Source: Lentzea indica
Lineage (GTDB): Bacteria > Actinomycetota > Actinomycetes > Mycobacteriales > Pseudonocardiaceae
NCBI RefSeq assembly: GCF_012184385.1
Contig: NZ_VSRL01000014.1
Location: 1 to 64,000, forward strand
Reading direction: 5' to 3'
Length of the DNA stretch: 64,000 bases
Position numbers and translations under genes: made by a program. Shown here in pieces: positions 1-64,000 of the stretch (the stretch's first letter is position 1; each line of letters begins with the position of its first letter). The notes beneath the pieces were generated by a model. The model was not told the origin of the DNA. It did not search any database and worked only from the letters and a program-made list of their open reading frames with translations.

Positions 1-999
1 CGCACCGCCACCGGACGGGTAGCCGGCCGCCGCACCGGAGCCTGGAGGCGTGTAGACGGGTGTGACCTGGGGGCCCGCACCCGACGTGTTCGTGCTGCCG
101 CCGCCCGCGCCGCCGCCCGCGCCACTGGTGAACGTTCCACCGGCACCTGCGTGGGCCTGGTTCTGCTGATCGGCACGAATGCCGTCGAACCCGCCGGAGG
201 TCGGCCGGTTGACGCCGCCACCGCCACCACCAGCGCCCTTGTGCGCCAGCGCGGAGATCGCGTCGATGACCTGCTCGGCGACCTTGGCGATCTGCGAGAC
301 CTGCTTGATCAGGTTCATCAGCTTCTGCACGGAGCCGAGCAGCTTCTGCAGGAAGTCGGCCAGCTTCTGCGCGTACCTGACCGCGGTGGACACGATGTCC
401 GCGATCGCACCGGCGATGGCCGCGCCGAAGGTGAGGATCGACGCCGCCAGCCACTGGATGATCTTCATGACCATGTCGGCGACGGCCTGGCTGATCAGGT
501 CCATGATCTGCTTGCGGACCTCGGCGACGAGCTTGCCGGCACCCTCGACCGCCGCGGCGATGCCGTGGGTCGCCTTCGAGAGCGACTCCAGGCCGCCCGC
601 GTGCTTCTGGGCGGCGGCGCGGTAGCCGTCGGCCGCCCTGCCCTGCCACTCACGGGTCTGCTGGACGCAGATGCGCTTGTACTCGGTCGCGATCCCCTGG
701 ACCTGCTGGCCGGCCGACCGGTAGGTCTGCGCCATCTTGGAGATGGACTCCGGGCTGCCCAGCAGCATGTCGAACGGCTCGCGCAGGAAGTCGACGTGCT
801 GGATCGCCCAGCTGAAGCCGGCCGACAGGAAGCCGCTCAGCGGGTTCCCCGACATGCCGATCATGCCCATGGCCGTGTTGGCCATGCCCAGGCCCGCGTT
901 GACCCAGTCGCCCCGCTCGATGGCGGAGTAGGTGTTCGAGATGTTGCTGATCAGCTGCTGGGTGTCCTGGCCCTTGGCCTGCTGTGCGGGGGCGTTCAT
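1..999 (-). CDS. WXG100/PPE-like type VII secretion-associated protein, 3' end missing
   Basis: The frame is open from an ATG at 997-999 to the left edge, so the C-terminus is missing (333 codons seen). The N-terminal ~150 residues are helical and carry a W-Q-G motif near residues 118-120, as in WXG100-type substrates. Residues ~165-250 are a hydrophobic/amphipathic helical stretch. The visible C-terminal part is a Gly/Ala/Ser/Pro-rich low-complexity tail. The start overlaps the stop of the EspC-like gene as ATGA, so the two are probably translationally coupled. By family analogy it is a secreted or cell-surface type VII substrate; whether a toxin domain follows cannot be seen. No secretion machinery gene lies in the window. 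Confidence 0.75.
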   Translation of the reverse strand, partial: MNAPAQQAKGQDTQQLISNISNTYSAIERGDWVNAGLGMANTAMGMIGMSGNPLSGFLSAGFSWAIQHVDFLREPFDMLLGSPESISKMAQTYRSAGQQVQGIATEYKRICVQQTREWQGRAADGYRAAAQKHAGGLESLSKATHGIAAAVEGAGKLVAEVRKQIMDLISQAVADMVMKIIQWLAASILTFGAAIAGAIADIVSTAVRYAQKLADFLQKLLGSVQKLMNLIKQVSQIAKVAEQVIDAISALAHKGAGGGGGGVNRPTSGGFDGIRADQQNQAHAGAGGTFTSGAGGGAGGGSTNTSGAGPQVTPVYTPPGSGAAAGYPSGGGA

Positions 1000-1304
1000 C
1001 CCCGGCCTCCTTGGAAGCCGAACATGTTGTCGAGGTCGACCTGCTCGTACTGCTCGATCGTCTCCTTGAGCCCGATGCCCATGTCCATGAGCGAGTTCGC
1101 CGCCTTGCCGAGCCCGTCCTGCCCGAGGCCCGCCTGCTGGAGCACGTACTGGGCCAGGAAGCCCAGGAAGACGCCGAAGGCCTCGCTGGTGAGCGATCCC
1201 GGGTCGCAGGTCTCGGTGGCCTTGCGCAACCGGTCGGTGAGCCGGTCCACGCTCGCGGCGTGGGTTCTCAGCTCGTCGAGGTCGATGTTGAACATCTGCT
1301 GCAT
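996..1304 (-). CDS. EspC-like (DUF2580) type VII secretion target protein
   Basis: This 102-residue protein begins MQQMFNIDLDELRTHAASVD, typical of small EspC/DUF2580 proteins (ESX secretion-associated, helical hairpin). The middle reads VDRLTDRLRKA and the C-terminus is Gly-rich. The start has a good ribosome site (AAGGGGG about 6 nt upstream). It sits between the YbaB-like gene and the WXG-like gene and overlaps the latter by 4 bp. This family commonly pairs with a larger WXG/PPE-like partner, so I infer a co-secreted heterodimer. The family call is by sequence pattern; the partner assignment is inference. Confidence 0.75.
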   Translation of the reverse strand: MQQMFNIDLDELRTHAASVDRLTDRLRKATETCDPGSLTSEAFGVFLGFLAQYVLQQAGLGQDGLGKAANSLMDMGIGLKETIEQYEQVDLDNMFGFQGGRG

Positions 1305-1324
1305 TGCCTTGCCCCCTTCTGCAC

Positions 1325-1777
1325 TCAGGCCATGACGTCGGGCGGGTTGGTGAAGTACTCGTCGTCGGGCCGCGTGTCCTTGCGCTCCAACTCCGACTTC
1401 GGTTCTTCCTCGTCGGTTCCGTCGCCGGCGTATCCGTGCGGCATCTGAGCCTTGACGAACTCCAGCGCCGGGCTCTCGCCGACGAAGTCACCCATGATCT
1501 GCACGACGCGGCCGGAGGCCTCGCGCTGGGCCTTGGTGGAGGCGGCGAGCACCGCCGTGGCGATCTCGCTGGGGTCCATGCCGCGGGCCTCCGGCTTGAT
1601 CTGCAGATCGGTCAGCACGCCGGTGGCGTTGACGGTCACCGTGATCAGGCCGTCAGGCGAGCTGGCGCTTCCGCCCACACCACCGAGCTGGCCGGCGGCC
1701 TGTTCCGCCTGCTGCTTCGCCTGCTCGATCTTGGCCCCGTACTGCTTGAGCCACTGATCGGGGTCAATGGGCTGCAT
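1325..1777 (-). CDS. YbaB/EbfC-family protein
   Basis: About 150 residues. The N-terminal helix is rich in Gln/Ala/Glu (residues ~10-30), followed by a YbaB-like beta segment (GLITVTVNATGVLTDLQI) and a helix with A-S-T-K-A-Q-R-E-A. The C-terminal tail is acidic (DGTDEEEPKSELERKD). YbaB/EbfC proteins are small DNA-binding, nucleoid-associated dimers. In actinobacteria, variants with extra tails often neighbour WXG/EspC genes, so a role in that cassette is possible. I chose the ATG at 1777 because GGGGG lies at proper spacing; a GTG two codons upstream would leave no spacing. Confidence 0.8.
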   Translation of the reverse strand: MQPIDPDQWLKQYGAKIEQAKQQAEQAAGQLGGVGGSASSPDGLITVTVNATGVLTDLQIKPEARGMDPSEIATAVLAASTKAQREASGRVVQIMGDFVGESPALEFVKAQMPHGYAGDGTDEEEPKSELERKDTRPDDEYFTNPPDVMA

Positions 1778-1905
1778 GGTCACCCCCGTTGAGTGAATTG
1801 GTCATTCGTTCGATTCGCCGTAGACGCCCGTATCGTTTCACTCGTTCCCTGCTCACCGATACTTTGAGTCCGATTACCGCCATACGGGTTAACGAAGGGG
1901 TCACC

Positions 1906-2814
1906 GTGCCTGAGGGAGTGCTGGAGATCGACGGGATCTCCAAGCGCTACGGAGAGGTCGTCGCCCTGCGGGACATGTCTTTTGACGTGCGTGCGGGCGA
2001 GCTCTTCGGATTCGTCGGCAGCAACGGCGCCGGGAAGACCACGACCATGCGGATCGCGCTGGGCGTGCTCGCGGCCGACTCCGGCGAGGTGCGGTGGAAC
2101 GGAAGAGCCGTCGACCTCGACACTCGGCGCCGCATCGGGTACCTGCCGGAGGAACGCGGGCTCTACCCGCGGATGAAGGTGCTCGACCAGCTGGTCTACC
2201 TGGCCGAGCTGCACGGCATGAGCACCAACGAGGCGCACAAGAGCGTGGAGAACTGGATCGCGCGCCTCGGGCTGCGCGACCGCCGCACGGACGAGGTGCA
2301 ACGTCTGAGCCTCGGCAACCAGCAGCGCGTCCAGCTGGCCGCCGCGCTGGTGCACGAGCCGGACGTGCTGGTGCTCGACGAGCCGTTCTCCGGCCTGGAC
2401 CCGGTCGCTGTGGACGTGATGAGCCACGTGCTGCGGGAGAAAGCGTCGTCCGGTGTGCCGGTGGTGTTCTCCAGCCACCAGCTCGACCTGGTGGAACGGC
2501 TGTGCGACCGGGTGGGCATCGTCAGCGCGGGTTCGATGGTCGCCGTCGGAACGGTGGATGAACTCCGGTCCGGTGGAGAGTCTCGGCTCGTCGTTGAGTC
2601 GCCAACGACCGAATGGACTGCCACCCTTGATGGCGTGCGGGTGATCGAGAAGAACGGGACGCGCTGCGTGCTCGAGCTCGCCGAGGGCGTGGACGACCAG
2701 TCCGTGCTGCACGCCGCATTGGCCGTGGGTCCCGTGCACGAGTTCTCCCGGCAGCGGCCCTCGCTGACCGAGCTGTTCCGCAACGTGGTGACCACCGAGG
2801 CGAGGAGCGCATGA
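1906..2814 (+). CDS. ABC-2 type exporter, ATP-binding subunit (NatA-like)
   Basis: 302 residues. Walker A is GSNGAGKTT (residues ~42-50), the signature is an unusual LSLGNQQR in place of LSGGQ, and Walker B is VLVLDEPF, followed by SSHQLDLVERLCDRVG. The ~90-residue C-terminal extension is typical of YhaQ/NatA-type ATPases. The start is the GTG at 1906 (gaaggggt upstream); the frame stays open 39 codons further upstream, but that part is not conserved-looking. The stop overlaps the permease ATG. It should energise export by the 2811-3992 permease; the substrate is unknown (the YhaPQ/NatAB family includes Na+ and small-molecule exporters). Confidence 0.9.
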   Translation: MPEGVLEIDGISKRYGEVVALRDMSFDVRAGELFGFVGSNGAGKTTTMRIALGVLAADSGEVRWNGRAVDLDTRRRIGYLPEERGLYPRMKVLDQLVYLAELHGMSTNEAHKSVENWIARLGLRDRRTDEVQRLSLGNQQRVQLAAALVHEPDVLVLDEPFSGLDPVAVDVMSHVLREKASSGVPVVFSSHQLDLVERLCDRVGIVSAGSMVAVGTVDELRSGGESRLVVESPTTEWTATLDGVRVIEKNGTRCVLELAEGVDDQSVLHAALAVGPVHEFSRQRPSLTELFRNVVTTEARSA

Positions 2815-3992
2815 CGTCTGCCCGAGCGGTTTCGCTGGTGGCAAAGCGCGAGTTCGTCACGAAGGTGCGCACCAAGTCGTTCCTCGTCGGCACCGCGGTG
2901 ATCATCGCCGTGCTCGCCGGGTACGTGGTGCTGCAGTCCGTCCTGTTCGACGACCAGCGGCACAGCGTCGTGGGCTTGAGCGGCCAGGCGACGCAGCTCG
3001 CGGATCCGTTGCGGGAGAAGGCGAAGTCGTTCGGCATCGAGGTCGAGACGCGTGACGTCACGACCATGGACAACGCAGAGCAACAGGTCCGCGACGGCTC
3101 GCTGGACGCACTGGTGACCGGCGCGCCCCCGGCGTTGAAGATGATCGTCAAGGGCTCCGGCGACGAGGTGCTGACGACGACGCTCAACGACGTGCTGCGT
3201 CAGCAGGTGCTGGTCGCGCAGCTCGCCGAGGCCGGCATCACCCCGCAGCAGGTCGCGCAGAACCTCGCGAACGTCAGCGTGGCCGTCACGGCGCTGGAAC
3301 CCGTTGACCCGCAACGAGGTCAGCGCCTCGCGATCGGGTTGATCGTGGCCGCGCTGCTGTACTACTCGCTGCTGGTCTACGGCACGATGGTCGCGCAGGG
3401 CGTGGTCGAGGAGAAGTCCAGCCGGGTCGTGGAGATCCTGCTCGCGACCGTGCGACCGTGGCAGTTGTTGCTGGGCAAGGTGATCGGGCTCGGCGCGGTC
3501 GGCCTGCTGCAGCTGCTGGTCATCTCGACGGTCGGGCTCGTGCTCTCGTCGGCGTTCGACGTGATCGACGTGAGCGCGTTGGGCGGCACGGCTCTGCTGA
3601 TCGGCGTGCTCTGGTACTTACTCGGCTTCTTCTTGTACGCCACGGTGTTCGCGGCCGCCGCGTCACTGGTGTCGCGACAGGAGGAACTGCAGTCGGTGCT
3701 GACGCCGATCAGCATGACGATCATCGTGGCGTTCGTGGCCGGCATCAACCTGATGATCGGCAGCCCCAACGGCCCCACGGTCACCGTGCTGTCACTGCTG
3801 CCGCCGTTCGCCCCGATCCTGATGCCGGGCCGCATGGCGCTGGGCGTCGCTCCTGCCTGGCAGGTCGTGCTCGCGATCGTGCTGGCGCTGGCGGCCATCG
3901 CGGCGATCACCTGGCTGGGCGGCAAGGTCTACGCGAACGCCGTGCTGAGGACCGGCGCTCGCGTCAAGCTCCGCGAGGCACTCAGGACCTGA
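2811..3992 (+). CDS. ABC-2 type exporter, permease subunit (NatB/YhaP-like)
   Basis: 393 residues. One N-terminal membrane segment (LVGTAVIIAVLAGYVVLQSV, residues ~24-43) precedes a ~140-residue extracytoplasmic domain. About five more membrane segments follow, starting near residue 170 (LAIGLIVAALLYYSLLVYGT). The motif GVVEEKSSRVVEILLATVRPW is the coupling loop typical of NatB/YhaP permeases. It overlaps the ATPase gene by 4 bp, so the two form one transporter. It is followed by a strong bidirectional terminator shared with gltA. Confidence 0.9.
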   Translation: MTSARAVSLVAKREFVTKVRTKSFLVGTAVIIAVLAGYVVLQSVLFDDQRHSVVGLSGQATQLADPLREKAKSFGIEVETRDVTTMDNAEQQVRDGSLDALVTGAPPALKMIVKGSGDEVLTTTLNDVLRQQVLVAQLAEAGITPQQVAQNLANVSVAVTALEPVDPQRGQRLAIGLIVAALLYYSLLVYGTMVAQGVVEEKSSRVVEILLATVRPWQLLLGKVIGLGAVGLLQLLVISTVGLVLSSAFDVIDVSALGGTALLIGVLWYLLGFFLYATVFAAAASLVSRQEELQSVLTPISMTIIVAFVAGINLMIGSPNGPTVTVLSLLPPFAPILMPGRMALGVAPAWQVVLAIVLALAAIAAITWLGGKVYANAVLRTGARVKLREALRT

Positions 3993-4122
3993 CCGCCCAG
4001 TTCGTCGTTCAACGCGGGCAAACACTTGTGCAGGAAATCGATTCGCGGTTGCCAGGACGGTTTCCGCAACACGAAAGGCAGGATGATCAGCTGTTCGCAG
4101 TCACGACGGAACCAGACAAAGC

Positions 4123-4155
4123 AAAAGGCGCGCCCGCAGAACGGGCGCGCCTTTT
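4123..4155. terminator. Bidirectional intrinsic terminator between the ABC permease and gltA
   Basis: The arms AAAAGGCGCGCCCG (4123-4136) and CGGGCGCGCCTTTT (4142-4155) are perfectly complementary with a 5-nt loop. The A/T tracts are placed so the hairpin ends in a U-run on either strand. It lies between two convergent genes and can stop both. Confidence 0.9.
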
Positions 4156-4166
4156 CAGCTACAGCG

Positions 4167-5480
4167 TCAGCGGTTCTCCATCGCGATGAAGTCGCGCTCA
4201 GTCGGGCCGGTGTAGATCTGCCGCGGACGGCCGATCTTCGTGGCCGGGTCGTTGATCATCTCGCGCCAGTGCGCGATCCAGCCGGGAAGGCGGCCGAGCG
4301 CGAACAGCACGGTGAAGAACTTCGTCGGGAAGCCCATCGCCCGGTAGATCAGACCCGTGTAGAAGTCCACGTTCGGGTAGAGCTTGCGGGAGATGAAGTA
4401 CTCGTCGCTCAGAGCGGCCTCTTCCAGCTGCTTCGCGATGTCGAGCAGCTGGTCGTCCGCGCCCAGCTTGTTGAGGATCTCGTCCGCAGTCTTCTTGATG
4501 ATCGCGGCACGCGGGTCGTAGTTCTTGTAGACCCGGTGGCCGAAGCCCATCAGGCGGACGCCGTCCTCCTTGTTCTTCACCTTGTTGACGAACGACTTCA
4601 CGTCGCCGCCGTCGGCCTTGATCTTCTCGAGCATCTCCAGCACCGCGCTGTTCGCGCCGCCGTGCAGCGGGCCGAACAGGGCGTTGATGCCGGCGGAGAT
4701 GGACGCGAAGAGGTTCGCCTCGGACGAGCCCACCAGGCGCACGGTCGACGTGGAGCAGTTTTGCTCGTGGTCGGCGTGCAGGATGAACAGCAGGTCGAGC
4801 GCGCGGACCAGGTCCGGGTCGAGGTCGTAGGCCTCTGCCGGGAAACCGAACGTCATGCGCAGGAAGTTCTCCACCAGGCCAAGCGAGTTGTCCGGGTAGA
4901 GGAACGGCTGGCCGACCGACTTCTTGTACGCGTAGGCCGCGATGGTCGGCAGCTTCGCCAGCAGGCGGATCGTGGAGATCTCCACCTGGTTCGCGTCGAA
5001 CGGCGACAGCGAGTCCTGGTAGAAGGTCGACAGGGCGGACACCGCGGAGGACAGCACCGGCATCGGGTGCGCGTCACGCGGGAAGCCGTCGAAGAAGCGC
5101 TTGAGGTCCTCGTGCAGCAGCGTGTGCCTGCTGATCTTCTGCGAGAAGTCCTCGAGCTGAGCGGCGGTCGGCAGCTCGCCGTAGATCAGGAGGTAGCTGA
5201 CCTCGATGAAGTTCGAACGCGCGGCCAACTGCTCGATCGGGTACCCGCGGTAACGCAGAATTCCGGCGTCGCCGTCGATGTAGGTGATCTCGGAGGAGCA
5301 GGAGGCCGTGTTGACGAAACCGGTGTCCAGGGTTACCAGACCGGTGGTCGACAGCAGCTTGCCGAGATCGATGCCGGACGCGCCTTCGCTCGCCGTCACC
5401 ACCTTCATCTCGAGCTCTCCGCCCCCGTGGCGCAGCGCGACGGTCTGGGTATCGTTCGGCGCAGTCGTCGCGTCGGGCAT
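4167..5480 (-). CDS. gltA: Citrate synthase
   Basis: 437 residues, the usual length of hexameric type II bacterial citrate synthases. It condenses oxaloacetate and acetyl-CoA in the TCA cycle (cytosol). Visible active-site segments are LHADHEQNCSTSTVR, GPLHGGANSAVLEML and MGFGHRVYKNYDPRA (catalytic His regions), plus the conserved DPDLVRALDLLFILHADH helix. The N-terminal beta domain (residues ~15-70) includes LDTGFVNTASCSSEITYIDGD. The start ATG has GAGAGG about 8 nt upstream. It is monocistronic, with 223 bp of upstream intergenic DNA and the shared terminator downstream. Confidence 0.97.
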   Translation of the reverse strand: MPDATTAPNDTQTVALRHGGGELEMKVVTASEGASGIDLGKLLSTTGLVTLDTGFVNTASCSSEITYIDGDAGILRYRGYPIEQLAARSNFIEVSYLLIYGELPTAAQLEDFSQKISRHTLLHEDLKRFFDGFPRDAHPMPVLSSAVSALSTFYQDSLSPFDANQVEISTIRLLAKLPTIAAYAYKKSVGQPFLYPDNSLGLVENFLRMTFGFPAEAYDLDPDLVRALDLLFILHADHEQNCSTSTVRLVGSSEANLFASISAGINALFGPLHGGANSAVLEMLEKIKADGGDVKSFVNKVKNKEDGVRLMGFGHRVYKNYDPRAAIIKKTADEILNKLGADDQLLDIAKQLEEAALSDEYFISRKLYPNVDFYTGLIYRAMGFPTKFFTVLFALGRLPGWIAHWREMINDPATKIGRPRQIYTGPTERDFIAMENR

Positions 5481-5703
5481 TCAAGTCCCTCTCAACGCTC
5501 GGACGGGGTGGCGGCGGACCGCGCGGTCTGCCGTCGTCTCGGACCACCCCGTTGGGATCTGAGTCTTCAAGTTCACTCACGCTAGTCGGCGGAAGGCCCG
5601 CCTCGCAGCAGCGGTATGAACCGATTCTGTGAGATGGGACCGGCATCACATCCGTAATGCCAGTTTCTAGCGCGGCTACCCCACGGTAGTCCGATCCTCC
5701 GCT

Positions 5704-6636
5704 TTATCCACCCAGTGCGGCGGTGAGTTCGCTCGCAAAGGGCGGTTCGGCACCGGCGCGCGAACATGTGATCGCGGCGGCCGCACCCGCGTAGGTCAAT
5801 GCGCCGGCCCATTCATCGGTTGAGAGTGCGCGCACCTTCTCGACGCTGAGCGCGTCGTGGTGGTGCAGCCACGCGAGCAGGGCACCTTGCACCGTGTCGC
5901 CGGCTCCGATCGTGTCGACCACGTCCACCTTCACGGGTGGCACGTCGACCTGACCCGTGGCGGTGATCACTGACAGACCGTCGCCACCTTTCGTCAGCAC
6001 GACGGCGGCCGGTCCCTGTGAAACCCACGTCCTTGCGATCTCGATCACGTCGCCGTCCTCGGCGAGCCACTGGGCGTCCTCGACGGACACCTTCAGCAGT
6101 CCGACGTCCGGCAGCCACGACCGGAACCGCGCCCGGTAGGCGCCCGGATCCTCGATCAGGCCAGCCCGGATGTTGGGGTCGAGCGCGGTGAGCAAACGCT
6201 TGCTCTCGCGCCGCAGCACCTTCTCGTAGACGGAGGCCCCAGGCTCCAGCACCAACGACAACGTGCCGAACGACACGGCCTTGGCGTCCTCCGGCAGCGG
6301 ACCGGGGTCCTCGACGAAGCGGTCGGCGGTGCCCTCGACGTAGAACGCGTAGCGCGCGGAGCCGTCCTCTGCGAGCCCGACGACGGCGAGCGTGGTGTTC
6401 TCGCGTCCGCGCTGAACCAGATCGGTCCCCACGTTCGACGCGTGCAGCCGCTTGATCAGCTGCTCGCCGAAGTGGTCCTCCGACACCCGCGACAGGAAGC
6501 TCGTGGGCACGTCCAGACGCCCGAGCGCGACGGCCACGTTGTACGGCCCGCCGCCCAGCTTCGGCGCGAGCGGCGTGAGCTCGTCCTCGCCCACCGGCAC
6601 CATGTCGACCAGTGCCTCACCAGCAACCACGATCAC
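5704..6636 (-). CDS. PfkB-family sugar kinase (fructokinase-like)
   Basis: 310 residues. PfkB signatures are visible at both ends: GEALVDMVP and GGGPYNVAVALGRL near the N-terminus (substrate site), and VDTIGAGDTVQGALLAWL near residue 240 (anion hole and catalytic Asp of GAGD). The most likely reaction is ATP-dependent phosphorylation of a ketohexose such as fructose; the exact sugar is not determinable. Its ATG overlaps the stop of the upstream TetR gene as ATGA, so regulator and kinase are co-transcribed. A role in acyl-CoA metabolism is not implied. Confidence 0.88.
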   Translation of the reverse strand: MIVVAGEALVDMVPVGEDELTPLAPKLGGGPYNVAVALGRLDVPTSFLSRVSEDHFGEQLIKRLHASNVGTDLVQRGRENTTLAVVGLAEDGSARYAFYVEGTADRFVEDPGPLPEDAKAVSFGTLSLVLEPGASVYEKVLRRESKRLLTALDPNIRAGLIEDPGAYRARFRSWLPDVGLLKVSVEDAQWLAEDGDVIEIARTWVSQGPAAVVLTKGGDGLSVITATGQVDVPPVKVDVVDTIGAGDTVQGALLAWLHHHDALSVEKVRALSTDEWAGALTYAGAAAAITCSRAGAEPPFASELTAALGG

Positions 6637-7216
6637 TTCTGGCTCCGTTCTCTCTGGAGCCCATCCAACAACAGTTCGCCCAGCGCGGTGAACGCCTCCG
6701 CGTCCGAAACACCTGCCCGTTTCGTGAGGACACCCGTCTGGATGCCCTCGATGAGCAGTCCGGCCATCTCCGCGAACAGCGTCGCGTGGACCTCGCGGAA
6801 GACGTGCAGCTCGACCCCGTCCTGGATGAACGCCTTGATGCGCTCGGCGGCGGCACGGGCGTTGCGCTCGTAGGTGGCACGCGTGGGCGGGAAGGCCGAC
6901 ACGTCCGCGATGAACGCCGCCGAGGCCTTGTTGAGCTCCTCCGCAGCGCCCGCGAGGTAGCTGCCGATGCGTTTGCGCACGTCGTTGAGGCCCGCGATGC
7001 GCTTCTCGATCCGCTCGGCCGCGCCCTTGAAGTAGCGGCCGACGACGCGCACGGCGAGCTGTTCCTTGCTGCCGGCGAGCGCGTACAGCGTCGATTTCGA
7101 GCAGTGCAACCTGCCCGCGATGTCATCCAGCGTGAGATGACCGAAGCCCTCGGTGAGAAGAGAGCTTCCAACCGGGTGAGCAGCTCAGCCTGCCGCTGCG
7201 TGAGAGCCCGCGTCAT
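6633..7216 (-). CDS. TetR-family regulator, apparent single-base frameshift near 7157-7162
   Basis: Read from the ATG at 7214-7216, the protein starts MTRALTQRQAELLTRLEALF and then drifts. In the neighbouring frame it continues as LTEGFGHLTLDDIAGRL followed by HCSKSTLYALAGSKEQLAVR, a textbook TetR helix-turn-helix. The C-terminal domain then runs on to 6633. One missing base in the run around 7157-7162 explains everything, so the gene is probably intact in the organism (about 194 aa). It is divergent from the acyl-CoA dehydrogenase across a 46-bp dyad (7236-7281), its likely operator, and overlaps the sugar kinase start. Confidence 0.85.
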
Positions 7217-7235
7217 GTGACGACCCTGCCACACT

Positions 7236-7281
7236 TACTGGCACCTGTACTGGCGTACGTCCTACAGTACAGCTACCAGTA
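7236..7281. promoter_or_regulatory. 46-bp dyad operator between the TetR and acyl-CoA dehydrogenase genes
   Basis: Two nested inverted-repeat pairs share one axis at 7258.5. The outer pair is TACTGG (7236-7241) with CCAGTA (7276-7281). The inner pair is CTGTACT (7245-7251) with AGTACAG (7266-7272), around a central ACGT. A further TACTGG lies at 7248-7253. Its position between divergent genes suggests binding by the adjacent TetR protein, possibly as two dimers. Confidence 0.75.
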
Positions 7282-7298
7282 CACACCGGAGGTCGACG

Positions 7299-8438
7299 AT
7301 GCCCGCCGAACGGCTGCTCCCCACGCAGGAGGCCGAGGACCTGATCGCGCTGGTCAAGGAGATCGCGCGGGACGAGCTGAAGCCACACGCCGCGGACGCG
7401 GAGGAGAACGAGAAGTTCCCCCGCGATGCGTTCCGCCTGCTGGGCAGGTCCGGCCTGCTCGGCCTCCCGTACCCGGAGGAGTTCGGCGGCGGCGAGCAGT
7501 CCTACGAGGTGTACCTGCAGGCGCTCGAAGAGGTCGCCTCGGCGTGGATGACGGTCGCCGTCGGCCTCTCCGTGCACGTGATGTCCTGCTACGGCCTCGC
7601 CACCTTCGGCACCCGCGAGCAGCAGGACCGCTGGCTCCCCGAGATGCTCGAAGGCGAACTGCTCGGCGGCTACGCCCTGTCCGAGACCCAGGCAGGCTCC
7701 GACCCCGCCGCGATGTCGACCCGCGCCGTCCGCCAGGGCTCCGAGTACGTCGTGAACGGCACCAAGGCGTGGATCACCCACGCCGGCGCCGCCGACTTCT
7801 ACACCCTGATGGCCCGCACGTCCCCCGACGCCGGCCGCGGCATCTCCTGCTTCCTCGCACCCGGCGACGCACAGGGCCTCTCCGCCGCGACCCCCGAGCG
7901 CAAGATGGGCCTCACCGGCTCGATCACCGCCCAGCTCCAGTTCGACGACGTCCGCTTCGGCACCGACCGCCTGATCGGCAACGAGGGCGACGGCCTGAAG
8001 ATCGCACTGTCCGCTTTGGACTCAGGCCGCCTCGGCATCGCCGCCTGCGCGGTAGGCCTGGCCCAAGCCGCCCTGGACGAGGCCGTGGCGTACGCCAAGA
8101 CCCGCACCCAGTTCGGCCGCCCGATCATCGAGTTCCAGGGCCTGGAGTTCCTCCTGGCCGACATGGCCGCCGCCGTCGAATCGGCCCGTGCCACGTACCT
8201 CCAGGCCGCTCGCCGCCGCGACCGCGGCCTCCCGTTCCGCCAGCAGGCGTCGATCGCCAAACTCATCGCCACCGACGCGGCGATGAAGGTGACGACCGAC
8301 GCCGTGCAGGTGCTCGGCGGTGCGGGCTACACCCGCGACTTCCCGGTCGAGCGCTACATGCGCGAGGCCAAGGTCCTTCAGATCTTCGAAGGCACCAACC
8401 AGATCCAGCGCCTGGTCATCGGCCGCGGCCTCCGCTAG
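7299..8438 (+). CDS. Acyl-CoA dehydrogenase
   Basis: 379 residues, the standard length for FAD-dependent acyl-CoA dehydrogenases (alpha,beta-oxidation of acyl-CoA thioesters). Visible features are the flavin-site segment GYALSETQAGSDPAAMSTRA with VNGTKAWITHAG, the motif GRPIIEFQGLEFLLADMA, and the C-terminal VLGGAGYTRDFPVERYMREAKVLQIFEGTNQIQ. The Glu of the FEGTNQIQ region is the catalytic base in many members. The start has GGAGG at good spacing. It is divergent from TetR and probably repressed by it. Its 3' end overlaps the convergent amidohydrolase by 23 bp. Confidence 0.95.
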   Translation: MPAERLLPTQEAEDLIALVKEIARDELKPHAADAEENEKFPRDAFRLLGRSGLLGLPYPEEFGGGEQSYEVYLQALEEVASAWMTVAVGLSVHVMSCYGLATFGTREQQDRWLPEMLEGELLGGYALSETQAGSDPAAMSTRAVRQGSEYVVNGTKAWITHAGAADFYTLMARTSPDAGRGISCFLAPGDAQGLSAATPERKMGLTGSITAQLQFDDVRFGTDRLIGNEGDGLKIALSALDSGRLGIAACAVGLAQAALDEAVAYAKTRTQFGRPIIEFQGLEFLLADMAAAVESARATYLQAARRRDRGLPFRQQASIAKLIATDAAMKVTTDAVQVLGGAGYTRDFPVERYMREAKVLQIFEGTNQIQRLVIGRGLR

Positions 8439-9645
8439 TCGCTTCCCGGTAGAAGGGGTCGGCCACGACCCCTTCACCCTTGCGCTCGTCGAACGTGTAA
8501 ACCTCACGCCCCTGCACATACACGTGCAGGGCCCGGCTCATCACGTCCAACGGGTCCCCGGACCAGATCACCACGTCCCCGTCCAGCCCTGGCTTGAGCG
8601 AACCGACCCGGTCGTCCAGCCCCATGATCCTGGCCGGGTTCGTCGTGATCGACCTCAGCGCGGTGTCACTGTCCAGCCCCTCCTTGACCGCCAAGGTCGC
8701 CTGGTGCACCAGGAAGTGGATCGGCACCACCGGATGATCCGTGGTGATCGCCAGCTCGACCCCCGCCCGCGCCAGGATGCCGGGGTTGCGCAGCCCCCGG
8801 TTCCGCAGCTCCACTTTGGACCGAGCGGTGAACAGCGGCCCGATGATGACCGGAATATGCTTCTCCGCAATGAGATCCGCGATCAGGTGACCCTCAGTCC
8901 CGTGGTTGAGGATCAGCTTGTACCCGAACTCCTCGGACAACCGGATCGCCGTGGCGATGTCGTCGGCCCGGTGCGCGTGCTGACACCACGGCAGCTCGCC
9001 CGACAACACCTTCGCCAGGACCTCCTGCGTGTTGTTGCGCTCGAAGGCCTTCCCCTCGGCCTCCGCCTCGGCCTTCTTGGCGACGTAGTCCTGAGCCTTG
9101 GTCAACTCGTCACGAATGACCGCCGCAACCCCTTGCCGAGTCGACGGCAGCTTCTTCTTGTCCCCGTAGACCCGCTTCGGATTCTCACCAAGCGCACTCT
9201 TGACGCTGACCGGCTCCTTGATGAGCATCTCGTCAACGGTCCGCCCCCAACACTTCACAGCCACGGTCTGCCCACCGATAGGGTTGCCGGACCCCGGCTT
9301 GATCACCGCAGTGGTCACCCCACCACTGAGCGCATCCGCAAAGCCCAGGTCAGCGGGGTTGATCGCGTCGAGCGCCCTCATCCGCGCACCGACCGGATCG
9401 GTCATCTCGTTGGTGTCCTGCCCGGCCCACCCCTCGGCCTCCTCGTGGACACCGATGTGCCCGTGCGCCTCGACGAAGCCGGGCAACACCCAGGCCCCGT
9501 CCGCGTCGACGACCTCAACCCCGTCCGGAATGTCGACGTCAGCGCCAACCGCGACGATCTTCCCGTCCTGAATCAGGACAGTGCCGCCTTCGACGGGTTC
9601 GCCGTCGACGGGCACGACGTAGCCCCCGGTGATCGCGATGTTCAT
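8416..9645 (-). CDS. Amidohydrolase (imidazolonepropionase/dihydroorotase-like fold)
   Basis: About 409 residues. The N-terminal beta sandwich ends in VLPGFVEAHGHIGVHEE, the H-x-H metal motif. HAHRADDIATAIRLSEEFG and ILNHGTEGH supply further metal ligands and ITTDHPVVP the catalytic Asp region. The C-terminus reads RVGSLKPGLDGDVVIWSGDPLD. This is a metal-dependent hydrolase of cyclic amides or related substrates; the substrate is not evident. I prefer the ATG at 9645. An in-frame TTG three codons earlier exists, but the ATG sits just downstream of a -10-like TAGCGT and a dyad, consistent with a short or absent leader. Confidence 0.9.
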   Translation of the reverse strand: MNIAITGGYVVPVDGEPVEGGTVLIQDGKIVAVGADVDIPDGVEVVDADGAWVLPGFVEAHGHIGVHEEAEGWAGQDTNEMTDPVGARMRALDAINPADLGFADALSGGVTTAVIKPGSGNPIGGQTVAVKCWGRTVDEMLIKEPVSVKSALGENPKRVYGDKKKLPSTRQGVAAVIRDELTKAQDYVAKKAEAEAEGKAFERNNTQEVLAKVLSGELPWCQHAHRADDIATAIRLSEEFGYKLILNHGTEGHLIADLIAEKHIPVIIGPLFTARSKVELRNRGLRNPGILARAGVELAITTDHPVVPIHFLVHQATLAVKEGLDSDTALRSITTNPARIMGLDDRVGSLKPGLDGDVVIWSGDPLDVMSRALHVYVQGREVYTFDERKGEGVVADPFYREATSGGRGR

Positions 9646-9646
9646 G

Positions 9647-9661
9647 GTTAGCAACGCTAAC
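9647..9661. promoter_or_regulatory. Dyad GTTAGC-N3-GCTAAC at the amidohydrolase start
   Basis: This perfect 6+6 inverted repeat lies immediately upstream of the preferred amidohydrolase ATG (9643-9645) and overlaps a minus-strand -10-like TAGCGT. It could be a repressor operator on a leaderless or near-leaderless promoter. No dedicated regulator gene is adjacent. Confidence 0.45.
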
Positions 9662-9697
9662 GGTTAGACCAGCCATCGGCCAGTCCCAACAGCAACG

Positions 9698-9796
9698 GCG
9701 AAGGCGCAGCCGAACAGCCCTTCCCACGCGAAGGCGCAGCCGAGCAGCCCGCGAAGGCGCAGCCGAGCAGCCCGCGAAGGCGCAGCCGAGCCCGCC
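9698..9796. repeat. Four-unit tandem repeat, unit GCGAAGGCGCAGCCGAGCAG plus CCC
   Basis: Four near-identical 23-nt units start at 9698, 9728, 9751 and 9774; the first and second are separated by 7 nt. Each unit contains a small hairpin-forming GGC-GCA-GCC. Related degenerate units open copies B and C of the dispersed element. Confidence 0.85.
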
Positions 9797-9812
9797 CTCC
9801 CATACGACTCTG

Positions 9813-9883
9813 GCGGTGTGGCTCCCCCGTCTAGCGCTCCGACGCTTTAGCCTCTGGTGCGCTGGACGGGGGAGCCACACCGC
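9813..9883. repeat. Long inverted repeat, about 25-bp stem
   Basis: The arms GCGGTGTGGCTCCCCCGTC (9813-9831) and GACGGGGGAGCCACACCGC (9865-9883) are perfectly complementary over 19 bp. The stem continues through TAGCGC/GCGCTG (one G-U pair), giving about 25 bp around a 21-nt loop. It could act as a terminator, a processed RNA hairpin, or a small palindromic insertion inside copy A of the dispersed element. Confidence 0.85.
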
Positions 9884-10088
9884 AGCCGCAACCACCAACG
9901 CAACCGCAAGCCGCCAAAAGCAACGGGCGTGCCATCAACCCGCGAACGGCGCTGGAGGGCTCTTTTGGGAGTGTCGGGAGTCTGAGGGCAGAGCCCTCAG
10001 GAAAAGCACGCACCCGCAACGCAAGCACGCAACCGGAACCCACCTACGGACACGAAACCGGCGCACGCCAACGAAACAGGGAGACGAC

Positions 10089-11024
10089 CTACGAACCCGA
10101 GGCGCCCAACGGCTTGATCCCCCACCGAGCCCCCCAAGACTCCCCAGGAGCAACCCAAATCAGGTCCACCCCAGAGTTCAAAGCATCCGGCGGACAAGTC
10201 ATCGGCTCAATGGCAACAGCCCGACCCCGCCCAGGATAGGAGTCCGGCGTGTACACCTGAACCCACCGAAAAGCCGGATCAGCCCACACCTCGACCCCAC
10301 CACTAGAAGCAACCAACGAGTGGTGCACCAGCCCGTCCCGACCAGGCTCACACCCACCGAACGGCGTGTCCAACCGAACCCCGTCCAACCCCCGACCGGA
10401 ACGGAAGTCGTACTCGGTTCCCTCCACCGGCACAGCCGGCCCAGAAGGAACCATCCGCTCCACATCCAGCGGCACAACGGTCGTAGCAGCCAACGTCAGG
10501 GTGCAGGCATCAGTGGATGCGTTCCCAGCCCGAGGGTAAGGATGGGTCCCGACCCCGAACGGCGTAGCCAGGTCGCCGACGTTCTTGACCCCGTGCGTGA
10601 CAGTAAGCCCGTTGTCGTCCAGCGCGTAAGACACGGTGACGTGCAAAGCCGCAGGCCACCCAGCCTGAGGCTCAATGGTCGTCCGCAACGACACCAACGA
10701 CCCGGTGTGCTCCAGAACGGCCCAAGCCCGCCGCCGCACCAGCCCGTGAATCGCGTTCCCCCGAGCCGGCTCGGTGACCTCGAGCTGTTGAACGACCCCG
10801 TCCAGCACCCAGCAAGCCCCGGCAGTCCGGTTGGGCCACGGCACCAGCACGGCGCCGGCACTCATCGGGGGCTTCTCATCCGCGCCGAACGTCTCCACAT
10901 ACGGAACGCCGTCCACCTCGAAAGACCGCAGGCCCGCCCCTACAGTCGCGATCACGGCGGTGGCACCCTCGTACGAGATCCCCAACATGAGGTTGAAGCG
11001 TACGGGGCCAACGGAAGGATTCAT
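10089..11024 (-). CDS. Aldose 1-epimerase family protein
   Basis: 311 residues of the galactose mutarotase-like beta-sandwich fold, which interconverts alpha and beta anomers of aldoses. Visible motifs are VLVPWPNRTAG, GNAIHGLVRRRAW (sugar-binding His), FGVGTHPYPRAG (second conserved His) and IEPMTCPPDALNSGVDL (conserved Glu near the C-terminus). The ATG at 11024 leaves only 2 bp to the divergent MBL gene; an internal ATG at 10988 is a possible true start. Copy A of the dispersed element lies directly downstream. Confidence 0.88.
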   Translation of the reverse strand: MNPSVGPVRFNLMLGISYEGATAVIATVGAGLRSFEVDGVPYVETFGADEKPPMSAGAVLVPWPNRTAGACWVLDGVVQQLEVTEPARGNAIHGLVRRRAWAVLEHTGSLVSLRTTIEPQAGWPAALHVTVSYALDDNGLTVTHGVKNVGDLATPFGVGTHPYPRAGNASTDACTLTLAATTVVPLDVERMVPSGPAVPVEGTEYDFRSGRGLDGVRLDTPFGGCEPGRDGLVHHSLVASSGGVEVWADPAFRWVQVYTPDSYPGRGRAVAIEPMTCPPDALNSGVDLIWVAPGESWGARWGIKPLGASGS

Positions 11025-11026
11025 CC

Positions 11027-11803
11027 ATGAAGGTTCATCACCTCAACTGCGCCACGATGAGGCCGCCGCTGGTCGCGGGCGGCATCGTGGCTCACTGCCT
11101 GCTCATCGAGACCGACCAGGGGCTCGTCCTGGTCGACACCGGGTTCGGCATGCACGAGGTGAACAACCCCAAAGAGACGATCAACGGGCTCAGCCGCGCG
11201 CTGCTCAAGCCGCTGCTCGACATCAACGAGACGGCGATCTTCCAGGTCGAGAAGCGCGGGTACGGGGCCGAGGACGTCCGGCACATCCTGCTCACCCACC
11301 TCGACATGGACCACGCGGGCGGGCTGCGGGACTTCCCGAACGCCATCGTGCACGTTCTGGACACCGAGTTGGAGGCCGCGACCAACCCGCCCACCGCCAA
11401 GGACCGGATGCGGTTCCCGAAGGCCCAGCGCGAGGGCGTCACCTTCCAGACCCACAAGGCGGAGGGCGAGGAGTGGTTCGGGTTCGAGGCGGTCAAGAAC
11501 ATCCCCGGCCTGCCGGAGGACGTTCTGATGGTGCCGCTCATCGGCCACACCCGCGGGCACACGGGCATCGCGGTCAAGGGTGACGACGGCTGGCTGCTGC
11601 ACGCCGGCGACGCGTACTTCTACCGCGGCGAGGTCGAGACGCCGCCCAGCAACATCTTCGCGCTCAAGCTCACCGCCAAGCAGACCGAGACGATCCGCGA
11701 GCAGCGTCTGTCCAATGTGGAACGTCTCAGGGAGCTGAAGGCCAGTGGTGAAGCGGAAGTCTTCTGCGCCCACGACCCCGTCGAACTGGCAAGGCTGGCG
11801 TGA
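11027..11803 (+). CDS. MBL-fold metallo-hydrolase (lactonase-like)
   Basis: 258 residues of the metallo-beta-lactamase fold. THLDMDHAGG is the H-x-D-x-D-H form of the metal motif. IGHTRGHTGIAV, LLHAGDAYFY and CAHDP supply the remaining ligands. The HxDxDH form resembles AHL lactonases and related esterases, but the substrate cannot be read from sequence. GGAAGG lies about 9 nt upstream of the ATG. Its stop overlaps the GTG of the following ATPase gene (GTGA), implying a co-translated pair. Confidence 0.9.
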   Translation: MKVHHLNCATMRPPLVAGGIVAHCLLIETDQGLVLVDTGFGMHEVNNPKETINGLSRALLKPLLDINETAIFQVEKRGYGAEDVRHILLTHLDMDHAGGLRDFPNAIVHVLDTELEAATNPPTAKDRMRFPKAQREGVTFQTHKAEGEEWFGFEAVKNIPGLPEDVLMVPLIGHTRGHTGIAVKGDDGWLLHAGDAYFYRGEVETPPSNIFALKLTAKQTETIREQRLSNVERLRELKASGEAEVFCAHDPVELARLA

Positions 11804-12516
11804 CGTTCATCCGCCAGATCCGCCTGGACCACACCGCCGACACGCACCGGTACCCGTTCACGCTCCCTGTCGTGCAGCACCTGATCAAGCACCCGATCGA
11901 CCTCACGAAGCCGATCACGTTCCTGGTCGGCGACAACGGCGCGGGCAAGTCGACGCTGGTCGAGGCCATCGCCGTGGCGGCGGGGTTCAACGCGGAGGGC
12001 GGCTCGCAGTCGTTCCGCTTCGCGACGCGCGCGACCGAGTCGTCGCTGGGCGATCACCTGACGCTGAGCTGGGGCACCAGGAAGCCCCGCACCGGCTACT
12101 TCCTGCGCGCCGAGTCGTTCTACAACGTCGCCACCGAGATCGACCGGATCGGCGACGGGATTCTCGCGTCGTACGGCGGGAAGTCGTTGCACGAGCGGTC
12201 ACACGGCGAGAGCTTCATCGACCTGATGACACACCGGTTCGGCGGGCGCGGGCTCTACGTGCTGGACGAACCGGAAGCCGCGCTGTCGGTCAAAGGATGC
12301 CTGACGGTGTTGCGGCGCATGCACGAACTCGTCGACGAAGGTTCGCAGTTCATCATCGCCACGCACTCGCCGATCCTGCTCGCGGCACCGAACGCCACGA
12401 TCATGGAGATCACCGACACGATCGACGAAGTTCCTTATGACGCAGCGGAACCGGTCGCGCTCACCCGGAACTTCCTGGGTGAACCCGACCGGTTCCTGAG
12501 GCACCTGCTGGACTGA
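11800..12516 (+). CDS. AAA/ABC-type ATPase, AbiEii/SMC-like single domain
   Basis: 238 residues. Walker A is LVGDNGAGKSTLVEAIA (residues ~44-60) and Walker B is GLYVLDEPEAALS. A switch region IIATHSPILLAAPNA and the conserved ETDTI-like tail follow. These are hallmarks of stand-alone SMC/ABC-like ATPases of the AAA_23 type. The arrangement with a preceding N-terminal strand and no transmembrane partner argues against a transporter. It is coupled to the MBL hydrolase by a GTGA overlap; the function of the pair is unknown. Confidence 0.85.
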   Translation: MTFIRQIRLDHTADTHRYPFTLPVVQHLIKHPIDLTKPITFLVGDNGAGKSTLVEAIAVAAGFNAEGGSQSFRFATRATESSLGDHLTLSWGTRKPRTGYFLRAESFYNVATEIDRIGDGILASYGGKSLHERSHGESFIDLMTHRFGGRGLYVLDEPEAALSVKGCLTVLRRMHELVDEGSQFIIATHSPILLAAPNATIMEITDTIDEVPYDAAEPVALTRNFLGEPDRFLRHLLD

Positions 12517-12517
12517 G

Positions 12518-13912
12518 CTACTTCCCCAGGTTCTCCGGGTGGATCTCGTGCTTGCCGGTCAGCACGCGGTTGATCACCCACAGCACCACGCCGGCCAGGA
12601 GCAGCCAGCCCGCGATCTTGTAGTCGTCCCACGGACGACCGGACAGCACCGGCATCGCGAGGTACGCACAGGTGATCGCACCGAGCACCGGAGCCCACGT
12701 CGGCGCGCGGAAGTGCTTGTGCTCGGACTTTTCCCGGCGCAGCACGAGGCACGCGACGTTGACGATGGTGAAGACGATCAGCAGCAGCAACGACGTCGTG
12801 CCGCCGAGCTTGCCGATGTCCGCGGTCGACACCAGGATCACCGCGACGCCGGTGGTGAAGACGATCGAGATCCACGGCGTGCGGCGGAACGGGTGCACGG
12901 TGCCGAAGAACCTCGGGATGATCCGCTCGTTCGCCATGCCGTACAACAACCGGCTGGCCATCAGCATGTTGATCAGCGCCGAGTTGATGACCGCCAGCAG
13001 ACCGATCAACGCGAAGACCCACAGCGGGAAGCCGGGAGCGCCGACCGTGACGACCCGCAGCAACGCGCTGCTGCCGGCTTTGGCCAGCTCGTCGGCCGGG
13101 ATCAGCAACGACGACGTGATCGCGACCAGCACGTAGATCGTCGCCGCGATGCCCATGCCCCAGAGCATCGCGCGCGGGAAGATCCGGACCGGATCACGGC
13201 ACTCCTCGGCCATGTTCACCGAGTCCTCGAAGCCGACCATCGCGAAGAACGCGAGCGCCGTCGCCGAGGTGATCGCGAGCATCACGGTGCTGCCGTCGGG
13301 AACGTCGACCTGGGTGAGCCTGCTGGGTTCACCGTCGCCGACCGCGATCGCGTACGCGCCGATCAAGATGATGATCACCAGGCCGGACAGCTCGATGCAC
13401 GTGAGCACGACGTTGGCCTTGACCGACTCGGACACGCCGCGGAAGTTGATGATCGCCAGCGCCGAGATGAAGATGATCGCGATTCCGGTGATCACCAGCG
13501 ACTCCGGCCGGATCGCGACGTCGAAGAACTCGATGAGCAGCTGCCGCAGATAGGTGCGGCCGAAGGCGAGCGCCGCCGAGGACGCCGATGTGATGCCGGA
13601 GCACATGACCGCGAACGCGACCATGAACGTCAAGAAGTGAATCTTGAACGCCTTGTTGGTGTACAGCGCCGCGCCCGCCGCTCTGGGATATTTCCCGACG
13701 AGCTCGAGGTAACTGAACGCGGTGAGGAACGCGACCACGAACGCGAGCAGGAAGGGCAGCCACAGCGCGCCGCCGATCTTGCCGGCCACGTTGCCGGTGA
13801 GCGCGTAGATACCGGTACCGAGGATGTCGCCGACGACGAAGAACAGCAGCAGCTTCGGGCCGATCGCCCGTTTCAGCTCTGGTTGCTCCGTTTGTGGAGT
13901 CGCTTCAGCCAT
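12518..13912 (-). CDS. APC-superfamily amino acid/polyamine permease
   Basis: 464 residues with about 12 hydrophobic segments. It opens with LLLFFVVGDILGTGIYALTG, the unwound first helix motif (GxGIY/GTGI) of APC transporters. The consensus AFFAMVGFEDSVNMAEECRDP is typical of cationic amino acid and related permeases. It should import or exchange amino acids at the cytoplasmic membrane; specificity is unknown. It converges with the ATPase gene, with only 1 bp between stops. Confidence 0.92.
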   Translation of the reverse strand: MAEATPQTEQPELKRAIGPKLLLFFVVGDILGTGIYALTGNVAGKIGGALWLPFLLAFVVAFLTAFSYLELVGKYPRAAGAALYTNKAFKIHFLTFMVAFAVMCSGITSASSAALAFGRTYLRQLLIEFFDVAIRPESLVITGIAIIFISALAIINFRGVSESVKANVVLTCIELSGLVIIILIGAYAIAVGDGEPSRLTQVDVPDGSTVMLAITSATALAFFAMVGFEDSVNMAEECRDPVRIFPRAMLWGMGIAATIYVLVAITSSLLIPADELAKAGSSALLRVVTVGAPGFPLWVFALIGLLAVINSALINMLMASRLLYGMANERIIPRFFGTVHPFRRTPWISIVFTTGVAVILVSTADIGKLGGTTSLLLLIVFTIVNVACLVLRREKSEHKHFRAPTWAPVLGAITCAYLAMPVLSGRPWDDYKIAGWLLLAGVVLWVINRVLTGKHEIHPENLGK

Positions 13913-14028
13913 GCCCTGGGATTGTGCCCGTTTTGCCTGGGTACCTGCATGAACGGACGCCTACCTCACCCATATGGTGTAACAATTCCGCGATCTTGGT
14001 CAGCCACGTCCCTACCTGGGGGTTCGAG

Positions 14029-14814
14029 ATGAAACCTGCCGCAACACTGCTCATCGCGGCCGTGGCGTTGACCGCCTGCACATCGTCACCCCCACCGGCC
14101 CAGCAGAGCCGTTACTCCGACGTCAAGAGCCTCGTGGAGGCCGTGACCAAGAACGTCGGCGAGAAGGCGACCTACCGCTTCACCATCGCGCCACCGCCCA
14201 CAGGCGGCGGTGTCAGGGCCCCGGCGAACGGCGTGGTGCAGCTGGGCGGTGTCCCGAGCATCGACGCCACCACCACCCGTCCTGTGCAGGCCGGCGGTGG
14301 GCCGGAGCAGCTGCGGTTCGTCTCGACCACAAAGGACAGCGCGTTCGTCTTGCTGCCGCAGGTGTTCGGCCTGCCGAAGGACAAGCCGTGGGTGAAGCTG
14401 GATCGCAAGGACGGCGACGAGTTCACCAACACCCTGCTCGGCTTCCACGACGTGGTCTACCAGCAGGCCGTCTTCACGACGTACCACCTGCCGGTGATCC
14501 AGGCGGGCGGCGAGCTCAAGCTGATCACGGAGGCCGGAGGGGCCACGCGCTACTCGTTCGCCGTCGACTACCAGAAGGCCTACGACACCCTCACCGACGA
14601 GAGCCTGCGCAACGAGGTCAAGCTCGCCCTCGATCAGAAGGTCGCGGGCTCGACCGGTGAGATCGAACTGGACGGCAGCGGCCTGCCGGTCCGGATCACG
14701 TTCTCCACCCAGCTCCAGAACGCGCAGATCGTCGACGAGGCGCGCTTCTCCGACTGGGGCACCGATGTGAAGATCGCCGAGCCGAACGCGAACGAGATCA
14801 GCTCGCGGAACTGA
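14029..14814 (+). CDS. Exported lipoprotein of unknown function
   Basis: 261 residues with a lipoprotein signal (positively charged start, hydrophobic core, lipobox LTAC near residue 15). The mature region includes FVLLPQVFGLPKDKPWVKLDRKDGD and repeated beta-strand-like segments, reminiscent of the LppX/LprG-type or DUF-type lipid-binding lipoproteins. That resemblance is weak. The start at 14029 was chosen because the upstream frame is not signal-like. The 3' end overlaps the convergent MFS gene by 17 bp. Confidence 0.8.
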   Translation: MKPAATLLIAAVALTACTSSPPPAQQSRYSDVKSLVEAVTKNVGEKATYRFTIAPPPTGGGVRAPANGVVQLGGVPSIDATTTRPVQAGGGPEQLRFVSTTKDSAFVLLPQVFGLPKDKPWVKLDRKDGDEFTNTLLGFHDVVYQQAVFTTYHLPVIQAGGELKLITEAGGATRYSFAVDYQKAYDTLTDESLRNEVKLALDQKVAGSTGEIELDGSGLPVRITFSTQLQNAQIVDEARFSDWGTDVKIAEPNANEISSRN

Positions 14815-16055
14815 CCCGGTAGCGCCAGATCGCCGGCAGCAACGCCACGGCGACCACGGTCGCGATGATCACCAGCACCCCGCCGGCCGTCACCGCCGCC
14901 GCCGTGCCGAACGCCGCGCCACCCGTGCAACAGGTCCGCGATGCGCGGTCCACCCGCCACCACGACGATGAAGACGCCCTGCATCCGCCCGCGCATCTCG
15001 TCCGTCGCTGCCGACTGCAGGATCGCGCCGCGGAACGCCATCGACACCATGTCCGCCGCGCCCGCCAGCGCCAGGAACGCCGCCGCGACCCACAGCGACC
15101 CGGCGAGCCCGAACCCCACGATCGCGATGCCCCAGCCCACCACGGCCAGCGTCACCGCGACACCGTGCCTGTTGATGTTGGTGATCCACCCGGACGTCAG
15201 TCCGCACAGCACCGCGCCGACGGGAATCGCCGCGAACAGCACGCCCAGCGCGAAGCCGCCACCGGGCGGGTCACCGAAGGTGTGCTGGGCCATCTCCGGG
15301 AACAGCGCCCGCGGCATGCCGAACACCATCGCGATGATGTCCAGCACCATGCTCGCCAGCAACACCTTCTGCGCCCAGAGGTAGACGAACCCCTCCAGCA
15401 CGTCCTTGAGCCCGGCGCGCCGCACAGCCCCGTTCAACGGCGGCATCGGCGGCAACAGCCACACCGCGTACACCGTGACCACGAGCGCGATCGCGTCCAC
15501 CAGGTACAGCGTCGACAGGCCCACCACCGGCATCAACGTGCCCGCGAGCAACGGCCCGAGCACCGCGCCGAACTGCATGACCGTCGAGCCCAGCGCACCG
15601 GCCGACGGCAACAGCTCCGCCGGCACCAGCCTGGCGATCGACGCCTGCCGCGCGGGCGCGTTGGCCGCGAAGAAAACCTGCTGCAGGCCGAGCAGTGCGA
15701 TCACCAGCCACACCGAGCCGATGTTCAGCGCGGCCTGCGCCCACAACAGCACCGACGAGACGGCGATGCCGGTGTTCGTGACGAGCAGCAGCTTGCGGCG
15801 GTCGACGGTGTCCGCGATCGCGCCGCCCCACAGCCCGAAGACCAGCAACGGAACCAGCGCGACACCCGCCGCGATGCCGACCCACGCCGACGACCCGGTG
15901 AGGTCGAAGACCTGCTTGGGCACGGCAACGGCGGTGAGCTGGGAGCCCACCGCCGTGACGATCGTGGAGAGCCACAACCTGCGATACGCGACGATCTTCA
16001 GCGGACGTGTGTCGATCACGAACGTCGAGCGCGCACTTCTCCCCAGGGTGGCCAC
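14798..16055 (-). CDS. MFS exporter (enterobactin exporter-like), apparent frameshift near 14922-14924
   Basis: About 419 residues if the frameshift is repaired. The N-terminal half is a typical MFS_3 protein with RPLKIVAYRRLWLSTIVTAVG and the A-like motif GAIADTVDRRKLLL. Downstream of RIADLLHG the frame turns into charged nonsense. One extra base in the C-run at 14922-14924 restores GGAAFGTAAAVTAGG and the last membrane helix to a stop at 14798-14800. The likely function is drug or siderophore efflux. The GTG start follows a TAAGCT box by 6 nt, consistent with a leaderless transcript. Confidence 0.88.
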
Positions 16056-16078
16056 TTCGTTAGCTTATGACAACTAAC
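16056..16078 (-). promoter_or_regulatory. Leaderless-type promoter and dyad for the MFS gene
   Basis: On the minus strand, TAAGCT (16062-16067) fits the TANNNT -10 pattern exactly 6 nt before the GTG start. The inverted repeat GTTAG-N10-CTAAC (16059-16078) overlaps it and could be an operator. No regulator gene is adjacent. Confidence 0.45.
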
Positions 16079-16114
16079 AAGCCCTTTACGTGGATGTGTC
16101 GCCAACACCACTCG

Positions 16115-18049
16115 TCAAAGGCGGACGGGGTAGACCGGCTCCGGCACCTTCGGGCTGATCCTGCCCTCGACGAAGATCCCGTGCCAGATCATGAAGCACA
16201 GCACGGACCACAGCTGCCGGCTGCGGTCGAACTGCTCCGACTTGTGCTCCGCGAGCAGGTCCATCACCGCGTTCTTGTCGAGCAGGTGCCCGGTCTGCGA
16301 GTCCGCGATGATCCCGCGCGCCCAGTCGTACATCTCGGCACGCAGCCAGTGCCGGATCGGCACGGGGAAGCCCAGCTTGGGCCGGTTCAGCACGTGCGCC
16401 GGAATGATCTTCGCCAACGCCTTGCGCAGCGCGTACTTGGTCGTGCCCTCGGTGAGCTTCTGGTCCAGAGGAACCTCGGCGGCCACCCGGAAGACCTCGG
16501 GGTCGAGGAACGGCACCCGCAGCTCGATCGAGTTCGCCATGGTCACCTTGTCGGCCTTGACCAGGATGTCGCCGCGCAGCCACGTGAAAAGATCGATGTG
16601 CTGCATGCGCGCGACCGGATCCCAGTCCTCCGACTCGCGGTACCAGGGCGCCGTGACGTCCTGGAAGCCGATGCCCTCGACGTAGCCGGGGAACACGGCC
16701 CGCACCTGCGCGTCGCTGAAGTTGCGCGCGTTGCCGTAGTAGCGCTCCTCCAGCTTGAGCGAACCGCGCCGGAGCAGATCCTTGCCCCGCACGCCCTCCG
16801 GAATGGTCTTCGACACCTTGCCCATCAGCTTGCGGACACTGCCGGGCACCTTCTCGAAGGGGGACAACGAAAGCGGCTCGTGGTAGATCACGTACCCACC
16901 GAACAGCTCGTCCGCGCCCTCACCCGACAGCACAGCCTTGACGTACTTGCGAGCCTCACGCGCAATGAACCACAACGGCACCAGCGCAGGGTCCGCCACC
17001 GGGTCATCGAGGTACCAGATGATCAGCGGCAGCTCTTCCATCATCTCGTCCGGCGAGACGGTCCTCACGACGTGCCGCACCCCGATCGCCGCCGCCGTCT
17101 CCGCGGCGACGTCCACCTCGGAGTAGCCCTCACGATCAAACCCGCTGGTGAACGCGATGAGGTTCGGATTGTGCAGCTTGGCCAGCGTCGCAGTGGCCGT
17201 GGAGTCGATACCGCCAGACAGGAACGCCCCGACCGTGACGTCCGGGTCGGAGATCATGTGCTTGGCCACCGAGTCACGCATGACGTCGGCAATCCGCTCG
17301 TGCAGCGCCTCAGCCTCGTGCTCACCGTTCACCGGCCGTGGCGAGAACACCGGCTTGAAGTACCGGTTGAACAGAACCTGCCCGCCAGGACTGACCTTGA
17401 ACGACGTCCCGGACTCGACGCGCCTGATGGCCTTGTGCAGCGACTCGGGCTCCGGCACGTACTGCAACACCAGGTAGTGCTGCAGCGCGGTGTGGTCAAG
17501 CTCCTGACTGATACCGAGCACACCGGTCAGCTGCAGCAGACTCTTCTTCTCCGACGAAAACGCCACACCCCCAGGCCCAGCCGCCCAGTACAGCGGCTTG
17601 ATGCCGAACGGATCCCGCGCCCCGAAGACCACCCGCTCCTGCGCGTCCCAAATCATGAACGCGAACATCCCCCGCAACCGCTTGACCCAGTCCGCACCGA
17701 GGTAGTGGTACCCCGCGACGATCGACTCGCCGTCACCCTGCGTCTTGAACTGAGCCCCGAACTGCATGGCCAGCTCGGCCCGCAACTCCTTGTAGTTGTA
17801 GATCTCGCCGTTGAAGTTCAGCGTGTAGCGGGTCGGGTTCTCCGGCGGCCCCCACACCAACGGCTGGTGGGAGTGATCGAGGTCGATGAAGCCGAGCCGG
17901 TTGAACCCGTAAACAACCTCGGCGTCCGCCCACGTATCACTCTCGTCGGGCCCACGGTGCCGCTGGCAGCGCAGTGCTGCGGCCACTGAGCCACGCGCGG
18001 AGACCGCAGCGGCTTCGGTGGAACAGATGAGTCCGAGCACTCCGCACAC
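16115..18049 (-). CDS. asnB: Asparagine synthetase (glutamine-hydrolysing)
   Basis: 644 residues, a full-length AsnB. The N-terminal Ntn-type glutaminase domain (to ~residue 210) has RHRGPDES and LNFNGEIYNYKEL. The C-terminal synthetase domain has the pyrophosphatase loop SGGIDSTATA (near residue 300) and LSGEGADELFGGY. The catalytic nucleophile must be Cys2, so I chose the GTG at 18047-18049, giving fMet-Cys-Gly-Val-Leu; a longer start would bury it. It makes asparagine from aspartate using glutamine nitrogen and ATP. It is preceded by copy B of the dispersed element and a small hairpin at 18093-18113. Confidence 0.95.
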   Translation of the reverse strand: MCGVLGLICSTEAAAVSARGSVAAALRCQRHRGPDESDTWADAEVVYGFNRLGFIDLDHSHQPLVWGPPENPTRYTLNFNGEIYNYKELRAELAMQFGAQFKTQGDGESIVAGYHYLGADWVKRLRGMFAFMIWDAQERVVFGARDPFGIKPLYWAAGPGGVAFSSEKKSLLQLTGVLGISQELDHTALQHYLVLQYVPEPESLHKAIRRVESGTSFKVSPGGQVLFNRYFKPVFSPRPVNGEHEAEALHERIADVMRDSVAKHMISDPDVTVGAFLSGGIDSTATATLAKLHNPNLIAFTSGFDREGYSEVDVAAETAAAIGVRHVVRTVSPDEMMEELPLIIWYLDDPVADPALVPLWFIAREARKYVKAVLSGEGADELFGGYVIYHEPLSLSPFEKVPGSVRKLMGKVSKTIPEGVRGKDLLRRGSLKLEERYYGNARNFSDAQVRAVFPGYVEGIGFQDVTAPWYRESEDWDPVARMQHIDLFTWLRGDILVKADKVTMANSIELRVPFLDPEVFRVAAEVPLDQKLTEGTTKYALRKALAKIIPAHVLNRPKLGFPVPIRHWLRAEMYDWARGIIADSQTGHLLDKNAVMDLLAEHKSEQFDRSRQLWSVLCFMIWHGIFVEGRISPKVPEPVYPVRL

Positions 18050-18161
18050 GTGAAATCGCACCTCGTAGCTAGCCGTTGCCGAAATCCAAGTATGCCCGTG
18101 AGGAAACCGGGCACTTCGCCAGCCTGAGGACGCACGAGGCCACAGTCAGGTTCCACACCCC

Positions 18162-18417
18162 GCGATGGCGCAGCCGAGCCACCGCGAAGGCGAAGGCGAA
18201 GCCGAGCACCCCTCGCGAAGGCGCAGCCGAGCCGTCCTTCACACACCCCACACCAAACGCAACCCACCCACGCAACAGCACCCCGCCCAACCCAACAGGC
18301 GTGCCATCAACCCGCGCACGGCGCTGGACCCCCGATCAGATTGCTGGGGGTCCGGGGGCAGAGCCCCCGGAGGAACCACAAAACCGCCAGCCGCCAACGC
18401 AACACGACCACCTACGG
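18162..18417. repeat. Dispersed modular element, copy B
   Basis: This copy occupies most of the 479-bp gene-free stretch between asnB (18049) and pdxH (18529). It contains degenerate GCGAAGGCGCAGCCGAGC units (18162-18230), the 36-nt core (18293-18328), stem GGACCCCC/GGGGGTCC (18326-18333 with 18346-18353), hairpin CCGGGGGC-AGA-GCCCCCGG (18352-18370) and CCTACGG (18411-18417). It lies downstream of the minus-strand pdxH, beyond its terminator. No convincing gene was found in it. Confidence 0.82.
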
Positions 18418-18457
18418 ACCGCAGGCGACCACCAACGAACAAGAGCGCGAACGCAGC

Positions 18458-18490
18458 AAAAGGGGCGCCCCTGCCCACAGGAGACGCCCC
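18458..18490 (-). terminator. Intrinsic terminator of pdxH
   Basis: On the minus strand a GGGGCG...CGCCCC stem (18462-18467 with 18485-18490), extended by a CCTG/CAGG pairing, is followed by four T (18458-18461). It sits 39 bp past the pdxH stop and before copy B of the dispersed element. Confidence 0.75.
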
Positions 18491-18528
18491 ATCGCAAAAG
18501 CTAAAACCCCACAAGGCCCCTACGGGAC

Positions 18529-19185
18529 CTACGGAGCAACCCGCTCCAACTGCCACCCATCCCGCAAAAGCCGGAACCGCAACCGGTCATGCATCCGATC
18601 CCGCCGCCCCTGCCAGAACTCGACCTCCTCAGGCCGAATCCGCCACCCACCCCAATGCGGCGGCACAGGAATCTTCTCGGTGTCAGCGAACTGCCGCTCA
18701 ATCTTGTGCAGAGCAGAGTCCAAAGTAGACCGCCCACTCACAACCCGAGACTGCGGCGAAGCCCAAGCACCGATCTGCGACCCCCGAGGCCGGGAGTTCC
18801 AGTACTCGGCGGTCTCCACCGGCCCGACCTTCTCGACAGTCCCACGAACGTGAGCCTGCCGCTGCATCGCAAACCACGGGAAGGTGGCGGACGCGTACCG
18901 GGTCGCCATCAGGTCGTGCGACTTGTTGGACGTGTAGTTGGTGAAGAACACCAAGCCACGCGCATCGAGTCCCTTGGCCAGCACGGTCCGTGAAGACGGG
19001 CGGCCCTTGGTGTCGGTCGTCGCGAGGACCATCGCGTTCGGCTCGGGGAGGCCTGCACCCGAAGCCTGGTCCAGCCACAGCTGGAGCTGTTCGTGCCACG
19101 TGGCGGCAAGCTCCGACTCGCTCAGCGAGCCCTGCTCGTATGACACGCGCATCGCCGGTAGTGCGATGTTCGTGGTCTCCGTCAT
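18529..19185 (-). CDS. pdxH: Pyridoxamine 5'-phosphate oxidase
   Basis: 218 residues, normal length for the FMN-dependent PdxH that makes pyridoxal 5'-phosphate from PNP or PMP. Conserved segments are NAMVLATTDTKGRPSSRTVL, FFTNYTSNKSHDL, VRGTVEKV, and RIRPEEVEFWQGR near the C-terminus (substrate-binding Arg/Glu). The start has GGAGGTT. It is not fused to other domains. It is monocistronic, with a promoter in the 155-bp gap to ureD and a good terminator. Confidence 0.96.
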   Translation of the reverse strand: MTETTNIALPAMRVSYEQGSLSESELAATWHEQLQLWLDQASGAGLPEPNAMVLATTDTKGRPSSRTVLAKGLDARGLVFFTNYTSNKSHDLMATRYASATFPWFAMQRQAHVRGTVEKVGPVETAEYWNSRPRGSQIGAWASPQSRVVSGRSTLDSALHKIERQFADTEKIPVPPHWGGWRIRPEEVEFWQGRRDRMHDRLRFRLLRDGWQLERVAP

Positions 19186-19340
19186 TGGCGAACCTCCAAG
19201 TGGCGGCAGAACTCGTGGTCCCTGGACCCGCGACCATACGCACGGCGAACGGATCCCGAAACCGCCTGCGCGGTGATGACCACCACCTGAACGGTGACTG
19301 TCCGTGCAAAGAACAGTTCTGGATCGAATTCGGGATCGAG

Positions 19341-20042
19341 TCAGATGGCGTCGAGCACATTTGTGACCGTGACCACGTCATCACCCAGTGCGGTGGCAAG
19401 GGTTCCGCCCGCTGCCAAGGGAACGACGCTCCACCACTCCCCGCCATCGGAAACGCGTGCCACCGCGTCGAGCATCAGCTCGGTGCCGACGACCCGCTTG
19501 CCCGCCAGACCGGCGGTAGACGCGTCCAACGACGGCGAGCCGACGACGAGTTGTTGATGCAACAACGGCTTGCCGCAACGGGTTGCACGCACCGAGGTCG
19601 ACAGCGCGCCGGGCGATTCACGGGTGCGGCCGAGCACCAGGATCTCGCGTGTCCGCAACTCTGCGTGACCGTCCAATTCGGCCTCCACCACTGCCGTGTG
19701 ATTCGCGCGGCCCGTCACGACGGTCGGCTCTGGCAGGTAGCGGACCGAGCCCTCGACCAGGAACCGGACCACAGAGGACGACGACGTGCCGGACGAGCCG
19801 GGCAGCAGCAGGGTCGCCGCGACTCCGCGAAGGTCGAGCGACGCTCCAGGGCCGACCTCGACGGTCAGCGACAGGCAATCGCCGCCCAGTGGCGCCGTCA
19901 CCGAGCTCACCAGGTGCACCAGAGCGACCGGGCCCACGCGCCGGTGCGGCACCAGTGTCAGAGGCGACTGGGAGCGCAGGACCCGCACGACGCTGTTGCC
20001 GTGCGAGTCCAACGAGACGACCAGCCGAGCAGAAGCCTTCAC
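19341..20042 (-). CDS. ureD: Urease accessory protein UreD
   Basis: 233 residues starting from a GTG that overlaps the ureG stop (GTGA). Typical UreD (UreH) features are the N-terminal [32 protein letters not shown], and [19 protein letters not shown], consistent with the two-sheet beta-helical scaffold on which apo-urease, UreF and UreG assemble for nickel insertion. It is the distal gene of the minus-strand ureABCFGD operon. No terminator is obvious in the 155 bp beyond it. Confidence 0.9.
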
Positions 20043-20701
20043 AGCTGGGCCAGCACCCACTTGGCGACCTCGGGCGCGTCCGGCGTCTCCACCAGCGACT
20101 GGGCGATGACGGGCAGCGAGCCGCGCATGCGGTGCGCGTCCGAGATCATCACCTCCATGTCCGCGCCGACGAACGGCGCCAGGTCCACTTTGTTGATGAC
20201 CAGCAGGTCCGCTGTCGTGACGCCGGGGCCGCCCTTGCGCGGCACCTTGTCGCCGCCGGCCACGTCCACGACGAAGATCTGCCGGTCGACGAGGCCGCGC
20301 GAGAACACCGCGGTCAGGTTGTCGCCGCCGCTCTCGATGATCACCAGATCCAGGTCGGTGAACCTGTGCTCCAGGCGTTCGACGGCGTCCAGGTTCGCGG
20401 TGATGTCGTCGCGGATCGCGGTGTGCGGGCAGCAACCGGTCTGCACCGCCTCGATGCGTGACGGGTCGAGCACGCCCGCTCGCCGCAGGAAGTCCGCGTC
20501 CTCGGTGGTGTAGATGTCGTTGGTGACGACCGCGAGCTCCAGCTGCGAGCCCAGGGCACGGCACAGAGCGGCCGTCAGCGCGGTCTTGCCGCTGCCGACC
20601 GGGCCGCCGATGCCGATCCGCGGCGCCTTGCCGTGGTGGTGATCGTGCGGGTCGGGCCCGTGGTTAGCTCCCAAAGAGACGCACCCCTTCACGTCGAACA
20701 T
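20039..20701 (-). CDS. ureG: Urease accessory GTPase UreG
   Basis: 220 residues. The P-loop is [19 protein letters not shown]. Further GTPase/SIMIBI motifs are [29 protein letters not shown] (the Cys-x-His nickel-binding pair) and [18 protein letters not shown] His-rich N-terminal stretch ([11 protein letters not shown]) may store nickel; no UreE gene is present in the operon. The ATG at 20701 would overlap ureF by 38 bp. A shorter start (TTG at 20674, downstream of AAGGGGTG) is possible and would still overlap. It delivers nickel using GTP. Confidence 0.93.
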
Positions 20702-21272
20702 GTGCCTCGGCCAGCAGGTCCAAGGCAGGTGATCCCAAACAAGGCAGTTCCTTCACCGCCCGCGAGGCGACGTCTTCCACCGGAAGCGCCGCCACGATCG
20801 CGTTGACCCCGAACGGGTCCAGTCCCAGCAACCTCACCGCCGCCGACGCCGGTCCGCTGACAGACAAGTATGCGCACGTCAGCGCGGCTTCATACGGATC
20901 ATCGACCAGCACACCGATCACCAGCGGCTGGTGCGGAGACGCCGCCAACGACGAAAGCCGCGCGGAGGGCCACGCCCGCCGAGCCGCCCGCAGCATGCCG
21001 CGTCCCTGCGCCCGCGAAGCCTCGCGCTGGGCAGGCGACGGCGTGCGGGCGTCGAGCTCCGCATCCAAAACAGCAAGATCCTCGCCGCGAGCCGCCGCGG
21101 CCGCGAAGCCCGCCGCCAGCAGTCCGGTGGTGAGCAAACGGCCGTACAGGAACGACTGCAGCGACGGCTCGTCGACAACCAGCCCGCGCGCGGCAGCCTC
21201 CTCCAGGCCACCGGAGTGCACGTGGCCACCGCCGGGGAACCGGGAGTCGGCGAGGATCAGCGCGGTCAGCAT
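20664..21272 (-). CDS. ureF: Urease accessory protein UreF
   Basis: 202 residues from an ATG overlapping the ureC stop. The start [23 protein letters not shown] is a UreF signature. The remainder is alpha-helical and Ala/Leu-rich, ending [20 protein letters not shown]. UreF acts with UreD and UreG as the gatekeeper that promotes fidelity of nickel delivery. The downstream ureG start overlaps its end, consistent with tight translational coupling. Confidence 0.9.
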
Positions 21273-22954
21273 CAGAACAGGAAATATCGTTGAGCCATCG
21301 GCAGTTCGGCGACCGGCGCCGGCTCGACGAGAGCACCGTCGACGTGCACGGCGAAGCTGTCTGGATCGACCCGCACGTCCGGCATCGCGTCGTTGAGGAC
21401 CATGTCCGCCTTGGTGACCGAGCGGGTGTTGGAGACCGGCAGCACGCGCCGCGCGTACCGATCCGCGATCCCTGCCTCGATCGCCTCCGGCGCAACGAAG
21501 AACACGCTCGAAGCGGCTCCGGCCGTGGCACCGAACATCGGCCGCGCCCACACCGGTTGCGGCGTCGGGATCGAGGCGTTGGCGTCGCCCATCGCGCCCC
21601 ACGCGATGAACCCGCCCTTCAACACCACCGACGGCCGCACGCCGAAGAACTTGGGCTCCCACAACACCAGATCGGCGAGCTTGCCCTTCTCCACCGAGCC
21701 GACCTCGGCCGAGATCCCGTGCGCGATCGCCGGATTGATCGTGTACTTCGCGACGTACCGCCGGGCACGCAGATTCGGATCAAGGGAATGCCGGGACTGC
21801 ATCACGTGGGCGGTCTGCCAGGTCCGGATGATCACCTCGCCGACGCGGCCCATCGCCTGCGAGTCGGACGAGATCATCGAGATCGCGCCCAGGTCGTGCA
21901 GCACGTCCTCGGCCGCGATCGTGGTCGGCCGGATGCGCGACTCGGCGAACGCCAGGTCCTCAGGCACGGACGGGTTGAGGTGGTGGCACACCATCAGCAT
22001 GTCGAGGTGTTCTTCGAGCGTGTTGACGGTGTGCGGGCGCGTCGGGTTCGTCGACGACGGCAGCACGTTCGGCAACGAGACCACCCGGATGATGTCCGGT
22101 GCGTGCCCGCCGCCCGCACCCTCCGAGTGGTAGGCGTTGATCGACCTGCCACCGATGGCGTCCACAGTGGACTCCAGGAAGCCGGCCTCGTTCAACGTGT
22201 CCGTGTGGATCGCGACCTGAACACCCGACTCGTCCGCCACGCGCAGACACGCGTCGATCGCGGCAGGCGTCGTACCCCAGTCCTCGTGCAGCTTGAACCC
22301 ACCGGCGCCACCGGCGAGCTGTTCGCGCAAACCCTCGTGCGAGACCGTGTTCCCCTTGCCCAGCAACAGAACGTTGATCGGCATGTGGTCCATCGACGTC
22401 AGCATCCGGTCGAGGTACCAGGCGCCAGGCGTGACCGTGGTGGCCTTCGTGCCCTCCGCGGGACCGGTGCCGCCACCGATCAACGTCGTCAGCCCGGACG
22501 CCAGCGCCTCGTCCACGATCTGCGGGCAGATGAAGTGCACGTGGCAGTCGATGCCGCCCGCGGTCAGGATCTTCCCGTTGCCGGACAGGATCTCCGTCGA
22601 CGGGCCGATGACCAGGTCGGGGTGGACCCCGTCCATCGTGTCCGGGTTGCCCGCCTTGCCGATCGCGACGATCCTGCCGTCCCGCACACCGACGTCGGCC
22701 TTGACGACACCCCAGTGATCGAGGATCACCGCACCGGTGATGACCAGGTCCGGCGCGCCCTCGGCACGGGTCGCGACGCCCTGACCCATCGACTCGCGGA
22801 TCACCTTGCCGCCGCCGAAGATCACCTCGTCGCCCGAACCTGCACCGCGCGAAAGGTCCTCGGTGACCTCGATGAACAGGTCGGTGTCGGCGAGCCGGAT
22901 CCGGTCGCCCACGGTCGGCCCGAGCAGTTCGGCATAGCGCTCGCGGTCGATCAT
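21272..22954 (-). CDS. ureC: Urease alpha (catalytic) subunit
   Basis: 560 residues, standard for UreC. Active-site features are visible: [11 protein letters not shown] (nickel-binding His pair), [13 protein letters not shown] (the carbamylated Lys), [35 protein letters not shown] (flap and catalytic His) and [14 protein letters not shown] (Asp ligand). It hydrolyses urea to ammonia and carbamate with a dinickel centre. Its start overlaps ureB by 4 bp and its stop overlaps ureF. Confidence 0.97.
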
Positions 22955-23223
22955 CGCTGCAACCCCCGGACAATCCTCAAGCCTGCCAACGGAACCAGCG
23001 TGACCTCGCGCTCGACGCCCGGCTCGAACCGCACCGCGGTGCCCGCGGGGATGTCGAGCCGGTACCCGAAGGCTGCCTCGCGATCGAAGTCCAGCCCGGT
23101 GTTGACCGACGCGAAGTGGAAGTGCGATCCGACCTGGACGGGCCGGTCGGCGACGTTCACCACGGTCATCGTGACCCGCGGCCGTCCAGGGTTCAGCTCG
23201 ACGGGTTCGGAGCCGACGATCAC
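22951..23223 (-). CDS. ureB: Urease beta subunit
   Basis: 90 residues. [20 protein letters not shown] is the conserved core, then [17 protein letters not shown]. The segments match the compact beta-barrel UreB, one of three structural subunits in bacterial ureases where alpha, beta and gamma are separate. It begins 1 bp after the ureA stop and overlaps ureC by 4 bp. Confidence 0.95.
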
Positions 23224-23224
23224 C

Positions 23225-23551
23225 TCACCCGGCGCCGGGCCGGCGGAAGGCGCGACTCGGGTGGTGCACGGTGACGAGCTTGGTGCCGTCCGGGAACGTC
23301 GCCTCCGCCTGCACCGAGTCGATCATCTCCGGCACTCCGCGCATGACCTGCTCCGGCGCGAGCACCGTGCGGCCGCTCTCCATGAGCTCGCTGACCGTGC
23401 GGCCGTCCCGCGCGCCCTCCAACACGTGGTCGGTGATCAACGCGACGGCCTCGGGATAGTTGAGGAGCACCCCGCGTTCGAGCCGGCGGCGCGCCACGTC
23501 GGCGGCGACGTGCACGAGGAGCTTGTCGCGTTCATGCGGCGTCAGATGCAC
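23225..23551 (-). CDS. ureA: Urease gamma subunit
   Basis: 108 residues, close to the ~100-residue UreA. Signatures are [21 protein letters not shown] at the start and [24 protein letters not shown] in the middle, plus [21 protein letters not shown]. The start is GTG. It is first in the operon and divergent from the plus-strand ABC gene; promoters for both must lie in the 144-bp gap 23552-23695, where no clear dyad was seen. Confidence 0.95.
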
Positions 23552-23695
23552 CCGGCTGTTCTAACACGTGAAAGCCGGCTATCGCGGAGTGGAAACACGG
23601 CTGAAACACGGACGCGTGTCCATCGACCGGTTGACAGCCGGGGTCAGCGGTGCGGTCGTCCCGCCAGAACCCCGCGAAACCGCAGGATTCACCCC

Positions 23696-24518
23696 ATGAA
23701 CGCGATCCGAGTGAGGGGCCTGAAGAAGGCCTACAAGGGCCACCAGGCGGTGGCAGGGGTGGACCTCGACGTCGCACGAGGCGAGGTCTTCGCGGTGCTC
23801 GGGCCGAACGGGGCCGGCAAGACGACCACGGTGGAGATCCTGGAAGCACACCGCGACCGGGACTCCGGCGAGGTCAGCGTACTGGGCGTCGACCCCGCCA
23901 AGGCGGACCGGGTGTGGCGGTCGCGGCTCGGGATCGTGCTGCAGAGCGCGACCGACGCCGCAAACCTCACGGTCAATGAGGCCGTGCGGCATTACGCGAA
24001 GTACTACGCCGATCCGCGGGATCCGGACGAGGTGATCGAGCTCGTCGGGCTCGCGGAGAAGGCCAGGTCACGCGCCAGCACGTTGTCCGGTGGTCAGCGC
24101 AGGCGTCTGGACGTGGCGCTCGGCATCATCGGCCGCCCTGAGCTGGTGTTCCTCGACGAGCCGACCACGGGCTTCGACCCGGAGGCGCGCCGGCAGTTCT
24201 GGGGCCTGATCAAGGACCTGGCCGCCGAGGGCACCACCATCCTGCTGACCACGCACTACCTGGACGAGGCCGAGGCGCTCGCGGACCGCGTGGCCGTGCT
24301 TGCGGGCGGCCGATCGTCGCCGAGGCACTCCGCAGACGCTGGGCGGCCGCGCGCACGCCGACGCCACCGTGCGCTGGATGAGCGACCGCGGCTACCAGGA
24401 GGTTCGCACCTCCGAACCCACCAAGGTGATCGCCGAGCTGTCCCGCCACGGCGAGCTCGCCGAACTCTCCGTCACCCGTCCGTCGCTCGAAGACGTCTAC
24501 CTGGAGCTGATCGCATGA
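23696..24518 (+). CDS. ABC-2 type exporter ATP-binding subunit, two apparent single-base deletions near 24312 and 24324
   Basis: About 275 residues after repair. It has Walker A GPNGAGKTTTVEIL, signature LSGGQRRRLDVALG, Walker B LVFLDEPTTGFD and the H-loop TTHYLDEAEALADRV. After VAVLAGGR the frame breaks. Restoring one G at about 24312 and one at about 24324 gives IVAEGTPQTLGGRAHADATVRW and the typical C-terminus ending RPSLEDVYLELIA at 24518. Its end overlaps the permease ATG. I treat the gene as functional with consensus errors. It is the energising subunit of the 24515 permease. Confidence 0.85.
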
Positions 24519-25327
24519 CCACCGCAATTCTTTCCCAGAAGGATTTGCCCGGAACGTTGCAGCTCGGTCTCGCGAGGGGTGCGACCGAACTGCGGGAGTT
24601 CTTCCGGCAGAAGGAAAACCTCATCTTCACGGTGTCGCTGCCGGCGATCCTGATGCTGCTGCTGGGCACCGTGTACGTGACGGAACCGGCGCACGGCCAG
24701 ATGTTCGCGGCCAGCATGATCGGCGCCGGCATCATCTCGACGTCGTTCGTGGGACTGGGCATGAGCGTGGTGGCCGACCGCGAGGACGGCACGCTGAAGC
24801 GCCTGCGCGGCACGCCGATGCCGTTCACGTCCTACTTCATCGGCAAGATCGTCCTGGTCTTCGTGTCGAGCCTGGTCGAGGCCGTGCTGCTCCTCGCGGT
24901 GGCGATGGTCCGGTTCGACGTCGAACTGCCGAACACGCTCGGCAAGTGGGCCACGTTCGGCTGGGTGTTCGTGCTCGGTGTGATCTCGTGTTCGCTGATC
25001 GGCGTCGCGGTCAGCTCGATCGCCAACTCGACCCGCAGCGCGGCCGGTGTGCTGAACCTGCCGTACATCGTGCTGCAGTTCCTGTCCGGCGTGTTCATCA
25101 TGCAGACGGCGCTGCCGGACTCGCTGCGCACCGCGGGTTCGATCTTCCCGCTGAAGTGGGTGTGTCAGGGTTTCCGTTCGGTGTTCGCGCCGGACGACGG
25201 CTACGCGGTCATGGAGGCGGCGGGATCATGGGAGCTCGGCAGGATCGCGCTGGTGCTCGGGGCGTGGACGATCGCGGGCCTGGTGCTGGTCAGCCGGACC
25301 TTCAGGTGGACCAACACCAGTCGCTGA
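24515..25327 (+). CDS. ABC-2 type exporter permease
   Basis: 270 residues with about six membrane segments. The motif VVADREDGTLKRLRGTPMPFTSYFIGKI is the coupling element of DrrB-type ABC-2 permeases (EXXXGTLKRLRGTP). FLSGVFIMQTALP and FPLKWVCQGFRSVF are typical distal motifs. It likely exports a drug or lipid. The ATG overlaps the ATPase stop by 4 bp, and the following histidine kinase overlaps its 3' end, so exporter and sensor are probably one transcription unit. Confidence 0.9.
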   Translation: MTTAILSQKDLPGTLQLGLARGATELREFFRQKENLIFTVSLPAILMLLLGTVYVTEPAHGQMFAASMIGAGIISTSFVGLGMSVVADREDGTLKRLRGTPMPFTSYFIGKIVLVFVSSLVEAVLLLAVAMVRFDVELPNTLGKWATFGWVFVLGVISCSLIGVAVSSIANSTRSAAGVLNLPYIVLQFLSGVFIMQTALPDSLRTAGSIFPLKWVCQGFRSVFAPDDGYAVMEAAGSWELGRIALVLGAWTIAGLVLVSRTFRWTNTSR

Positions 25328-26357
25328 TCACCTGGTACGTGCTCTTCGCGGTCACGCAGGCCACCGCGCTCGTGCTCATCCTGATCGACCGCAACACCCT
25401 CGCCGACCGCCTGACGGCGGCGGGGTTGTTGTGCTTGAACGGCCTGTGGTTCCTGCTCTACGGCAGGAAACTGGTCAGGCACCGGGCCGAGGACTGGCGC
25501 GGGTTCGTCTACGCGGCCGGCTCGCTCGCCACGTTCGCGCCGGCGGTCTGGTTCAGCGGCAACGCCACCTTCGCCCTGTTCGGCCTGATCCCGCAGATCT
25601 ACATGGTGCTGCCGGTCACGTGGGCGTTCTTCCCGATGGCGTTGTTCGTGTTCACCCCGCAGATCCTGACCTGGCTCGCGGGTGCCGTGCCGGCACTCCC
25701 GTGGCCGGCCGCGCTGCTGATCGTCAGCTTCTCCCAGGCGTTCGGGTGGGCGATCAGCCGGATCGCGGACCAGAACGAACAACGCGGCGAGCTGCTGAAG
25801 CGCATCGAGGCGCTGACCATCGAGGCCGAGCGGGCGCGGTGGTCAGCGGAGATCCACGACACGCTGGCGCAGGGCTTCACCTCGATCATCACGTTGCTGC
25901 AGGGCGCGCAACCGAACGTGGAACTGGCCTTGCAGACGGCGCGGGAGAACCTCCGCGAGGCACGGGCACTGGTCGCTTCGAACGCACCGTCGCCTTTGGA
26001 CGGTTCCTCCTTGGAAGACGCGTTGCGGCGGTTGGTGAACGGCGTGACGCTGCCGTCGACGTTCCGGGTGATCGGCGATCCGGTGGGGCTGCCGACCTCG
26101 GTCGAGGTGGTGCTGCTGCGAACCGTGCAGGAGGCGTTGAACAACGTGGCGCGGCACTCCGGGGCTTCGCGGGTCGACGTGGTGATGCGGTTCGACGAGG
26201 ACAGCGTTTCGCTGGAGGTGCGGGACGACGGGCGCGGGTTCGGTGACGCTCCGGAGGGCTTCGGCCTGCGGGGCATGCGTGCACGGCTGGAACAGGTGGG
26301 TGGGACGCTCTCCCTGTCGTCGGACGAGGGGGCTTCGGTGCTGGTGGAGGTGCCGCT

Positions 26358-26361
<4 letters not shown>
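25306..26361 (+). CDS. Sensor histidine kinase, NarL/DesK type (HisKA_3)
   Basis: 351 residues from GTG at 25306, which overlaps the permease by 22 bp; a later start is possible. About four N-terminal membrane segments (residues ~5-140) form the sensor. The dimerisation motif ARWSAEIHDTLAQGFTSIIT carries the phospho-accepting His. The HATPase region has TVQEALNNVARHSGASRVDV and DDGRGF...GFGLRGMRARLEQVGG. It phosphorylates the adjacent LuxR-type regulator. As with DesK/LiaS-like systems, it probably senses membrane stress; that is inference. Confidence 0.9.
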
Positions 26362-28215
<1,854 letters not shown>

Positions 28216-28232
28216 TCCGGTCAGAACAGCAA

Positions 28233-28276
28233 CCTGGGGTGCACCGACGAGTTCTCGGTGCACCCCAGGGCTTTTT
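28233..28276 (+). terminator. Intrinsic terminator of serC
   Basis: The arms CCTGGGGTGCACCG (28233-28246) and CGGTGCACCCCAGG (28256-28269) pair perfectly over 14 bp, followed by GC and five T (28272-28276). It ends at the stop codon of the convergent permease gene. Confidence 0.93.
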
Positions 28277-29421
28277 CAGGCGAGTGCTTCCGTGGGCGAC
28301 TGTCGAGCCGCCCGCACCGCGGGATAGACGCCGGCGATGGCGCCGATGAGGATCGCCGAGCCCACTCCCCCGAGCAGGGCCGGCCACGGCAGTGCCGCCG
28401 GCCATTGCTGACTGATCGAATACCCGGCCGTGACCGCGATTCCCACGATCACGCCGACCAGCCCGCCGAGGCCGGACAGCAACACCGACTCGGTGAGGAA
28501 CTGCCATCTGATCTGCCGCCGGGTCGCCCCGAGCGCCCGCCGCAGACCGATCTCCCTGCGCCGTTCCAGCACCGAGATCACCATCGTGTTCGCCACGCCG
28601 ACGCCACCCACCAACAACGCGACCCCGCCCAAACCCAGGAAAAGCGCGTTGTAGGAACTTTCCGCCAGCTGCTGGGCTTCCAGCGCCTCCGACGGCCGCG
28701 ACACCTTGACCTCGTTGGACTTCTGCGGGTTCAGCGTCGGCCCGAGCAGGTTGCGGACGTTCTCCACCTGGTCCTCGGACGTGCGCACGTACACCGTGTT
28801 GGCGTGGCCCTCGAACCCGAAGGCCCCCTTGGCCGCCTCCCAGCCGATCAGTGCGGACCTGTCGATCTCCGGCGAGAGCGGCAACGGCCCGAGGATGCCG
28901 ACCACGGTGAACCACTGACCGTCGATCCACAGCTGCACGCCGGGCTTGTCGACGCCCAGGCGGGAGGCCGCTGTGCCTCCGAGCACCACCGACTTCTCGC
29001 CCGGCGACAGCCACCGGCCCTCGCGGACCTCGGCGTTCAGCACCTTCAGCAGGTCCTTCTCCGCTGCCTGCACCTGGAGGCCGAGCGTGTCGCTCGACGG
29101 CACGAGATCGTTCTTGCGGACGCTCGCGGAGATCTTGGCGGTCGCGCTGGCCGCCGACACCGCGCCGATCCGCTTGGCCATCGGCACCGCGGTCTCCGGC
29201 AGCTTCGCGTCCTGGCCGAAGAAGTCCTGGCCGGGTGCGGCGGTCAGGAGGTTGGTGCCCAGCTTGGACATCTTCTCCTTCAACGCCGCCGCGCTGGAGG
29301 CGGGGATGCCGACGACCGCGACCACCGCCGCGATGCCGATCGCGATGCCCAGGGCGGAGAGGACGGCGCGGATCGGGCGGGTCCGCATGCCGAAGAAGCC
29401 CAGGCGCAGCAGGTCGATCAC
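28276..29421 (-). CDS. MacB/FtsX-type ABC transporter permease
   Basis: 381 residues. One membrane helix lies near the N-terminus ([20 protein letters not shown]). A large extracytoplasmic domain of about 220 residues follows, then three C-terminal helices, the MacB layout. Motifs are [23 protein letters not shown] and the terminal [16 protein letters not shown]. It starts at a GTG overlapping the ATPase stop (GTGA). Family members act as mechanotransmission pumps with an ATPase and an adaptor rather than classical channels. It is encoded with both partners here. Confidence 0.92.
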
Positions 29422-30068
29422 ACGATCACCCCGTCTCGCACCTCGACACGGCGCGGCGCCCATGCCGCGATGTCCCGGTCGTGCGTGATCAGCACGACCG
29501 TCGTGCCGTCGGAGTTGAGGCTCTCCAGCAACTCCAGCACGCCCGCGCCGTTCTGCGTGTCCAGGTTCCCCGTCGGCTCGTCGGCGAGCAGGATCCCCGG
29601 TGTGTTCACCACGGCCCTGGCGATCGCGACCCGCTGACGTTCACCACCGGACAGCTCGTGCGGCTTGTGCAGCGCTCGGTGGATCAGTCCGACTCTGTCC
29701 AAAGCGGACATCGCCAGAGCGCGTCTCTTCGAGCGCGGCACGCCCGCGTAGACGAGCCCGGAGGCCACGTTCTCGATCGCGGACAGCCCGTCGGTGAGGA
29801 AGAACTGCTGGAACACGAAGCCGATCGTGCGCGCTCGCAGGGCCGACAAGGCGTTGTCCGACAGGGTGGAGATGTCATTGCCGTCGATCTCGACCTTGCC
29901 CGCCGTGGGCTTGTCGAGCGTGCCCATCAGGTGCAGCAGCGTCGACTTCCCCGAGCCGGACGGTCCCACGATCGCGAGCATCTCCCCGCCCCCGACGGTG
30001 AGGGAGACGTCGCGCAACGCCTGCACACCACCGGGATACGTCCGGCTCGCGTGGTCGACGGTGATCAC
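29418..30068 (-). CDS. MacB/LolD-type ABC transporter ATPase
   Basis: 216 residues. Walker A is [15 protein letters not shown], the Q-loop is FVFQQFFL, the signature is [17 protein letters not shown] and Walker B is [12 protein letters not shown], with H-loop LITHDRDIA. The DEPTGNLD form is characteristic of the MacB/LolD/FtsE class. It overlaps both neighbours by 4 bp, inside the operon of adaptor, ATPase and permease. Confidence 0.95.
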
Positions 30069-31117
30069 TCGGTGGTCACCACCTTCATGCCCTCGCGCAG
30101 GCCATCGCCCTGCACCTCGACCTGGCCCTTGGCGAAGATGCCGACGGTGACCGGGATGGTCTTGCCGTCCTCGGTGACCACGCCGTAGCCGCCCTCGTTC
30201 AACGCGAGCAGCGCGCCGATCGGGACCGCGAGCACGTTCTGCTTCTTGCTCACCGTGAACAGCGCCGTGACGTTGGCGGTGTCGAGGCCTTCCGCGGCCT
30301 TGGGGTCGTCGACGGAGATCGTCAGGACGATCTTCGGCTTCTGGCCCTGGTTCGGGTCGCCGGAGGTGCGGGTCATACCGGTGATGGTGCCGGTGGTGGG
30401 CTTGCCGCCGGTGATCGACAGCTCGACCTTCTCACCCTGCTTGGCAAGGCGCTGCTTGGACTGTTCCAACTCGACGGTCACCGCGCGTTCGGTTCCGGTG
30501 ACCTTCATCAGGTCGCCACCGGCCGGTGCGCCGAGCTGGCCGGTCAAAGAGGACACCCGGATCGCGCCGGGCTGGACGACCACGTCACCGGAGCCGAGCT
30601 TTCCGGTCTGCTCCAGGCCGTTGGCCTTCTGCCACTTCTTCAGCGCGGTGGCCGTGTAGTAGGTGAACTTCTCGTCGGGGGTGCCGAAGTCCTTGAACCC
30701 CAGTGCGGCGAGGTTCTCCTCCACCACCTTGACGTCGGGCCCGTTCGACATGCCCGACTCGAGGTCGCGGTAGAGCGGCATGGTGCCGTAGAACAGCGGC
30801 ACCGGCTTGGCGTCCGACCAGAACACCGGTTTGCCCTGGTCGATGACAGCGCCCTGGTTCGGCAGCCCGGTGATGGTGCCACTTTTCCGGCCGGCCAGCG
30901 CTCGTTCCGCGCCGAAGCCGAGCTGGCCGCTGACCGACTGCTGGTCCGCCAGGTTCGCCTTCTTGACGGAAGCGGTCTTCGACGGGTTGTTCTGCAGCGG
31001 TGCGGCGTTGGCCTGGTTGGACGCGACTCTCGTGAGCACCACGACCGAACCGGTGCCGAGCACCACCGCGGCGACGAGCGCGGCGATGAGGATCTTCCTG
31101 TTCACGCGGCGCTTCAT
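30065..31117 (-). CDS. Efflux periplasmic adaptor with peptidoglycan-binding domain
   Basis: 350 residues with a signal anchor ([20 protein letters not shown], residues ~9-28). The central part (residues ~125-175) reads [16 protein letters not shown]...[20 protein letters not shown], a PG_binding_1 fold. It is followed by beta-barrel-like segments of HlyD-type adaptors ([35 protein letters not shown]). It likely links the MacB-like pump to the cell wall. It is translationally coupled with both the lipoprotein and the ATPase genes. Confidence 0.88.
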
Positions 31118-31608
31118 CCGACGGGCCTCGCCGCGACCATGCCTTCACCGAGGCCGCAGTCCTTCATGTCCTGCTTGACCTTGTCGTCCTCCATGTCGGG
31201 CAGCTCGATGCTCTCCGCCGCGCCGCCGCCCTCGAACTTCGGGTCGGGCCAGTTGTGGCCCTTGTCCCGCATGCACTTCGCCTGCTGGCGCATCTTGTCC
31301 TGCTCCTCTGGCGACGGCGGCTTGAACTCGCCACCGTTGGGCAGGTGCTTCTTGCAGGCCTCGTGGGCGGTGTTCATCTTGTTCTCGTCGATGGATCCGG
31401 CGTCGCCGCCGGGCATCGCCTCGATCATCACGCCGCCGTTGTCGTCCTGCTTCGGATCCGGCATGTCGACGCCGTTCTCCCGCATGCACTGGGCGAACTT
31501 GACCATGTCGCCCTTCTCGTCCTTCTGGGCCCCGCCGGGCTGGTCTTTCGCCCCACAGGCGGTGAGCGCCAGGAGCAGGCCCAGCAACACTGCGATGGTG
31601 GATTTCAT
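31114..31608 (-). CDS. Lipoprotein with duplicated Cys-Met-Arg motif
   Basis: 164 residues. The signal ends in lipobox LTAC (near residue 18). The mature part carries two similar segments, FAQCMRENGVDMPDP and AKCMRDKGHNWPDP, each with one Cys, plus further Cys at CKKHL and DCGLG. The duplication suggests two disulfide-stabilised modules. Such proteins commonly accompany PG-binding adaptor efflux operons in actinobacteria; the biochemical function is unknown. It is first in the operon and divergent from the response regulator. Confidence 0.85.
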   Translation of the reverse strand: MKSTIAVLLGLLLALTACGAKDQPGGAQKDEKGDMVKFAQCMRENGVDMPDPKQDDNGGVMIEAMPGGDAGSIDENKMNTAHEACKKHLPNGGEFKPPSPEEQDKMRQQAKCMRDKGHNWPDPKFEGGGAAESIELPDMEDDKVKQDMKDCGLGEGMVAARPVG

Positions 31609-31637
31609 GGCGACAGGTCTACGGAGGACGTCGTTCG

Positions 31638-31671
31638 CCGGCGTTAAGCGAAAGCCTTTATCCGGCGCTTA
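31638..31671. promoter_or_regulatory. Candidate response-regulator binding region between divergent operons
   Basis: Direct repeats CCGGCG-TTAAGC (31638) and CCGGCG-CTTATC (31662) lie 24 bp apart, about two helical turns. TAAGCG (31645-31650) and CGCTTA (31666-31671) form an inverted pair. The 89-bp gap separates the lipoprotein operon from the OmpR-type regulator gene, so both promoters fall here. Confidence 0.4.
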
Positions 31672-31697
31672 TCCCCGATCCACGGAAAATGGCTGTC

Positions 31698-32357
31698 ATG
31701 CGTGTGCTGGTGGTCGAGGACGAACAACTGCTCGCGGACACGATCGCCGAAGGGTTGCGCAGGTTCTCGATGGCGGTGGACGTCTGCTACGACGGCGAAG
31801 CGGCGTTGGAACGTGTGGGGGTGCACGCGTACGACGTCGTCGTGCTCGACCGGGACCTGCCTCTCGTGCACGGCGACGAGGTGTGCAAGGCGGTGCACGC
31901 GACCGGTGGTGAGGCGCGGGTGCTGATGCTGACGGCTGCGGCCGAAGTGGACGATCGGGTGGCAGGGCTCGGGCTCGGTGCCGACGACTACCTGACCAAG
32001 CCGTTCGCGTTCGCCGAACTGGTGGCCCGCGTGCAGGCGCTGGGTCGCAGGGCGCGGCCCGCGTTGCCGCCGGTGCTCGAACGCGCGGGCGTCACACTGG
32101 ACCTTCCCCGGCACCAGGCGTCGCGGAACGGGAGGTTCCTGCCGCTCTCTCCCAAGGAGTTCGCTGTGCTGGAGGTGCTGATGAGGGCGGAGGGCACCGT
32201 GGTGAGCGCGGAGGAGTTGCTGGAGAAGGCCTGGGACGAGCACGCGGACCCGTTCACCAACGCCGTGCGGGTGGCGGTGATGACGCTGCGCCGCAAGCTG
32301 GGCGCGCCGCAGGTCATCGAGACGGTGCCCGGTGCCGGCTACCGGTTCGGCTCGTGA
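31698..32357 (+). CDS. OmpR-family response regulator
   Basis: 219 residues. The receiver domain opens MRVLVVEDEQLLADTIAEGL, with acceptor Asp in YDVVVLDRDLP and Lys in ADDYLTKPFAFAELV. The C-terminal winged helix contains LSPKEFAVLEVLMRAEGTVVS and FTNAVRVAVMTLRRKLG. I prefer the ATG at 31698; an ATG three codons upstream (31689) leaves only 2 nt after GGA. It pairs with the kinase that follows and is divergent from the MacB-like export cassette, its probable target. Confidence 0.93.
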   Translation: MRVLVVEDEQLLADTIAEGLRRFSMAVDVCYDGEAALERVGVHAYDVVVLDRDLPLVHGDEVCKAVHATGGEARVLMLTAAAEVDDRVAGLGLGADDYLTKPFAFAELVARVQALGRRARPALPPVLERAGVTLDLPRHQASRNGRFLPLSPKEFAVLEVLMRAEGTVVSAEELLEKAWDEHADPFTNAVRVAVMTLRRKLGAPQVIETVPGAGYRFGS

Positions 32358-33478
32358 AGCTGCGGACCAGGCTGACGGCCTGGTACGCCGGGGTGTTCCT
32401 GATCGCGGGCGTCGCGCTGATCGGGCTCAACTACTGGCTGCTCGCCGAGTGGGCGCCGTTCAACGAGGGGGTCGTGGCGGCACGGGCCCTGCCGACGTAC
32501 CCGGATGCGATCGAAGTGGCGCAGCTTCCCGCCGACACCCTGGTGATCACCGCTGACCAGGTCAAAGCCAGCACGATGAGCACGGTTCTCTGGCAGTCGA
32601 TCATCGCGTTGCTGGTGGCCGCGGTGCTCGCCGTGTGGCTCGGCTGGGTGGTGGCCGGGCGGGTGCTGGCGCCGTTGCACGAGATCACGTCCACCGCGCA
32701 CCGGCTGGAGGCGACACGGCTGGACCAGCGGATCGAGCTGGAGGGGCCGCCGGACGAGCTGAAGGAGCTCGCGGACACCTTCGACGGGATGCTCGACCGG
32801 CTCGCGTCGTCGTTCGACAGCCAGAAGCGGTTCGTCGCGAACGCCTCGCACGAGCTGCGCACGCCGTTGGCCGTGCAGCGGACGTTGATCGAGGTGGCGC
32901 TGGGCGACCCCGGCGCCACGGATGAGGTCCGCAGGCTCGGCGCGCACCTGCTCGACACGAACGAGCGCAGCGAGAAGCTGATCGACGGGTTGCTGCTGCT
33001 CGCGCGCAGTGATCGAGGGCTGGCCACGCGGGGGCTGGTGTGGCTCGACGAGACCGTCGAGGACGAGGTCGAGTCGTGCGTGTCGCTGGCGGCCTCGAAG
33101 AAGGTCACCTTCGACGTGTCGGTGCGGCCGTACCTGGTCGAGGGAGATCCGGTGCTGCTCGCTCAGCTCGTCGGGAACCTCCTGCGCAACGCCGTGCTTT
33201 ACAACAAACCCGGCGGAACCGTGTCGGTCCGCCTTGATCGGGATCTCGTCGTCTCGAACACCGGGCCGACCGTGCCGGCGGAGGCGGTACCAGGGCTCTT
33301 CGAGCCGTTCCGCAGGCTCCGCGACCGCACGGGAACCGCCGGATCCGGCCTCGGTCTGTCGATCGTGCAGTCCGTGGCGAGGGCGCATCAGGGGTCGGTG
33401 AAAGCTCGTCCGAACGGAGGAGGCGGCCTGGTGGTCCAGGTGAACCTTCCGGAAACGGGCGTGCGACAGCCCTCGTGA
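32354..33478 (+). CDS. Sensor histidine kinase, HAMP-containing (CseC/MtrB-like)
   Basis: 374 residues. Two membrane segments (residues ~8-30 and ~80-105) flank a short extracytoplasmic domain. A HAMP region (VLAPLHEITSTAHRLEATRLDQRIE) and HisKA motif SQKRFVANASHELRTPLAVQR follow. The ATP-binding core has LVGNLLRNAVLYNKPGG and TAGSGLGLSIVQSVARAHQG. It starts at a GTG that overlaps the regulator stop (GTGA). It likely senses envelope stress handled by the divergent export cassette; that is inference. Confidence 0.93.
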   Translation: MKLRTRLTAWYAGVFLIAGVALIGLNYWLLAEWAPFNEGVVAARALPTYPDAIEVAQLPADTLVITADQVKASTMSTVLWQSIIALLVAAVLAVWLGWVVAGRVLAPLHEITSTAHRLEATRLDQRIELEGPPDELKELADTFDGMLDRLASSFDSQKRFVANASHELRTPLAVQRTLIEVALGDPGATDEVRRLGAHLLDTNERSEKLIDGLLLLARSDRGLATRGLVWLDETVEDEVESCVSLAASKKVTFDVSVRPYLVEGDPVLLAQLVGNLLRNAVLYNKPGGTVSVRLDRDLVVSNTGPTVPAEAVPGLFEPFRRLRDRTGTAGSGLGLSIVQSVARAHQGSVKARPNGGGGLVVQVNLPETGVRQPS

Positions 33479-33579
33479 ACTGGCAAGATCACGTAGAGAT
33501 ATCGGCGCGCCTCCCGCTTCTGGGCGGCTCGTTGTCCTAACGTTCTTCGCTGGCGAGGTGCAAATTCAGGGAGGCCACG

Positions 33580-34524
33580 ATGCGAGCGCTGCGAGTCATC
33601 GGGCTCGACGAGGACGGCAAGTCCGTCATCCTCGAGGACCCCGAAAACCGCGGCGAGCGCTTCACGCTCCCCGCTGACGAGCGCCTTCGGGCGGCACTGC
33701 GCGGTGACCTGGCCCGCCTCGGCCAGATGCAGATCGAGTCCGGTGAGGCCCAGATGCGGCCGAGAGAGATCCAGGCCCGCATCCGCGCCGGTGAGTCGAT
33801 CGACCAGGTCGCGGCCGCCGCGGGCATGCCGACGCACCGCATCGAGCGCTTCGCCTACCCCGTGCTCCTGGAGCGGTCGCGCACGGCCGACCTGGCCCAG
33901 CGCGCGCACCCGGTCCGTGAGGACGGCCCCGACGTGCAGACGCTCGGGGAGGTCGTCGCGCACTCGTTCGGGCTGCGTGGGCACGACCTGTCCGACACCT
34001 CGTGGGACTCGTGGCGCGGTGACGACGGCCGCTGGATCGTGCAGCTGCACTGGAAGACCGGGCGCTCGGACAACCGGGCGCACTGGGCGTTCCACCCCGG
34101 TGCGCAGGGCGGCACGGTGACGGCGCTCGACGACGCCGCTGTCGACCTGATGGACCCGAACCCGAACCGGACCTTGCGCACGGTGCGGCCGGTGACGCAG
34201 CTGGCGAGGCAGGCTCTGGAGGCGGCTCCGGTGGTCACTCCTCCCGCCCCCGTGGCGGAGGAGCCAGCGCCTGCTCCGGCACCCGCGCCCGCGCCCGCAC
34301 CGGCTCCTGCCCCGGCTCCGGTCGTGGCGGAGAAGCCGGTTCAGGAGAAGCTGCCAGAGCCGGAACCCGCACCTGCCCCGCCTCCACCACCGGTGAAGAA
34401 GGAGCAGGAGCCCGCGGCGGAGAAGCCGGTCCGCAAGGACCCTCCTCCCAAGCGGGGGAAGAAGAACCACCCCATCGTCCCGTCGTGGGAAGACGTTCTA
34501 CTGGGCGTGCGGTCGAACCGCTGA
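33580..34524 (+). CDS. sepH: Septation protein SepH (DUF3071)
   Basis: 314 residues. The N-terminal conserved domain (MRALRVIGLDEDGKSVILED, then a helix-turn-helix-like AGESIDQVAAAAGMPTHRIERFAYPV) matches SepH, which stimulates FtsZ assembly and aids division in actinobacteria. A long low-complexity linker of Pro-Ala repeats (residues ~235-290) connects to the conserved C-terminal tail KKNHPIVPSWEDVLLGVRS. The start has GGGAGG. The tail and domain order are diagnostic. The gene stands alone, followed by small membrane protein genes. Confidence 0.93.
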   Translation: MRALRVIGLDEDGKSVILEDPENRGERFTLPADERLRAALRGDLARLGQMQIESGEAQMRPREIQARIRAGESIDQVAAAAGMPTHRIERFAYPVLLERSRTADLAQRAHPVREDGPDVQTLGEVVAHSFGLRGHDLSDTSWDSWRGDDGRWIVQLHWKTGRSDNRAHWAFHPGAQGGTVTALDDAAVDLMDPNPNRTLRTVRPVTQLARQALEAAPVVTPPAPVAEEPAPAPAPAPAPAPAPAPAPVVAEKPVQEKLPEPEPAPAPPPPPVKKEQEPAAEKPVRKDPPPKRGKKNHPIVPSWEDVLLGVRSNR

Positions 34525-34540
34525 CTGAGGCGCTGACACC

Positions 34541-34876
34541 GTGGGACGTCGTGTCGCGCTGGCTGCCGGAGTGGGTGCACTCCTCGGGCTGGCTTGGTGG
34601 GGAGTGTTCGAGCTCATCGCCTCCGGCGCGGTGTGCTCGTTCGAGGACTGGGGCTGCCTCGGCACCTTCGTGATGACCGTTCCGGTCTTCACGGTGGTGG
34701 CGGCGGTCCTGGGCGGGTTCGCGTTGCGTTCGCTGAGCGTGTCGCGGGCATGGCTGGTGGCCGTGCCCGCGACCCTCATGGCGGTGGTCGCGATGGTCTT
34801 GCTGCTCGGGATGCCGTTTCTCGCCTTCGCGGTGTTCGCCGCCCTGTACTCGCTGATCGCCGTGCTCACCCGGTGA
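34541..34876 (+). CDS. Small membrane protein with paired-Cys loop (1 of 3 similar)
   Basis: 111 residues from GTG, with about three hydrophobic segments. The first loop after helix 1 reads AVCSFEDWGCLG, a C-x6-C pair. It is not a recognised family to me. The next two genes share the same layout (helix, loop with two Cys, further helices), suggesting divergent paralogues. It starts 16 bp after sepH, so it may be co-transcribed with it. Confidence 0.65.
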   Translation: MGRRVALAAGVGALLGLAWWGVFELIASGAVCSFEDWGCLGTFVMTVPVFTVVAAVLGGFALRSLSVSRAWLVAVPATLMAVVAMVLLLGMPFLAFAVFAALYSLIAVLTR

Positions 34877-34940
34877 AGGTGCTGTGGAGGCTTCGTGCAG
34901 ATCGGCCTGATCGGTTCGAAGATCAGATACCTCTTGGCCC

Positions 34941-35351
34941 ATGTTGTTGCGCAGTGTTGTGGGGGCGTGCGCCGGAGCTCTCGTAGGCATCGGATTCGCG
35001 TTCACCATCGACGGGCTCAGGCAGTACTGCTACCTCAGACCCGGCCGCACCGGATGCGGTGATTCGAGCCCTCTGCTCCTCCCACCGATCTTCGTGTTCT
35101 GGATGCTCGTCGCGGGCGTGCTGATCTACACCGGGTTCCGGTTGGCACGCATGACACGCGGCTGGTGGGCGACAGGAGTCGGCAGCGGGCTGTGGGTGGT
35201 GCTGATCGTGGCCGTCGTCTGGTTCAAGGCCCTCTTCCTCGACATGTACCAGGAGGACGGTCACCTCTTCCTGCTGAACGCCGCCGTGATCACGTCTTGT
35301 GTCGCCTACGCGATCGCCACGTCGTGCACCGGCCGGCGAAGGACGGTGTGA
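34941..35351 (+). CDS. Small membrane protein with paired-Cys loop (2 of 3 similar)
   Basis: 136 residues with four hydrophobic segments. The loop after helix 1 reads QYCYLRPGRTGCGD (C-x8-C). The C-terminus carries further Cys (ITSCVAYAIATSCTG). Function is unknown. Its stop overlaps the GTG of the next gene as GTGA, supporting a single operon and a real coding sequence. Confidence 0.7.
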   Translation: MLLRSVVGACAGALVGIGFAFTIDGLRQYCYLRPGRTGCGDSSPLLLPPIFVFWMLVAGVLIYTGFRLARMTRGWWATGVGSGLWVVLIVAVVWFKALFLDMYQEDGHLFLLNAAVITSCVAYAIATSCTGRRRTV

Positions 35352-35791
35352 CAGTGCTCGTACGTGGCGTTACCGTCGCCGTCGTGTTCCTGGTGCCCGC
35401 GGCGATCGGGGCGTTCTGCGGAGCAGGGTGGATCGCGTCGCTCCAGTTGGCAGGCACCTTCGCGTGCAGCGGCGGGCAGCGGTGCGTCGTCCCCGCGTAT
35501 CTGCTGATCCCGGCGTTGGCCTTGGCCTGGACGGGTGCGGCGTGGGGGCTGCTGAAGTTCGCGACGCTCCCCCGTGCCGGGTTCACCGCCGTCGTGGGGA
35601 CGGTGTGTTCGTTGCCGTTGACGCTCATCAGCAGCCAGGTGCTCAGGGCGTTGCACCTCGATCTGCCCGGTGACGGAGGGATCCTCGTCATCGCGGTGGG
35701 AGGAGCCGGCGGATACGCCTTGGCTGCCGTGGTGACCGCTGGTTACGGTGGTCGGCGTGACCGAACAGAGCACCACGGGCAAGACGGGTAG
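35348..35791 (+). CDS. Small membrane protein with paired-Cys loop (3 of 3 similar)
   Basis: 147 residues from a GTG overlapping the previous stop. It has four hydrophobic segments; the first loop reads TFACSGGQRCVVP (C-x5-C). The cytoplasmic C-terminal tail is short and charged. It overlaps the next gene by 35 bp if that gene starts at 35757. Unknown function; similarity to the two upstream genes is by layout rather than strong identity. Confidence 0.68.
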   Translation: MTVLVRGVTVAVVFLVPAAIGAFCGAGWIASLQLAGTFACSGGQRCVVPAYLLIPALALAWTGAAWGLLKFATLPRAGFTAVVGTVCSLPLTLISSQVLRALHLDLPGDGGILVIAVGGAGGYALAAVVTAGYGGRRDRTEHHGQDG

Positions 35792-36176
35792 GGCGGGACG
35801 CCGGCTGCTGTTCAGGGTCGTCCTGTCGATGGCCGTCGGGGCGGGGCTGGTGCTCGGGTGGACGTGGGCGTACGAGTCGGGCTTCCTGAAGTCGTGGCTC
35901 GACAGCACGTCCATGTCGACGTTCCTGCTGCTCGTGCTGATCGGGCTGCCGCTCGCGCTGGTGTCCTCGCTGGTGCTCGCAGGGCCGATCCTGTGGGTCT
36001 TCGGGGTGCGGCCGGTGTGGCCGATCATCCTGCTGGGGCCGATCCTGCTGGGGATCGGGCTCTACTTCAAGGCGCACGAGCCCGTCCTCGGGTGGTTCAC
36101 GAACCGGCACCACGCCGAGGCGTTGCTCGCCGCCGTCGCCTACGGGCTTGTGGGGTTGTTCACGTTCAAGAGGTGA
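35757..36176 (+). CDS. Membrane protein of unknown function
   Basis: 139 residues with four hydrophobic segments starting near residue 15 (LLFRVVLSMAVGAGLVLGWTW). It ends AYGLVGLFTFKR. It lacks the paired-Cys loop of the three preceding genes. I chose the GTG at 35757 with a GGTGG-like site upstream; a GTG three codons earlier (35748) is equally in frame. Its 3' end overlaps the convergent 77-residue gene by 11 bp. Confidence 0.65.
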   Translation: MTEQSTTGKTGRAGRRLLFRVVLSMAVGAGLVLGWTWAYESGFLKSWLDSTSMSTFLLLVLIGLPLALVSSLVLAGPILWVFGVRPVWPIILLGPILLGIGLYFKAHEPVLGWFTNRHHAEALLAAVAYGLVGLFTFKR

Positions 36177-36399
36177 CCGGTACCTCGTCCAGCAGGTGCA
36201 GGTCCCAGCCCTCGCGTTCGCACCAGTCCTCGGCCTCCTCGCGGGACACCAGCATCGCGTGCCGCGGGCGAGGGCCTGCCAGGTGGTCCCAGCCGTCCGG
36301 AGCGAGGACGTAGTTCACTCCGTCGAGTGAGGCGATGAGCCGTCCGTGTGGAAACGCCATCGTCTGCTCAGTTCGCAGAAACCGCGTCATGGTGGTCAT
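36166..36399 (-). CDS. Small hypothetical protein
   Basis: 77 residues. The recognisable segment is FPHGRLIASLDGVNYVLAPDGWDHL and the end WCEREGWDLHLLDEVPV. It has no membrane segment or signal and I do not know the family. The composition (Trp, Asp and Glu rich, no low complexity) looks like a real soluble protein. A start at the internal ATG (36360) is also possible. It is divergent from the ABC exporter promoter. Confidence 0.55.
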   Translation of the reverse strand: MTTMTRFLRTEQTMAFPHGRLIASLDGVNYVLAPDGWDHLAGPRPRHAMLVSREEAEDWCEREGWDLHLLDEVPVTS

Positions 36400-36406
36400 C
36401 GTGCCC

Positions 36407-36437
36407 TTGACCTCGACCTAAGTCGAGACAGCAGGCT
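36407..36437 (+). promoter_or_regulatory. MerR-type promoter upstream of the ABC exporter pair
   Basis: TTGACC (36407-36412) and CAGGCT (36432-36437) are separated by 19 bp, the elongated spacer of MerR-family promoters. Inside lies a perfect dyad CTCGAC-CTAA-GTCGAG (36412-36427). It is 77 bp upstream of the exporter GTG. No MerR gene lies nearby, so the regulator would be distant. The -10 match is loose. Confidence 0.4.
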
Positions 36438-36513
36438 CCGGTAGGGAGAAAAACCGGATGCTGAGTGTCGGTCGTCCTTCGTAGTTTGGAGACGACCTGA
36501 GGGGGCTCATCGC

Positions 36514-38284
36514 GTGAGCGATCAACGTAACTCGACGATCAGGACCTTGCGGAGGCTGTGGCCGTACGTTCGGCCGCACCGCGCACGGATGGCTGTCGTG
36601 CTGTCGGCGACCATGCTCGCGATGCTGTGCGGTCTCGGCATCCCACTGCTCACGCAGCGCATCGTCGACGGTCCGATCCAGAACAAACAGACGGCGCTGC
36701 TCCCGTGGCTGATCGTGGGCGTGCTGGCGCTCGGGATCAGCGAGGCGGCGCTGTTCTACATCCGCCGCAAGATCGTCGCTCGGCCCGCGGCCGAGGTCGA
36801 GGCGCGCATGCGGTTCGACCTGTACCAGCACCTGCAGCGACTGCCGGTGGCGTTCCACGACCGATGGCAGTCGGGTCAGCTGCTGTCCCGCGCGACGAAC
36901 GACCTCACGACCGTGCGGCGGTTCGTCGCGTTCGCGATCGTCTTCCTGATCGTGAACAGTCTGGTCGTGCTGATCGGGCTGGGCATCATCGCGGCGCTCT
37001 CGCCGTGGCTGCTGATCGTGTCGCTGTGCGGCTCGTTGCCGTTGATCGTCATCTCGTTCTTCTTCGAGTCGAAGTTCAAGGTCATCGCACGCAGGGCGCA
37101 GGACCAGGCGGGCGACCTGACCACGACGGTCGAGGAGTCGGTGCTCGGCATCCGGGTGCTCAAGGCGTTCGGGCGCGGGCCCGAGCTGTCGAAGCGGTTC
37201 CTGGCGCAGGCCCGTGAGCTGCGGGGAACCGAGCTGAAGAAGATCTCGATCCTGGCCGCGCTGTGGTCGGTGCTGATCGTGCTGCCGGAGCTGTCGATCG
37301 CGGGCATGCTCGGCGTCGGCGCCATCGGCATCATCAACGGCACGATGACGGTGGGCACGCTGGTCGCGGCCGTCGCGGTGAGCGCGTACCTGCGCTGGCC
37401 GATCGACTCCATCGGCTGGCTGCTGGCGGAGACGAACCAGTCGGCCTCGGCGCTGGAACGCTACTGGGAGGTCATCGACTCCCCAGTGGCGATCACCAGT
37501 CCGGCCTCGCCCTCGCCGGTGCCCACGCCGCTGCGCGGGCATGTGCGGTTCGAGGGCGTGCGGTTCGCGTTCGAGGACGGCCGTGAGGTGCTCGCGGGCG
37601 TGGATCTCGATCTGCGGCCCGGCGAGACCCTGGCGCTCGTCGGTGCGACCGGCTCCGGCAAGACGACGCTGACCGCGCTGGTGCCGCGGCTGGCCGACGT
37701 GACGGGCGGCCGGGTCACGATCGACGGCGTCGACGTGCGGGATCTGTCGCTGGAGGACCTGCGGACCGTGGTCGGCACCGCGTTCGAGGAACCGGTGCTG
37801 TTCTCGGCGTCGGTCACCGAGAACGTGGCGCTGGGCGTGCCTGACGTCGACGAGGCGCGAGTGCGCGAGGCGCTGCGGGTGGCCAAGGCCGAGGAGTTCG
37901 TGGACGCGCTGCCGTGGGGTATCGCGACCCGCATCGGCGAGCAGGGCCTGTCGCTGTCCGGTGGTCAGCGGCAACGGCTGGCGCTGGCCCGCGCGGTCGT
38001 CGGCAGGCCGGCGGTGCTGGTGCTGGACGACCGTTGTCGGCGCTGGACGTCACACCGACGGCCGAGGTGGAAGCGGCGCTGCGACGGGTGTTGCACGGCG
38101 TCACGGCGCTGGTCGTGGCGCACCGCCCGTCGACGGTCCAGCTCGCGACCGCGTCGCGATGCTGGTCGACGGCAAGATCGCCGCGATCGGCTCGCACCGG
38201 AAGTTGCTGGAAGTCAACGAGGAATATCGACGTCTTCTGTCCAGCATGGACGACGAGAAGATCGAAGAGGAGGTGGCGTCGTGA
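36514..38284 (+). CDS. Heterodimeric ABC exporter subunit A, apparent frameshifts near 38031 and 38146
   Basis: About 590 residues after repair. The transmembrane domain covers residues ~20-315 (about six helices). The ATPase has Walker [16 protein letters not shown], signature [18 protein letters not shown] and Walker B VLVLDD. Two single-base deletions (C near 38031, G near 38146) break the frame; the correct reading gives [19 protein letters not shown] and then [17 protein letters not shown] before the stop at 38282-38284. Asp follows the Walker B aspartate where Glu is usual, typical of the degenerate half of heterodimeric exporters. Start GTG has GAGGGGG. Confidence 0.88.
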
Positions 38285-40119
38285 GTGATGTCGTTGTGGC
38301 TCAACAAGAAGAAGAATGGCGCGGCGTCGCCGCCGAGGAGATCGACGAGATCTCGCACTCGACGGGCCTGCGCCTGCAAGCCCGCTCGCGCAAGCTGCTG
38401 GGTTCGCTGCTGCGCCCGCACGTCGGCCGCACGTCGCTGGCGATCGCCGCGGTGGTCGGTGGCAACCTCGCGAACCTCGCGGGGCCGCTGCTGATCGCCG
38501 CCGCGATCGACAAGGGCATCCCGGCCGCGATGGGCGGCGGCGCCTCGATCCTGGTGTGGTGCGTGGCCGGCTACGCGGTCTGCGCGGTGCTGACGACGTT
38601 CCTGCGCTGGGCGTTCCTGCGGGTCTCCGGCCGCGTCGGCCAGGACCTGCTGCTGGACCTGCGCGGGCGGATCTTCCGGCACTCGCAGCGGTTGTCCGTG
38701 GGCTTTCACGAGTCCTACACGTCCGGCAAGGTCATCTCACGGCTGACCAGCGACGTCGACGCGTTGCAGGACCTGCTGGAAGAGGGCCTGGACAGCCTGT
38801 TCAACGCCGCTCTGTCGGTGGCGGGCATCGCGGTGATCCTGATCTGGCTCGACGCACCGCTGGCCATGGTCGTGGTCGCCGGCTTCCTGCCGCTGTACTT
38901 CATCTGGCGCTGGTTCCGCCGTCGCTCGATGGAGGCCTACCGAGGCACGCGCGGCGCCATCGCCAAGATCATCGTCCAGTTCGTCGAGTCCATGAACGGC
39001 ATCCGCGCGGTGCAGGCGTTCCGACGCCAGCCCCGCAACGAGCAGATCATGAAGGGCTTCAACGGCCAGTTCCGCGACGCGAACACCGACGCGCTGGGCG
39101 TGATGGCCACGTTCGTCGCCACGATCCGCGTCATCGGCAACGTGTCACTGGCCATCGTCCTGGCCTGGGGCGCCTACCGAGTGGCGGGCGGCGCACTGGA
39201 ACTGGGCGTGCTCGCGGCGTTCACGCTGTACCTGCGCCGCTTCTACGACCCGTTCGACGAGCTGGCGATGTTCGCGAACTCGTACTCCTCCGCCACGGCC
39301 GCGCTGGAGAAGATCTCCGGCGTCCTGGAGGAGAAGCCGTCGGTGCCGGAACCCGCGTCCCCGGTGGCTCTGCCGCACGCACGGGGCGCCGTCCGGTTCG
39401 CCGACGTCGAGTTCCAGTACCCCGGCGCGTCCCGGCTGGTGCTTCCGCGCTTCTCGCTGGACGTGCCTGCCGGCGAGACCGTGGCACTGGTCGGCGCGAC
39501 CGGTGCCGGCAAGACCACGCTGGCCAAGCTCGTCGCCAGGTTCTACGACCCGTCGGCGGGCTCGGTGCAGCTCGACGGCCACGACCTGCGCTCGATCGCC
39601 GACACGGACCTGCGCCGCGCCGTGGTGATGGTGACCCAGGAGAACTTCCTGTTCTCCGGCTCGGTCGCGGACAACATCGCCCTGGGACGTCCGTCGGCAT
39701 CTCGGGCCGAGGTCGAAGCCGCGGCCGCGGAGGTGGGCGCGCACGAGTTCATCGCCGCCCTCCCCGACGGCTACGACACGGACGTCCGCAAACGAGGCGG
39801 TCGCCTGTCCGCAGGCCAGCGCCAGATGGTCGCCTTCGCCCGCGCTTTCCTGGCCGACCCGGCGGTACTGGTCCTGGATGAGGCAACATCATCGCTGGAC
39901 GTGCCCACCGAACGCGCCGTGCAGGCCGCCCTGGAGACAGTGCTGGCCGACCGGACGGCGTTCATCATCGCCCACCGCCTGTCCACGGTCCTGATCGCAG
40001 ACCGCGTACTGGTGCTGGATGGTGGCATTGTGGTGGAAGACGGCTCCCCAGAGGAGCTGATCGGTGAGCGGGGCCGGTTCGCCGCCCTGCACACGGCCTG
40101 GCGCGACTCGCTCGCCTAG
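38281..40119 (+). CDS. Heterodimeric ABC exporter subunit B
   Basis: 612 residues from a GTG overlapping the previous stop (GTGA). The transmembrane domain covers residues ~50-340. The ATPase has Walker [15 protein letters not shown], signature [16 protein letters not shown] and Walker [13 protein letters not shown] with the catalytic Glu, and H-loop AHRLSTV. This is the catalytically complete half. Together with subunit A it should form a multidrug or lipid exporter. A 16-bp hairpin terminator follows at 40127-40167. Confidence 0.94.
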
Positions 40120-40126
40120 GTCTGTG

Positions 40127-40167
40127 GTCGCGTTCGCGCCAATGGGGATCTGGCGCGAACGCGACCT
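40127..40167. terminator. Hairpin terminator after the ABC exporter operon
   Basis: A perfect 16-bp stem (40127-40142 with 40152-40167) with a 9-nt loop begins 8 bp after the stop. There is no T-run, as is common for actinobacterial terminators. Confidence 0.75.
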
Positions 40168-40257
40168 CACGACTTCCAGCCGGCGCTCAGCCGTTCTCGC
40201 AATCCAGAGCCGTCCGATAGGTTCACCCGCGAAGCTCCAAAAGACCTAGGAGGGTTC

Positions 40258-40863
40258 GTGGAGTTGCGAGTCCGGGACGGCCGCGCCGTGCTCGCCGGGG
40301 AGGACGAGTCCGGTGAGCGCGAGGTCGACCCGCACAGCCTGCCCCTCGGCGCCGATCTCGCCGAGGCCCTGCACGAGTGGGCGAAGGTCGCCGACGCGGT
40401 GGTGCGCACCGAGACACCGGCCGACGGCGTGGCCAGCGCGCTGGTCACCCGCAGAGGCAAGCAACTCGCGGGCAGAATCGCGTCAGTCATGAACGCACCT
40501 GTCCGCTACACCGATCCGGTCAGCGGAGAGCTGGTCAGCGTCGACGTGCCGGAAGCGCCCGTCAAAGCCGCGTCCAGAGTCGAGACGGTGGTCGAGGACG
40601 AACCCGAGCCGACGCCGTGGGGCACCGGGCTCACGGTCAGCGTCATCACGGCGGCGATCGTCACGGTGACCGTGGTGTCGCTGTCGCTGGGTCTGGGCGA
40701 GACCAGCAGGTGGCTTGCGCTCATCGCGAACGTGCTGGTCGTCGGCGGTCTGGCGCCGTCGGTGTGGCTGGGCCGCAAGGTTCCGGTGTGGCGCTGGGTC
40801 GCGTACGGCGTCGTCACCGGCGTGATCGTCGCCTGGCTCTCGCTGATCCTGACACTGCTCTAA
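40258..40863 (+). CDS. DUF2537 membrane protein
   Basis: 201 residues from GTG with AGGAGGG upstream. The soluble N-terminal part is ~115 residues; the C-terminal part has three hydrophobic segments, including VSVITAAIVTVTVVSLSLGLG and WVAYGVVTGVIVAWLSLILTLL. The family (DUF2537) is actinobacterial and is commonly adjacent to the SpoU methyltransferase, as here (convergent, 12 bp between stops). Function unknown. Confidence 0.82.
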   Translation: MELRVRDGRAVLAGEDESGEREVDPHSLPLGADLAEALHEWAKVADAVVRTETPADGVASALVTRRGKQLAGRIASVMNAPVRYTDPVSGELVSVDVPEAPVKAASRVETVVEDEPEPTPWGTGLTVSVITAAIVTVTVVSLSLGLGETSRWLALIANVLVVGGLAPSVWLGRKVPVWRWVAYGVVTGVIVAWLSLILTLL

Positions 40864-40875
40864 AGCGACGCTGCT

Positions 40876-41667
40876 CTAAAGCAGGGCGTAGAACGCCACC
40901 GCGCCCGCGGTGGCGACGTTGAGCGAATCCACGCCTGACGCCATCGGGATCCGCACCGCCACGTCCGCCGCCGCGATCGCCTCGTCGGTCAGCCCCGGCC
41001 CCTCGGAGCCCAGCAGCACCGCCACTCGACGTCCGCGCAGACCCGCGTCCGCAAGATGCAGGGCCGACGCGCGCGGCGTCAGAGCGGCAACTGTGAACCC
41101 CTTGTGCCGCAACATGTTCAGCGCCGCGGGCCACTCATCCGTGGTAGCGAACGGCACGCGCAGCACGTGGCCCATCGACACCCGCACACTGCGTCGATAC
41201 AGCGGATCGCTGCAGCCAGGGCCCAGAACGACGCCGTCCACGCCCAGGGCCGCGGCGTTGCGGAAGATCGAACCCAGGTTCTCGTGGTCACCCACGCCCT
41301 CCAGCACGGCGAGCCGGCGCGCGCCGGAGACCAGCTCGTCGAACGACACCGCGGGAGCGCGATCAGCCGCGGCCAGCACACCCCTGTTCAGGTGAAATCC
41401 GACGACCGACGCCATGACCTCAGCCGACGTCACGTAAGCGGGAACGTCCAGGTCAGAGAGGTCGAGCGCCTCGATCCGCCGCCTCACCCCGAGCAATCCG
41501 CGCACCGGGTACGGCGAAGCCAGCAGGCGTTCCACCACCACGACACCCTCGGCGATCACGAGACCGCGCCCACCTGGCCTGTCAGGCCTGCGGTCGGCCG
41601 TCGAGAGGTCGCGAAAGTCGTCCAACCTCGCATCAGCCGGGTCGTTGATCTCGATCACCTTCGCCAC
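40876..41667 (-). CDS. SpoU/TrmH-family RNA 2'-O-methyltransferase
   Basis: 263 residues with the SPOUT knot motifs LEGVGDHENLGSIFRNAAALGVDGVVLG (motif 1), VAVLLGSEGPGLTDEAI (motif 2) and PMASGVDSLNVATAGAVAFYALL (motif 3). It methylates rRNA or tRNA ribose using SAM. The GTG at 41667 fits the natural N-terminus MAKVIEINDPADARLDDFRDL. An upstream in-frame extension adds an unlikely Pro/Cys-rich leader. It is convergent with DUF2537. Confidence 0.92.
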   Translation of the reverse strand: MAKVIEINDPADARLDDFRDLSTADRRPDRPGGRGLVIAEGVVVVERLLASPYPVRGLLGVRRRIEALDLSDLDVPAYVTSAEVMASVVGFHLNRGVLAAADRAPAVSFDELVSGARRLAVLEGVGDHENLGSIFRNAAALGVDGVVLGPGCSDPLYRRSVRVSMGHVLRVPFATTDEWPAALNMLRHKGFTVAALTPRASALHLADAGLRGRRVAVLLGSEGPGLTDEAIAAADVAVRIPMASGVDSLNVATAGAVAFYALL

Positions 41668-41876
41668 GCCGGAAGTTTCGCATCCGACCGGATGTGGAAC
41701 AGGCGAGGTAGTCCGGAGGACGGAACCGCACACACCCGACCAGCGGATGATCGCTGGTTGTTACCTCGATGTGACAGAGAGCACCGATTTGGGCGATGTA
41801 TAGGAGGTTTCCGCTGTGTCACGTTGAGCGTTCCGCCTGGCCCGCGCCCACCGGCGCCGAGCGAAGGGGTAGCGGC

Positions 41877-43373
41877 ATGGGAAGCGAAGTGTCCAGCCGC
41901 ACGTTCACCAGAGACGATCGCCAGCGCTACCGCGAAAAGATGCAGCGGAGTCTCGACGCATTGGCCACGATGCTGGCAGAAGACACATTTTCCTTTCCCC
42001 GTCGGCAGATGGGGCTCGAGATCGAGTTGAACCTCGTCGACGACGCGATGCGGCCGGCGATGGCGAACTCGGAGGTGCTCGAGAAGATCGACGATCCTTC
42101 GTACACGCTCGAGCTGGGCCAGCAGAACCTGGAGATCAACGTCCCACCGCGCGAACTGGCCGGCGGCGAGATGCTCGGCCTGGAGGAGGAGCTGCGCGAG
42201 TCGCTCGACAGCGCCGACTCGAAGGCCCATGACGTGGGCGCCAACCTCGCCATGATCGGCGTGCTGCCCACGTTGCGAGAACGGCACTTCGACAGGAAGT
42301 GGCTCTCCGACAGCCCGAGGTACGCCCTCCTCAACGACACCATCTTCGCCGCGCGTGGCGAGGAGATGGTGCTGCAGATGGAGGGCCCCGCGATGCCGGG
42401 CAAAGGGCCGGAGAGCCTCCTCAGCTACGCGGAGTCGATCCTGCCAGAAGCCGCCTGCACCTCGGTGCAGCTGCACCTGCAGGTCGAGCCGACCGACTTC
42501 GCCGCGCACTGGAACGCCGCCCAGTGCCTGGCCGGTGTTCAGGTCGCCATCGCCGCGAACTCGGCTTTCCTGCTGGGCAAAGCGCTCTGGCACGAGACCC
42601 GCATCCCGCTGTTCCAGCAGGCCACGGACACCCGACCGGACGAGCTGAAGAACCAGGGCGTCCGTCCGCGCGTGTGGTTCGGTGAACGGTGGATCACGTC
42701 GATCTTCGACCTGTTCGAGGAGAACGTGCGCTACTTCCCCAGCCTGTTGCCCGAAACCGACGACGAGGACCCGATCGAGACCCTCGAAGCCGGTGGCGCG
42801 CCTCGTCTTTCCGAGCTGCGCCTGCACAACGGCACGATCTGGCGTTGGAACCGCCCGGTTTACGACGTCGTGGACGGCGTGCCGCACCTGCGCGTGGAAA
42901 ACCGCGTCCTGCCCGCGGGCCCGACAGTTCTCGACACGATGGCCAACGCGGCCTTCTTCTACGGCACCCAGCGCGCACTCGCCGCGCAGGAACGTCCACT
43001 GTGGACGCAGATGTCGTTCCAGGCGGCGGAGGAGAACCTCTACACCGGCGCACGGCACGGCATGAACGCCCAGCTGTACTGGCCGGGCATCGGCTGGATC
43101 CCGCCGGACGAGCTGGTGCTGCGCAGGCTCCTGCCGATGGCACACGAGGGCCTTCGCGACTGCGGTGTGTCCGACGAGGCGCGCGAACGCTACCTCGGTG
43201 TGATCGAGCAGCGCTGCCTCGCGCGGCGCACGGGATCGTCGTGGCAGCGAGAAACCGTTGCGCTGCTTGAGGAACGCGGCCTGTCCCGGGAAGCGGCGTT
43301 GCCCGGGATGCTCAAGCGGTACATGGAGCTCATGCACGCCGGCGAGCCGGTGCACACGTGGAACGTGGGCTAG
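41877..43373 (+). CDS. Glutamate-cysteine ligase-family protein (GCS2)
   Basis: 498 residues. The N-terminus has MGLEIELNLVDDAMRPA, the Glu motif of GCS2 ligases, then VLEKIDDPSYTLELGQQNLEIN and later FFYGTQRALAAQ and ENLYTGARHGMNAQLYW. Such proteins make gamma-glutamyl amides (gamma-glutamylcysteine or related) using ATP. Actinobacteria in this order use mycothiol and ergothioneine rather than glutathione, so an EgtA-like or other gamma-glutamyl role is possible. It starts with GAAGGGG upstream. Its stop overlaps the convergent PBP-like gene by 4 bp. Confidence 0.88.
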   Translation: MGSEVSSRTFTRDDRQRYREKMQRSLDALATMLAEDTFSFPRRQMGLEIELNLVDDAMRPAMANSEVLEKIDDPSYTLELGQQNLEINVPPRELAGGEMLGLEEELRESLDSADSKAHDVGANLAMIGVLPTLRERHFDRKWLSDSPRYALLNDTIFAARGEEMVLQMEGPAMPGKGPESLLSYAESILPEAACTSVQLHLQVEPTDFAAHWNAAQCLAGVQVAIAANSAFLLGKALWHETRIPLFQQATDTRPDELKNQGVRPRVWFGERWITSIFDLFEENVRYFPSLLPETDDEDPIETLEAGGAPRLSELRLHNGTIWRWNRPVYDVVDGVPHLRVENRVLPAGPTVLDTMANAAFFYGTQRALAAQERPLWTQMSFQAAEENLYTGARHGMNAQLYWPGIGWIPPDELVLRRLLPMAHEGLRDCGVSDEARERYLGVIEQRCLARRTGSSWQRETVALLEERGLSREAALPGMLKRYMELMHAGEPVHTWNVG

Positions 43374-44181
43374 GGCTGGAGATTCTGCTGGAACTTCTGC
43401 CAGACGGTCTTGGGCAGGCCGGCGTCAACGGCGCCGCCGGCCTCGTCCCCGCCGACGAACACCGACACCGACAGCTCCGGGGTGTACCCGATCATCCACG
43501 CGTGCCGAATCCTGGCAGGGTCGTCCAGCGGCCACACACCGGGACGGCACACCATCACGGGATTGCTGCCGCAGACGGGGTCGTCCCTCAGAACCTGAGC
43601 GACCTGGTTCGCGATCTCCTTGCTGCGCAAGGGATCCCGGTCGAACGCGGGTTGTGGGGTGTCCAGCACCCGGTACAGCGTCGCGCCGTTCACGTCGGTG
43701 ACGTGCGTGATGAAGTGGGCGTCGCGGTGCACGCCTTCCGCGGCGAACGTCGCATACGCGGACGCCAGGTCGAGCGTCTTGCCCTCCTGCAACGCCGCAA
43801 CGGCGGTGAACGGGAAGAACGCCGAACCGGGTTCCTTCACCACACCGCCGGCGTGGTCCACAGCGGGGTCGTTGCCCGGCGCGTAGGCCTTCACCGCGCC
43901 ACTGGCGGAGTCGACGGAGGTCACCGAGTAACGCAACGGCGCCCCTGACTGCGCGGCAGCCGTCTCGCGGATCGCCGCCGTCGCACCGGACTGCGCCTTC
44001 GGGTTGATCGTCGTCACCACGATGGCACCGGTCCGGCGGAGCTTGTCCAGCGACAGCGACGCGCGCGTCGCCAGCTCCCTGACCAGCTGCCTGACCAGCG
44101 GCGTCTCCGTTGCCACACCACCACCGCGACAACGGCACCGACCAGAACCAGCGCACCCAGAACGGGCAGGAATCGCTTCAT
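43370..44181 (-). CDS. Degenerate transpeptidase-like protein 1, apparent frameshift near 44113
   Basis: About 270 residues after repair. It starts MKRFLPVLGALVLVGAVVAV, a signal anchor. Restoring one base at 44113-44114 joins it to ATETPLVRQLVRELATRASL. The body matches class A PBP transpeptidase segments (TTINPKAQSGATAA and SAYATFAAEGVHRDAHFITHVTD). The SxxK motif has become PGSAFFPFT, with Lys replaced by Phe, the SxN region is absent and no KTG is seen. It is therefore probably enzymatically inactive. It is a neighbour and paralogue of the next gene. Confidence 0.75.
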
Positions 44182-44196
44182 CGAAGCCCCCAGTGG

Positions 44197-45433
44197 CTAG
44201 ATCCGCTCCACGAACCTCTGCCAGACGGTCTTGGGCAGACCGGTCCCTCTGACCGGCGCGCCGGTCGAGTCGTTCGCCGGTTTCGACGCGTCCGCGCTGC
44301 CGACCATGACGGTGATCGCCATCCGATCGGTGTACCCGACGGTCCAGGCGTGGCTGGTCTCGCCGATCGCGGTGCTCGCCGGCAGGTCGTGCTCAGCAGC
44401 GCGGCACACGGCGTTCGGACAGAGCGTGTTGTCCTTCAGCACGGTCGTGACCTGATCCGCGATCGCCTTGCTCTTCGCGCTGTCGGGGTGGAAGGCGGAC
44501 GCGGTGCTCTTCGTCGACTGGTACAGCGGGTTGCCGGCTTCGTCGGTGACCTTGGTGACGAAGTGCGTCTTGTGGTGCACACCGCCCGCCGCGAACGTCG
44601 CGTACACCGTCGTCAGGTCGAGCGGGCGCATCTGCGCGGTGTCCAGGCCGAGTGAGAGGCCCCCGTTCGGGGTTCCGCCGTCCTCGCCGACGAGCAGCTT
44701 CTTCTCCTCGCCGCCGATGACAACGGCTTCCGGCACACCCGCCTGACGCGCTGCGGCCGCGGTCCGCGGCATCCCGATCTTGTTGACGACCAGGTCGTAC
44801 ATCACGACGTTGCTGGACTTGGCGAGCGCGTCGCGCACCGTGCAGCGTTCACCGCACTTCGCCTTGTCGGTGATGACCGCACCAGCGATCTTGCGCGGCG
44901 CCCTGCCGTCCAGCGTGGTGTCGAGGGTCTGGCCGTTCTGCAGTCCGGCGACGACGTCGACCGGGAAGAACGCCTGCCCCGGCTCCTTCAGCACCCCACC
45001 CGCGTAATCGGTCTTGTCCTCGCCCCGCGGCGCCCGGCACGTAGGCCACGACTCCGCCGGTGGCCGGATCGACGGCGGTCAGCGAATACCGCAGCGTTCC
45101 CGGCTGGGCAGGCGCGGTCATCTCGAGCGCGGTGAGCCCCGCGGCCTGCGCCTTGGGGTCGATCGTCGTCATGACGGTCGCGGCGGCTCTCCGCAGATCA
45201 TCCGGTTTGAAGGAACCTTGTGCGCGCAGCTCGGCCAGCACCTGCAGCACGAGCGGCGACTTCGGATCGCCGTCGCGACTGCTCCACAGCGGCGACCCGT
45301 CCGCGTACTGCACCACGAAGTCCTTCAGCGGTGCCGGCGGTGGCGGTGGCGCGTCCGACCGTTGCCAGACCACCACCGCAACGACGGCACCGACCAGCAC
45401 GAGCGCACCCAGAACAGGCAGCAAACACTTCAC
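44197..45433 (-). CDS. Degenerate transpeptidase-like protein 2, apparent frameshift near 45023-45026
   Basis: About 410 residues after repair, starting from GTG with MKCLLPVLGALVLVGAVVAVV, nearly identical to the paralogue. A Pro-rich linker precedes TTIDPKAQAAGLTALE. An extra C in 45023-45026 breaks the frame; removing it gives VPGAAGEDKTDYAGGVLKEPG. The SxxK site is degenerate (PGQAFFPVD), AKSSNVVMYDL keeps an SxN-like motif, and the KTG region reads AIGETSHAWTVGYT. So two of three catalytic motifs are lost. Probable role: a cell-envelope scaffold or sensor; unproven. Confidence 0.78.
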
Positions 45434-45467
45434 AGAACTGCCCCAGAGCACATCCCCGGGGGTCAAT

Positions 45468-45878
45468 CTAGCGGCGGCGTCCAGCCTTCAGCGGTGCAAC
45501 GTCAGCACCGTCGTGGGAGATCCGGCACTCGTCCGGCGTCACGGCCTCGACCGCCAGCGTCAGCTCGCCCTTCACGCCCGTGTAGATCGACTCACCGCGG
45601 GACGCCAGCGAGGCGTGCACGCGGTTCGAGTCGGTGAAGTCGCGCTCGTCCTTCACGCGCTTCTTGCCCGTCTCCTCCGGCCGGGTCGCGCTGCGGAGGT
45701 TGACCTCCAGCCAGGCCGCGACCTCGGCGGGCGAGGTCAGCACTTCCTCAGGGGTGCGCTCGAGCCGGACCTGCCGAGGAGAGGCGTGGTCGAGCGACGT
45801 GTGCTCCACATAGGCGTGCCAGTGGGTGTTGCGCATTGACCAGGTCTGTTCGACCGGCCAGTCCTCCTCGGTGGTCAT
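45468..45878 (-). CDS. Hypothetical protein
   Basis: 136 residues with no membrane segment. Recognisable segments are SMRNTHWHAYVEHTSLDHASP and GKKRVKDERDFTDSNRVH; the end is basic (KAGRRR). I do not recognise a family. Its ATG overlaps the stop of the ABC-F gene (ATGA), which supports a real, co-transcribed gene. It is followed by the transpeptidase-like pair on the same strand. Confidence 0.65.
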   Translation of the reverse strand: MTTEEDWPVEQTWSMRNTHWHAYVEHTSLDHASPRQVRLERTPEEVLTSPAEVAAWLEVNLRSATRPEETGKKRVKDERDFTDSNRVHASLASRGESIYTGVKGELTLAVEAVTPDECRISHDGADVAPLKAGRRR

Positions 45879-47526
45879 GCCCCATATCTTCCACCCTTAA
45901 CACGAGGAAACGTGAGGAGGTCGCACACGTTGATCTCGCGATCCACTCGCACGGCCGAAGCGAGCCTCCGATCGTGCGTGACCAGCAACAACGTTCCCTC
46001 GTACGTTTCCAACGCCTGTTCCAGCTGTTCGATTGCCGGCAAATCGAGATGGTTCGTAGGTTCGTCGAGCACCAAACAGGTCGTGCCGCGAGCTTGGAGC
46101 AAGGCCAAGCCCGCGCGCGTGCGTTCACCCGGCGAGAGCTCCCGCGCCGGCGGCAGCACGCTGTCCGCGCCCAGCCGGAACTTCGCGAGCAGGGTGCGCA
46201 CCTCGACGTCCTGCAGCCCGGTCGCGTCCGCCACGATCCGCAACGCCGAGTCGTCGCTCGCGAACTCTGCCCTGAGCTGGTCGACCTCCCCGATCACGAC
46301 ACCCGGCCCGATCGAGCGGCACCCGACACCAGCGGAATCCGGCCGAGGAGCGCACCGAGCAGCGTCGACTTGCCGGAGCCGTTCGGTCCGGTGATCCGCC
46401 ACCGCTCTCCCCCGCCGATCGTGAGATCGATCGGCCCGAGCGTCACGTCGCCGCGGCTGACCACGGCCTGGCGCAACGTGAACGCGACGGAGCTGCCGCG
46501 CCCGGCGGACGGCAGGGTGAGCCGCAGTTCCCACGCCTCACGCGGCTCCTCCGCGACCTCCAACCGTTCCAGCTGACGGTCCACAACGGACGCTTTGGCC
46601 ATCAGGTTCTCCGCCGCCTGCTTGCGGCCCGCACGGATGTTCTTGTCCGGCTCGTCGTTGCGCGCCTTGGCGTTGCCCGCACGCCGCACACCCTGCCGCG
46701 ACCACTCCTTGACCTGCCGGCTGCGCTGCACCAGCGAGTCGCGCTTGGTCGCGTACGCCTCGTACTCCTCCTGCGCGCGGCGGCCCGCGTTCGCCTTCTC
46801 CTCGACGTAGGCGTCCCAGCCGCCGCCGAACACGGCGAGCTTGTGCGAGAACTCGTCGAGCTCTGCGATCGCGGTCGTGGTGCGCGCCAGGAACTCCCGG
46901 TCGTGACTCACCAGCACGATCGCGCCCTGATACCCCGTGACGTGGGACTCCAGAAGATCGAGCCCGGTGGCGTCGAGGTCGTTCGTCGGCTCGTCGAGCA
47001 GCAGCACGTCCGCACGCGTCAGCAGCACCGCCGCGAGCCTGAGCCGTGCCTGCTGACCACCCGACAGCTCGTCGGGCGCACGGCCGTCGAGCAGATCGGC
47101 GCTGAGGCCGAGGCGTTCGCAGACGGCGTCCGCGCGTTCGTCGAAGTCACCGGCACCGATGGCGGTCCAGTGGTCGAGCGCGTCCGGGTAGTCCTGCCCG
47201 CCGCCCTCTGCCAGGGCCTCGGCCGAGCGTTGCAGCCACTCGTCCGCCTTCGCGACGCCGGTGCGGCGAGCGAGGTGGTCGCGCAGCGACTCTCCGGGTT
47301 GATGGAGGGTCTCCTGCGTCAGGTGCGCGAGGGTTCCTGTGCTGGAGACGGACCCGGTCTCGGGCTGCAGCTCACCGGAGAGCAGACGGAGCAACGTCGA
47401 CTTGCCGACTCCGTTGGGCGCGATCAGACCGACGCGGTCACCAGGCGAAACATCGAAATCAACCTCCGAGATCACGGTCCTCGGACCGAACGACAGCGAA
47501 ATGTTCCTGGCTGTCAGCACGGACAC
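45875..47526 (-). CDS. ABC-F protein, apparent frameshift near 46319-46321
   Basis: About 550 residues after repair. Two ABC domains without membrane segments define ABC-F. The first has Walker [18 protein letters not shown], signature [16 protein letters not shown] and Walker [12 protein letters not shown]. The linker is Lys/Arg-rich. The second has [16 protein letters not shown] and signature [15 protein letters not shown], then [11 protein letters not shown]. One missing base near 46320 breaks it between GRIPLVSG and [15 protein letters not shown]. Roles include ribosome-associated translation rescue or antibiotic protection. It is divergent from sodA. Confidence 0.88.
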
Positions 47527-47557
47527 GCTTTCGACGCTACGTACCTCCGCAACTGGT

Positions 47558-47604
47558 TTACTGGACCTTGTTGCCAGTAAGTTGCAAGTACCAAGTTATT
47601 GCAA
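47558..47604. promoter_or_regulatory. Inverted repeats in the ABC-F/sodA divergent promoter region
   Basis: TTACTGG (47558-47564) and CCAGTAA (47574-47580) form a 7-bp dyad, and two TTGCAA hexamers (47582-47587 and 47599-47604) follow. They lie 14-60 bp upstream of the sodA ATG, in a 91-bp intergenic region that must contain both promoters. Possible operator sites; the regulator is unknown. Confidence 0.35.
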
Positions 47605-47617
47605 ATGGGGAGATGTC

Positions 47618-48241
47618 ATGGCCCAGTACGTGCTGCCGGATCTCGACTACGACTACGGCGACCTCGAGCCGGCGATCATCGGCGAGATCAACGAGCTGCA
47701 CCACGGCAAGCACCACGCGGCGTACGTGAAGGGCGCGAACGACACGCTGGAGCAGATCGAGGAAGCCCGCGACAAGGAGAACTTCGGGGGCATCGTCGGC
47801 CTCGAGACCACGCTGGCGTTCCACCTGGCCGGCCACGCGCTGCACCAGGTGTGGTGGAAGAACCTTTCACCCAACGGCGGCGACAAGCCGGTCGGCGAGC
47901 TCGCGGCCGCGATCGACGAGAACTTCGGCTCGTTCGACAAGTTCCGTGCCCAGCTCAACGCCGCAGCTTCGAGCATCCAGGGCTCGGGCTGGGGCATCCT
48001 CGCGTGGGAGCCGGTCGGCCAGAAGCTGATCACGCAGCAGCTCAAGGACCACCACTCGAACCTGTCGATCGCGACCACGCCGCTGCTCGCGTTCGACATC
48101 TGGGAGCACGCGTACTACCTGCAGTACCGCAACCTGAAGGCCGACTACATCTCGGCGCTGTGGAACGTCGTGAACTGGGACGACGTCTCAGCCCGCTTCG
48201 AGGCCGCGCGCGCCGGCAGGAACGGCCTGCAGCTCGGCTGA
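47618..48241 (+). CDS. sodA: Superoxide dismutase (Fe/Mn type)
   Basis: 207 residues with the ligand pattern of Fe/Mn [33 protein letters not shown] and [14 protein letters not shown] (Asp and His ligands), plus [11 protein letters not shown]. It disproportionates superoxide in the cytosol. GGGGAGA lies upstream of the ATG; an upstream in-frame extension is ruled out because it overlaps ABC-F coding DNA. Metal preference cannot be settled from motifs alone. A terminator follows. Confidence 0.95.
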
Positions 48242-48293
48242 TCAGACTTCGGCGGTGGGTGCTCCGACAAAGCTTCCCTCCCGCCGAACACGA

Positions 48294-48327
48294 CGAGGCC
48301 CCCGCTCTGCCCAGAGCGGGGGCCTCG
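48294..48327. terminator. Hairpin terminator after sodA
   Basis: A perfect 15-bp stem CGAGGCCCCCGCTCT (48294-48308) with AGAGCGGGGGCCTCG (48313-48327) and a 4-nt loop. No T-run follows. It sits 53 bp after the sodA stop. Confidence 0.85.
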
Positions 48328-48372
48328 TCAGTTCCCGAACTGACTGCCGCTCCCACCACGAAGCGACGAGAC

Positions 48373-48391
48373 TTAGGTTAGCCTAACTTCT
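48373..48391 (-). promoter_or_regulatory. IdeR/DtxR-like iron box at the FetB-like 3' end
   Basis: On the minus strand the 19 bp read AGAAGTTAGGCTAACCTAA. This matches the IdeR/DtxR consensus (TTAGGTTAGGCTAACCTAA, from memory) at 16 of 19 positions and overlaps the stop of the FetB-like gene. It is not upstream of any annotated gene in the window, so its role is unclear. Confidence 0.5.
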
Positions 48392-49137
48392 CCTGCTTGG
48401 GAAGTCCTCCTGACCAGACCCCTCGCAACCAGCTCGACCACGGTGGCGACAGCGGCGGCTTCGACGGCCAGCAGGGCCAGGAGCACCACGATCTGCAGGG
48501 CACCGGCCTGCCAGACTGGCGCACCGCCCAGCAACATCCCGACGAAAGCACCCGGAAGGGTGACCAGACCGACCGTCCTGGTCTGGTCGAGAGCCGGGAT
48601 CAGGGCTTCGGCCGACGGCTTGCGGATCAGCTCACGAACAGCCGTCGGCTCGGTGAAGCCCAACGCGAGAGCGGCCTCGTACTCGCCGTGGCGGTCCTTG
48701 AGGGTGTCCAGGGCACGCCTGGCCGACAACGTGGTCGCGGTCATGGCGCCACCGATCAGGATGCCGCCCACCGGGATGAGGGCGATGCCCTGGACGGGGA
48801 GCAGGCCGAGCCCGATGAGCAGGCCCAGCGCCGGGACCGTGCCGATGAGGATCGCCGCGGCCACCCAGGCGCCCCGCCCGCCGGTGCCGGTGCGCCTGGC
48901 CGACGTCGCAGTGGCCACGACGGCCATCACGGCGAGGAAGACGCCGGTGAGGCCCAGGTGGGTGAGAACGAAGGTGATCACGGCGGACACCGCCGCGAGC
49001 TGCAGGAGAGCGCGGACGGCCGCGTTGATGAACGGCTTCGGGGTGGTGAGGCCGGTGAACCACGCGATGGCGCCGGCGGCGGCCGTGAACACGACGCAGA
49101 CGATCAGCAGCCGGGCCCAGTCGGTGGCGATCACCAT
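48373..49137 (-). CDS. FetB/UPF0014-family ABC permease
   Basis: 254 residues with seven hydrophobic segments. The motif VPVGGILIGGAMTATTLSARRALDTL and the loop GEYEAALALGFTEPTAVRELIRKPSAEALIPALDQTRTVGLVTLPGAF are specific to this family, whose E. coli member FetB exports iron with the ATPase FetA. No ATPase gene is adjacent here, so the partner must be elsewhere. Its final codons overlap an IdeR/DtxR-like box (48373-48391). Confidence 0.88.
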   Translation of the reverse strand: MVIATDWARLLIVCVVFTAAAGAIAWFTGLTTPKPFINAAVRALLQLAAVSAVITFVLTHLGLTGVFLAVMAVVATATSARRTGTGGRGAWVAAAILIGTVPALGLLIGLGLLPVQGIALIPVGGILIGGAMTATTLSARRALDTLKDRHGEYEAALALGFTEPTAVRELIRKPSAEALIPALDQTRTVGLVTLPGAFVGMLLGGAPVWQAGALQIVVLLALLAVEAAAVATVVELVARGLVRRTSQAGEVRLT

Positions 49138-49143
49138 GCGGGA

Positions 49144-49407
49144 CTAGACGTCCTCAAGCCCCTGCTGGGCGGTACGTGACCCTCGCCTCGCGGCCCGGCG
49201 TTGCCAGTAGAACACTCCGTACCCGATGATCCCGAGCAGGCCGCCGGACAAGGTCGTCCAGAGCAGCGTGCTGTTCGAGCGGTCCACCACGAGCACGACG
49301 AGAAAACCGAGGAACCACAGCGCGGTTCCCCCCAGCACGACCGGCACCGGATCGGCCAGCCGATGAGGCAGCGGCGGTGGGTGTGGGGTGGAGTCGCGTT
49401 CGGACAC
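49144..49407 (-). CDS. DUF2530 membrane protein
   Basis: 87 residues from GTG. Two hydrophobic segments (VVLGGTALWFLGFLVVLVV and TLLWTTLSGGLLGIIGYGVFYW) are separated by a DRSN loop, with a charged tail. This matches the actinobacterial DUF2530 family, which often neighbours the MarR and NCS2 genes. It is divergent from the purine permease gene (16 bp apart) and precedes the FetB-like gene by 6 bp. Confidence 0.78.
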   Translation of the reverse strand: MSERDSTPHPPPLPHRLADPVPVVLGGTALWFLGFLVVLVVDRSNSTLLWTTLSGGLLGIIGYGVFYWQRRAARRGSRTAQQGLEDV

Positions 49408-49423
49408 ATCGTAAGGAGACCAG

Positions 49424-50857
49424 ATGCTGGACGGGTTCTTCAAGATTTCCGAGCGCGGGTCCACCGTGGCGCGCGAAGTGCGCGGCGGTGTCGTGACGTT
49501 CTTCACGATGGCGTACATCGTCGTGTTGAACCCGCTGATCATCGGCAGCTTCGCGCCGACGGGGCCCGGGGCGCACCCCGACGTGCTGGGCAACATCCTG
49601 CCGGTCGGGCAGGTGGCGGCGGTGACGGCACTGGTGGCCGGCGTGATGACCATCCTGTTCGGACTGATCGCGAACTACCCGTTCGCGCTGGCCACGGGGC
49701 TCGGCATCAACTCGTTCGTGGCGGTCTCGGTGGCGGCCAAGGTGTCGTGGCCGGAGGCGATGGGCCTCATCCTGGTCAACGGCCTGGTCGTGCTCCTGCT
49801 GGTGGTCACGGGCGTGCGGACCGCGGTGTTCAACGCGGTGCCGAACGAGCTCAAGGCCGCCATCGCGGTCGGCATCGGCATCTTCATCACGTTCATCGGC
49901 CTGGTCGACGCCGGGTTCGTGCGCAGGCTGCCGGACGCCGCCAACACCACGGTGCCGGTCGGTCTCGGCATCAACGGGTCGATCGCGAGCTGGCCGACGC
50001 TGGTCTTCGTGGTCGGACTGGTGCTCACCGGCGTGCTGTTCGCGCGCAGGATCAAGGGCGCGATCCTCATCGGCATCATCGCCACGGCGATCTTCGCGAT
50101 CGTCCTGGAGGCGATCGTCAAGGCAGGACCGTCGGCAGGCACGAACGCCAAGGGCTGGAACCTCGGCTACCCCGCACTGCCCGACCACGTCTTCGGCGTG
50201 CCTGACCTGTCGCTGCTCGGCGAGGTGTCGTTCGGTGCCTGGACGCGTCTCCCCGCGCTCGCCGCGGCCCTCATCGTCTTCACGCTCGTGCTCACCGACT
50301 TCTTCGACACGGTCGGCACGATGACCGGCCTCGGCAAGGAAGCGGACCTCATCGACAAGGACGGCCAGCTGCCGAACGTCGGCAAGGCGCTGTTCGTCGA
50401 CGGCCTCGGCGCGGTGGCCGGCGGTGCCGCGTCCAGCTCGTCGAACACGGTCTACATCGAGTCGGCGTCCGGCATCGCCGAGGGCGCGCGGACTGGCCTG
50501 GCGAACGTCGTGACCGGCGTGCTGTTCCTGCTGGCGATGTTCTTCACGCCGCTCTACGAGGTCGTGCCGATCGAGGCGGCCGCGCCCGCACTGGTGATCG
50601 TCGGCGCGCTGATGATGATGCAGGTCCGCGAGATCGACTTCACCGACTTCACGATCGCTCTCCCCGCCTTCCTGACCATCGTGGTCATGCCGTTCACCTA
50701 CTCGATCGCGAACGGCATCGGCGCAGGCTTCGTCAGCTACGTCCTGCTCAAGGCGCTGACCGGCAAGGCACGCGGCATCCACCCGTTGATGTGGATCGTG
50801 GCGGCGGCGTTCATCGTCTACTTCGCGCTGGGCCCGATCCAGAGCCTGCTCAACTGA
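49424..50857 (+). CDS. NCS2-family guanine/hypoxanthine permease (PbuG/AzgA-like)
   Basis: 477 residues with about 13 hydrophobic segments. Signature motifs are VLTDFFDTVGTMTGLGKEAD and ASSSSNTVYIESASGIAEGARTGLANVV, the AzgA-type substrate and proton site. It imports purine bases with protons. AAGGAGA precedes the ATG. Confidence 0.93.
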   Translation: MLDGFFKISERGSTVAREVRGGVVTFFTMAYIVVLNPLIIGSFAPTGPGAHPDVLGNILPVGQVAAVTALVAGVMTILFGLIANYPFALATGLGINSFVAVSVAAKVSWPEAMGLILVNGLVVLLLVVTGVRTAVFNAVPNELKAAIAVGIGIFITFIGLVDAGFVRRLPDAANTTVPVGLGINGSIASWPTLVFVVGLVLTGVLFARRIKGAILIGIIATAIFAIVLEAIVKAGPSAGTNAKGWNLGYPALPDHVFGVPDLSLLGEVSFGAWTRLPALAAALIVFTLVLTDFFDTVGTMTGLGKEADLIDKDGQLPNVGKALFVDGLGAVAGGAASSSSNTVYIESASGIAEGARTGLANVVTGVLFLLAMFFTPLYEVVPIEAAAPALVIVGALMMMQVREIDFTDFTIALPAFLTIVVMPFTYSIANGIGAGFVSYVLLKALTGKARGIHPLMWIVAAAFIVYFALGPIQSLLN

Positions 50858-50885
50858 CCTTTCGGCAGGAAACTATTTCGTGAGG

Positions 50886-50897
50886 TATGCTAACTAC
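50886..50897 (+). promoter_or_regulatory. Leaderless-type promoter for the MarR gene
   Basis: TATGCT (50886-50891) fits the TANNNT -10 pattern and is followed by 6 nt before the GTG at 50898, so transcription probably starts at the start codon. Confidence 0.45.
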
Positions 50898-51323
50898 GTG
50901 GCGGACGGACAGCACGGACTGGCGAGCAGGCTGCGGCTTGCCGTCGTTCGCCTCAATCGTCGCCTTCGGGCACAGCGCACCAACTCGTCGGTGTCGCTCA
51001 CGCAGGTGTCCGCGCTGTCCACACTGCACAAGTGCGGACCGCTGACACCAGGCGAACTCGCGGCCAAGGAAGGCGTGCAGCCGCCGTCGATGACGCGCGT
51101 GATCGCCGCCCTGGAGGAGTTCGGCTTCGCCACGCGCAGCCCGCACCCCACCGACGGCCGTCAAGCGATCGTCGAGCTGACGGGCGAAGGCTTGTCGTAC
51201 CTGGAAGACGAGATCACAGCGCGCGAAGCGTGGCTGGACAAGAGGCTCGCGGAGCTGGAGCCCGACGAACGGGAACTGCTCTCGCAAGCCGCCGAGATCA
51301 TCGACAGGATGGCGGGGCAGTAA
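50898..51323 (+). CDS. MarR-family regulator
   Basis: 141 residues. The winged helix is visible in SLTQVSALSTLHKCGPLTPGELAAKEGVQPPSMTRVIAALEEFGF and the wing HPTDGRQAIVELTGEG. I chose the GTG at 50898 rather than 50880 because the protein then begins MADGQHGLASRLRLAVVRL, in line with family N-termini, and because a TATGCT box fits a leaderless start. It precedes the MFS gene by 4 bp and probably regulates it. Confidence 0.9.
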   Translation: MADGQHGLASRLRLAVVRLNRRLRAQRTNSSVSLTQVSALSTLHKCGPLTPGELAAKEGVQPPSMTRVIAALEEFGFATRSPHPTDGRQAIVELTGEGLSYLEDEITAREAWLDKRLAELEPDERELLSQAAEIIDRMAGQ

Positions 51324-51327
51324 GGAC

Positions 51328-52644
51328 GTGTCGGGTTACGCGGGTGGTGGAGCAGACAGTTCGCCACCTCGTCGTACCGGAATGTTCGGTTCGTTAGGCA
51401 TACACAACTATCGCCTCTACGCCTCAGGCCAGATCATCTCGCTGGTCGGCGTGTGGATGCAGCGAGTGGCCCAGGACTGGCTGGTCCTGGAACTCTCCAA
51501 CGGCTCCCCCATGGCCCTCGGCATCGCCGCATCACTGCAGTTCCTGCCCGTCCTGCTCCTCTCCATGTGGGGCGGCGTGCTCGCCGACCGCATGGACAAG
51601 CGCAAGCTGCTGCTGTGGCTGGAGTCCGCGCTGGGCATCTGCGCTCTGGCCCTGGGCCTGCTGGACGTCACCGGCGTCGTACAACTCTGGCACGTCTACC
51701 TGCTTTGCCTACTGCTAGGCGCCTTCTCGGCTGTCGAAACCCCAGTACGCCAGTCGTTCGTCGTGGAGATGGTCGGCCGCGACTCCCTGACCAACGCCGT
51801 AGCCCTGAACTCGATGATGTTCAACCTGGCCCGAATCATCGGCCCGGCCATCGCAGGCGTGACCATCGTGGCGATCGGCACGGGCTGGGTCTTCCTGGCC
51901 AACGCCATCAGCTTCGTAGGCGTGGTGGGCGGCATCTGGCTGATGCGCACGTCCCAACTCCAGCGCTCCGACCCCATCCCACGCGAACAGGGCCAGCTCC
52001 TCTCCGGCCTGCGCTACGTGCGAAACCGCCCAGACCTGCTGACCGTGATGCTCCTGGTGTTCTTCATCGCCACGTTCGGCATGAACTTCTACATGACCCT
52101 GGCGATCATGGCTCGCAACGTCTTCGGCGGCGACGCCGACGCCTACGGCCTCCTGTCAACGCTGATAGCCGTGGGCACACTGGCAGGCGCAACCTGGGCA
52201 GCCAGGCGCAAGACCCCCAGACTGAGCGTCTTCATCGGCTCAGGCGTGGTGTTCGGCGCGCTGGAGATCGTGTCGGGCATGATGCCGACGATGCTGCTGA
52301 CCGGCCTGATGATGATCCCGGTGGGCATCGCGATGATGACGTTCAACACCACCGCGAACGCAACCATCCAGCTAGCGGTCGAGCCGGAGATGCGGGGCCG
52401 GGTGATGGGCATCTACATGCTCGTATTCCTAGGCGGAAACCCCGTCGGCGGCCCATTGATGGGATGGCTGGGCGAGATCAACGGACGAGCCCCGATCATC
52501 ATCGGCGGCGCAGTGTCGATGCTGGTGACGATGACCGCGTGGATCATCCTGATCCGACGCGGCGACATCGCAAAACCCCGCCTGCGCAGGAAGGCGAGTC
52601 CGGAGAAGGCAGCGGCGCGAGAGCCCGCCGAGATCGCCAGCTAA
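51328..52644 (+). CDS. MFS transporter (drug efflux type)
   Basis: 438 residues with 12 predicted membrane segments. Motifs are GIHNYRLYASGQIISLVGVWMQ and the A-motif GGVLADRMDKRKLLL, then EPEMRGRVMGIYMLVFLGGNPVGGPLMG. The family (MFS_3) includes enterobactin exporters and other drug exporters. It is likely co-transcribed with the MarR gene, whose stop is 4 bp before its GTG. Copy C of the dispersed element lies in the 377-bp gap beyond it. Confidence 0.92.
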   Translation: MSGYAGGGADSSPPRRTGMFGSLGIHNYRLYASGQIISLVGVWMQRVAQDWLVLELSNGSPMALGIAASLQFLPVLLLSMWGGVLADRMDKRKLLLWLESALGICALALGLLDVTGVVQLWHVYLLCLLLGAFSAVETPVRQSFVVEMVGRDSLTNAVALNSMMFNLARIIGPAIAGVTIVAIGTGWVFLANAISFVGVVGGIWLMRTSQLQRSDPIPREQGQLLSGLRYVRNRPDLLTVMLLVFFIATFGMNFYMTLAIMARNVFGGDADAYGLLSTLIAVGTLAGATWAARRKTPRLSVFIGSGVVFGALEIVSGMMPTMLLTGLMMIPVGIAMMTFNTTANATIQLAVEPEMRGRVMGIYMLVFLGGNPVGGPLMGWLGEINGRAPIIIGGAVSMLVTMTAWIILIRRGDIAKPRLRRKASPEKAAAREPAEIAS

Positions 52645-52670
52645 CACCTCCCGCACGCCCCAGGCGAGCG

Positions 52671-52890
52671 GCGATGGCGCAGCCGAGCCGACCGCAACGG
52701 CGAAGCCGAGCGCGCTTTTCACACCCCACACCCCAAATACGCACGCAACAGCACCCCGCCCAAAGCAACAGGCGTGCCATCAACCCGCGCACGGCGCTGG
52801 ACCCCCGATCAGATTGCCGGGGGTCCGGGGGCAGAACCCCTGGGGGAACCACGAAACCGCCAGCCGCCAACGCACAACAACCACCTACGG
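52671..52890. repeat. Dispersed modular element, copy C
   Basis: This copy lies in the gene-free 377 bp between the MFS gene (52644) and the convergent GHKL gene (53022). It contains degenerate GCGATGGCGCAGCCGAGC units (52671-52715), the 36-nt core (52766-52801), a hairpin CCGGGGGC-AGA-ACCCCTGG (52825-52843; one G-U pair and one terminal mismatch) and CCTACGG (52884-52890). The rest of the gap holds repeats of CACCTACGGCACGAGCGC near 52909-52928 and no convincing gene. Confidence 0.82.
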
Positions 52891-53021
52891 CACGAGCGCA
52901 CAGCCGCACCACCTACGGCACGAGCGCGCACACCGCACGCTCACGCAGGCGTCCCCCCGAACTGGGAACCCCTACATCTCAACGTACTCACAGGGTCCGA
53001 CAAGATCGAAAACCCCAGAAA

Positions 53022-55796
53022 TCAGCCCAACAAGGTCGCAGCAGTCGGATCCGTGATCAAAGCAGCGAACGTGTGCCGATCCTCCCACCGCCCAGAAACC
53101 CAAGCCAAAGCCCGAGCCAACCCTTCAGGCGTATCAGCAGCGTGGGGAACCCCATCAGCCATCCACCACTCAACCCGCTGCCCATCAACGACCAACGAGT
53201 CGTGCACAACGACAACCCCGTCAGGCAAAGCAACCTCAAGCAGCTCACAAGCCATCCGAACCGCCCCGAGGTCCTGCCACTGCACCACTTCACCAACATG
53301 GTCGGGCGACCCGTCGAACTCCTCAGAAGCAAGCGCCAGATCCAACAGGTCGGCCAGCTCCTCGGACCCATCAGCAAGCAGCACCCGAGAAGCAGGAACA
53401 ACCCCGAGCAACCAGGGGTGATCAAGGACCACAACGTCGTCAGCAGCAACGACCTCGCCCGAAAGCACGCGAACCCGCTCTGGCGGCGCAAAATCGCCCT
53501 CCGGCAGGGCCGCATGAGCACGCAACACCACGGCATCCGCGATGGCACGATCCGGATCCCCGAGCCGCTCCAGCACGAACTCGGCGTCATCGTCGTCGAA
53601 GATCTCCAGCCGAGACCGAACCCCTGCCGCCCGCAGCACGTGCTCAGGCAACTCCAGATCCGGCACGGCATCGAAGAGCCCGTCGAGCAACGCGGCATCA
53701 GCAAGCCGGTACTCGCGAGGAGCCTTACCCGCCAACGACGCATGCCGGGCGATCCACCAGCCCGTGTACCCGTCAGGCTCGGTCACCGCACGCCAGGTCA
53801 CCGGGTCAGAAGCCAGCAACCGCAACGCAGCCGGCCAGTCAGCCACCAGATCCAGATCCCGAACGGCAACGACGCGACCAGGCTCGTCCGGCACGGACGA
53901 CCACCACGCGGACTCGTCCGGCAGATCGTGATCGGGACCAGCCGGCTCGTCGTCGATCACCAGCGAAAAACCGTCGACCACGCCCACCGCGACCAGCGCG
54001 GAACGCGGATAGGTCTCGGCGATGTCCTTGGACAGCAACGGGAACGCCTCAGCCTCGACGACGCCCACGAGCGCGGAGTCGGGCAGCAGGAGCTCGTCCG
54101 CCCGGTGCCACTCACCAGAAGCGTCAGGCAGCGCCAGCGCACCCAGCCAGGGCTCTTCGCCTGCCCGCACCCCGGCGCGGTCCACCAGCCGCAGCACGGT
54201 CTCGATCAGGTCATCGCCTTCGAGCCCGGCCTCGGCGTCCTCCAACGACCGCGACACGTTCTCGCGCAACGACGGATCGGCCAGCAGCTCGGCAGCGCCG
54301 GCCTCGACCGCGCCCAACCGAACCAGCAGCGGATGCACGGCGTCCGGGTGCACGACCCGCAATCCGGGCAACGGCTCGTCAGCGATCAACGTCGTGCGCG
54401 GACCCGTCACGGTGCGGCCGTCAGCCAACGGCACCGGCAACGACTGCAGCGCCTCGCGAACGTCCGGATCCACCTCGGCCAACGGCTCGAAAGCGGCGTA
54501 GACATCACGCCACCAGCCTGGATCGCCGGAGACACCGGCCAGCGCGGCGACCACCTCGGCCGTGGAGACACGCGGAACTTCCAGCGCCGCCAACGCCTTC
54601 GCGTGCACCGGAGCGGACAGCTCGGCATCCAGGAGCCCCGGCAAGGCGTCCTCGACGAGCTCGACGAGCTCCTCGGAGCCCACGTCCAGCACGCGAGCCC
54701 GCGAAGGCGCGATCCACTCGCCCGAAGCCAAAGGCAGCCACGACGAAGAACGCAACGAGCGAAGCACAGCCGTGCGCAGACGATCGTCCACTTCGGACAG
54801 CGGGAAGCCGGGCAGCGGCACCAGAGCCGTCCGCTCCACCGCAGGAACTCGCGAAATCAGAGCCGGGTACAGAACGGCGGCGGAGTCCAGCACCGACCAC
54901 GCGGCCGCGCCAGGCAGGATCCGGCGGCGCGACGGCTCGACCGGCACGGTGGCGATCAGACGGGCAGGCAACGACAGGCGCTCGTCGGTCGGGGTCGGCG
55001 CGTGCAGCACGTCCTCACCCAACGGAGCATCCAGCGGGTACGCCCACGAGACAGTCCACTGAGGACGATGCTCGACGCCCTGCACCAACTCGGCAGGCAG
55101 CTCACCAACAGCGCGCTCGACCAGCCAGCGCGACGAGCCGACGGTGACCACGCCGTCCGCGGTGACGAAGCGTTCCCACGACTGGGAGCCGACCTCGATC
55201 CGCCGCAGACCCGGCAGCGCCAGCAGCAGGTCGGGAACCTCGGCAGCCAGGTCGTCCAGCGACAGGTCGACCTTCAGCGGCAGCCGGACCTCGGTCGTGA
55301 AACCCTCGGGAACGGTCTCGGAGCAGGGCCACGCCAAGCGCAGCACCGGCACGTCGCCACCGCGCTCGGACGCCAGCTCCGGCACCTCGGAGCGAGTCCG
55401 CGAGGCGGAGAACTCCACGCCACCCGAAACGGACACCACCCGCGGCGCGTCCGACACGGCCAGCACGGCCGCGAAGCCGACGCCGAACTGCCCGACACCG
55501 GACTCCTTGGCCGAGGCGCGCAACGAAGCCAGAGCGGCAACACCGGCAGCGGTCAAAGGCGCACCGGTGTTGGCGGCACGCAGCTCACCGTCCACCAGAG
55601 TGATCCGCAACACACCCGGCTCGGTGCCCGCCGCGTCGGAGGCGTTCTGGGCGAGCTCGACGAGCAGCCGATCCCGGTAGCCGCCGAGGCGAAGGTCTTC
55701 TTCAGCGTTCGCGTCTTCGCGGAAGCGGGTGGGCGAACCACGCCACGCGGCGAGGACCGAGGTGCGCAGGGCCTCGGTCCCGAACGGGTCGGTCAC
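53022..55796 (-). CDS. GHKL-ATPase protein with sacsin/Hsp90-like N-terminal domain
   Basis: 924 residues, starting at a GTG that overlaps the DUF3027 stop (GTGA). The N-terminal ATPase has LLVELAQNASDAAG (Asn-box, N51), GELRAANTGAPLTAAGVAAL and GVGQFGVGFAAVLAV (G2-box), as in Hsp90/sacsin GHKL folds. The remaining ~750 residues are Leu/Val/Asp-rich with repeated ALPLADG-like segments and no known catalytic motif. I infer a chaperone or assembly role; the family is recurrent in actinobacteria but poorly characterised. Downstream (minus strand) lies dispersed element copy C. Confidence 0.82.
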   Translation of the reverse strand: MTDPFGTEALRTSVLAAWRGSPTRFREDANAEEDLRLGGYRDRLLVELAQNASDAAGTEPGVLRITLVDGELRAANTGAPLTAAGVAALASLRASAKESGVGQFGVGFAAVLAVSDAPRVVSVSGGVEFSASRTRSEVPELASERGGDVPVLRLAWPCSETVPEGFTTEVRLPLKVDLSLDDLAAEVPDLLLALPGLRRIEVGSQSWERFVTADGVVTVGSSRWLVERAVGELPAELVQGVEHRPQWTVSWAYPLDAPLGEDVLHAPTPTDERLSLPARLIATVPVEPSRRRILPGAAAWSVLDSAAVLYPALISRVPAVERTALVPLPGFPLSEVDDRLRTAVLRSLRSSSWLPLASGEWIAPSRARVLDVGSEELVELVEDALPGLLDAELSAPVHAKALAALEVPRVSTAEVVAALAGVSGDPGWWRDVYAAFEPLAEVDPDVREALQSLPVPLADGRTVTGPRTTLIADEPLPGLRVVHPDAVHPLLVRLGAVEAGAAELLADPSLRENVSRSLEDAEAGLEGDDLIETVLRLVDRAGVRAGEEPWLGALALPDASGEWHRADELLLPDSALVGVVEAEAFPLLSKDIAETYPRSALVAVGVVDGFSLVIDDEPAGPDHDLPDESAWWSSVPDEPGRVVAVRDLDLVADWPAALRLLASDPVTWRAVTEPDGYTGWWIARHASLAGKAPREYRLADAALLDGLFDAVPDLELPEHVLRAAGVRSRLEIFDDDDAEFVLERLGDPDRAIADAVVLRAHAALPEGDFAPPERVRVLSGEVVAADDVVVLDHPWLLGVVPASRVLLADGSEELADLLDLALASEEFDGSPDHVGEVVQWQDLGAVRMACELLEVALPDGVVVVHDSLVVDGQRVEWWMADGVPHAADTPEGLARALAWVSGRWEDRHTFAALITDPTAATLLG

Positions 55797-56520
55797 TCCG
55801 AGACGTCCAGCTGCGCGTCGTCGTAGACCAGGTCGGCGACCGGCACGATCGAGCCCATCTCGACCTCGACCTCGGAGTGGGCGCCGCAGCCGTACTCGAC
55901 GTGCACGACGTGGCCGTCCGCGGGCGCGATCTCGTTCGCGCACACGCCGAACGCGGCACCGAACGCACCGGCCACGCGGGTGTAGAAGCCGCACGTGCCG
56001 CAGTGCGCGGGGGCGCTGCGGGCCATGTCGGACTTCGGGCCGAAGTCGGAGGCGAACCAGCGGTCCGCGGCCTCGATGCGGCCCTCGCGGGACAGCACGC
56101 GAGTCCGGCCGAGGCCGATCTCCAGCGCGACCTCCTCGATCGCCGGGTCGTCGGACTGGACGTAGCGTCGATCAGGCGCGGGTCGTCCTCGCGGGGCGGC
56201 ATCAGGTCGCCGACACCGAGGTCGCCGGCGCGGACGCGCTCGCTCCACGGCACCCACTCGGGCGCGACCAGAGCGTCCTGGCCAGGCAGCAGCACGACCT
56301 CGCTGACCGAGACCGGGCAACCCTCGCCGGCGGAGGCGACGGTCACGGCCCAGTTCCAGCCGCGGTAGCCCGCGTGCTCGGCCTCGAACAGGTGGGTGAC
56401 GGAGTACTCGTCCTCACCGTGCACGCCGACGTGAGCGCCGACGCGTTCCACACCCGCCTCTTCCTCGGCGGCGGCGCGGGCGAGATCAACGGCGTCGAGG
56501 AGCATCTCAGTCGCGGTCAC
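55793..56520 (-). CDS. DUF3027 protein, apparent frameshift near 56164/56165
   Basis: About 243 residues after repair. The N-terminal part begins VTATEMLLDAVDLARAAAEEEAG; one missing base at 56164/56165 joins LIDA to YVQSDDPAIEEVALEIGLGRTRVLSREG. The C-terminal region has CGTCGFYTRV, GVCANE and YGCGAHSE, four Cys spaced like a zinc site. The family is actinobacterial (DUF3027), function unknown. It is translationally coupled to the GHKL ATPase gene. Confidence 0.78.
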
Positions 56521-56578
56521 GTGGTGAATTGTGCCGCAGGTCTTCGCCGGGACGAAAACTCGTGCCACCCTCCGTTGC

Positions 56579-57331
56579 GTGCGCTCACCCGTCTGGCTGG
56601 TCCTCGTCGCGGTCTTGGCCGCCTGCTCGACGCCGCAAGAAACAAAACCGCAGGTAGAAGTACTGCAAAAGATCCCGCACGACACGTCGGCGTTCACCCA
56701 GGGGTTGGAACTGGTCGACGGTGTCCTCTACGAGGGCACCGGTCTGGAGGGCCAGTCGACGATGCGCGCGCTCGATCCGTCGAGCGGCAACGTCCAGAAG
56801 AAGGTCGATCTTCCTCCGGACTTCTTCGGCGAGGGCATCACGGTCGTCGGCGACACCATCTGGCAGATCACGTGGCGCAACGGCGTGGCGATCGAACGTG
56901 ACCGCAAGACGCTGAACGAGGTCCGCCGCGTGAACTACGACGGCGAGGGCTGGGGCATCTGCGACGACGGTCAGCGCCTGATCATGAGCGACGGCAGCGC
57001 GAAGCTGACCTTCCGCGATCCGAAGTCGTTCAAGGAAACCGGAAGTGTGCAGGTCACCCGCGGCGGCAAGCCTCTCGAGCAGCTGAACGAACTGGAGTGC
57101 GTCGCCGGCAAGGTCTGGGCGAACGTGTGGAAGACCGACGAGATCGTCCGCATCGACCCCGCCAACGGCCAGGTGATCAACACCTACGACCTGGCGTCGC
57201 TGAAGCCCTCCGGCGACGTGGACGTGCTCAACGGCATCGCGCACGTCCCCGGGACCAACGAGTTCCTGGTCACAGGCAAGAACTGGCCGACCATCTTCCG
57301 AGTGAGGTTCAACGGAATGGGGCAGGATTGA
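56579..57331 (+). CDS. Glutaminyl-peptide cyclotransferase (lipoprotein)
   Basis: 250 residues from the preferred GTG at 56579. The signal is VRSPVWLVLVAVLAACS, with lipobox LAAC. The mature protein has repeated blades (FTQGLELVDGVLYEGTG, GEGITVVGDTIWQITWR, LNELECVAGKVWANVW, LNGIAHVPGTNEFLVTGKNWP), the five-bladed beta-propeller of plant-type glutamine cyclotransferases, which cyclise N-terminal Gln to pyroglutamate. An upstream GTG (56531) is possible but gives a poorer signal. Confidence 0.85.
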   Translation: MRSPVWLVLVAVLAACSTPQETKPQVEVLQKIPHDTSAFTQGLELVDGVLYEGTGLEGQSTMRALDPSSGNVQKKVDLPPDFFGEGITVVGDTIWQITWRNGVAIERDRKTLNEVRRVNYDGEGWGICDDGQRLIMSDGSAKLTFRDPKSFKETGSVQVTRGGKPLEQLNELECVAGKVWANVWKTDEIVRIDPANGQVINTYDLASLKPSGDVDVLNGIAHVPGTNEFLVTGKNWPTIFRVRFNGMGQD

Positions 57332-57335
57332 GGGT

Positions 57336-58850
57336 GTGACGGGCGACCGCGGGTGGAGTGACGAACCGGCTCCGAAGCGCTACCCGTGGCAGGACGACGA
57401 GTACCAGCCGCGGCAGCGTCCTCGCACCACGTCCGAACACGGTTTCCAGGCTCCGCCACGCCGTCCCCGGGACAAGCCGCAGAACACCCGCCCGCTGCCG
57501 AACCAGGATCAGCAGACCACCCCGACGCCCAAGCCGCCGAAGAAGCTCACGGTCACGCGCGTCGCGTGGTTCCGCAGCAAGCAGATCTCGCAGCAGGCGG
57601 TCGCGGCGTTCCGGCGCGCGGCCCACGCCGACGGCGCCAAGAAGTCCGGAATGGCCTCTGTCACCTACGCGGTGATGATGAACTACGCCGCCGACGCGGC
57701 GATGGCCGTGGCGCTGGCGAACACCCTGTTCTTCTCGGCGGCGTCAGCGGAGTCCAAGACCAAGGTCGCGCTGTACCTGCTGATCACGGTCGCACCGTTC
57801 GCGTTGATCGCACCGGTGATCGGCCCGTTGCTGGACAGGATCCAACGGGGACGGCGGCTCGCGCTGGCCGCGTCCTGCGTGCTGCGGATCGTGCTGGCGA
57901 TCGTGATGGCGCTGAACTTCGACAACTGGCTGCTGTACCCGGCCGCGCTGGGCAGCATGGTGCTCAGCAAGTCGTTCACCGTTCTCAAGTCCGCGATCAC
58001 CCCGCGTGTGCTGCCGCCGGAGATCACGCTGTCCAAGACCAACGCCCGCATGACGGTCTTCGGTCTCGCGGCGGGCGCGGTGTTCGGTGCGTTCGCCGCG
58101 GGCTTCGCGAAGCTCTTCGGCTCACCGGGCGCGCTGTGGTTCACCGCGGTGCTCTGCCTCGTGAACGCGGTCGTCTGCATGCGCATCCCGTCGTGGGTCG
58201 AGGTGACCGAGGGCGAGGTGCCGGCGACGCTCACGCCGAGGCCCGCCAAGCAACGCGTGTCGCGGCACATCGTGGTCGCGTTGTGGGGCAACGGTTCCAT
58301 CCGGATGCTGACCGGGTTCCTGACGCTCTTCGCGGCTTTCGTGGTCCGTGCGCAGACCGAGGGTGACGCGGTCCAGCAGCTCCTGCTGCTCGGTGTGATC
58401 GCCGCTGCCGCGGGTGCGGGGAGCTTCCTCGGCAACGCCATCGGCGCGCGCCAGCACTTCGGCAAGCCGGACGAGGTGGTTCTCGCCTGCGTGGGCACGG
58501 CGCTCGGTGCCACGATCGTCGCCGCGGCACTCCCCGGCCTGGTCACCGCCGCCATCGTCGGTCTGCTGGGAGCAACGGCGTCATCGCTCGCCAAGGTCAG
58601 CCTGGACGCGGTGATCCAGGACGACCTGCCGGAGGAGTCGCGCGCGTCCGCGTTCGGCCGTTCCGAGACGGTCCTGCAGCTCGCATGGGTCTTCGGCGGT
58701 GCGCTCGGCGTGCTGCTGCCCGCGACGTTCTGGGTCGGGTTCCTGGTGCTGTCCGTGCTGCTCGCGCTCGGCCTCACGCAGACCTGGATGTACCGCAACG
58801 GCACCTCGTTGCACAGGCTCGTCCGCAGGCCCACTCCGGCAACCCCGTAG
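57336..58850 (+). CDS. Multi-pass membrane protein, MFS-like (Rv0876c type)
   Basis: 504 residues. A long Pro/Gln-rich cytoplasmic N-terminus (residues ~1-75) precedes about 12 membrane segments, including MASVTYAVMMNYAADAAMAVALANTLFF and VALYLLITVAPFALIAPVIG. This layout matches the conserved mycobacterial MFS-like protein that I recall as Rv0876c. It follows the cyclotransferase gene by 4 bp. The transported substrate is unknown. Confidence 0.88.
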   Translation: MTGDRGWSDEPAPKRYPWQDDEYQPRQRPRTTSEHGFQAPPRRPRDKPQNTRPLPNQDQQTTPTPKPPKKLTVTRVAWFRSKQISQQAVAAFRRAAHADGAKKSGMASVTYAVMMNYAADAAMAVALANTLFFSAASAESKTKVALYLLITVAPFALIAPVIGPLLDRIQRGRRLALAASCVLRIVLAIVMALNFDNWLLYPAALGSMVLSKSFTVLKSAITPRVLPPEITLSKTNARMTVFGLAAGAVFGAFAAGFAKLFGSPGALWFTAVLCLVNAVVCMRIPSWVEVTEGEVPATLTPRPAKQRVSRHIVVALWGNGSIRMLTGFLTLFAAFVVRAQTEGDAVQQLLLLGVIAAAAGAGSFLGNAIGARQHFGKPDEVVLACVGTALGATIVAAALPGLVTAAIVGLLGATASSLAKVSLDAVIQDDLPEESRASAFGRSETVLQLAWVFGGALGVLLPATFWVGFLVLSVLLALGLTQTWMYRNGTSLHRLVRRPTPATP

Positions 58851-58860
58851 GCTGCCTGAC
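58848..58860 (+). promoter_or_regulatory. Leaderless-type promoter for the DUF2771 gene
   Basis: TAGGCT (58848-58853) fits TANNNT, followed by 7 nt before the GTG at 58861. It overlaps the stop of the upstream gene, so an internal promoter within the operon is possible. Confidence 0.4.
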
Positions 58861-59316
58861 GTGCGTCGACTTGCTTCTGTTCTGGCCGCCAGCGTTCTCG
58901 TGCTGACGGGGTGTGCGCTGCCCCGCCACTACCCCGAGGTCACGTTCTACGCGAACGGCAAGACCATCCGGGTCGAGCCGGCGGTCTACTGCGACATCGA
59001 AGGCGAGAACTGCGCGGAGCAGACCAAACCCGCGAAGCTCAGGGTCCCCGCCGGCAAGGTCGTGCAGATCTCGGTGGACGGCCAGCTAGCGGACGGCATC
59101 TGGGAGGCCGTGTTCCTCTACAGGGACACGGAGGGCAGGGAACAGACCACGGGCACCGGCCTGCTGGGCAAGGGCGAGAACTTCACCTACACCCTCTCCC
59201 TGCCGAACAAGACCGACCAGCTGCTGGGGATCGAGATCCACGAGGCGGCCGCGGCCGTTCTCGAAACCGGTCAGCCGCTCCTTCGCGGCTACTGGGCGGT
59301 CGAGGTCACCAGCTGA
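58861..59316 (+). CDS. DUF2771 lipoprotein
   Basis: 151 residues from GTG. Signal VRRLASVLAASVLVLTGC with lipobox LTGC near residue 18. The mature part has AVYCDIEGENCAEQTKPAKLRVPAG (two Cys 7 apart), consistent with the actinobacterial DUF2771 family. The start falls 7 nt after a TAGGCT box. It ends exactly where the convergent HD gene ends (stops abut). Function unknown. Confidence 0.85.
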   Translation: MRRLASVLAASVLVLTGCALPRHYPEVTFYANGKTIRVEPAVYCDIEGENCAEQTKPAKLRVPAGKVVQISVDGQLADGIWEAVFLYRDTEGREQTTGTGLLGKGENFTYTLSLPNKTDQLLGIEIHEAAAAVLETGQPLLRGYWAVEVTS

Positions 59317-59901
59317 TCATCGCTTGCCGAAGGCTTCCCACCACTCGCTGGGCACGATCCTCAGTGCCGAGTCGAGCAGCGCCTTGCCGGTGTCGGTGAC
59401 CACCGACGCCTGCATGGTCTGGATGAAGCGCTCCATCTTCGTGATCCCCGCGGCCTGGTATTCCCTGGCCTGCAGCAGGAGTTCGAGCTTGTCCGCGTCA
59501 CGCGAGCAGCGCGCCTCAGGCGTGTGGTCGTCGCCCTTCGCGGACTCGTGCTCGGCGACGAGCGCCTCGATGTGCGCGGCCAGCGGCGCGGGCAGGTGCT
59601 GGACCTGCTCTCGCGCCACCTCTTCCGGCGGCATCTTCACGTCGACGTAGAGCTTGCCGACGTACGGGATGTCGCCGATCCGTGTCTCCGGCACGTCGTG
59701 GAACAGCCCGAGCGTCGCCGCCCTGTCCGCGTTCGCACCCTCCTGAACGGCGATCGCGTACGCCAGAACGCCCACCCGGAACGAGTGGGCGGCCACCGAC
59801 TCGGGGTTCTGCACCCCGGCGAACAGCCACCCCGCTCTGGGCAGGCGCTTGAGCTGGCCGACCTCGTAGACGAACTCGACGATGCGATCCGCGTCAGACA
59901 T
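59317..59901 (-). CDS. HD-domain hydrolase (YfbR-like)
   Basis: 194 residues. HD motifs are ESVAAHSFRVGVLAYAIA (first His), LGLFHDVPETRIGD (HD pair) and CSRDADKLELLLQAREY (distal Asp), the pattern of metal-dependent 5'-nucleotidase-type HD proteins. It probably hydrolyses deoxynucleoside monophosphates; unproven. It shares the conserved order with the Csp-like gene upstream. Confidence 0.87.
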   Translation of the reverse strand: MSDADRIVEFVYEVGQLKRLPRAGWLFAGVQNPESVAAHSFRVGVLAYAIAVQEGANADRAATLGLFHDVPETRIGDIPYVGKLYVDVKMPPEEVAREQVQHLPAPLAAHIEALVAEHESAKGDDHTPEARCSRDADKLELLLQAREYQAAGITKMERFIQTMQASVVTDTGKALLDSALRIVPSEWWEAFGKR

Positions 59902-59914
59902 GAAGCCGATCTTT

Positions 59915-60304
59915 TTACGGATCGAGGTCCCGCGCCACCGCCCGGACGACCTCGGCGACGAGCTTCATGGTCTTCTTGTCGGACGGGTAGCGGCCGCGGC
60001 GCAGGTCGGGCTGCACCTTGTTCTCCAGCAGCTTGATCATGTCCTCGATCAGGCCGTGCAGCTCCTCCGCGGGACGGCGACGCGCCTCCGCGACGGACGG
60101 CGCCGGGTCGACCAGGCGCACGGACAGCGCCTGCGGCCCGCGGCGGCCCTCCGCCATGCCGAACTCGATGCGCTGGCCGGCTTTGAGGCCGTCGACGCCG
60201 GGCGGCAACGCGGATTTGCGGACGTAGACGTCCTCGCCACCGTCCTGGGTGACGAACCCGAAGCCCTTCTCCGTGTCGTACCACTTGACCTTGCCGGTCG
60301 GCAC
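59915..60304 (-). CDS. CspB-like cold-shock domain protein with C-terminal extension
   Basis: 129 residues. The preferred GTG at 60304 gives the family start [20 protein letters not shown], with RNP motifs KGFGFVTQ and [11 protein letters not shown]-terminal ~60-residue helical extension ([27 protein letters not shown] and [14 protein letters not shown]) distinguishes it from 67-residue Csp proteins; mycobacterial CspB has the same tail as I recall it. It should bind RNA or ssDNA. Confidence 0.9.
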
Positions 60305-60415
60305 TGCGCTCACCATTCCCTTGCTTCTGCACAACGAACGCGCCCCAGGCCCACCCGAGACGCGTCTCACCAGAGTAGCCAGAACACCAGGGGGAAGGCA
60401 CCTCCGTTAGGGCAT

Positions 60416-60427
60416 TACCCTGCTCGT
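60416..60427 (+). promoter_or_regulatory. Leaderless-type promoter for the 67-residue membrane protein
   Basis: TACCCT (60416-60421) fits TANNNT with 6 nt to the ATG at 60428. Confidence 0.4.
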
Positions 60428-60631
60428 ATGACCGTTCCGAAGTTGATGCCGCTGGCCATCGGCCTGTTCGCCGTCGGTGTACTGGCGATCATCACGGTCT
60501 TCGTGCTCTTCGCCACTGGCCACAGCGACCTGCCCGTGTGGCTGAACGTGATCGCGACCTACCTGCCGGCCGCCGGGCTGGGGCTCGGGATCATCGCGGT
60601 GGTCAGGAAATCACGCCAGAAGAAGTCCTGA
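60428..60631 (+). CDS. Small membrane protein
   Basis: 67 residues with two hydrophobic segments, LMPLAIGLFAVGVLAIITVFVLF and LNVIATYLPAAGLGLGIIAVV, and a basic tail (RKSRQKKS). It is conserved in position next to the Csp-like gene. It overlaps the 3' end of the HAD gene by 29 bp. No specific function assigned. Confidence 0.7.
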   Translation: MTVPKLMPLAIGLFAVGVLAIITVFVLFATGHSDLPVWLNVIATYLPAAGLGLGIIAVVRKSRQKKS

Positions 60632-61220
60632 GCCACTCCGGGAACTCCCGCAGGTCCTCCAGGACGACGGCGGCACCCGCCTCGGCCAGCTCAGAGCGCG
60701 AACAGGGCCCGGTGACCACGCCGACGCCCAGCGCTCCGGCAGCCGCTGCGCCACGCATGTCCCCGATGTGATCGCCCACGTAGATCGCGGCGCCGTGCAG
60801 CTTGAGCGACTCGGCCTTGCCCGTCGACCACAGTTCGCCGTAGAGGTGGTCGACCTCCCAGCCCATCGCTTCGAGGTGCAGCGCGGCGTTCTTGCGGTAC
60901 TTCCCGGTCACGACCATGGTCTGGCCACCCAGCTCCCGCACGCACTGCAGGGCCGCCGCGGCACCGGGTAGCGCGACCGTCGCGGGGATCACGACGTCCG
61001 GGTACAGCGCGCGGAAGAGCGAGACCATGTCCGGAATCTCTTCCTCCGGAACGCCCATCTCGCGGTAGACCATGTCGAGGGGCGGGCCGAGGTTCGAGGC
61101 GAACTGGTCGCCGTCCAGCTCATGGCCGGTGCGGGCGCCCACCTCGTTCAGCACGGCCGCCATGCCCGGTCGCGGGTCGATGAGTGTCATGTCCAGGTCG
61201 AAACCCACGGTGAAAGGCAC
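60603..61220 (-). CDS. HAD-superfamily phosphatase
   Basis: 205 residues. HAD motif I is FDLDMTLIDPRPG (D-x-D-x-T), motif II is MVVTGKYR, the motif III Lys lies near GKAESLKL and motif IV is AIYVGDHIGDMRGA. The cap helix between residues ~20 and ~70 suggests a phosphoglycolate-type (Gph-like) enzyme. Divergent from a TetR gene across a 52-bp gap. Confidence 0.9.
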   Translation of the reverse strand: MPFTVGFDLDMTLIDPRPGMAAVLNEVGARTGHELDGDQFASNLGPPLDMVYREMGVPEEEIPDMVSLFRALYPDVVIPATVALPGAAAALQCVRELGGQTMVVTGKYRKNAALHLEAMGWEVDHLYGELWSTGKAESLKLHGAAIYVGDHIGDMRGAAAAGALGVGVVTGPCSRSELAEAGAAVVLEDLREFPEWLRTSSGVIS

Positions 61221-61272
61221 AGAACCTCACTCTACGTCTATACAAAACGCGTAACTGTGTAAAGCTGACTGG

Positions 61273-61815
61273 GTGAGCGACATCACTGAGCTCTTATTGG
61301 ACGCGGCTGCCGATCTCTTGGCCGCCCACGGGTTCCACGGGCTGCGCATGATCGAGGTCGCCAGTCGCGCCGGGGTGAGCAGACAGACCGTCTACAACGA
61401 GTTCGGCAACAAGGAGGGGCTCGTCCAGGCCGTCGCGGCCCACCGGACGGAGGAGTACCTCTCCGGGATCGTGACCCGGCTGAGGCAGGACCCCGACCCG
61501 TGGCAGGCGATGCGGTCGGCGTTCCGCTTCACCTTCGAGCAGACCGAGAAGGACCGGCTGGTCTCCGCCGTGCTGACCGGGCAGGACGCGGAAGATCTGC
61601 TGCCGTTCCTCACGATTCGCGGCCATCCCGTGCTGTTCCAGGCGACCGAGGTCGTCGAGCGGCACCTCAGCGAGCACTTTCCCGGCAGGCACGTGCGACT
61701 CACGGCCGAAACGACCGTGCGCCTCGCGTTGAGCCATCTGTTGATGCCGAGCGGCGACCTCGACAGCGCGATCGACGCCGTCGTCACGGTCGCCCGAGCG
61801 ACGATGGAGGCGTGA
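61273..61815 (+). CDS. TetR-family regulator
   Basis: 180 residues from GTG. The helix-turn-helix reads AADLLAAHGFHGLRMIEVASRAGVSRQTVYNEFGNKEGLV. The C-terminal domain is the usual helical ligand/dimer region. It precedes mntH by 55 bp, with a 39-bp dyad (61826-61864) between them that could be its operator. Confidence 0.9.
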   Translation: MSDITELLLDAAADLLAAHGFHGLRMIEVASRAGVSRQTVYNEFGNKEGLVQAVAAHRTEEYLSGIVTRLRQDPDPWQAMRSAFRFTFEQTEKDRLVSAVLTGQDAEDLLPFLTIRGHPVLFQATEVVERHLSEHFPGRHVRLTAETTVRLALSHLLMPSGDLDSAIDAVVTVARATMEA

Positions 61816-61825
61816 CGACGTAGGC

Positions 61826-61864
61826 ACACCCCCTTGTTGCAATAATGTGGCAACAAGGGGGTGT
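61826..61864. promoter_or_regulatory. 15-bp perfect inverted repeat upstream of mntH
   Basis: ACACCCCCTTGTTGC (61826-61840) and GCAACAAGGGGGTGT (61850-61864) are perfectly complementary around a 9-nt loop. The loop and right arm hold a -10-like TAATGT (61843-61848) and the AAGGGGG ribosome site of mntH. It may be an operator or a hairpin that hides the ribosome site. Confidence 0.6.
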
Positions 61865-61870
61865 CCGAGG

Positions 61871-63076
61871 GTGGTCGCAGTCAGCACGCGGATTCGCACG
61901 GGTGCGGCGTTGCTCGGTCCGGCGTTCGTCGCCGCGATCGCGTACGTCGATCCCGGCAACGTGGCCACCAACACCGCGGCCGGCGCCCGCTACGGGTACC
62001 TGCTGGTCTGGGTGCTCGTCGTGGCGAACGTCATTGCGGGGCTCGTGCAGTACCTGTCGGCGAAGCTCGGCCTGGTCACCAGGCAGTCGTTGCCGGAGGC
62101 GGTGCGTGATCACCTGCCTCGTCCGGTGCGGCTGGCCTACTGGGGCCAGGCCGAGGTCGTCGCGATGGCCACCGATCTGGCCGAGGTGCTCGGCGGTGCC
62201 ATCGCCCTCGCCCTGCTCTTCGATCTTCCGCTGCTGCTCGGTGGCGTGATCACCGGTGTCGTGTCGACGGTGTTGCTGCTGGTGCAGGACAAGCGCGGGC
62301 AGAAGCCGTTCGAGCGCGTGATCACCACGATGCTGGTCGTGATCGCGGTCGGGTTCATGGCGGGGCTCTTCGTGTCGCCGCCGTCCGTTTCCGGGGCTGC
62401 TTCGGGTTTGGTGCCGCGGTTCGACGGTGCGGACAGCGTGTTGCTCGCTGCAGGCATGCTCGGCGCGACCGTCATGCCGCACGCGGTCTACCTGCACTCC
62501 GCTCTGGCTCGGGACCGGCACGGCAGGAACCCTTCTGTGCTCGGTGCGACGAAGGTCGACGTCGTGGTCGCGATGGTGCTGGCTGGTGCGGTGAACATGG
62601 CCATGCTGCTGCTCGCGGCTTCTGCTTTGCAGGGCACTTCCGGCGTCGACACGCTCGAAGGGGCGCACGCGGCGGTCTCGGCTCAGCTGGGCGGCGGGAT
62701 CGCGCTGCTGTTCGCGCTGGGTCTGCTCGCGTCCGGATTCGCTTCCACCGCAGTCGGTTGTTACGCCGGCGCGGTCGTGATGGACGGGCTGCTGCGGGTG
62801 CGGATCCCGTTGCTCGCGCGCCGGTTGATCACGTTGGTCCCGGCGCTGGCGATCCTGGCGGTCGGGGTCGATCCGACGTTCGCACTGGTGCTGTCGCAGG
62901 TCGTGCTGTCGTTCGGCATCCCGTTCGCACTGGTGCCTTTGGTGTGGCTGACTGCGCGCCGGTCCGTGATGGGCTCTTTCGCGAACCGGCGCTCGGTCAC
63001 CCTTGCCGCGTCCGCCGTGGCGTTCGCGGTGGTCGTGCTGAACGTGGCGTTGATCTACCTGACGATGTCCGCGTAG
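61871..63076 (+). CDS. mntH: Nramp-family divalent metal transporter
   Basis: 401 residues. GPAFVAAIAYVDPGNVATN (the D-P-G-N motif of helix 1) and MPHAVYLHSAL (the M-P-H motif of helix 6) are Nramp signatures. About 11 hydrophobic segments. It imports Mn(II), possibly Fe(II), with protons. I chose the GTG at 61871, because GGGGG lies 9 nt upstream; an earlier GTG (61847) would sit inside the palindrome. Confidence 0.9.
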   Translation: MVAVSTRIRTGAALLGPAFVAAIAYVDPGNVATNTAAGARYGYLLVWVLVVANVIAGLVQYLSAKLGLVTRQSLPEAVRDHLPRPVRLAYWGQAEVVAMATDLAEVLGGAIALALLFDLPLLLGGVITGVVSTVLLLVQDKRGQKPFERVITTMLVVIAVGFMAGLFVSPPSVSGAASGLVPRFDGADSVLLAAGMLGATVMPHAVYLHSALARDRHGRNPSVLGATKVDVVVAMVLAGAVNMAMLLLAASALQGTSGVDTLEGAHAAVSAQLGGGIALLFALGLLASGFASTAVGCYAGAVVMDGLLRVRIPLLARRLITLVPALAILAVGVDPTFALVLSQVVLSFGIPFALVPLVWLTARRSVMGSFANRRSVTLAASAVAFAVVVLNVALIYLTMSA

Positions 63077-64000
63077 TTCACCCCGAGCTGGTTCAGCGCG
63101 TCTTCCAGCGTGCGCATGATCTCCAGGGTGTTCTGCCAGGTGATCGACGGGCTCTCCGTCAGGCCGCTGGCGACGCACTTCTCGACCGCGCGGATCTGGT
63201 GCGTGTAGCCCTCGTTCTCAATGGTGTGCTCGACGCCGTTGATGGTGGCTTTCGTCGCGTTGAACATCGGGTCGGCGATCTTGATGGCGCCTTCGGTGCC
63301 GACGATCTCCGCTTCGCAGCCGATGTTCGCGACGAGCGAGCAGCTCAGCAGGGCGTGTGCGCCACCGGGGTATCCGAGCAGCAGACCGGCATCGGAGTCC
63401 ACATCGGACGGTGCCTTGCCGCCCCATGCCCTGACCTCCAGGGGAACACCGAGCAGCATGTGCGTGAGCGCGACCGGGTAGACGCCGAGGTCGAGCAGCG
63501 CGCCACCGCCTGCCTCCTTCGCCCAGAGCCGATCGTTCGCGTCGAAGGCGTGCGCGAAGCCGAAGGACGCGCGGATGAAGCGGATCTCCCCGATCTCACC
63601 GTCACGCACGGCCTCGTGGACCTTGCGGATCAACGGGTTGAACCGGGTCCACATGGCTTCCATCAGGAAGAGGTTCTTCGACCTCGCCCGTTCGATCATC
63701 TCTTCCGCGTCCGCGACCGTGAGCGCGAAGGCCTTCTCGCACAGCACGTGCTTACCGGCGTTGAGCGCGGCGAGCGTGACCTCCTTGTGCTGGCCGTGCG
63801 GCGTGGCGACGTAGACGACGTCGACGTCGGGATCCGCGAGCAGGTCGTGGTAGTCGCCGTACGCGCGCTCGATGCCGAAACGCTCGGCAAACGCATGCGC
63901 CCTGCTCTTGTCGCGGGAGGACACCGCGAGAACCGTGACGCCCTCGACTTTCAGCATGTCGGCGGTCACGGCTTGCGCGATCCCGCCCGTTGCGATCACT
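63055..64000 (-). CDS. Gfo/Idh/MocA-family oxidoreductase, 5' end missing
   Basis: The first residues seen are VIATGGIAQAVTADML (Rossmann loop), so the true start lies beyond the right edge. The protein has VAVSSRDKSRAHAFAERFG, VVYVATPHGQHKE, HVLCEKAFALTVADAEEM (EKP-like motif) and a C-terminal catalytic half with GGALLDLGVYPVAL. It is an NAD(P)-dependent sugar or inositol-type dehydrogenase; the substrate is unknown. Its stop overlaps the mntH stop by 22 bp (convergent). Confidence 0.9.
   Translation of the reverse strand, partial: VIATGGIAQAVTADMLKVEGVTVLAVSSRDKSRAHAFAERFGIERAYGDYHDLLADPDVDVVYVATPHGQHKEVTLAALNAGKHVLCEKAFALTVADAEEMIERARSKNLFLMEAMWTRFNPLIRKVHEAVRDGEIGEIRFIRASFGFAHAFDANDRLWAKEAGGGALLDLGVYPVALTHMLLGVPLEVRAWGGKAPSDVDSDAGLLLGYPGGAHALLSCSLVANIGCEAEIVGTEGAIKIADPMFNATKATINGVEHTIENEGYTHQIRAVEKCVASGLTESPSITWQNTLEIMRTLEDALNQLGVNYADIVR

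Follow-up and report, generated by a model that had tools for sequence, protein, structure and literature searches.

The window examined here, a stretch of 64,000 nucleotides from Lentzea indica (NCBI RefSeq assembly GCF_012184385.1, contig NZ_VSRL01000014.1, positions 1 to 64,000), contains three copies of an interspersed repeat of ordered hairpins which, within the genomes sampled, is specific to Lentzea. A strand-specific C-to-T shift in the flanking DNA goes with the presence of the element, and this association is strong. The orientation of the copies follows replication, not genes.

Modular structure of the copies in the window

A modular element present three times in the window had been noticed in the preliminary description, and its positions, the common order of its modules and the single orientation of the copies are as described there; the resemblance between the copies is far above chance. 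Element sense is defined as the strand read by the covariance model R1 ('+'), which is the window minus strand for copies A, B and C. The features are as follows:

9698–10049, minus strand: copy A, 352 bp, full extent as first described
9698–9791, no strand assigned: GCGAAGGCGCAGCCGAGC-type units of copy A, four in number
9813–9883, no strand assigned: second palindrome of copy A, with 28-nt arms that are 93% complementary and a 15-nt loop
9914–10018, minus strand: core and short hairpin of copy A, R1 match with E 1.8e-24
9982–10000, no strand assigned: short hairpin of copy A, CTGAGGGC-AGA-GCCCTCAG, with two-sided changes in the family
10089–11024, minus strand: aldose epimerase gene, upstream of A in element sense, C-to-T shifted
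18162–18417, minus strand: copy B, full extent as first described
18286–18388, minus strand: core and short hairpin of copy B (hairpin 18351–18371), R1 match with E 3.2e-24
18529–19185, minus strand: pdxH, upstream of B, C-to-T shifted, with a T-run hairpin between pdxH and the element
52671–52890, minus strand: copy C, full extent as first described
52759–52861, minus strand: core and short hairpin of copy C (hairpin 52825–52843, one mismatch), R1 match with E 8.0e-24
53025–55796, minus strand: gene for a 924-aa protein, upstream of C, with the top T share of the three upstream genes in the L. indica genome

In the sense direction, the flanking gene is followed by a G/T-rich stretch with GTAGGTGG, the short hairpin, the core, a second palindrome in the case of copy A, and GGCTCGGCTGCGCCTTCGC-type units. 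The 18-nt units number four in A, three in B and two in C. The 36-nt core is identical at 34 of 36 positions in the alignment of A with B (2 differences), and the short hairpin and CCTACGG are seen in all three copies, the hairpin of copy C with one mismatch. Between the end of the hairpin and the stop codon of the adjoining minus-strand gene lie 89 bp in A, 158 bp in B and 179 bp in C, in agreement with the earlier values.

The epimerase and pdxH assignments of the adjoining genes are borne out by Pfam, while the label of GHKL ATPase given to the 924-aa protein finds no support there, a Pfam search at 1e-5 having returned nothing. The stop of a minus-strand gene does precede each copy, as had been pointed out, but A and B also lie in front of another gene, since both sit between two minus-strand genes, the second of which is an amidohydrolase (A) or an asparagine synthase (B). 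Among the window copies, a convergent gene gap is found at C only. Elsewhere in the window, positions 22511–22801 match the Rfam family 5_ureB_sRNA (64.9 bits; gathering 40).

Distribution of the repeat

With copy A as the query, at least 63 matching stretches, the query included, were found in the L. indica genome at E<=0.001 (40 of 91 candidates scored). The covariance model R1 gave at least 47 matches at E<=0.01 in the same genome (G000, 634 contigs), 40 of them strong at E<=6e-22, with 150 of 10640 candidates scored in this search and 40 of 138 in a further copy search. These 40 of the 47 R1 matches make up the L. indica set used below; the other seven, of which four are short and lie where a contig begins and three are weak, were left out.

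The covariance-model search of this and related genomes that had been proposed with the preliminary description reveals a lineage-specific repeat with conserved pairing. All 24 Lentzea genomes (L. indica and 23 relatives) have an R1 match at E<=0.001, with 1 to 44 matches per genome, the genome G023 having a single weak match (E 4.5e-4). No R1 match was found in 16 genomes from other families. Among 200 genomes sampled from the Lentzea family, ten match at E<=1e-6, all of them Lentzea; G023 is the eleventh Lentzea of that sample and has no match at this threshold, and in the remaining 45 genera of this sample R1 has no match (one of 46 genera positive). In a pattern scan, the matches listed (80 loci of at least 92 stretches) belong to Lentzea or to 'Nocardia sp. 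NRRL S-836', the latter apparently corresponding to the same-genus genome G008. Searches of Rfam returned no match at the window copies nor at the copies in the ten loci oriented against replication (see below), and only six sub-threshold matches (five microRNA families and one plastid intron) at ten further loci. In the literature searched, neither this repeat nor a comparable effect on flanking DNA came to light.

Several individual loci have particular junctions. The copies L009, L029 and L057 (contigs C432, C606 and C379 of L. indica) stop near the contig edge in the common sequence GGTTCCGGCAAAGTCGTGT... right after the short hairpin, as if one multi-copy insertion sequence had inserted there in all three, and L251 has a junction resembling these. 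At L248 (Lentzea aerocolonigenes) the end of an open frame directly precedes the core, and by eye we take this end to resemble the C-terminus of an IS110-type transposase. When occupied and empty sites were compared by eye, the flanks were too divergent for calling a target-site duplication, which together with terminal inverted repeats is a mark of MITEs. In the alignment A1, the three bases between CCCGC and CGGCGCTGG are highly variable (GCG, GCA, CGA, TGA, AGG, GAC and others) inside a nearly invariant core.

Hairpin structure

The short hairpin has two-sided changes that preserve pairing at 3–4 pairs (26 copies). The counterpart of the second palindrome in other Lentzea species is a longer hairpin, about 145 nt in length, of which the palindrome of copy A looks like a short form. 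In 24 of the 29 full-size long hairpins, 98.0% of 1529 cells are paired, as opposed to 34–47% with slid structures, and 27 of 64 pairs have two-sided changes, which affect 184 of 1529 cells. Of five measures, four are higher than in any of 500 shuffles, whereas the one for further pair types is matched by 312 of 500. The inner part of the hairpin has 99.6% of cells paired and a two-sided change in 18 of 30 pairs. In 28 of 29 cases the better fold of the long hairpin is that of the strand opposite to element sense (the window plus strand). An inverted repeat of the second-palindrome kind was sought in copies B and C and not found; since these copies still show the effect on their flanks, the long hairpin is dispensable for it.

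The C-to-T shift in flanking DNA

Around the 40 L. indica copies, the skew of T over A and of G over C in element sense peaks beside the element and fades over 1.5–3 kb. At 4-fold sites of the sense genes upstream, T/(T+C) rises from 0.17 far from the element to 0.65 within 400 bp, and around 75 copies of other Lentzea (75 of 80 loci used) from 0.15 to 0.73. Downstream of the L. indica copies, whichever way the gene points, it is 0.30–0.33 over the first 1 kb and 0.09–0.16 by 3–4 kb, and the copies of other Lentzea behave alike. Element-free convergent gaps give 0.098 within 300 bp (27 gaps, sampled in the relative G002 and not in L. indica). Sense genes far from copies have a somewhat higher T share, 0.15–0.17 vs 0.10. 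Near the element A/(A+G) drops at 4-fold sites.

The orthologous sites in sister species allow this shift to be followed with and without the element. In syntenic blocks of seven relatives, sites A–C are occupied in some and empty in others, some of the 'empty' ones retaining decayed pieces. Base shares were compared at A and B in eight genomes (L. indica and the seven) and at C in six, G002 and G010 being omitted there because of an incomplete gene match or too short a block. The last 150 codons of the epimerase gene have C 0.09–0.18 and T 0.16–0.37 in all four genomes with the element, against C 0.30–0.46 and T 0.01–0.09 in all four without it; G002 is also low in C at site A, but with G 0.74 instead of T. 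In the gene upstream of site C, T is 0.46 in L. indica, 0.29 in G005 and only 0.09 in G009, all with the element, and 0.01–0.09 without it (six genomes). The contrast is weaker and overlapping in the far-side genes of A and C: the gene facing site C is shifted in L. indica only, and on the downstream side of site A the occupied G005 equals the empty G003. For pdxH, compared in 14 genomes, T/(T+C) is 0.57–0.75 in all five that have the element, 0.18 where the copy is decayed, and 0.06–0.17 in seven of eight without; pdxH of G007 (L296) has 0.40 with no element found downstream, where a copy has perhaps been lost recently.

Direct counts in the genes upstream of A–C, which left out the decayed G011 copy (pdxH) and G009 (site C) and are not independent, several occupied genomes being compared with the same empty ones, give C>T changes at 214 of 1954 C (0.110) with the element vs 67 of 3081 (0.022) without it. 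G>A changes are at 24 of 2244 (0.011) with the element vs 38 of 3531 (0.011) without. In these genes G>T is raised (0.0134 with the element vs 0.0040 without); A>G is not in excess (0.0106 vs 0.0119), nor do C>G and G>C increase. The C>T share is only mildly uneven by 5' neighbour, 0.07–0.17.

Orientation and gene context

In the complete genome of the relative G002, with dnaA at 2.90 Mb, copies are on the minus strand from 0.14 to 3.03 Mb (12 of 12), on the plus strand from 3.14 to 5.95 Mb (7 of 7), and on the minus strand at 6.84 and 9.78 Mb. Taking dnaA as the origin and the opposite point as the terminus, 19 of 21 copies are co-directional with the fork (binomial 1.1e-4); dnaA was used for placing the origin, GC skew from 20 sampled pieces being too noisy. 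Twenty of the 21 copies are within about 3.2 Mb of dnaA, which leaves a single copy for the third of the chromosome most distant from it. On the dnaA contig of G016, 17 of 19 copies point with the fork, and on those of five more genomes 8 of 9, 6 of 7, 4 of 5, 3 of 3 and 2 of 2. The total on the dnaA contigs of the seven genomes is 59 of 66 copies (for G010 among the matches listed), excluding one additional consistent copy (G021:C2) and with the counts not independent across genomes, as loci are common to several species. Of the sampled G002 genes, 135 of 247 (54.7%) are on the leading strand. All five L. indica contigs with at least two strong copies are internally uniform in orientation (12 copies); some contigs without dnaA have mixed orientation (e.g. 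G012:C8, G012:C43 and G001:C23). The assembly of L. indica consists of 634 contigs, with the window unplaced relative to the origin, and the three-of-three orientation in the window is best explained by the direction of replication.

Ten copies point against replication; they represent about four distinct sites, and the minority polarity of L340, L345 and L346 was assigned from contig neighbours. These wrong-polarity copies are mostly in two conserved loci (L337, L340, L341, L342 and L345; L338, L339 and L346), and most of the eight have the core sub-variant CTGATCCAAA. No tRNA genes or Rfam families were found at the wrong-polarity copies; only the SRP RNA is nearby, in three loci, and of the two conserved loci one has it in the vicinity.

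Genes were predicted by our own script, a finder based on amino-acid composition; a codon-usage gene finder missed genes with shifted third positions, such as that of the epimerase, and was not used for the counts. Both flanking genes are predicted for 24 of the 40 L. indica copies (7 are without a predicted upstream gene and 9 without a downstream gene, many being at contig ends), and of these 15 are convergent, 6 tandem sense, 2 tandem antisense and 1 divergent. In other Lentzea (57 of 75 copies), the numbers are 31, 12, 12 and 2, respectively. The copies thus avoid divergent gaps, and they bear no constant relation to the gene that ends before them.

From the single orientation of the three copies, each after a gene stop, the preliminary description had proposed, as one possibility, a 3'-end or post-transcriptional role, and an RNA element of this kind, such as a terminator or stabiliser, would account for the two-sided changes in the hairpins and for the upstream gene being in sense for 26 of 33 L. 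indica copies. It is quite unlikely. The relation to the preceding gene is inconsistent, tandem contexts elsewhere in Lentzea being 12 sense and 12 antisense, and copies lie mainly in convergent gaps, where the upstream stop codon is uninformative because either orientation follows one. In 33 aligned rows inspected by eye, no T-run follows the short hairpin in either direction, as it would in an intrinsic terminator. At pdxH the element is not needed as a terminator, because a separate T-run hairpin lies between the gene and the element and is also present in element-free relatives. The orientation of the copies follows replication, and the gene 3'-end is out as its reason given the gene contexts and the share of leading-strand genes. 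Inconsistent orientation to genes, together with a lack of conserved pairing, had been named as grounds for abandoning the proposal; consistent gene orientation is indeed absent, but the conserved paired structure is present.

Strand and reach of the shift

Downstream T/(T+C) is 243/853=0.285 for the wrong-polarity copies (nine copies, L345 having no data) and 338/1096=0.308 for ordinary ones (ten, hand-chosen from G016 and G001). The sign of the non-coding skew just upstream is identical in all ten wrong-polarity copies, and their upstream 4-fold sites, available for four copies, have 0.07–0.16 beside three antisense genes and 0.36 beside one sense gene. The shift and its strand are similar in these copies, and therefore the element, not the fork, sets the strand; they weaken the idea that replication determines which strand is mutated. 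Resection of a two-ended break is out, as the same strand is changed on both sides.

Farther upstream the effect varies with gene context. At −1000 to −500, the median for the L. indica copies is 0.39 with no terminator (14 copies), 0.19 with a terminator (8; p 0.003) and 0.04 beside an antisense neighbour (5; p 0.003), where terminators were called by an automatic rule; in a by-eye version, 8 of the 13 script-flagged terminators were kept, L154 was dropped, and four resembling element modules were counted as no terminator. The downstream values of these classes, 0.30, 0.26 and 0.30, are not significantly different (12, 7 and 3 copies, respectively). In other Lentzea, the same upstream interval gives 0.27 as against 0.08 beside antisense genes (42 and 11 copies; p 0.0002) and the downstream side 0.27 vs 0.18 beside antisense genes (p 0.27), the terminator contrast comprising only 3 copies with a terminator (p 0.23). 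As the far-upstream shift is smaller with a terminator or an antisense gene, sense transcription reaching the element seems to lengthen the upstream effect. Closer to the element, at −500 to −200, L. indica copies with and without a terminator are not significantly different (p 0.25), and a short-range upstream effect persists, with 0.477 beside antisense genes in other Lentzea (−300 to −150) and 0.53 behind terminators (−300 to −200). This short-range part seems to remain without sense transcription.

Possible mechanisms

The reading that we favour, tentatively, is that the structured repeat may trap transcription, as an R-loop or as stalled complexes, leaving the non-template strand exposed to cytosine deamination. 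RNA polymerase travelling in element sense (along the window minus strand) would be held up at or in the repeat, and either the G/T-rich transcript would re-anneal to the template or stalled complexes would hold the bubble open. The non-template strand, which in this proposal is the strand that gained T, would stay single-stranded and its cytosines would deaminate. At copies pointing against replication, the fork could run head-on into such structures; selection would then eliminate these copies, and the replication polarity would result. In favour of this reading are the one-strand shift around the copies of L. indica and of other Lentzea, its link with the presence of the element, the far-upstream dependence on terminators and gene orientation, a strand that follows the element and not the fork, and the polarity of the copies. 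The weakest step is the downstream plateau of about 1.3 kb, for which transcription would have to start in the element or read through it. Several observations stand against the transcription trap: the downstream effect is equal in antisense and sense genes and needs such supposed transcription; the better folding of the long hairpin on the other strand does not fit the mechanism; the short-range upstream effect persists beside antisense genes and behind terminators; and the element of G009 at site C has little shift, while pdxH of G007 is shifted without an element. Also unfavourable are the weak contrast between occupied and empty sites on the downstream side, a terminator contrast that comes from the L. 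indica copies, the T share of sense genes even far from copies, the raised G>T, and the prevalence of G over T at site A in G002.

A rather doubtful explanation is that of a replication gap, in which the hairpins would block the polymerase copying the element-sense strand and the upstream gap would be filled late, its cytosines deaminating meanwhile. The element-sense strand is the lagging-strand template in 59 of 66 copies (the dnaA-contig count above, G010 again among the matches listed). Okazaki fragments are of kilobase scale, which fits the scale of the shift; the fully paired double changes of the inner long hairpin suit hairpin-templated correction, and this explanation also accommodates the short-range effect that remains without sense transcription. 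However, the downstream effect is similar for either polarity, and neither the downstream plateau nor the far-upstream dependence on terminators and gene orientation is predicted. It is unlikely that the skew came first, with a mobile element entering pre-existing single-stranded skewed sites in the fashion of IS200/IS605 or REP/RAYT and its polarity reflecting insertion into the lagging-strand template. Replication polarity, intergenic placement and the occupied and empty orthologous sites would suit such insertion, but the element-free orthologues are mostly unskewed, the decayed copy is little skewed, and wrong-polarity copies are skewed on the element's own strand. Furthermore, the Y1 transposase (PF01797) is found in 4 of 10 Lentzea genomes and missing in six that all have copies (G002, G006, G009, G010, G011 and G013); a RAYT partner is out, as this transposase is not common to all copy-bearing genomes. 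Hypermutation driven by reverse transcription, of the diversity-generating or retron-like kind with the hairpins as a priming signal, would agree with a gradient declining away from the hairpin-rich gene end, but it is extremely improbable, as the change is C-to-T and on both sides. Of 12 genomes, 5 have no RVT_1 match at E<=1e-6, the copy-rich G001, G006, G010 and G020 among them, and both a diversity-generating retroelement and a retron are largely refuted, a reverse transcriptase not being common to all copy-bearing genomes.

Comparison with known systems and significance

The repeat joins the interspersed palindromic repeats as a new member at the level of a genus. REP and BIME sequences are described as short palindromic intergenic repeats located mostly between converging or unidirectional genes (PMC3733652). 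The Lentzea repeat is likewise intergenic and mostly in converging or unidirectional gaps, but it is longer, with several modules in a fixed order, its copies are mostly oriented with replication, and its flanks are C-to-T shifted. It also differs from the REP/RAYT systems in having no GTAG (or CGTC) tag, as no GTAG is seen by eye beside the short hairpin in the aligned copies (GTAGGTGG occurs tens of bases from it), and in the absence of the RAYT (Y1) transposase from 6 of 10 genomes. The BRE of Bordetella, a beta-proteobacterial repeat element, is GC-rich, intergenic, about 90 bp long and present in up to 29 copies, and is reported not to be co-oriented with the replication fork (PMC3110155). 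The Lentzea repeat shares the GC-rich intergenic character with BRE and differs in that its copies are mostly co-oriented with the fork.

The transcription-trap reading has a parallel outside bacteria. Immunoglobulin switch regions consist of repeats with a G-rich non-template strand, on which cytosines are deaminated in an R-loop. The Lentzea element has in common with them its repeat nature and, on the proposed reading, a G-rich non-template strand with cytosine deamination on that strand, while it is bacterial and intergenic, and no sequence-specific deaminase is implied, because C>T is only mildly uneven by 5' neighbour. Transcription-associated C-to-T change on the non-transcribed strand was reportedly observed in E. 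coli by Beletskii and Bhagwat; the strand and the base change are alike, but in Lentzea the shift is concentrated around a repeat and exceeds that seen in genes distant from copies. The element might be regarded, with due caution, as a cis-acting, orientation-dependent mutator repeat, a possible bacterial counterpart of a switch region, at which, wherever it sits, transcription would expose one strand, C would change to T over about 1 kb on either side, and copies would be co-directional because head-on copies are harmful.

The rate and direction of mutation are usually ascribed to the whole genome, to the replication strand or to the level of expression, and here they go with a local repeat. 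Such repeats can distort codon-usage and skew statistics. The presence or absence of the element at given sites in sister species, with a strong, local C-to-T shift on one strand of ordinary genes, pdxH for example, amounts to a natural experiment. It allows one to ask how bacterial DNA comes to be single-stranded in vivo, through R-loops or replication gaps, and bears on whether conflicts between transcription and replication limit where repeats sit.
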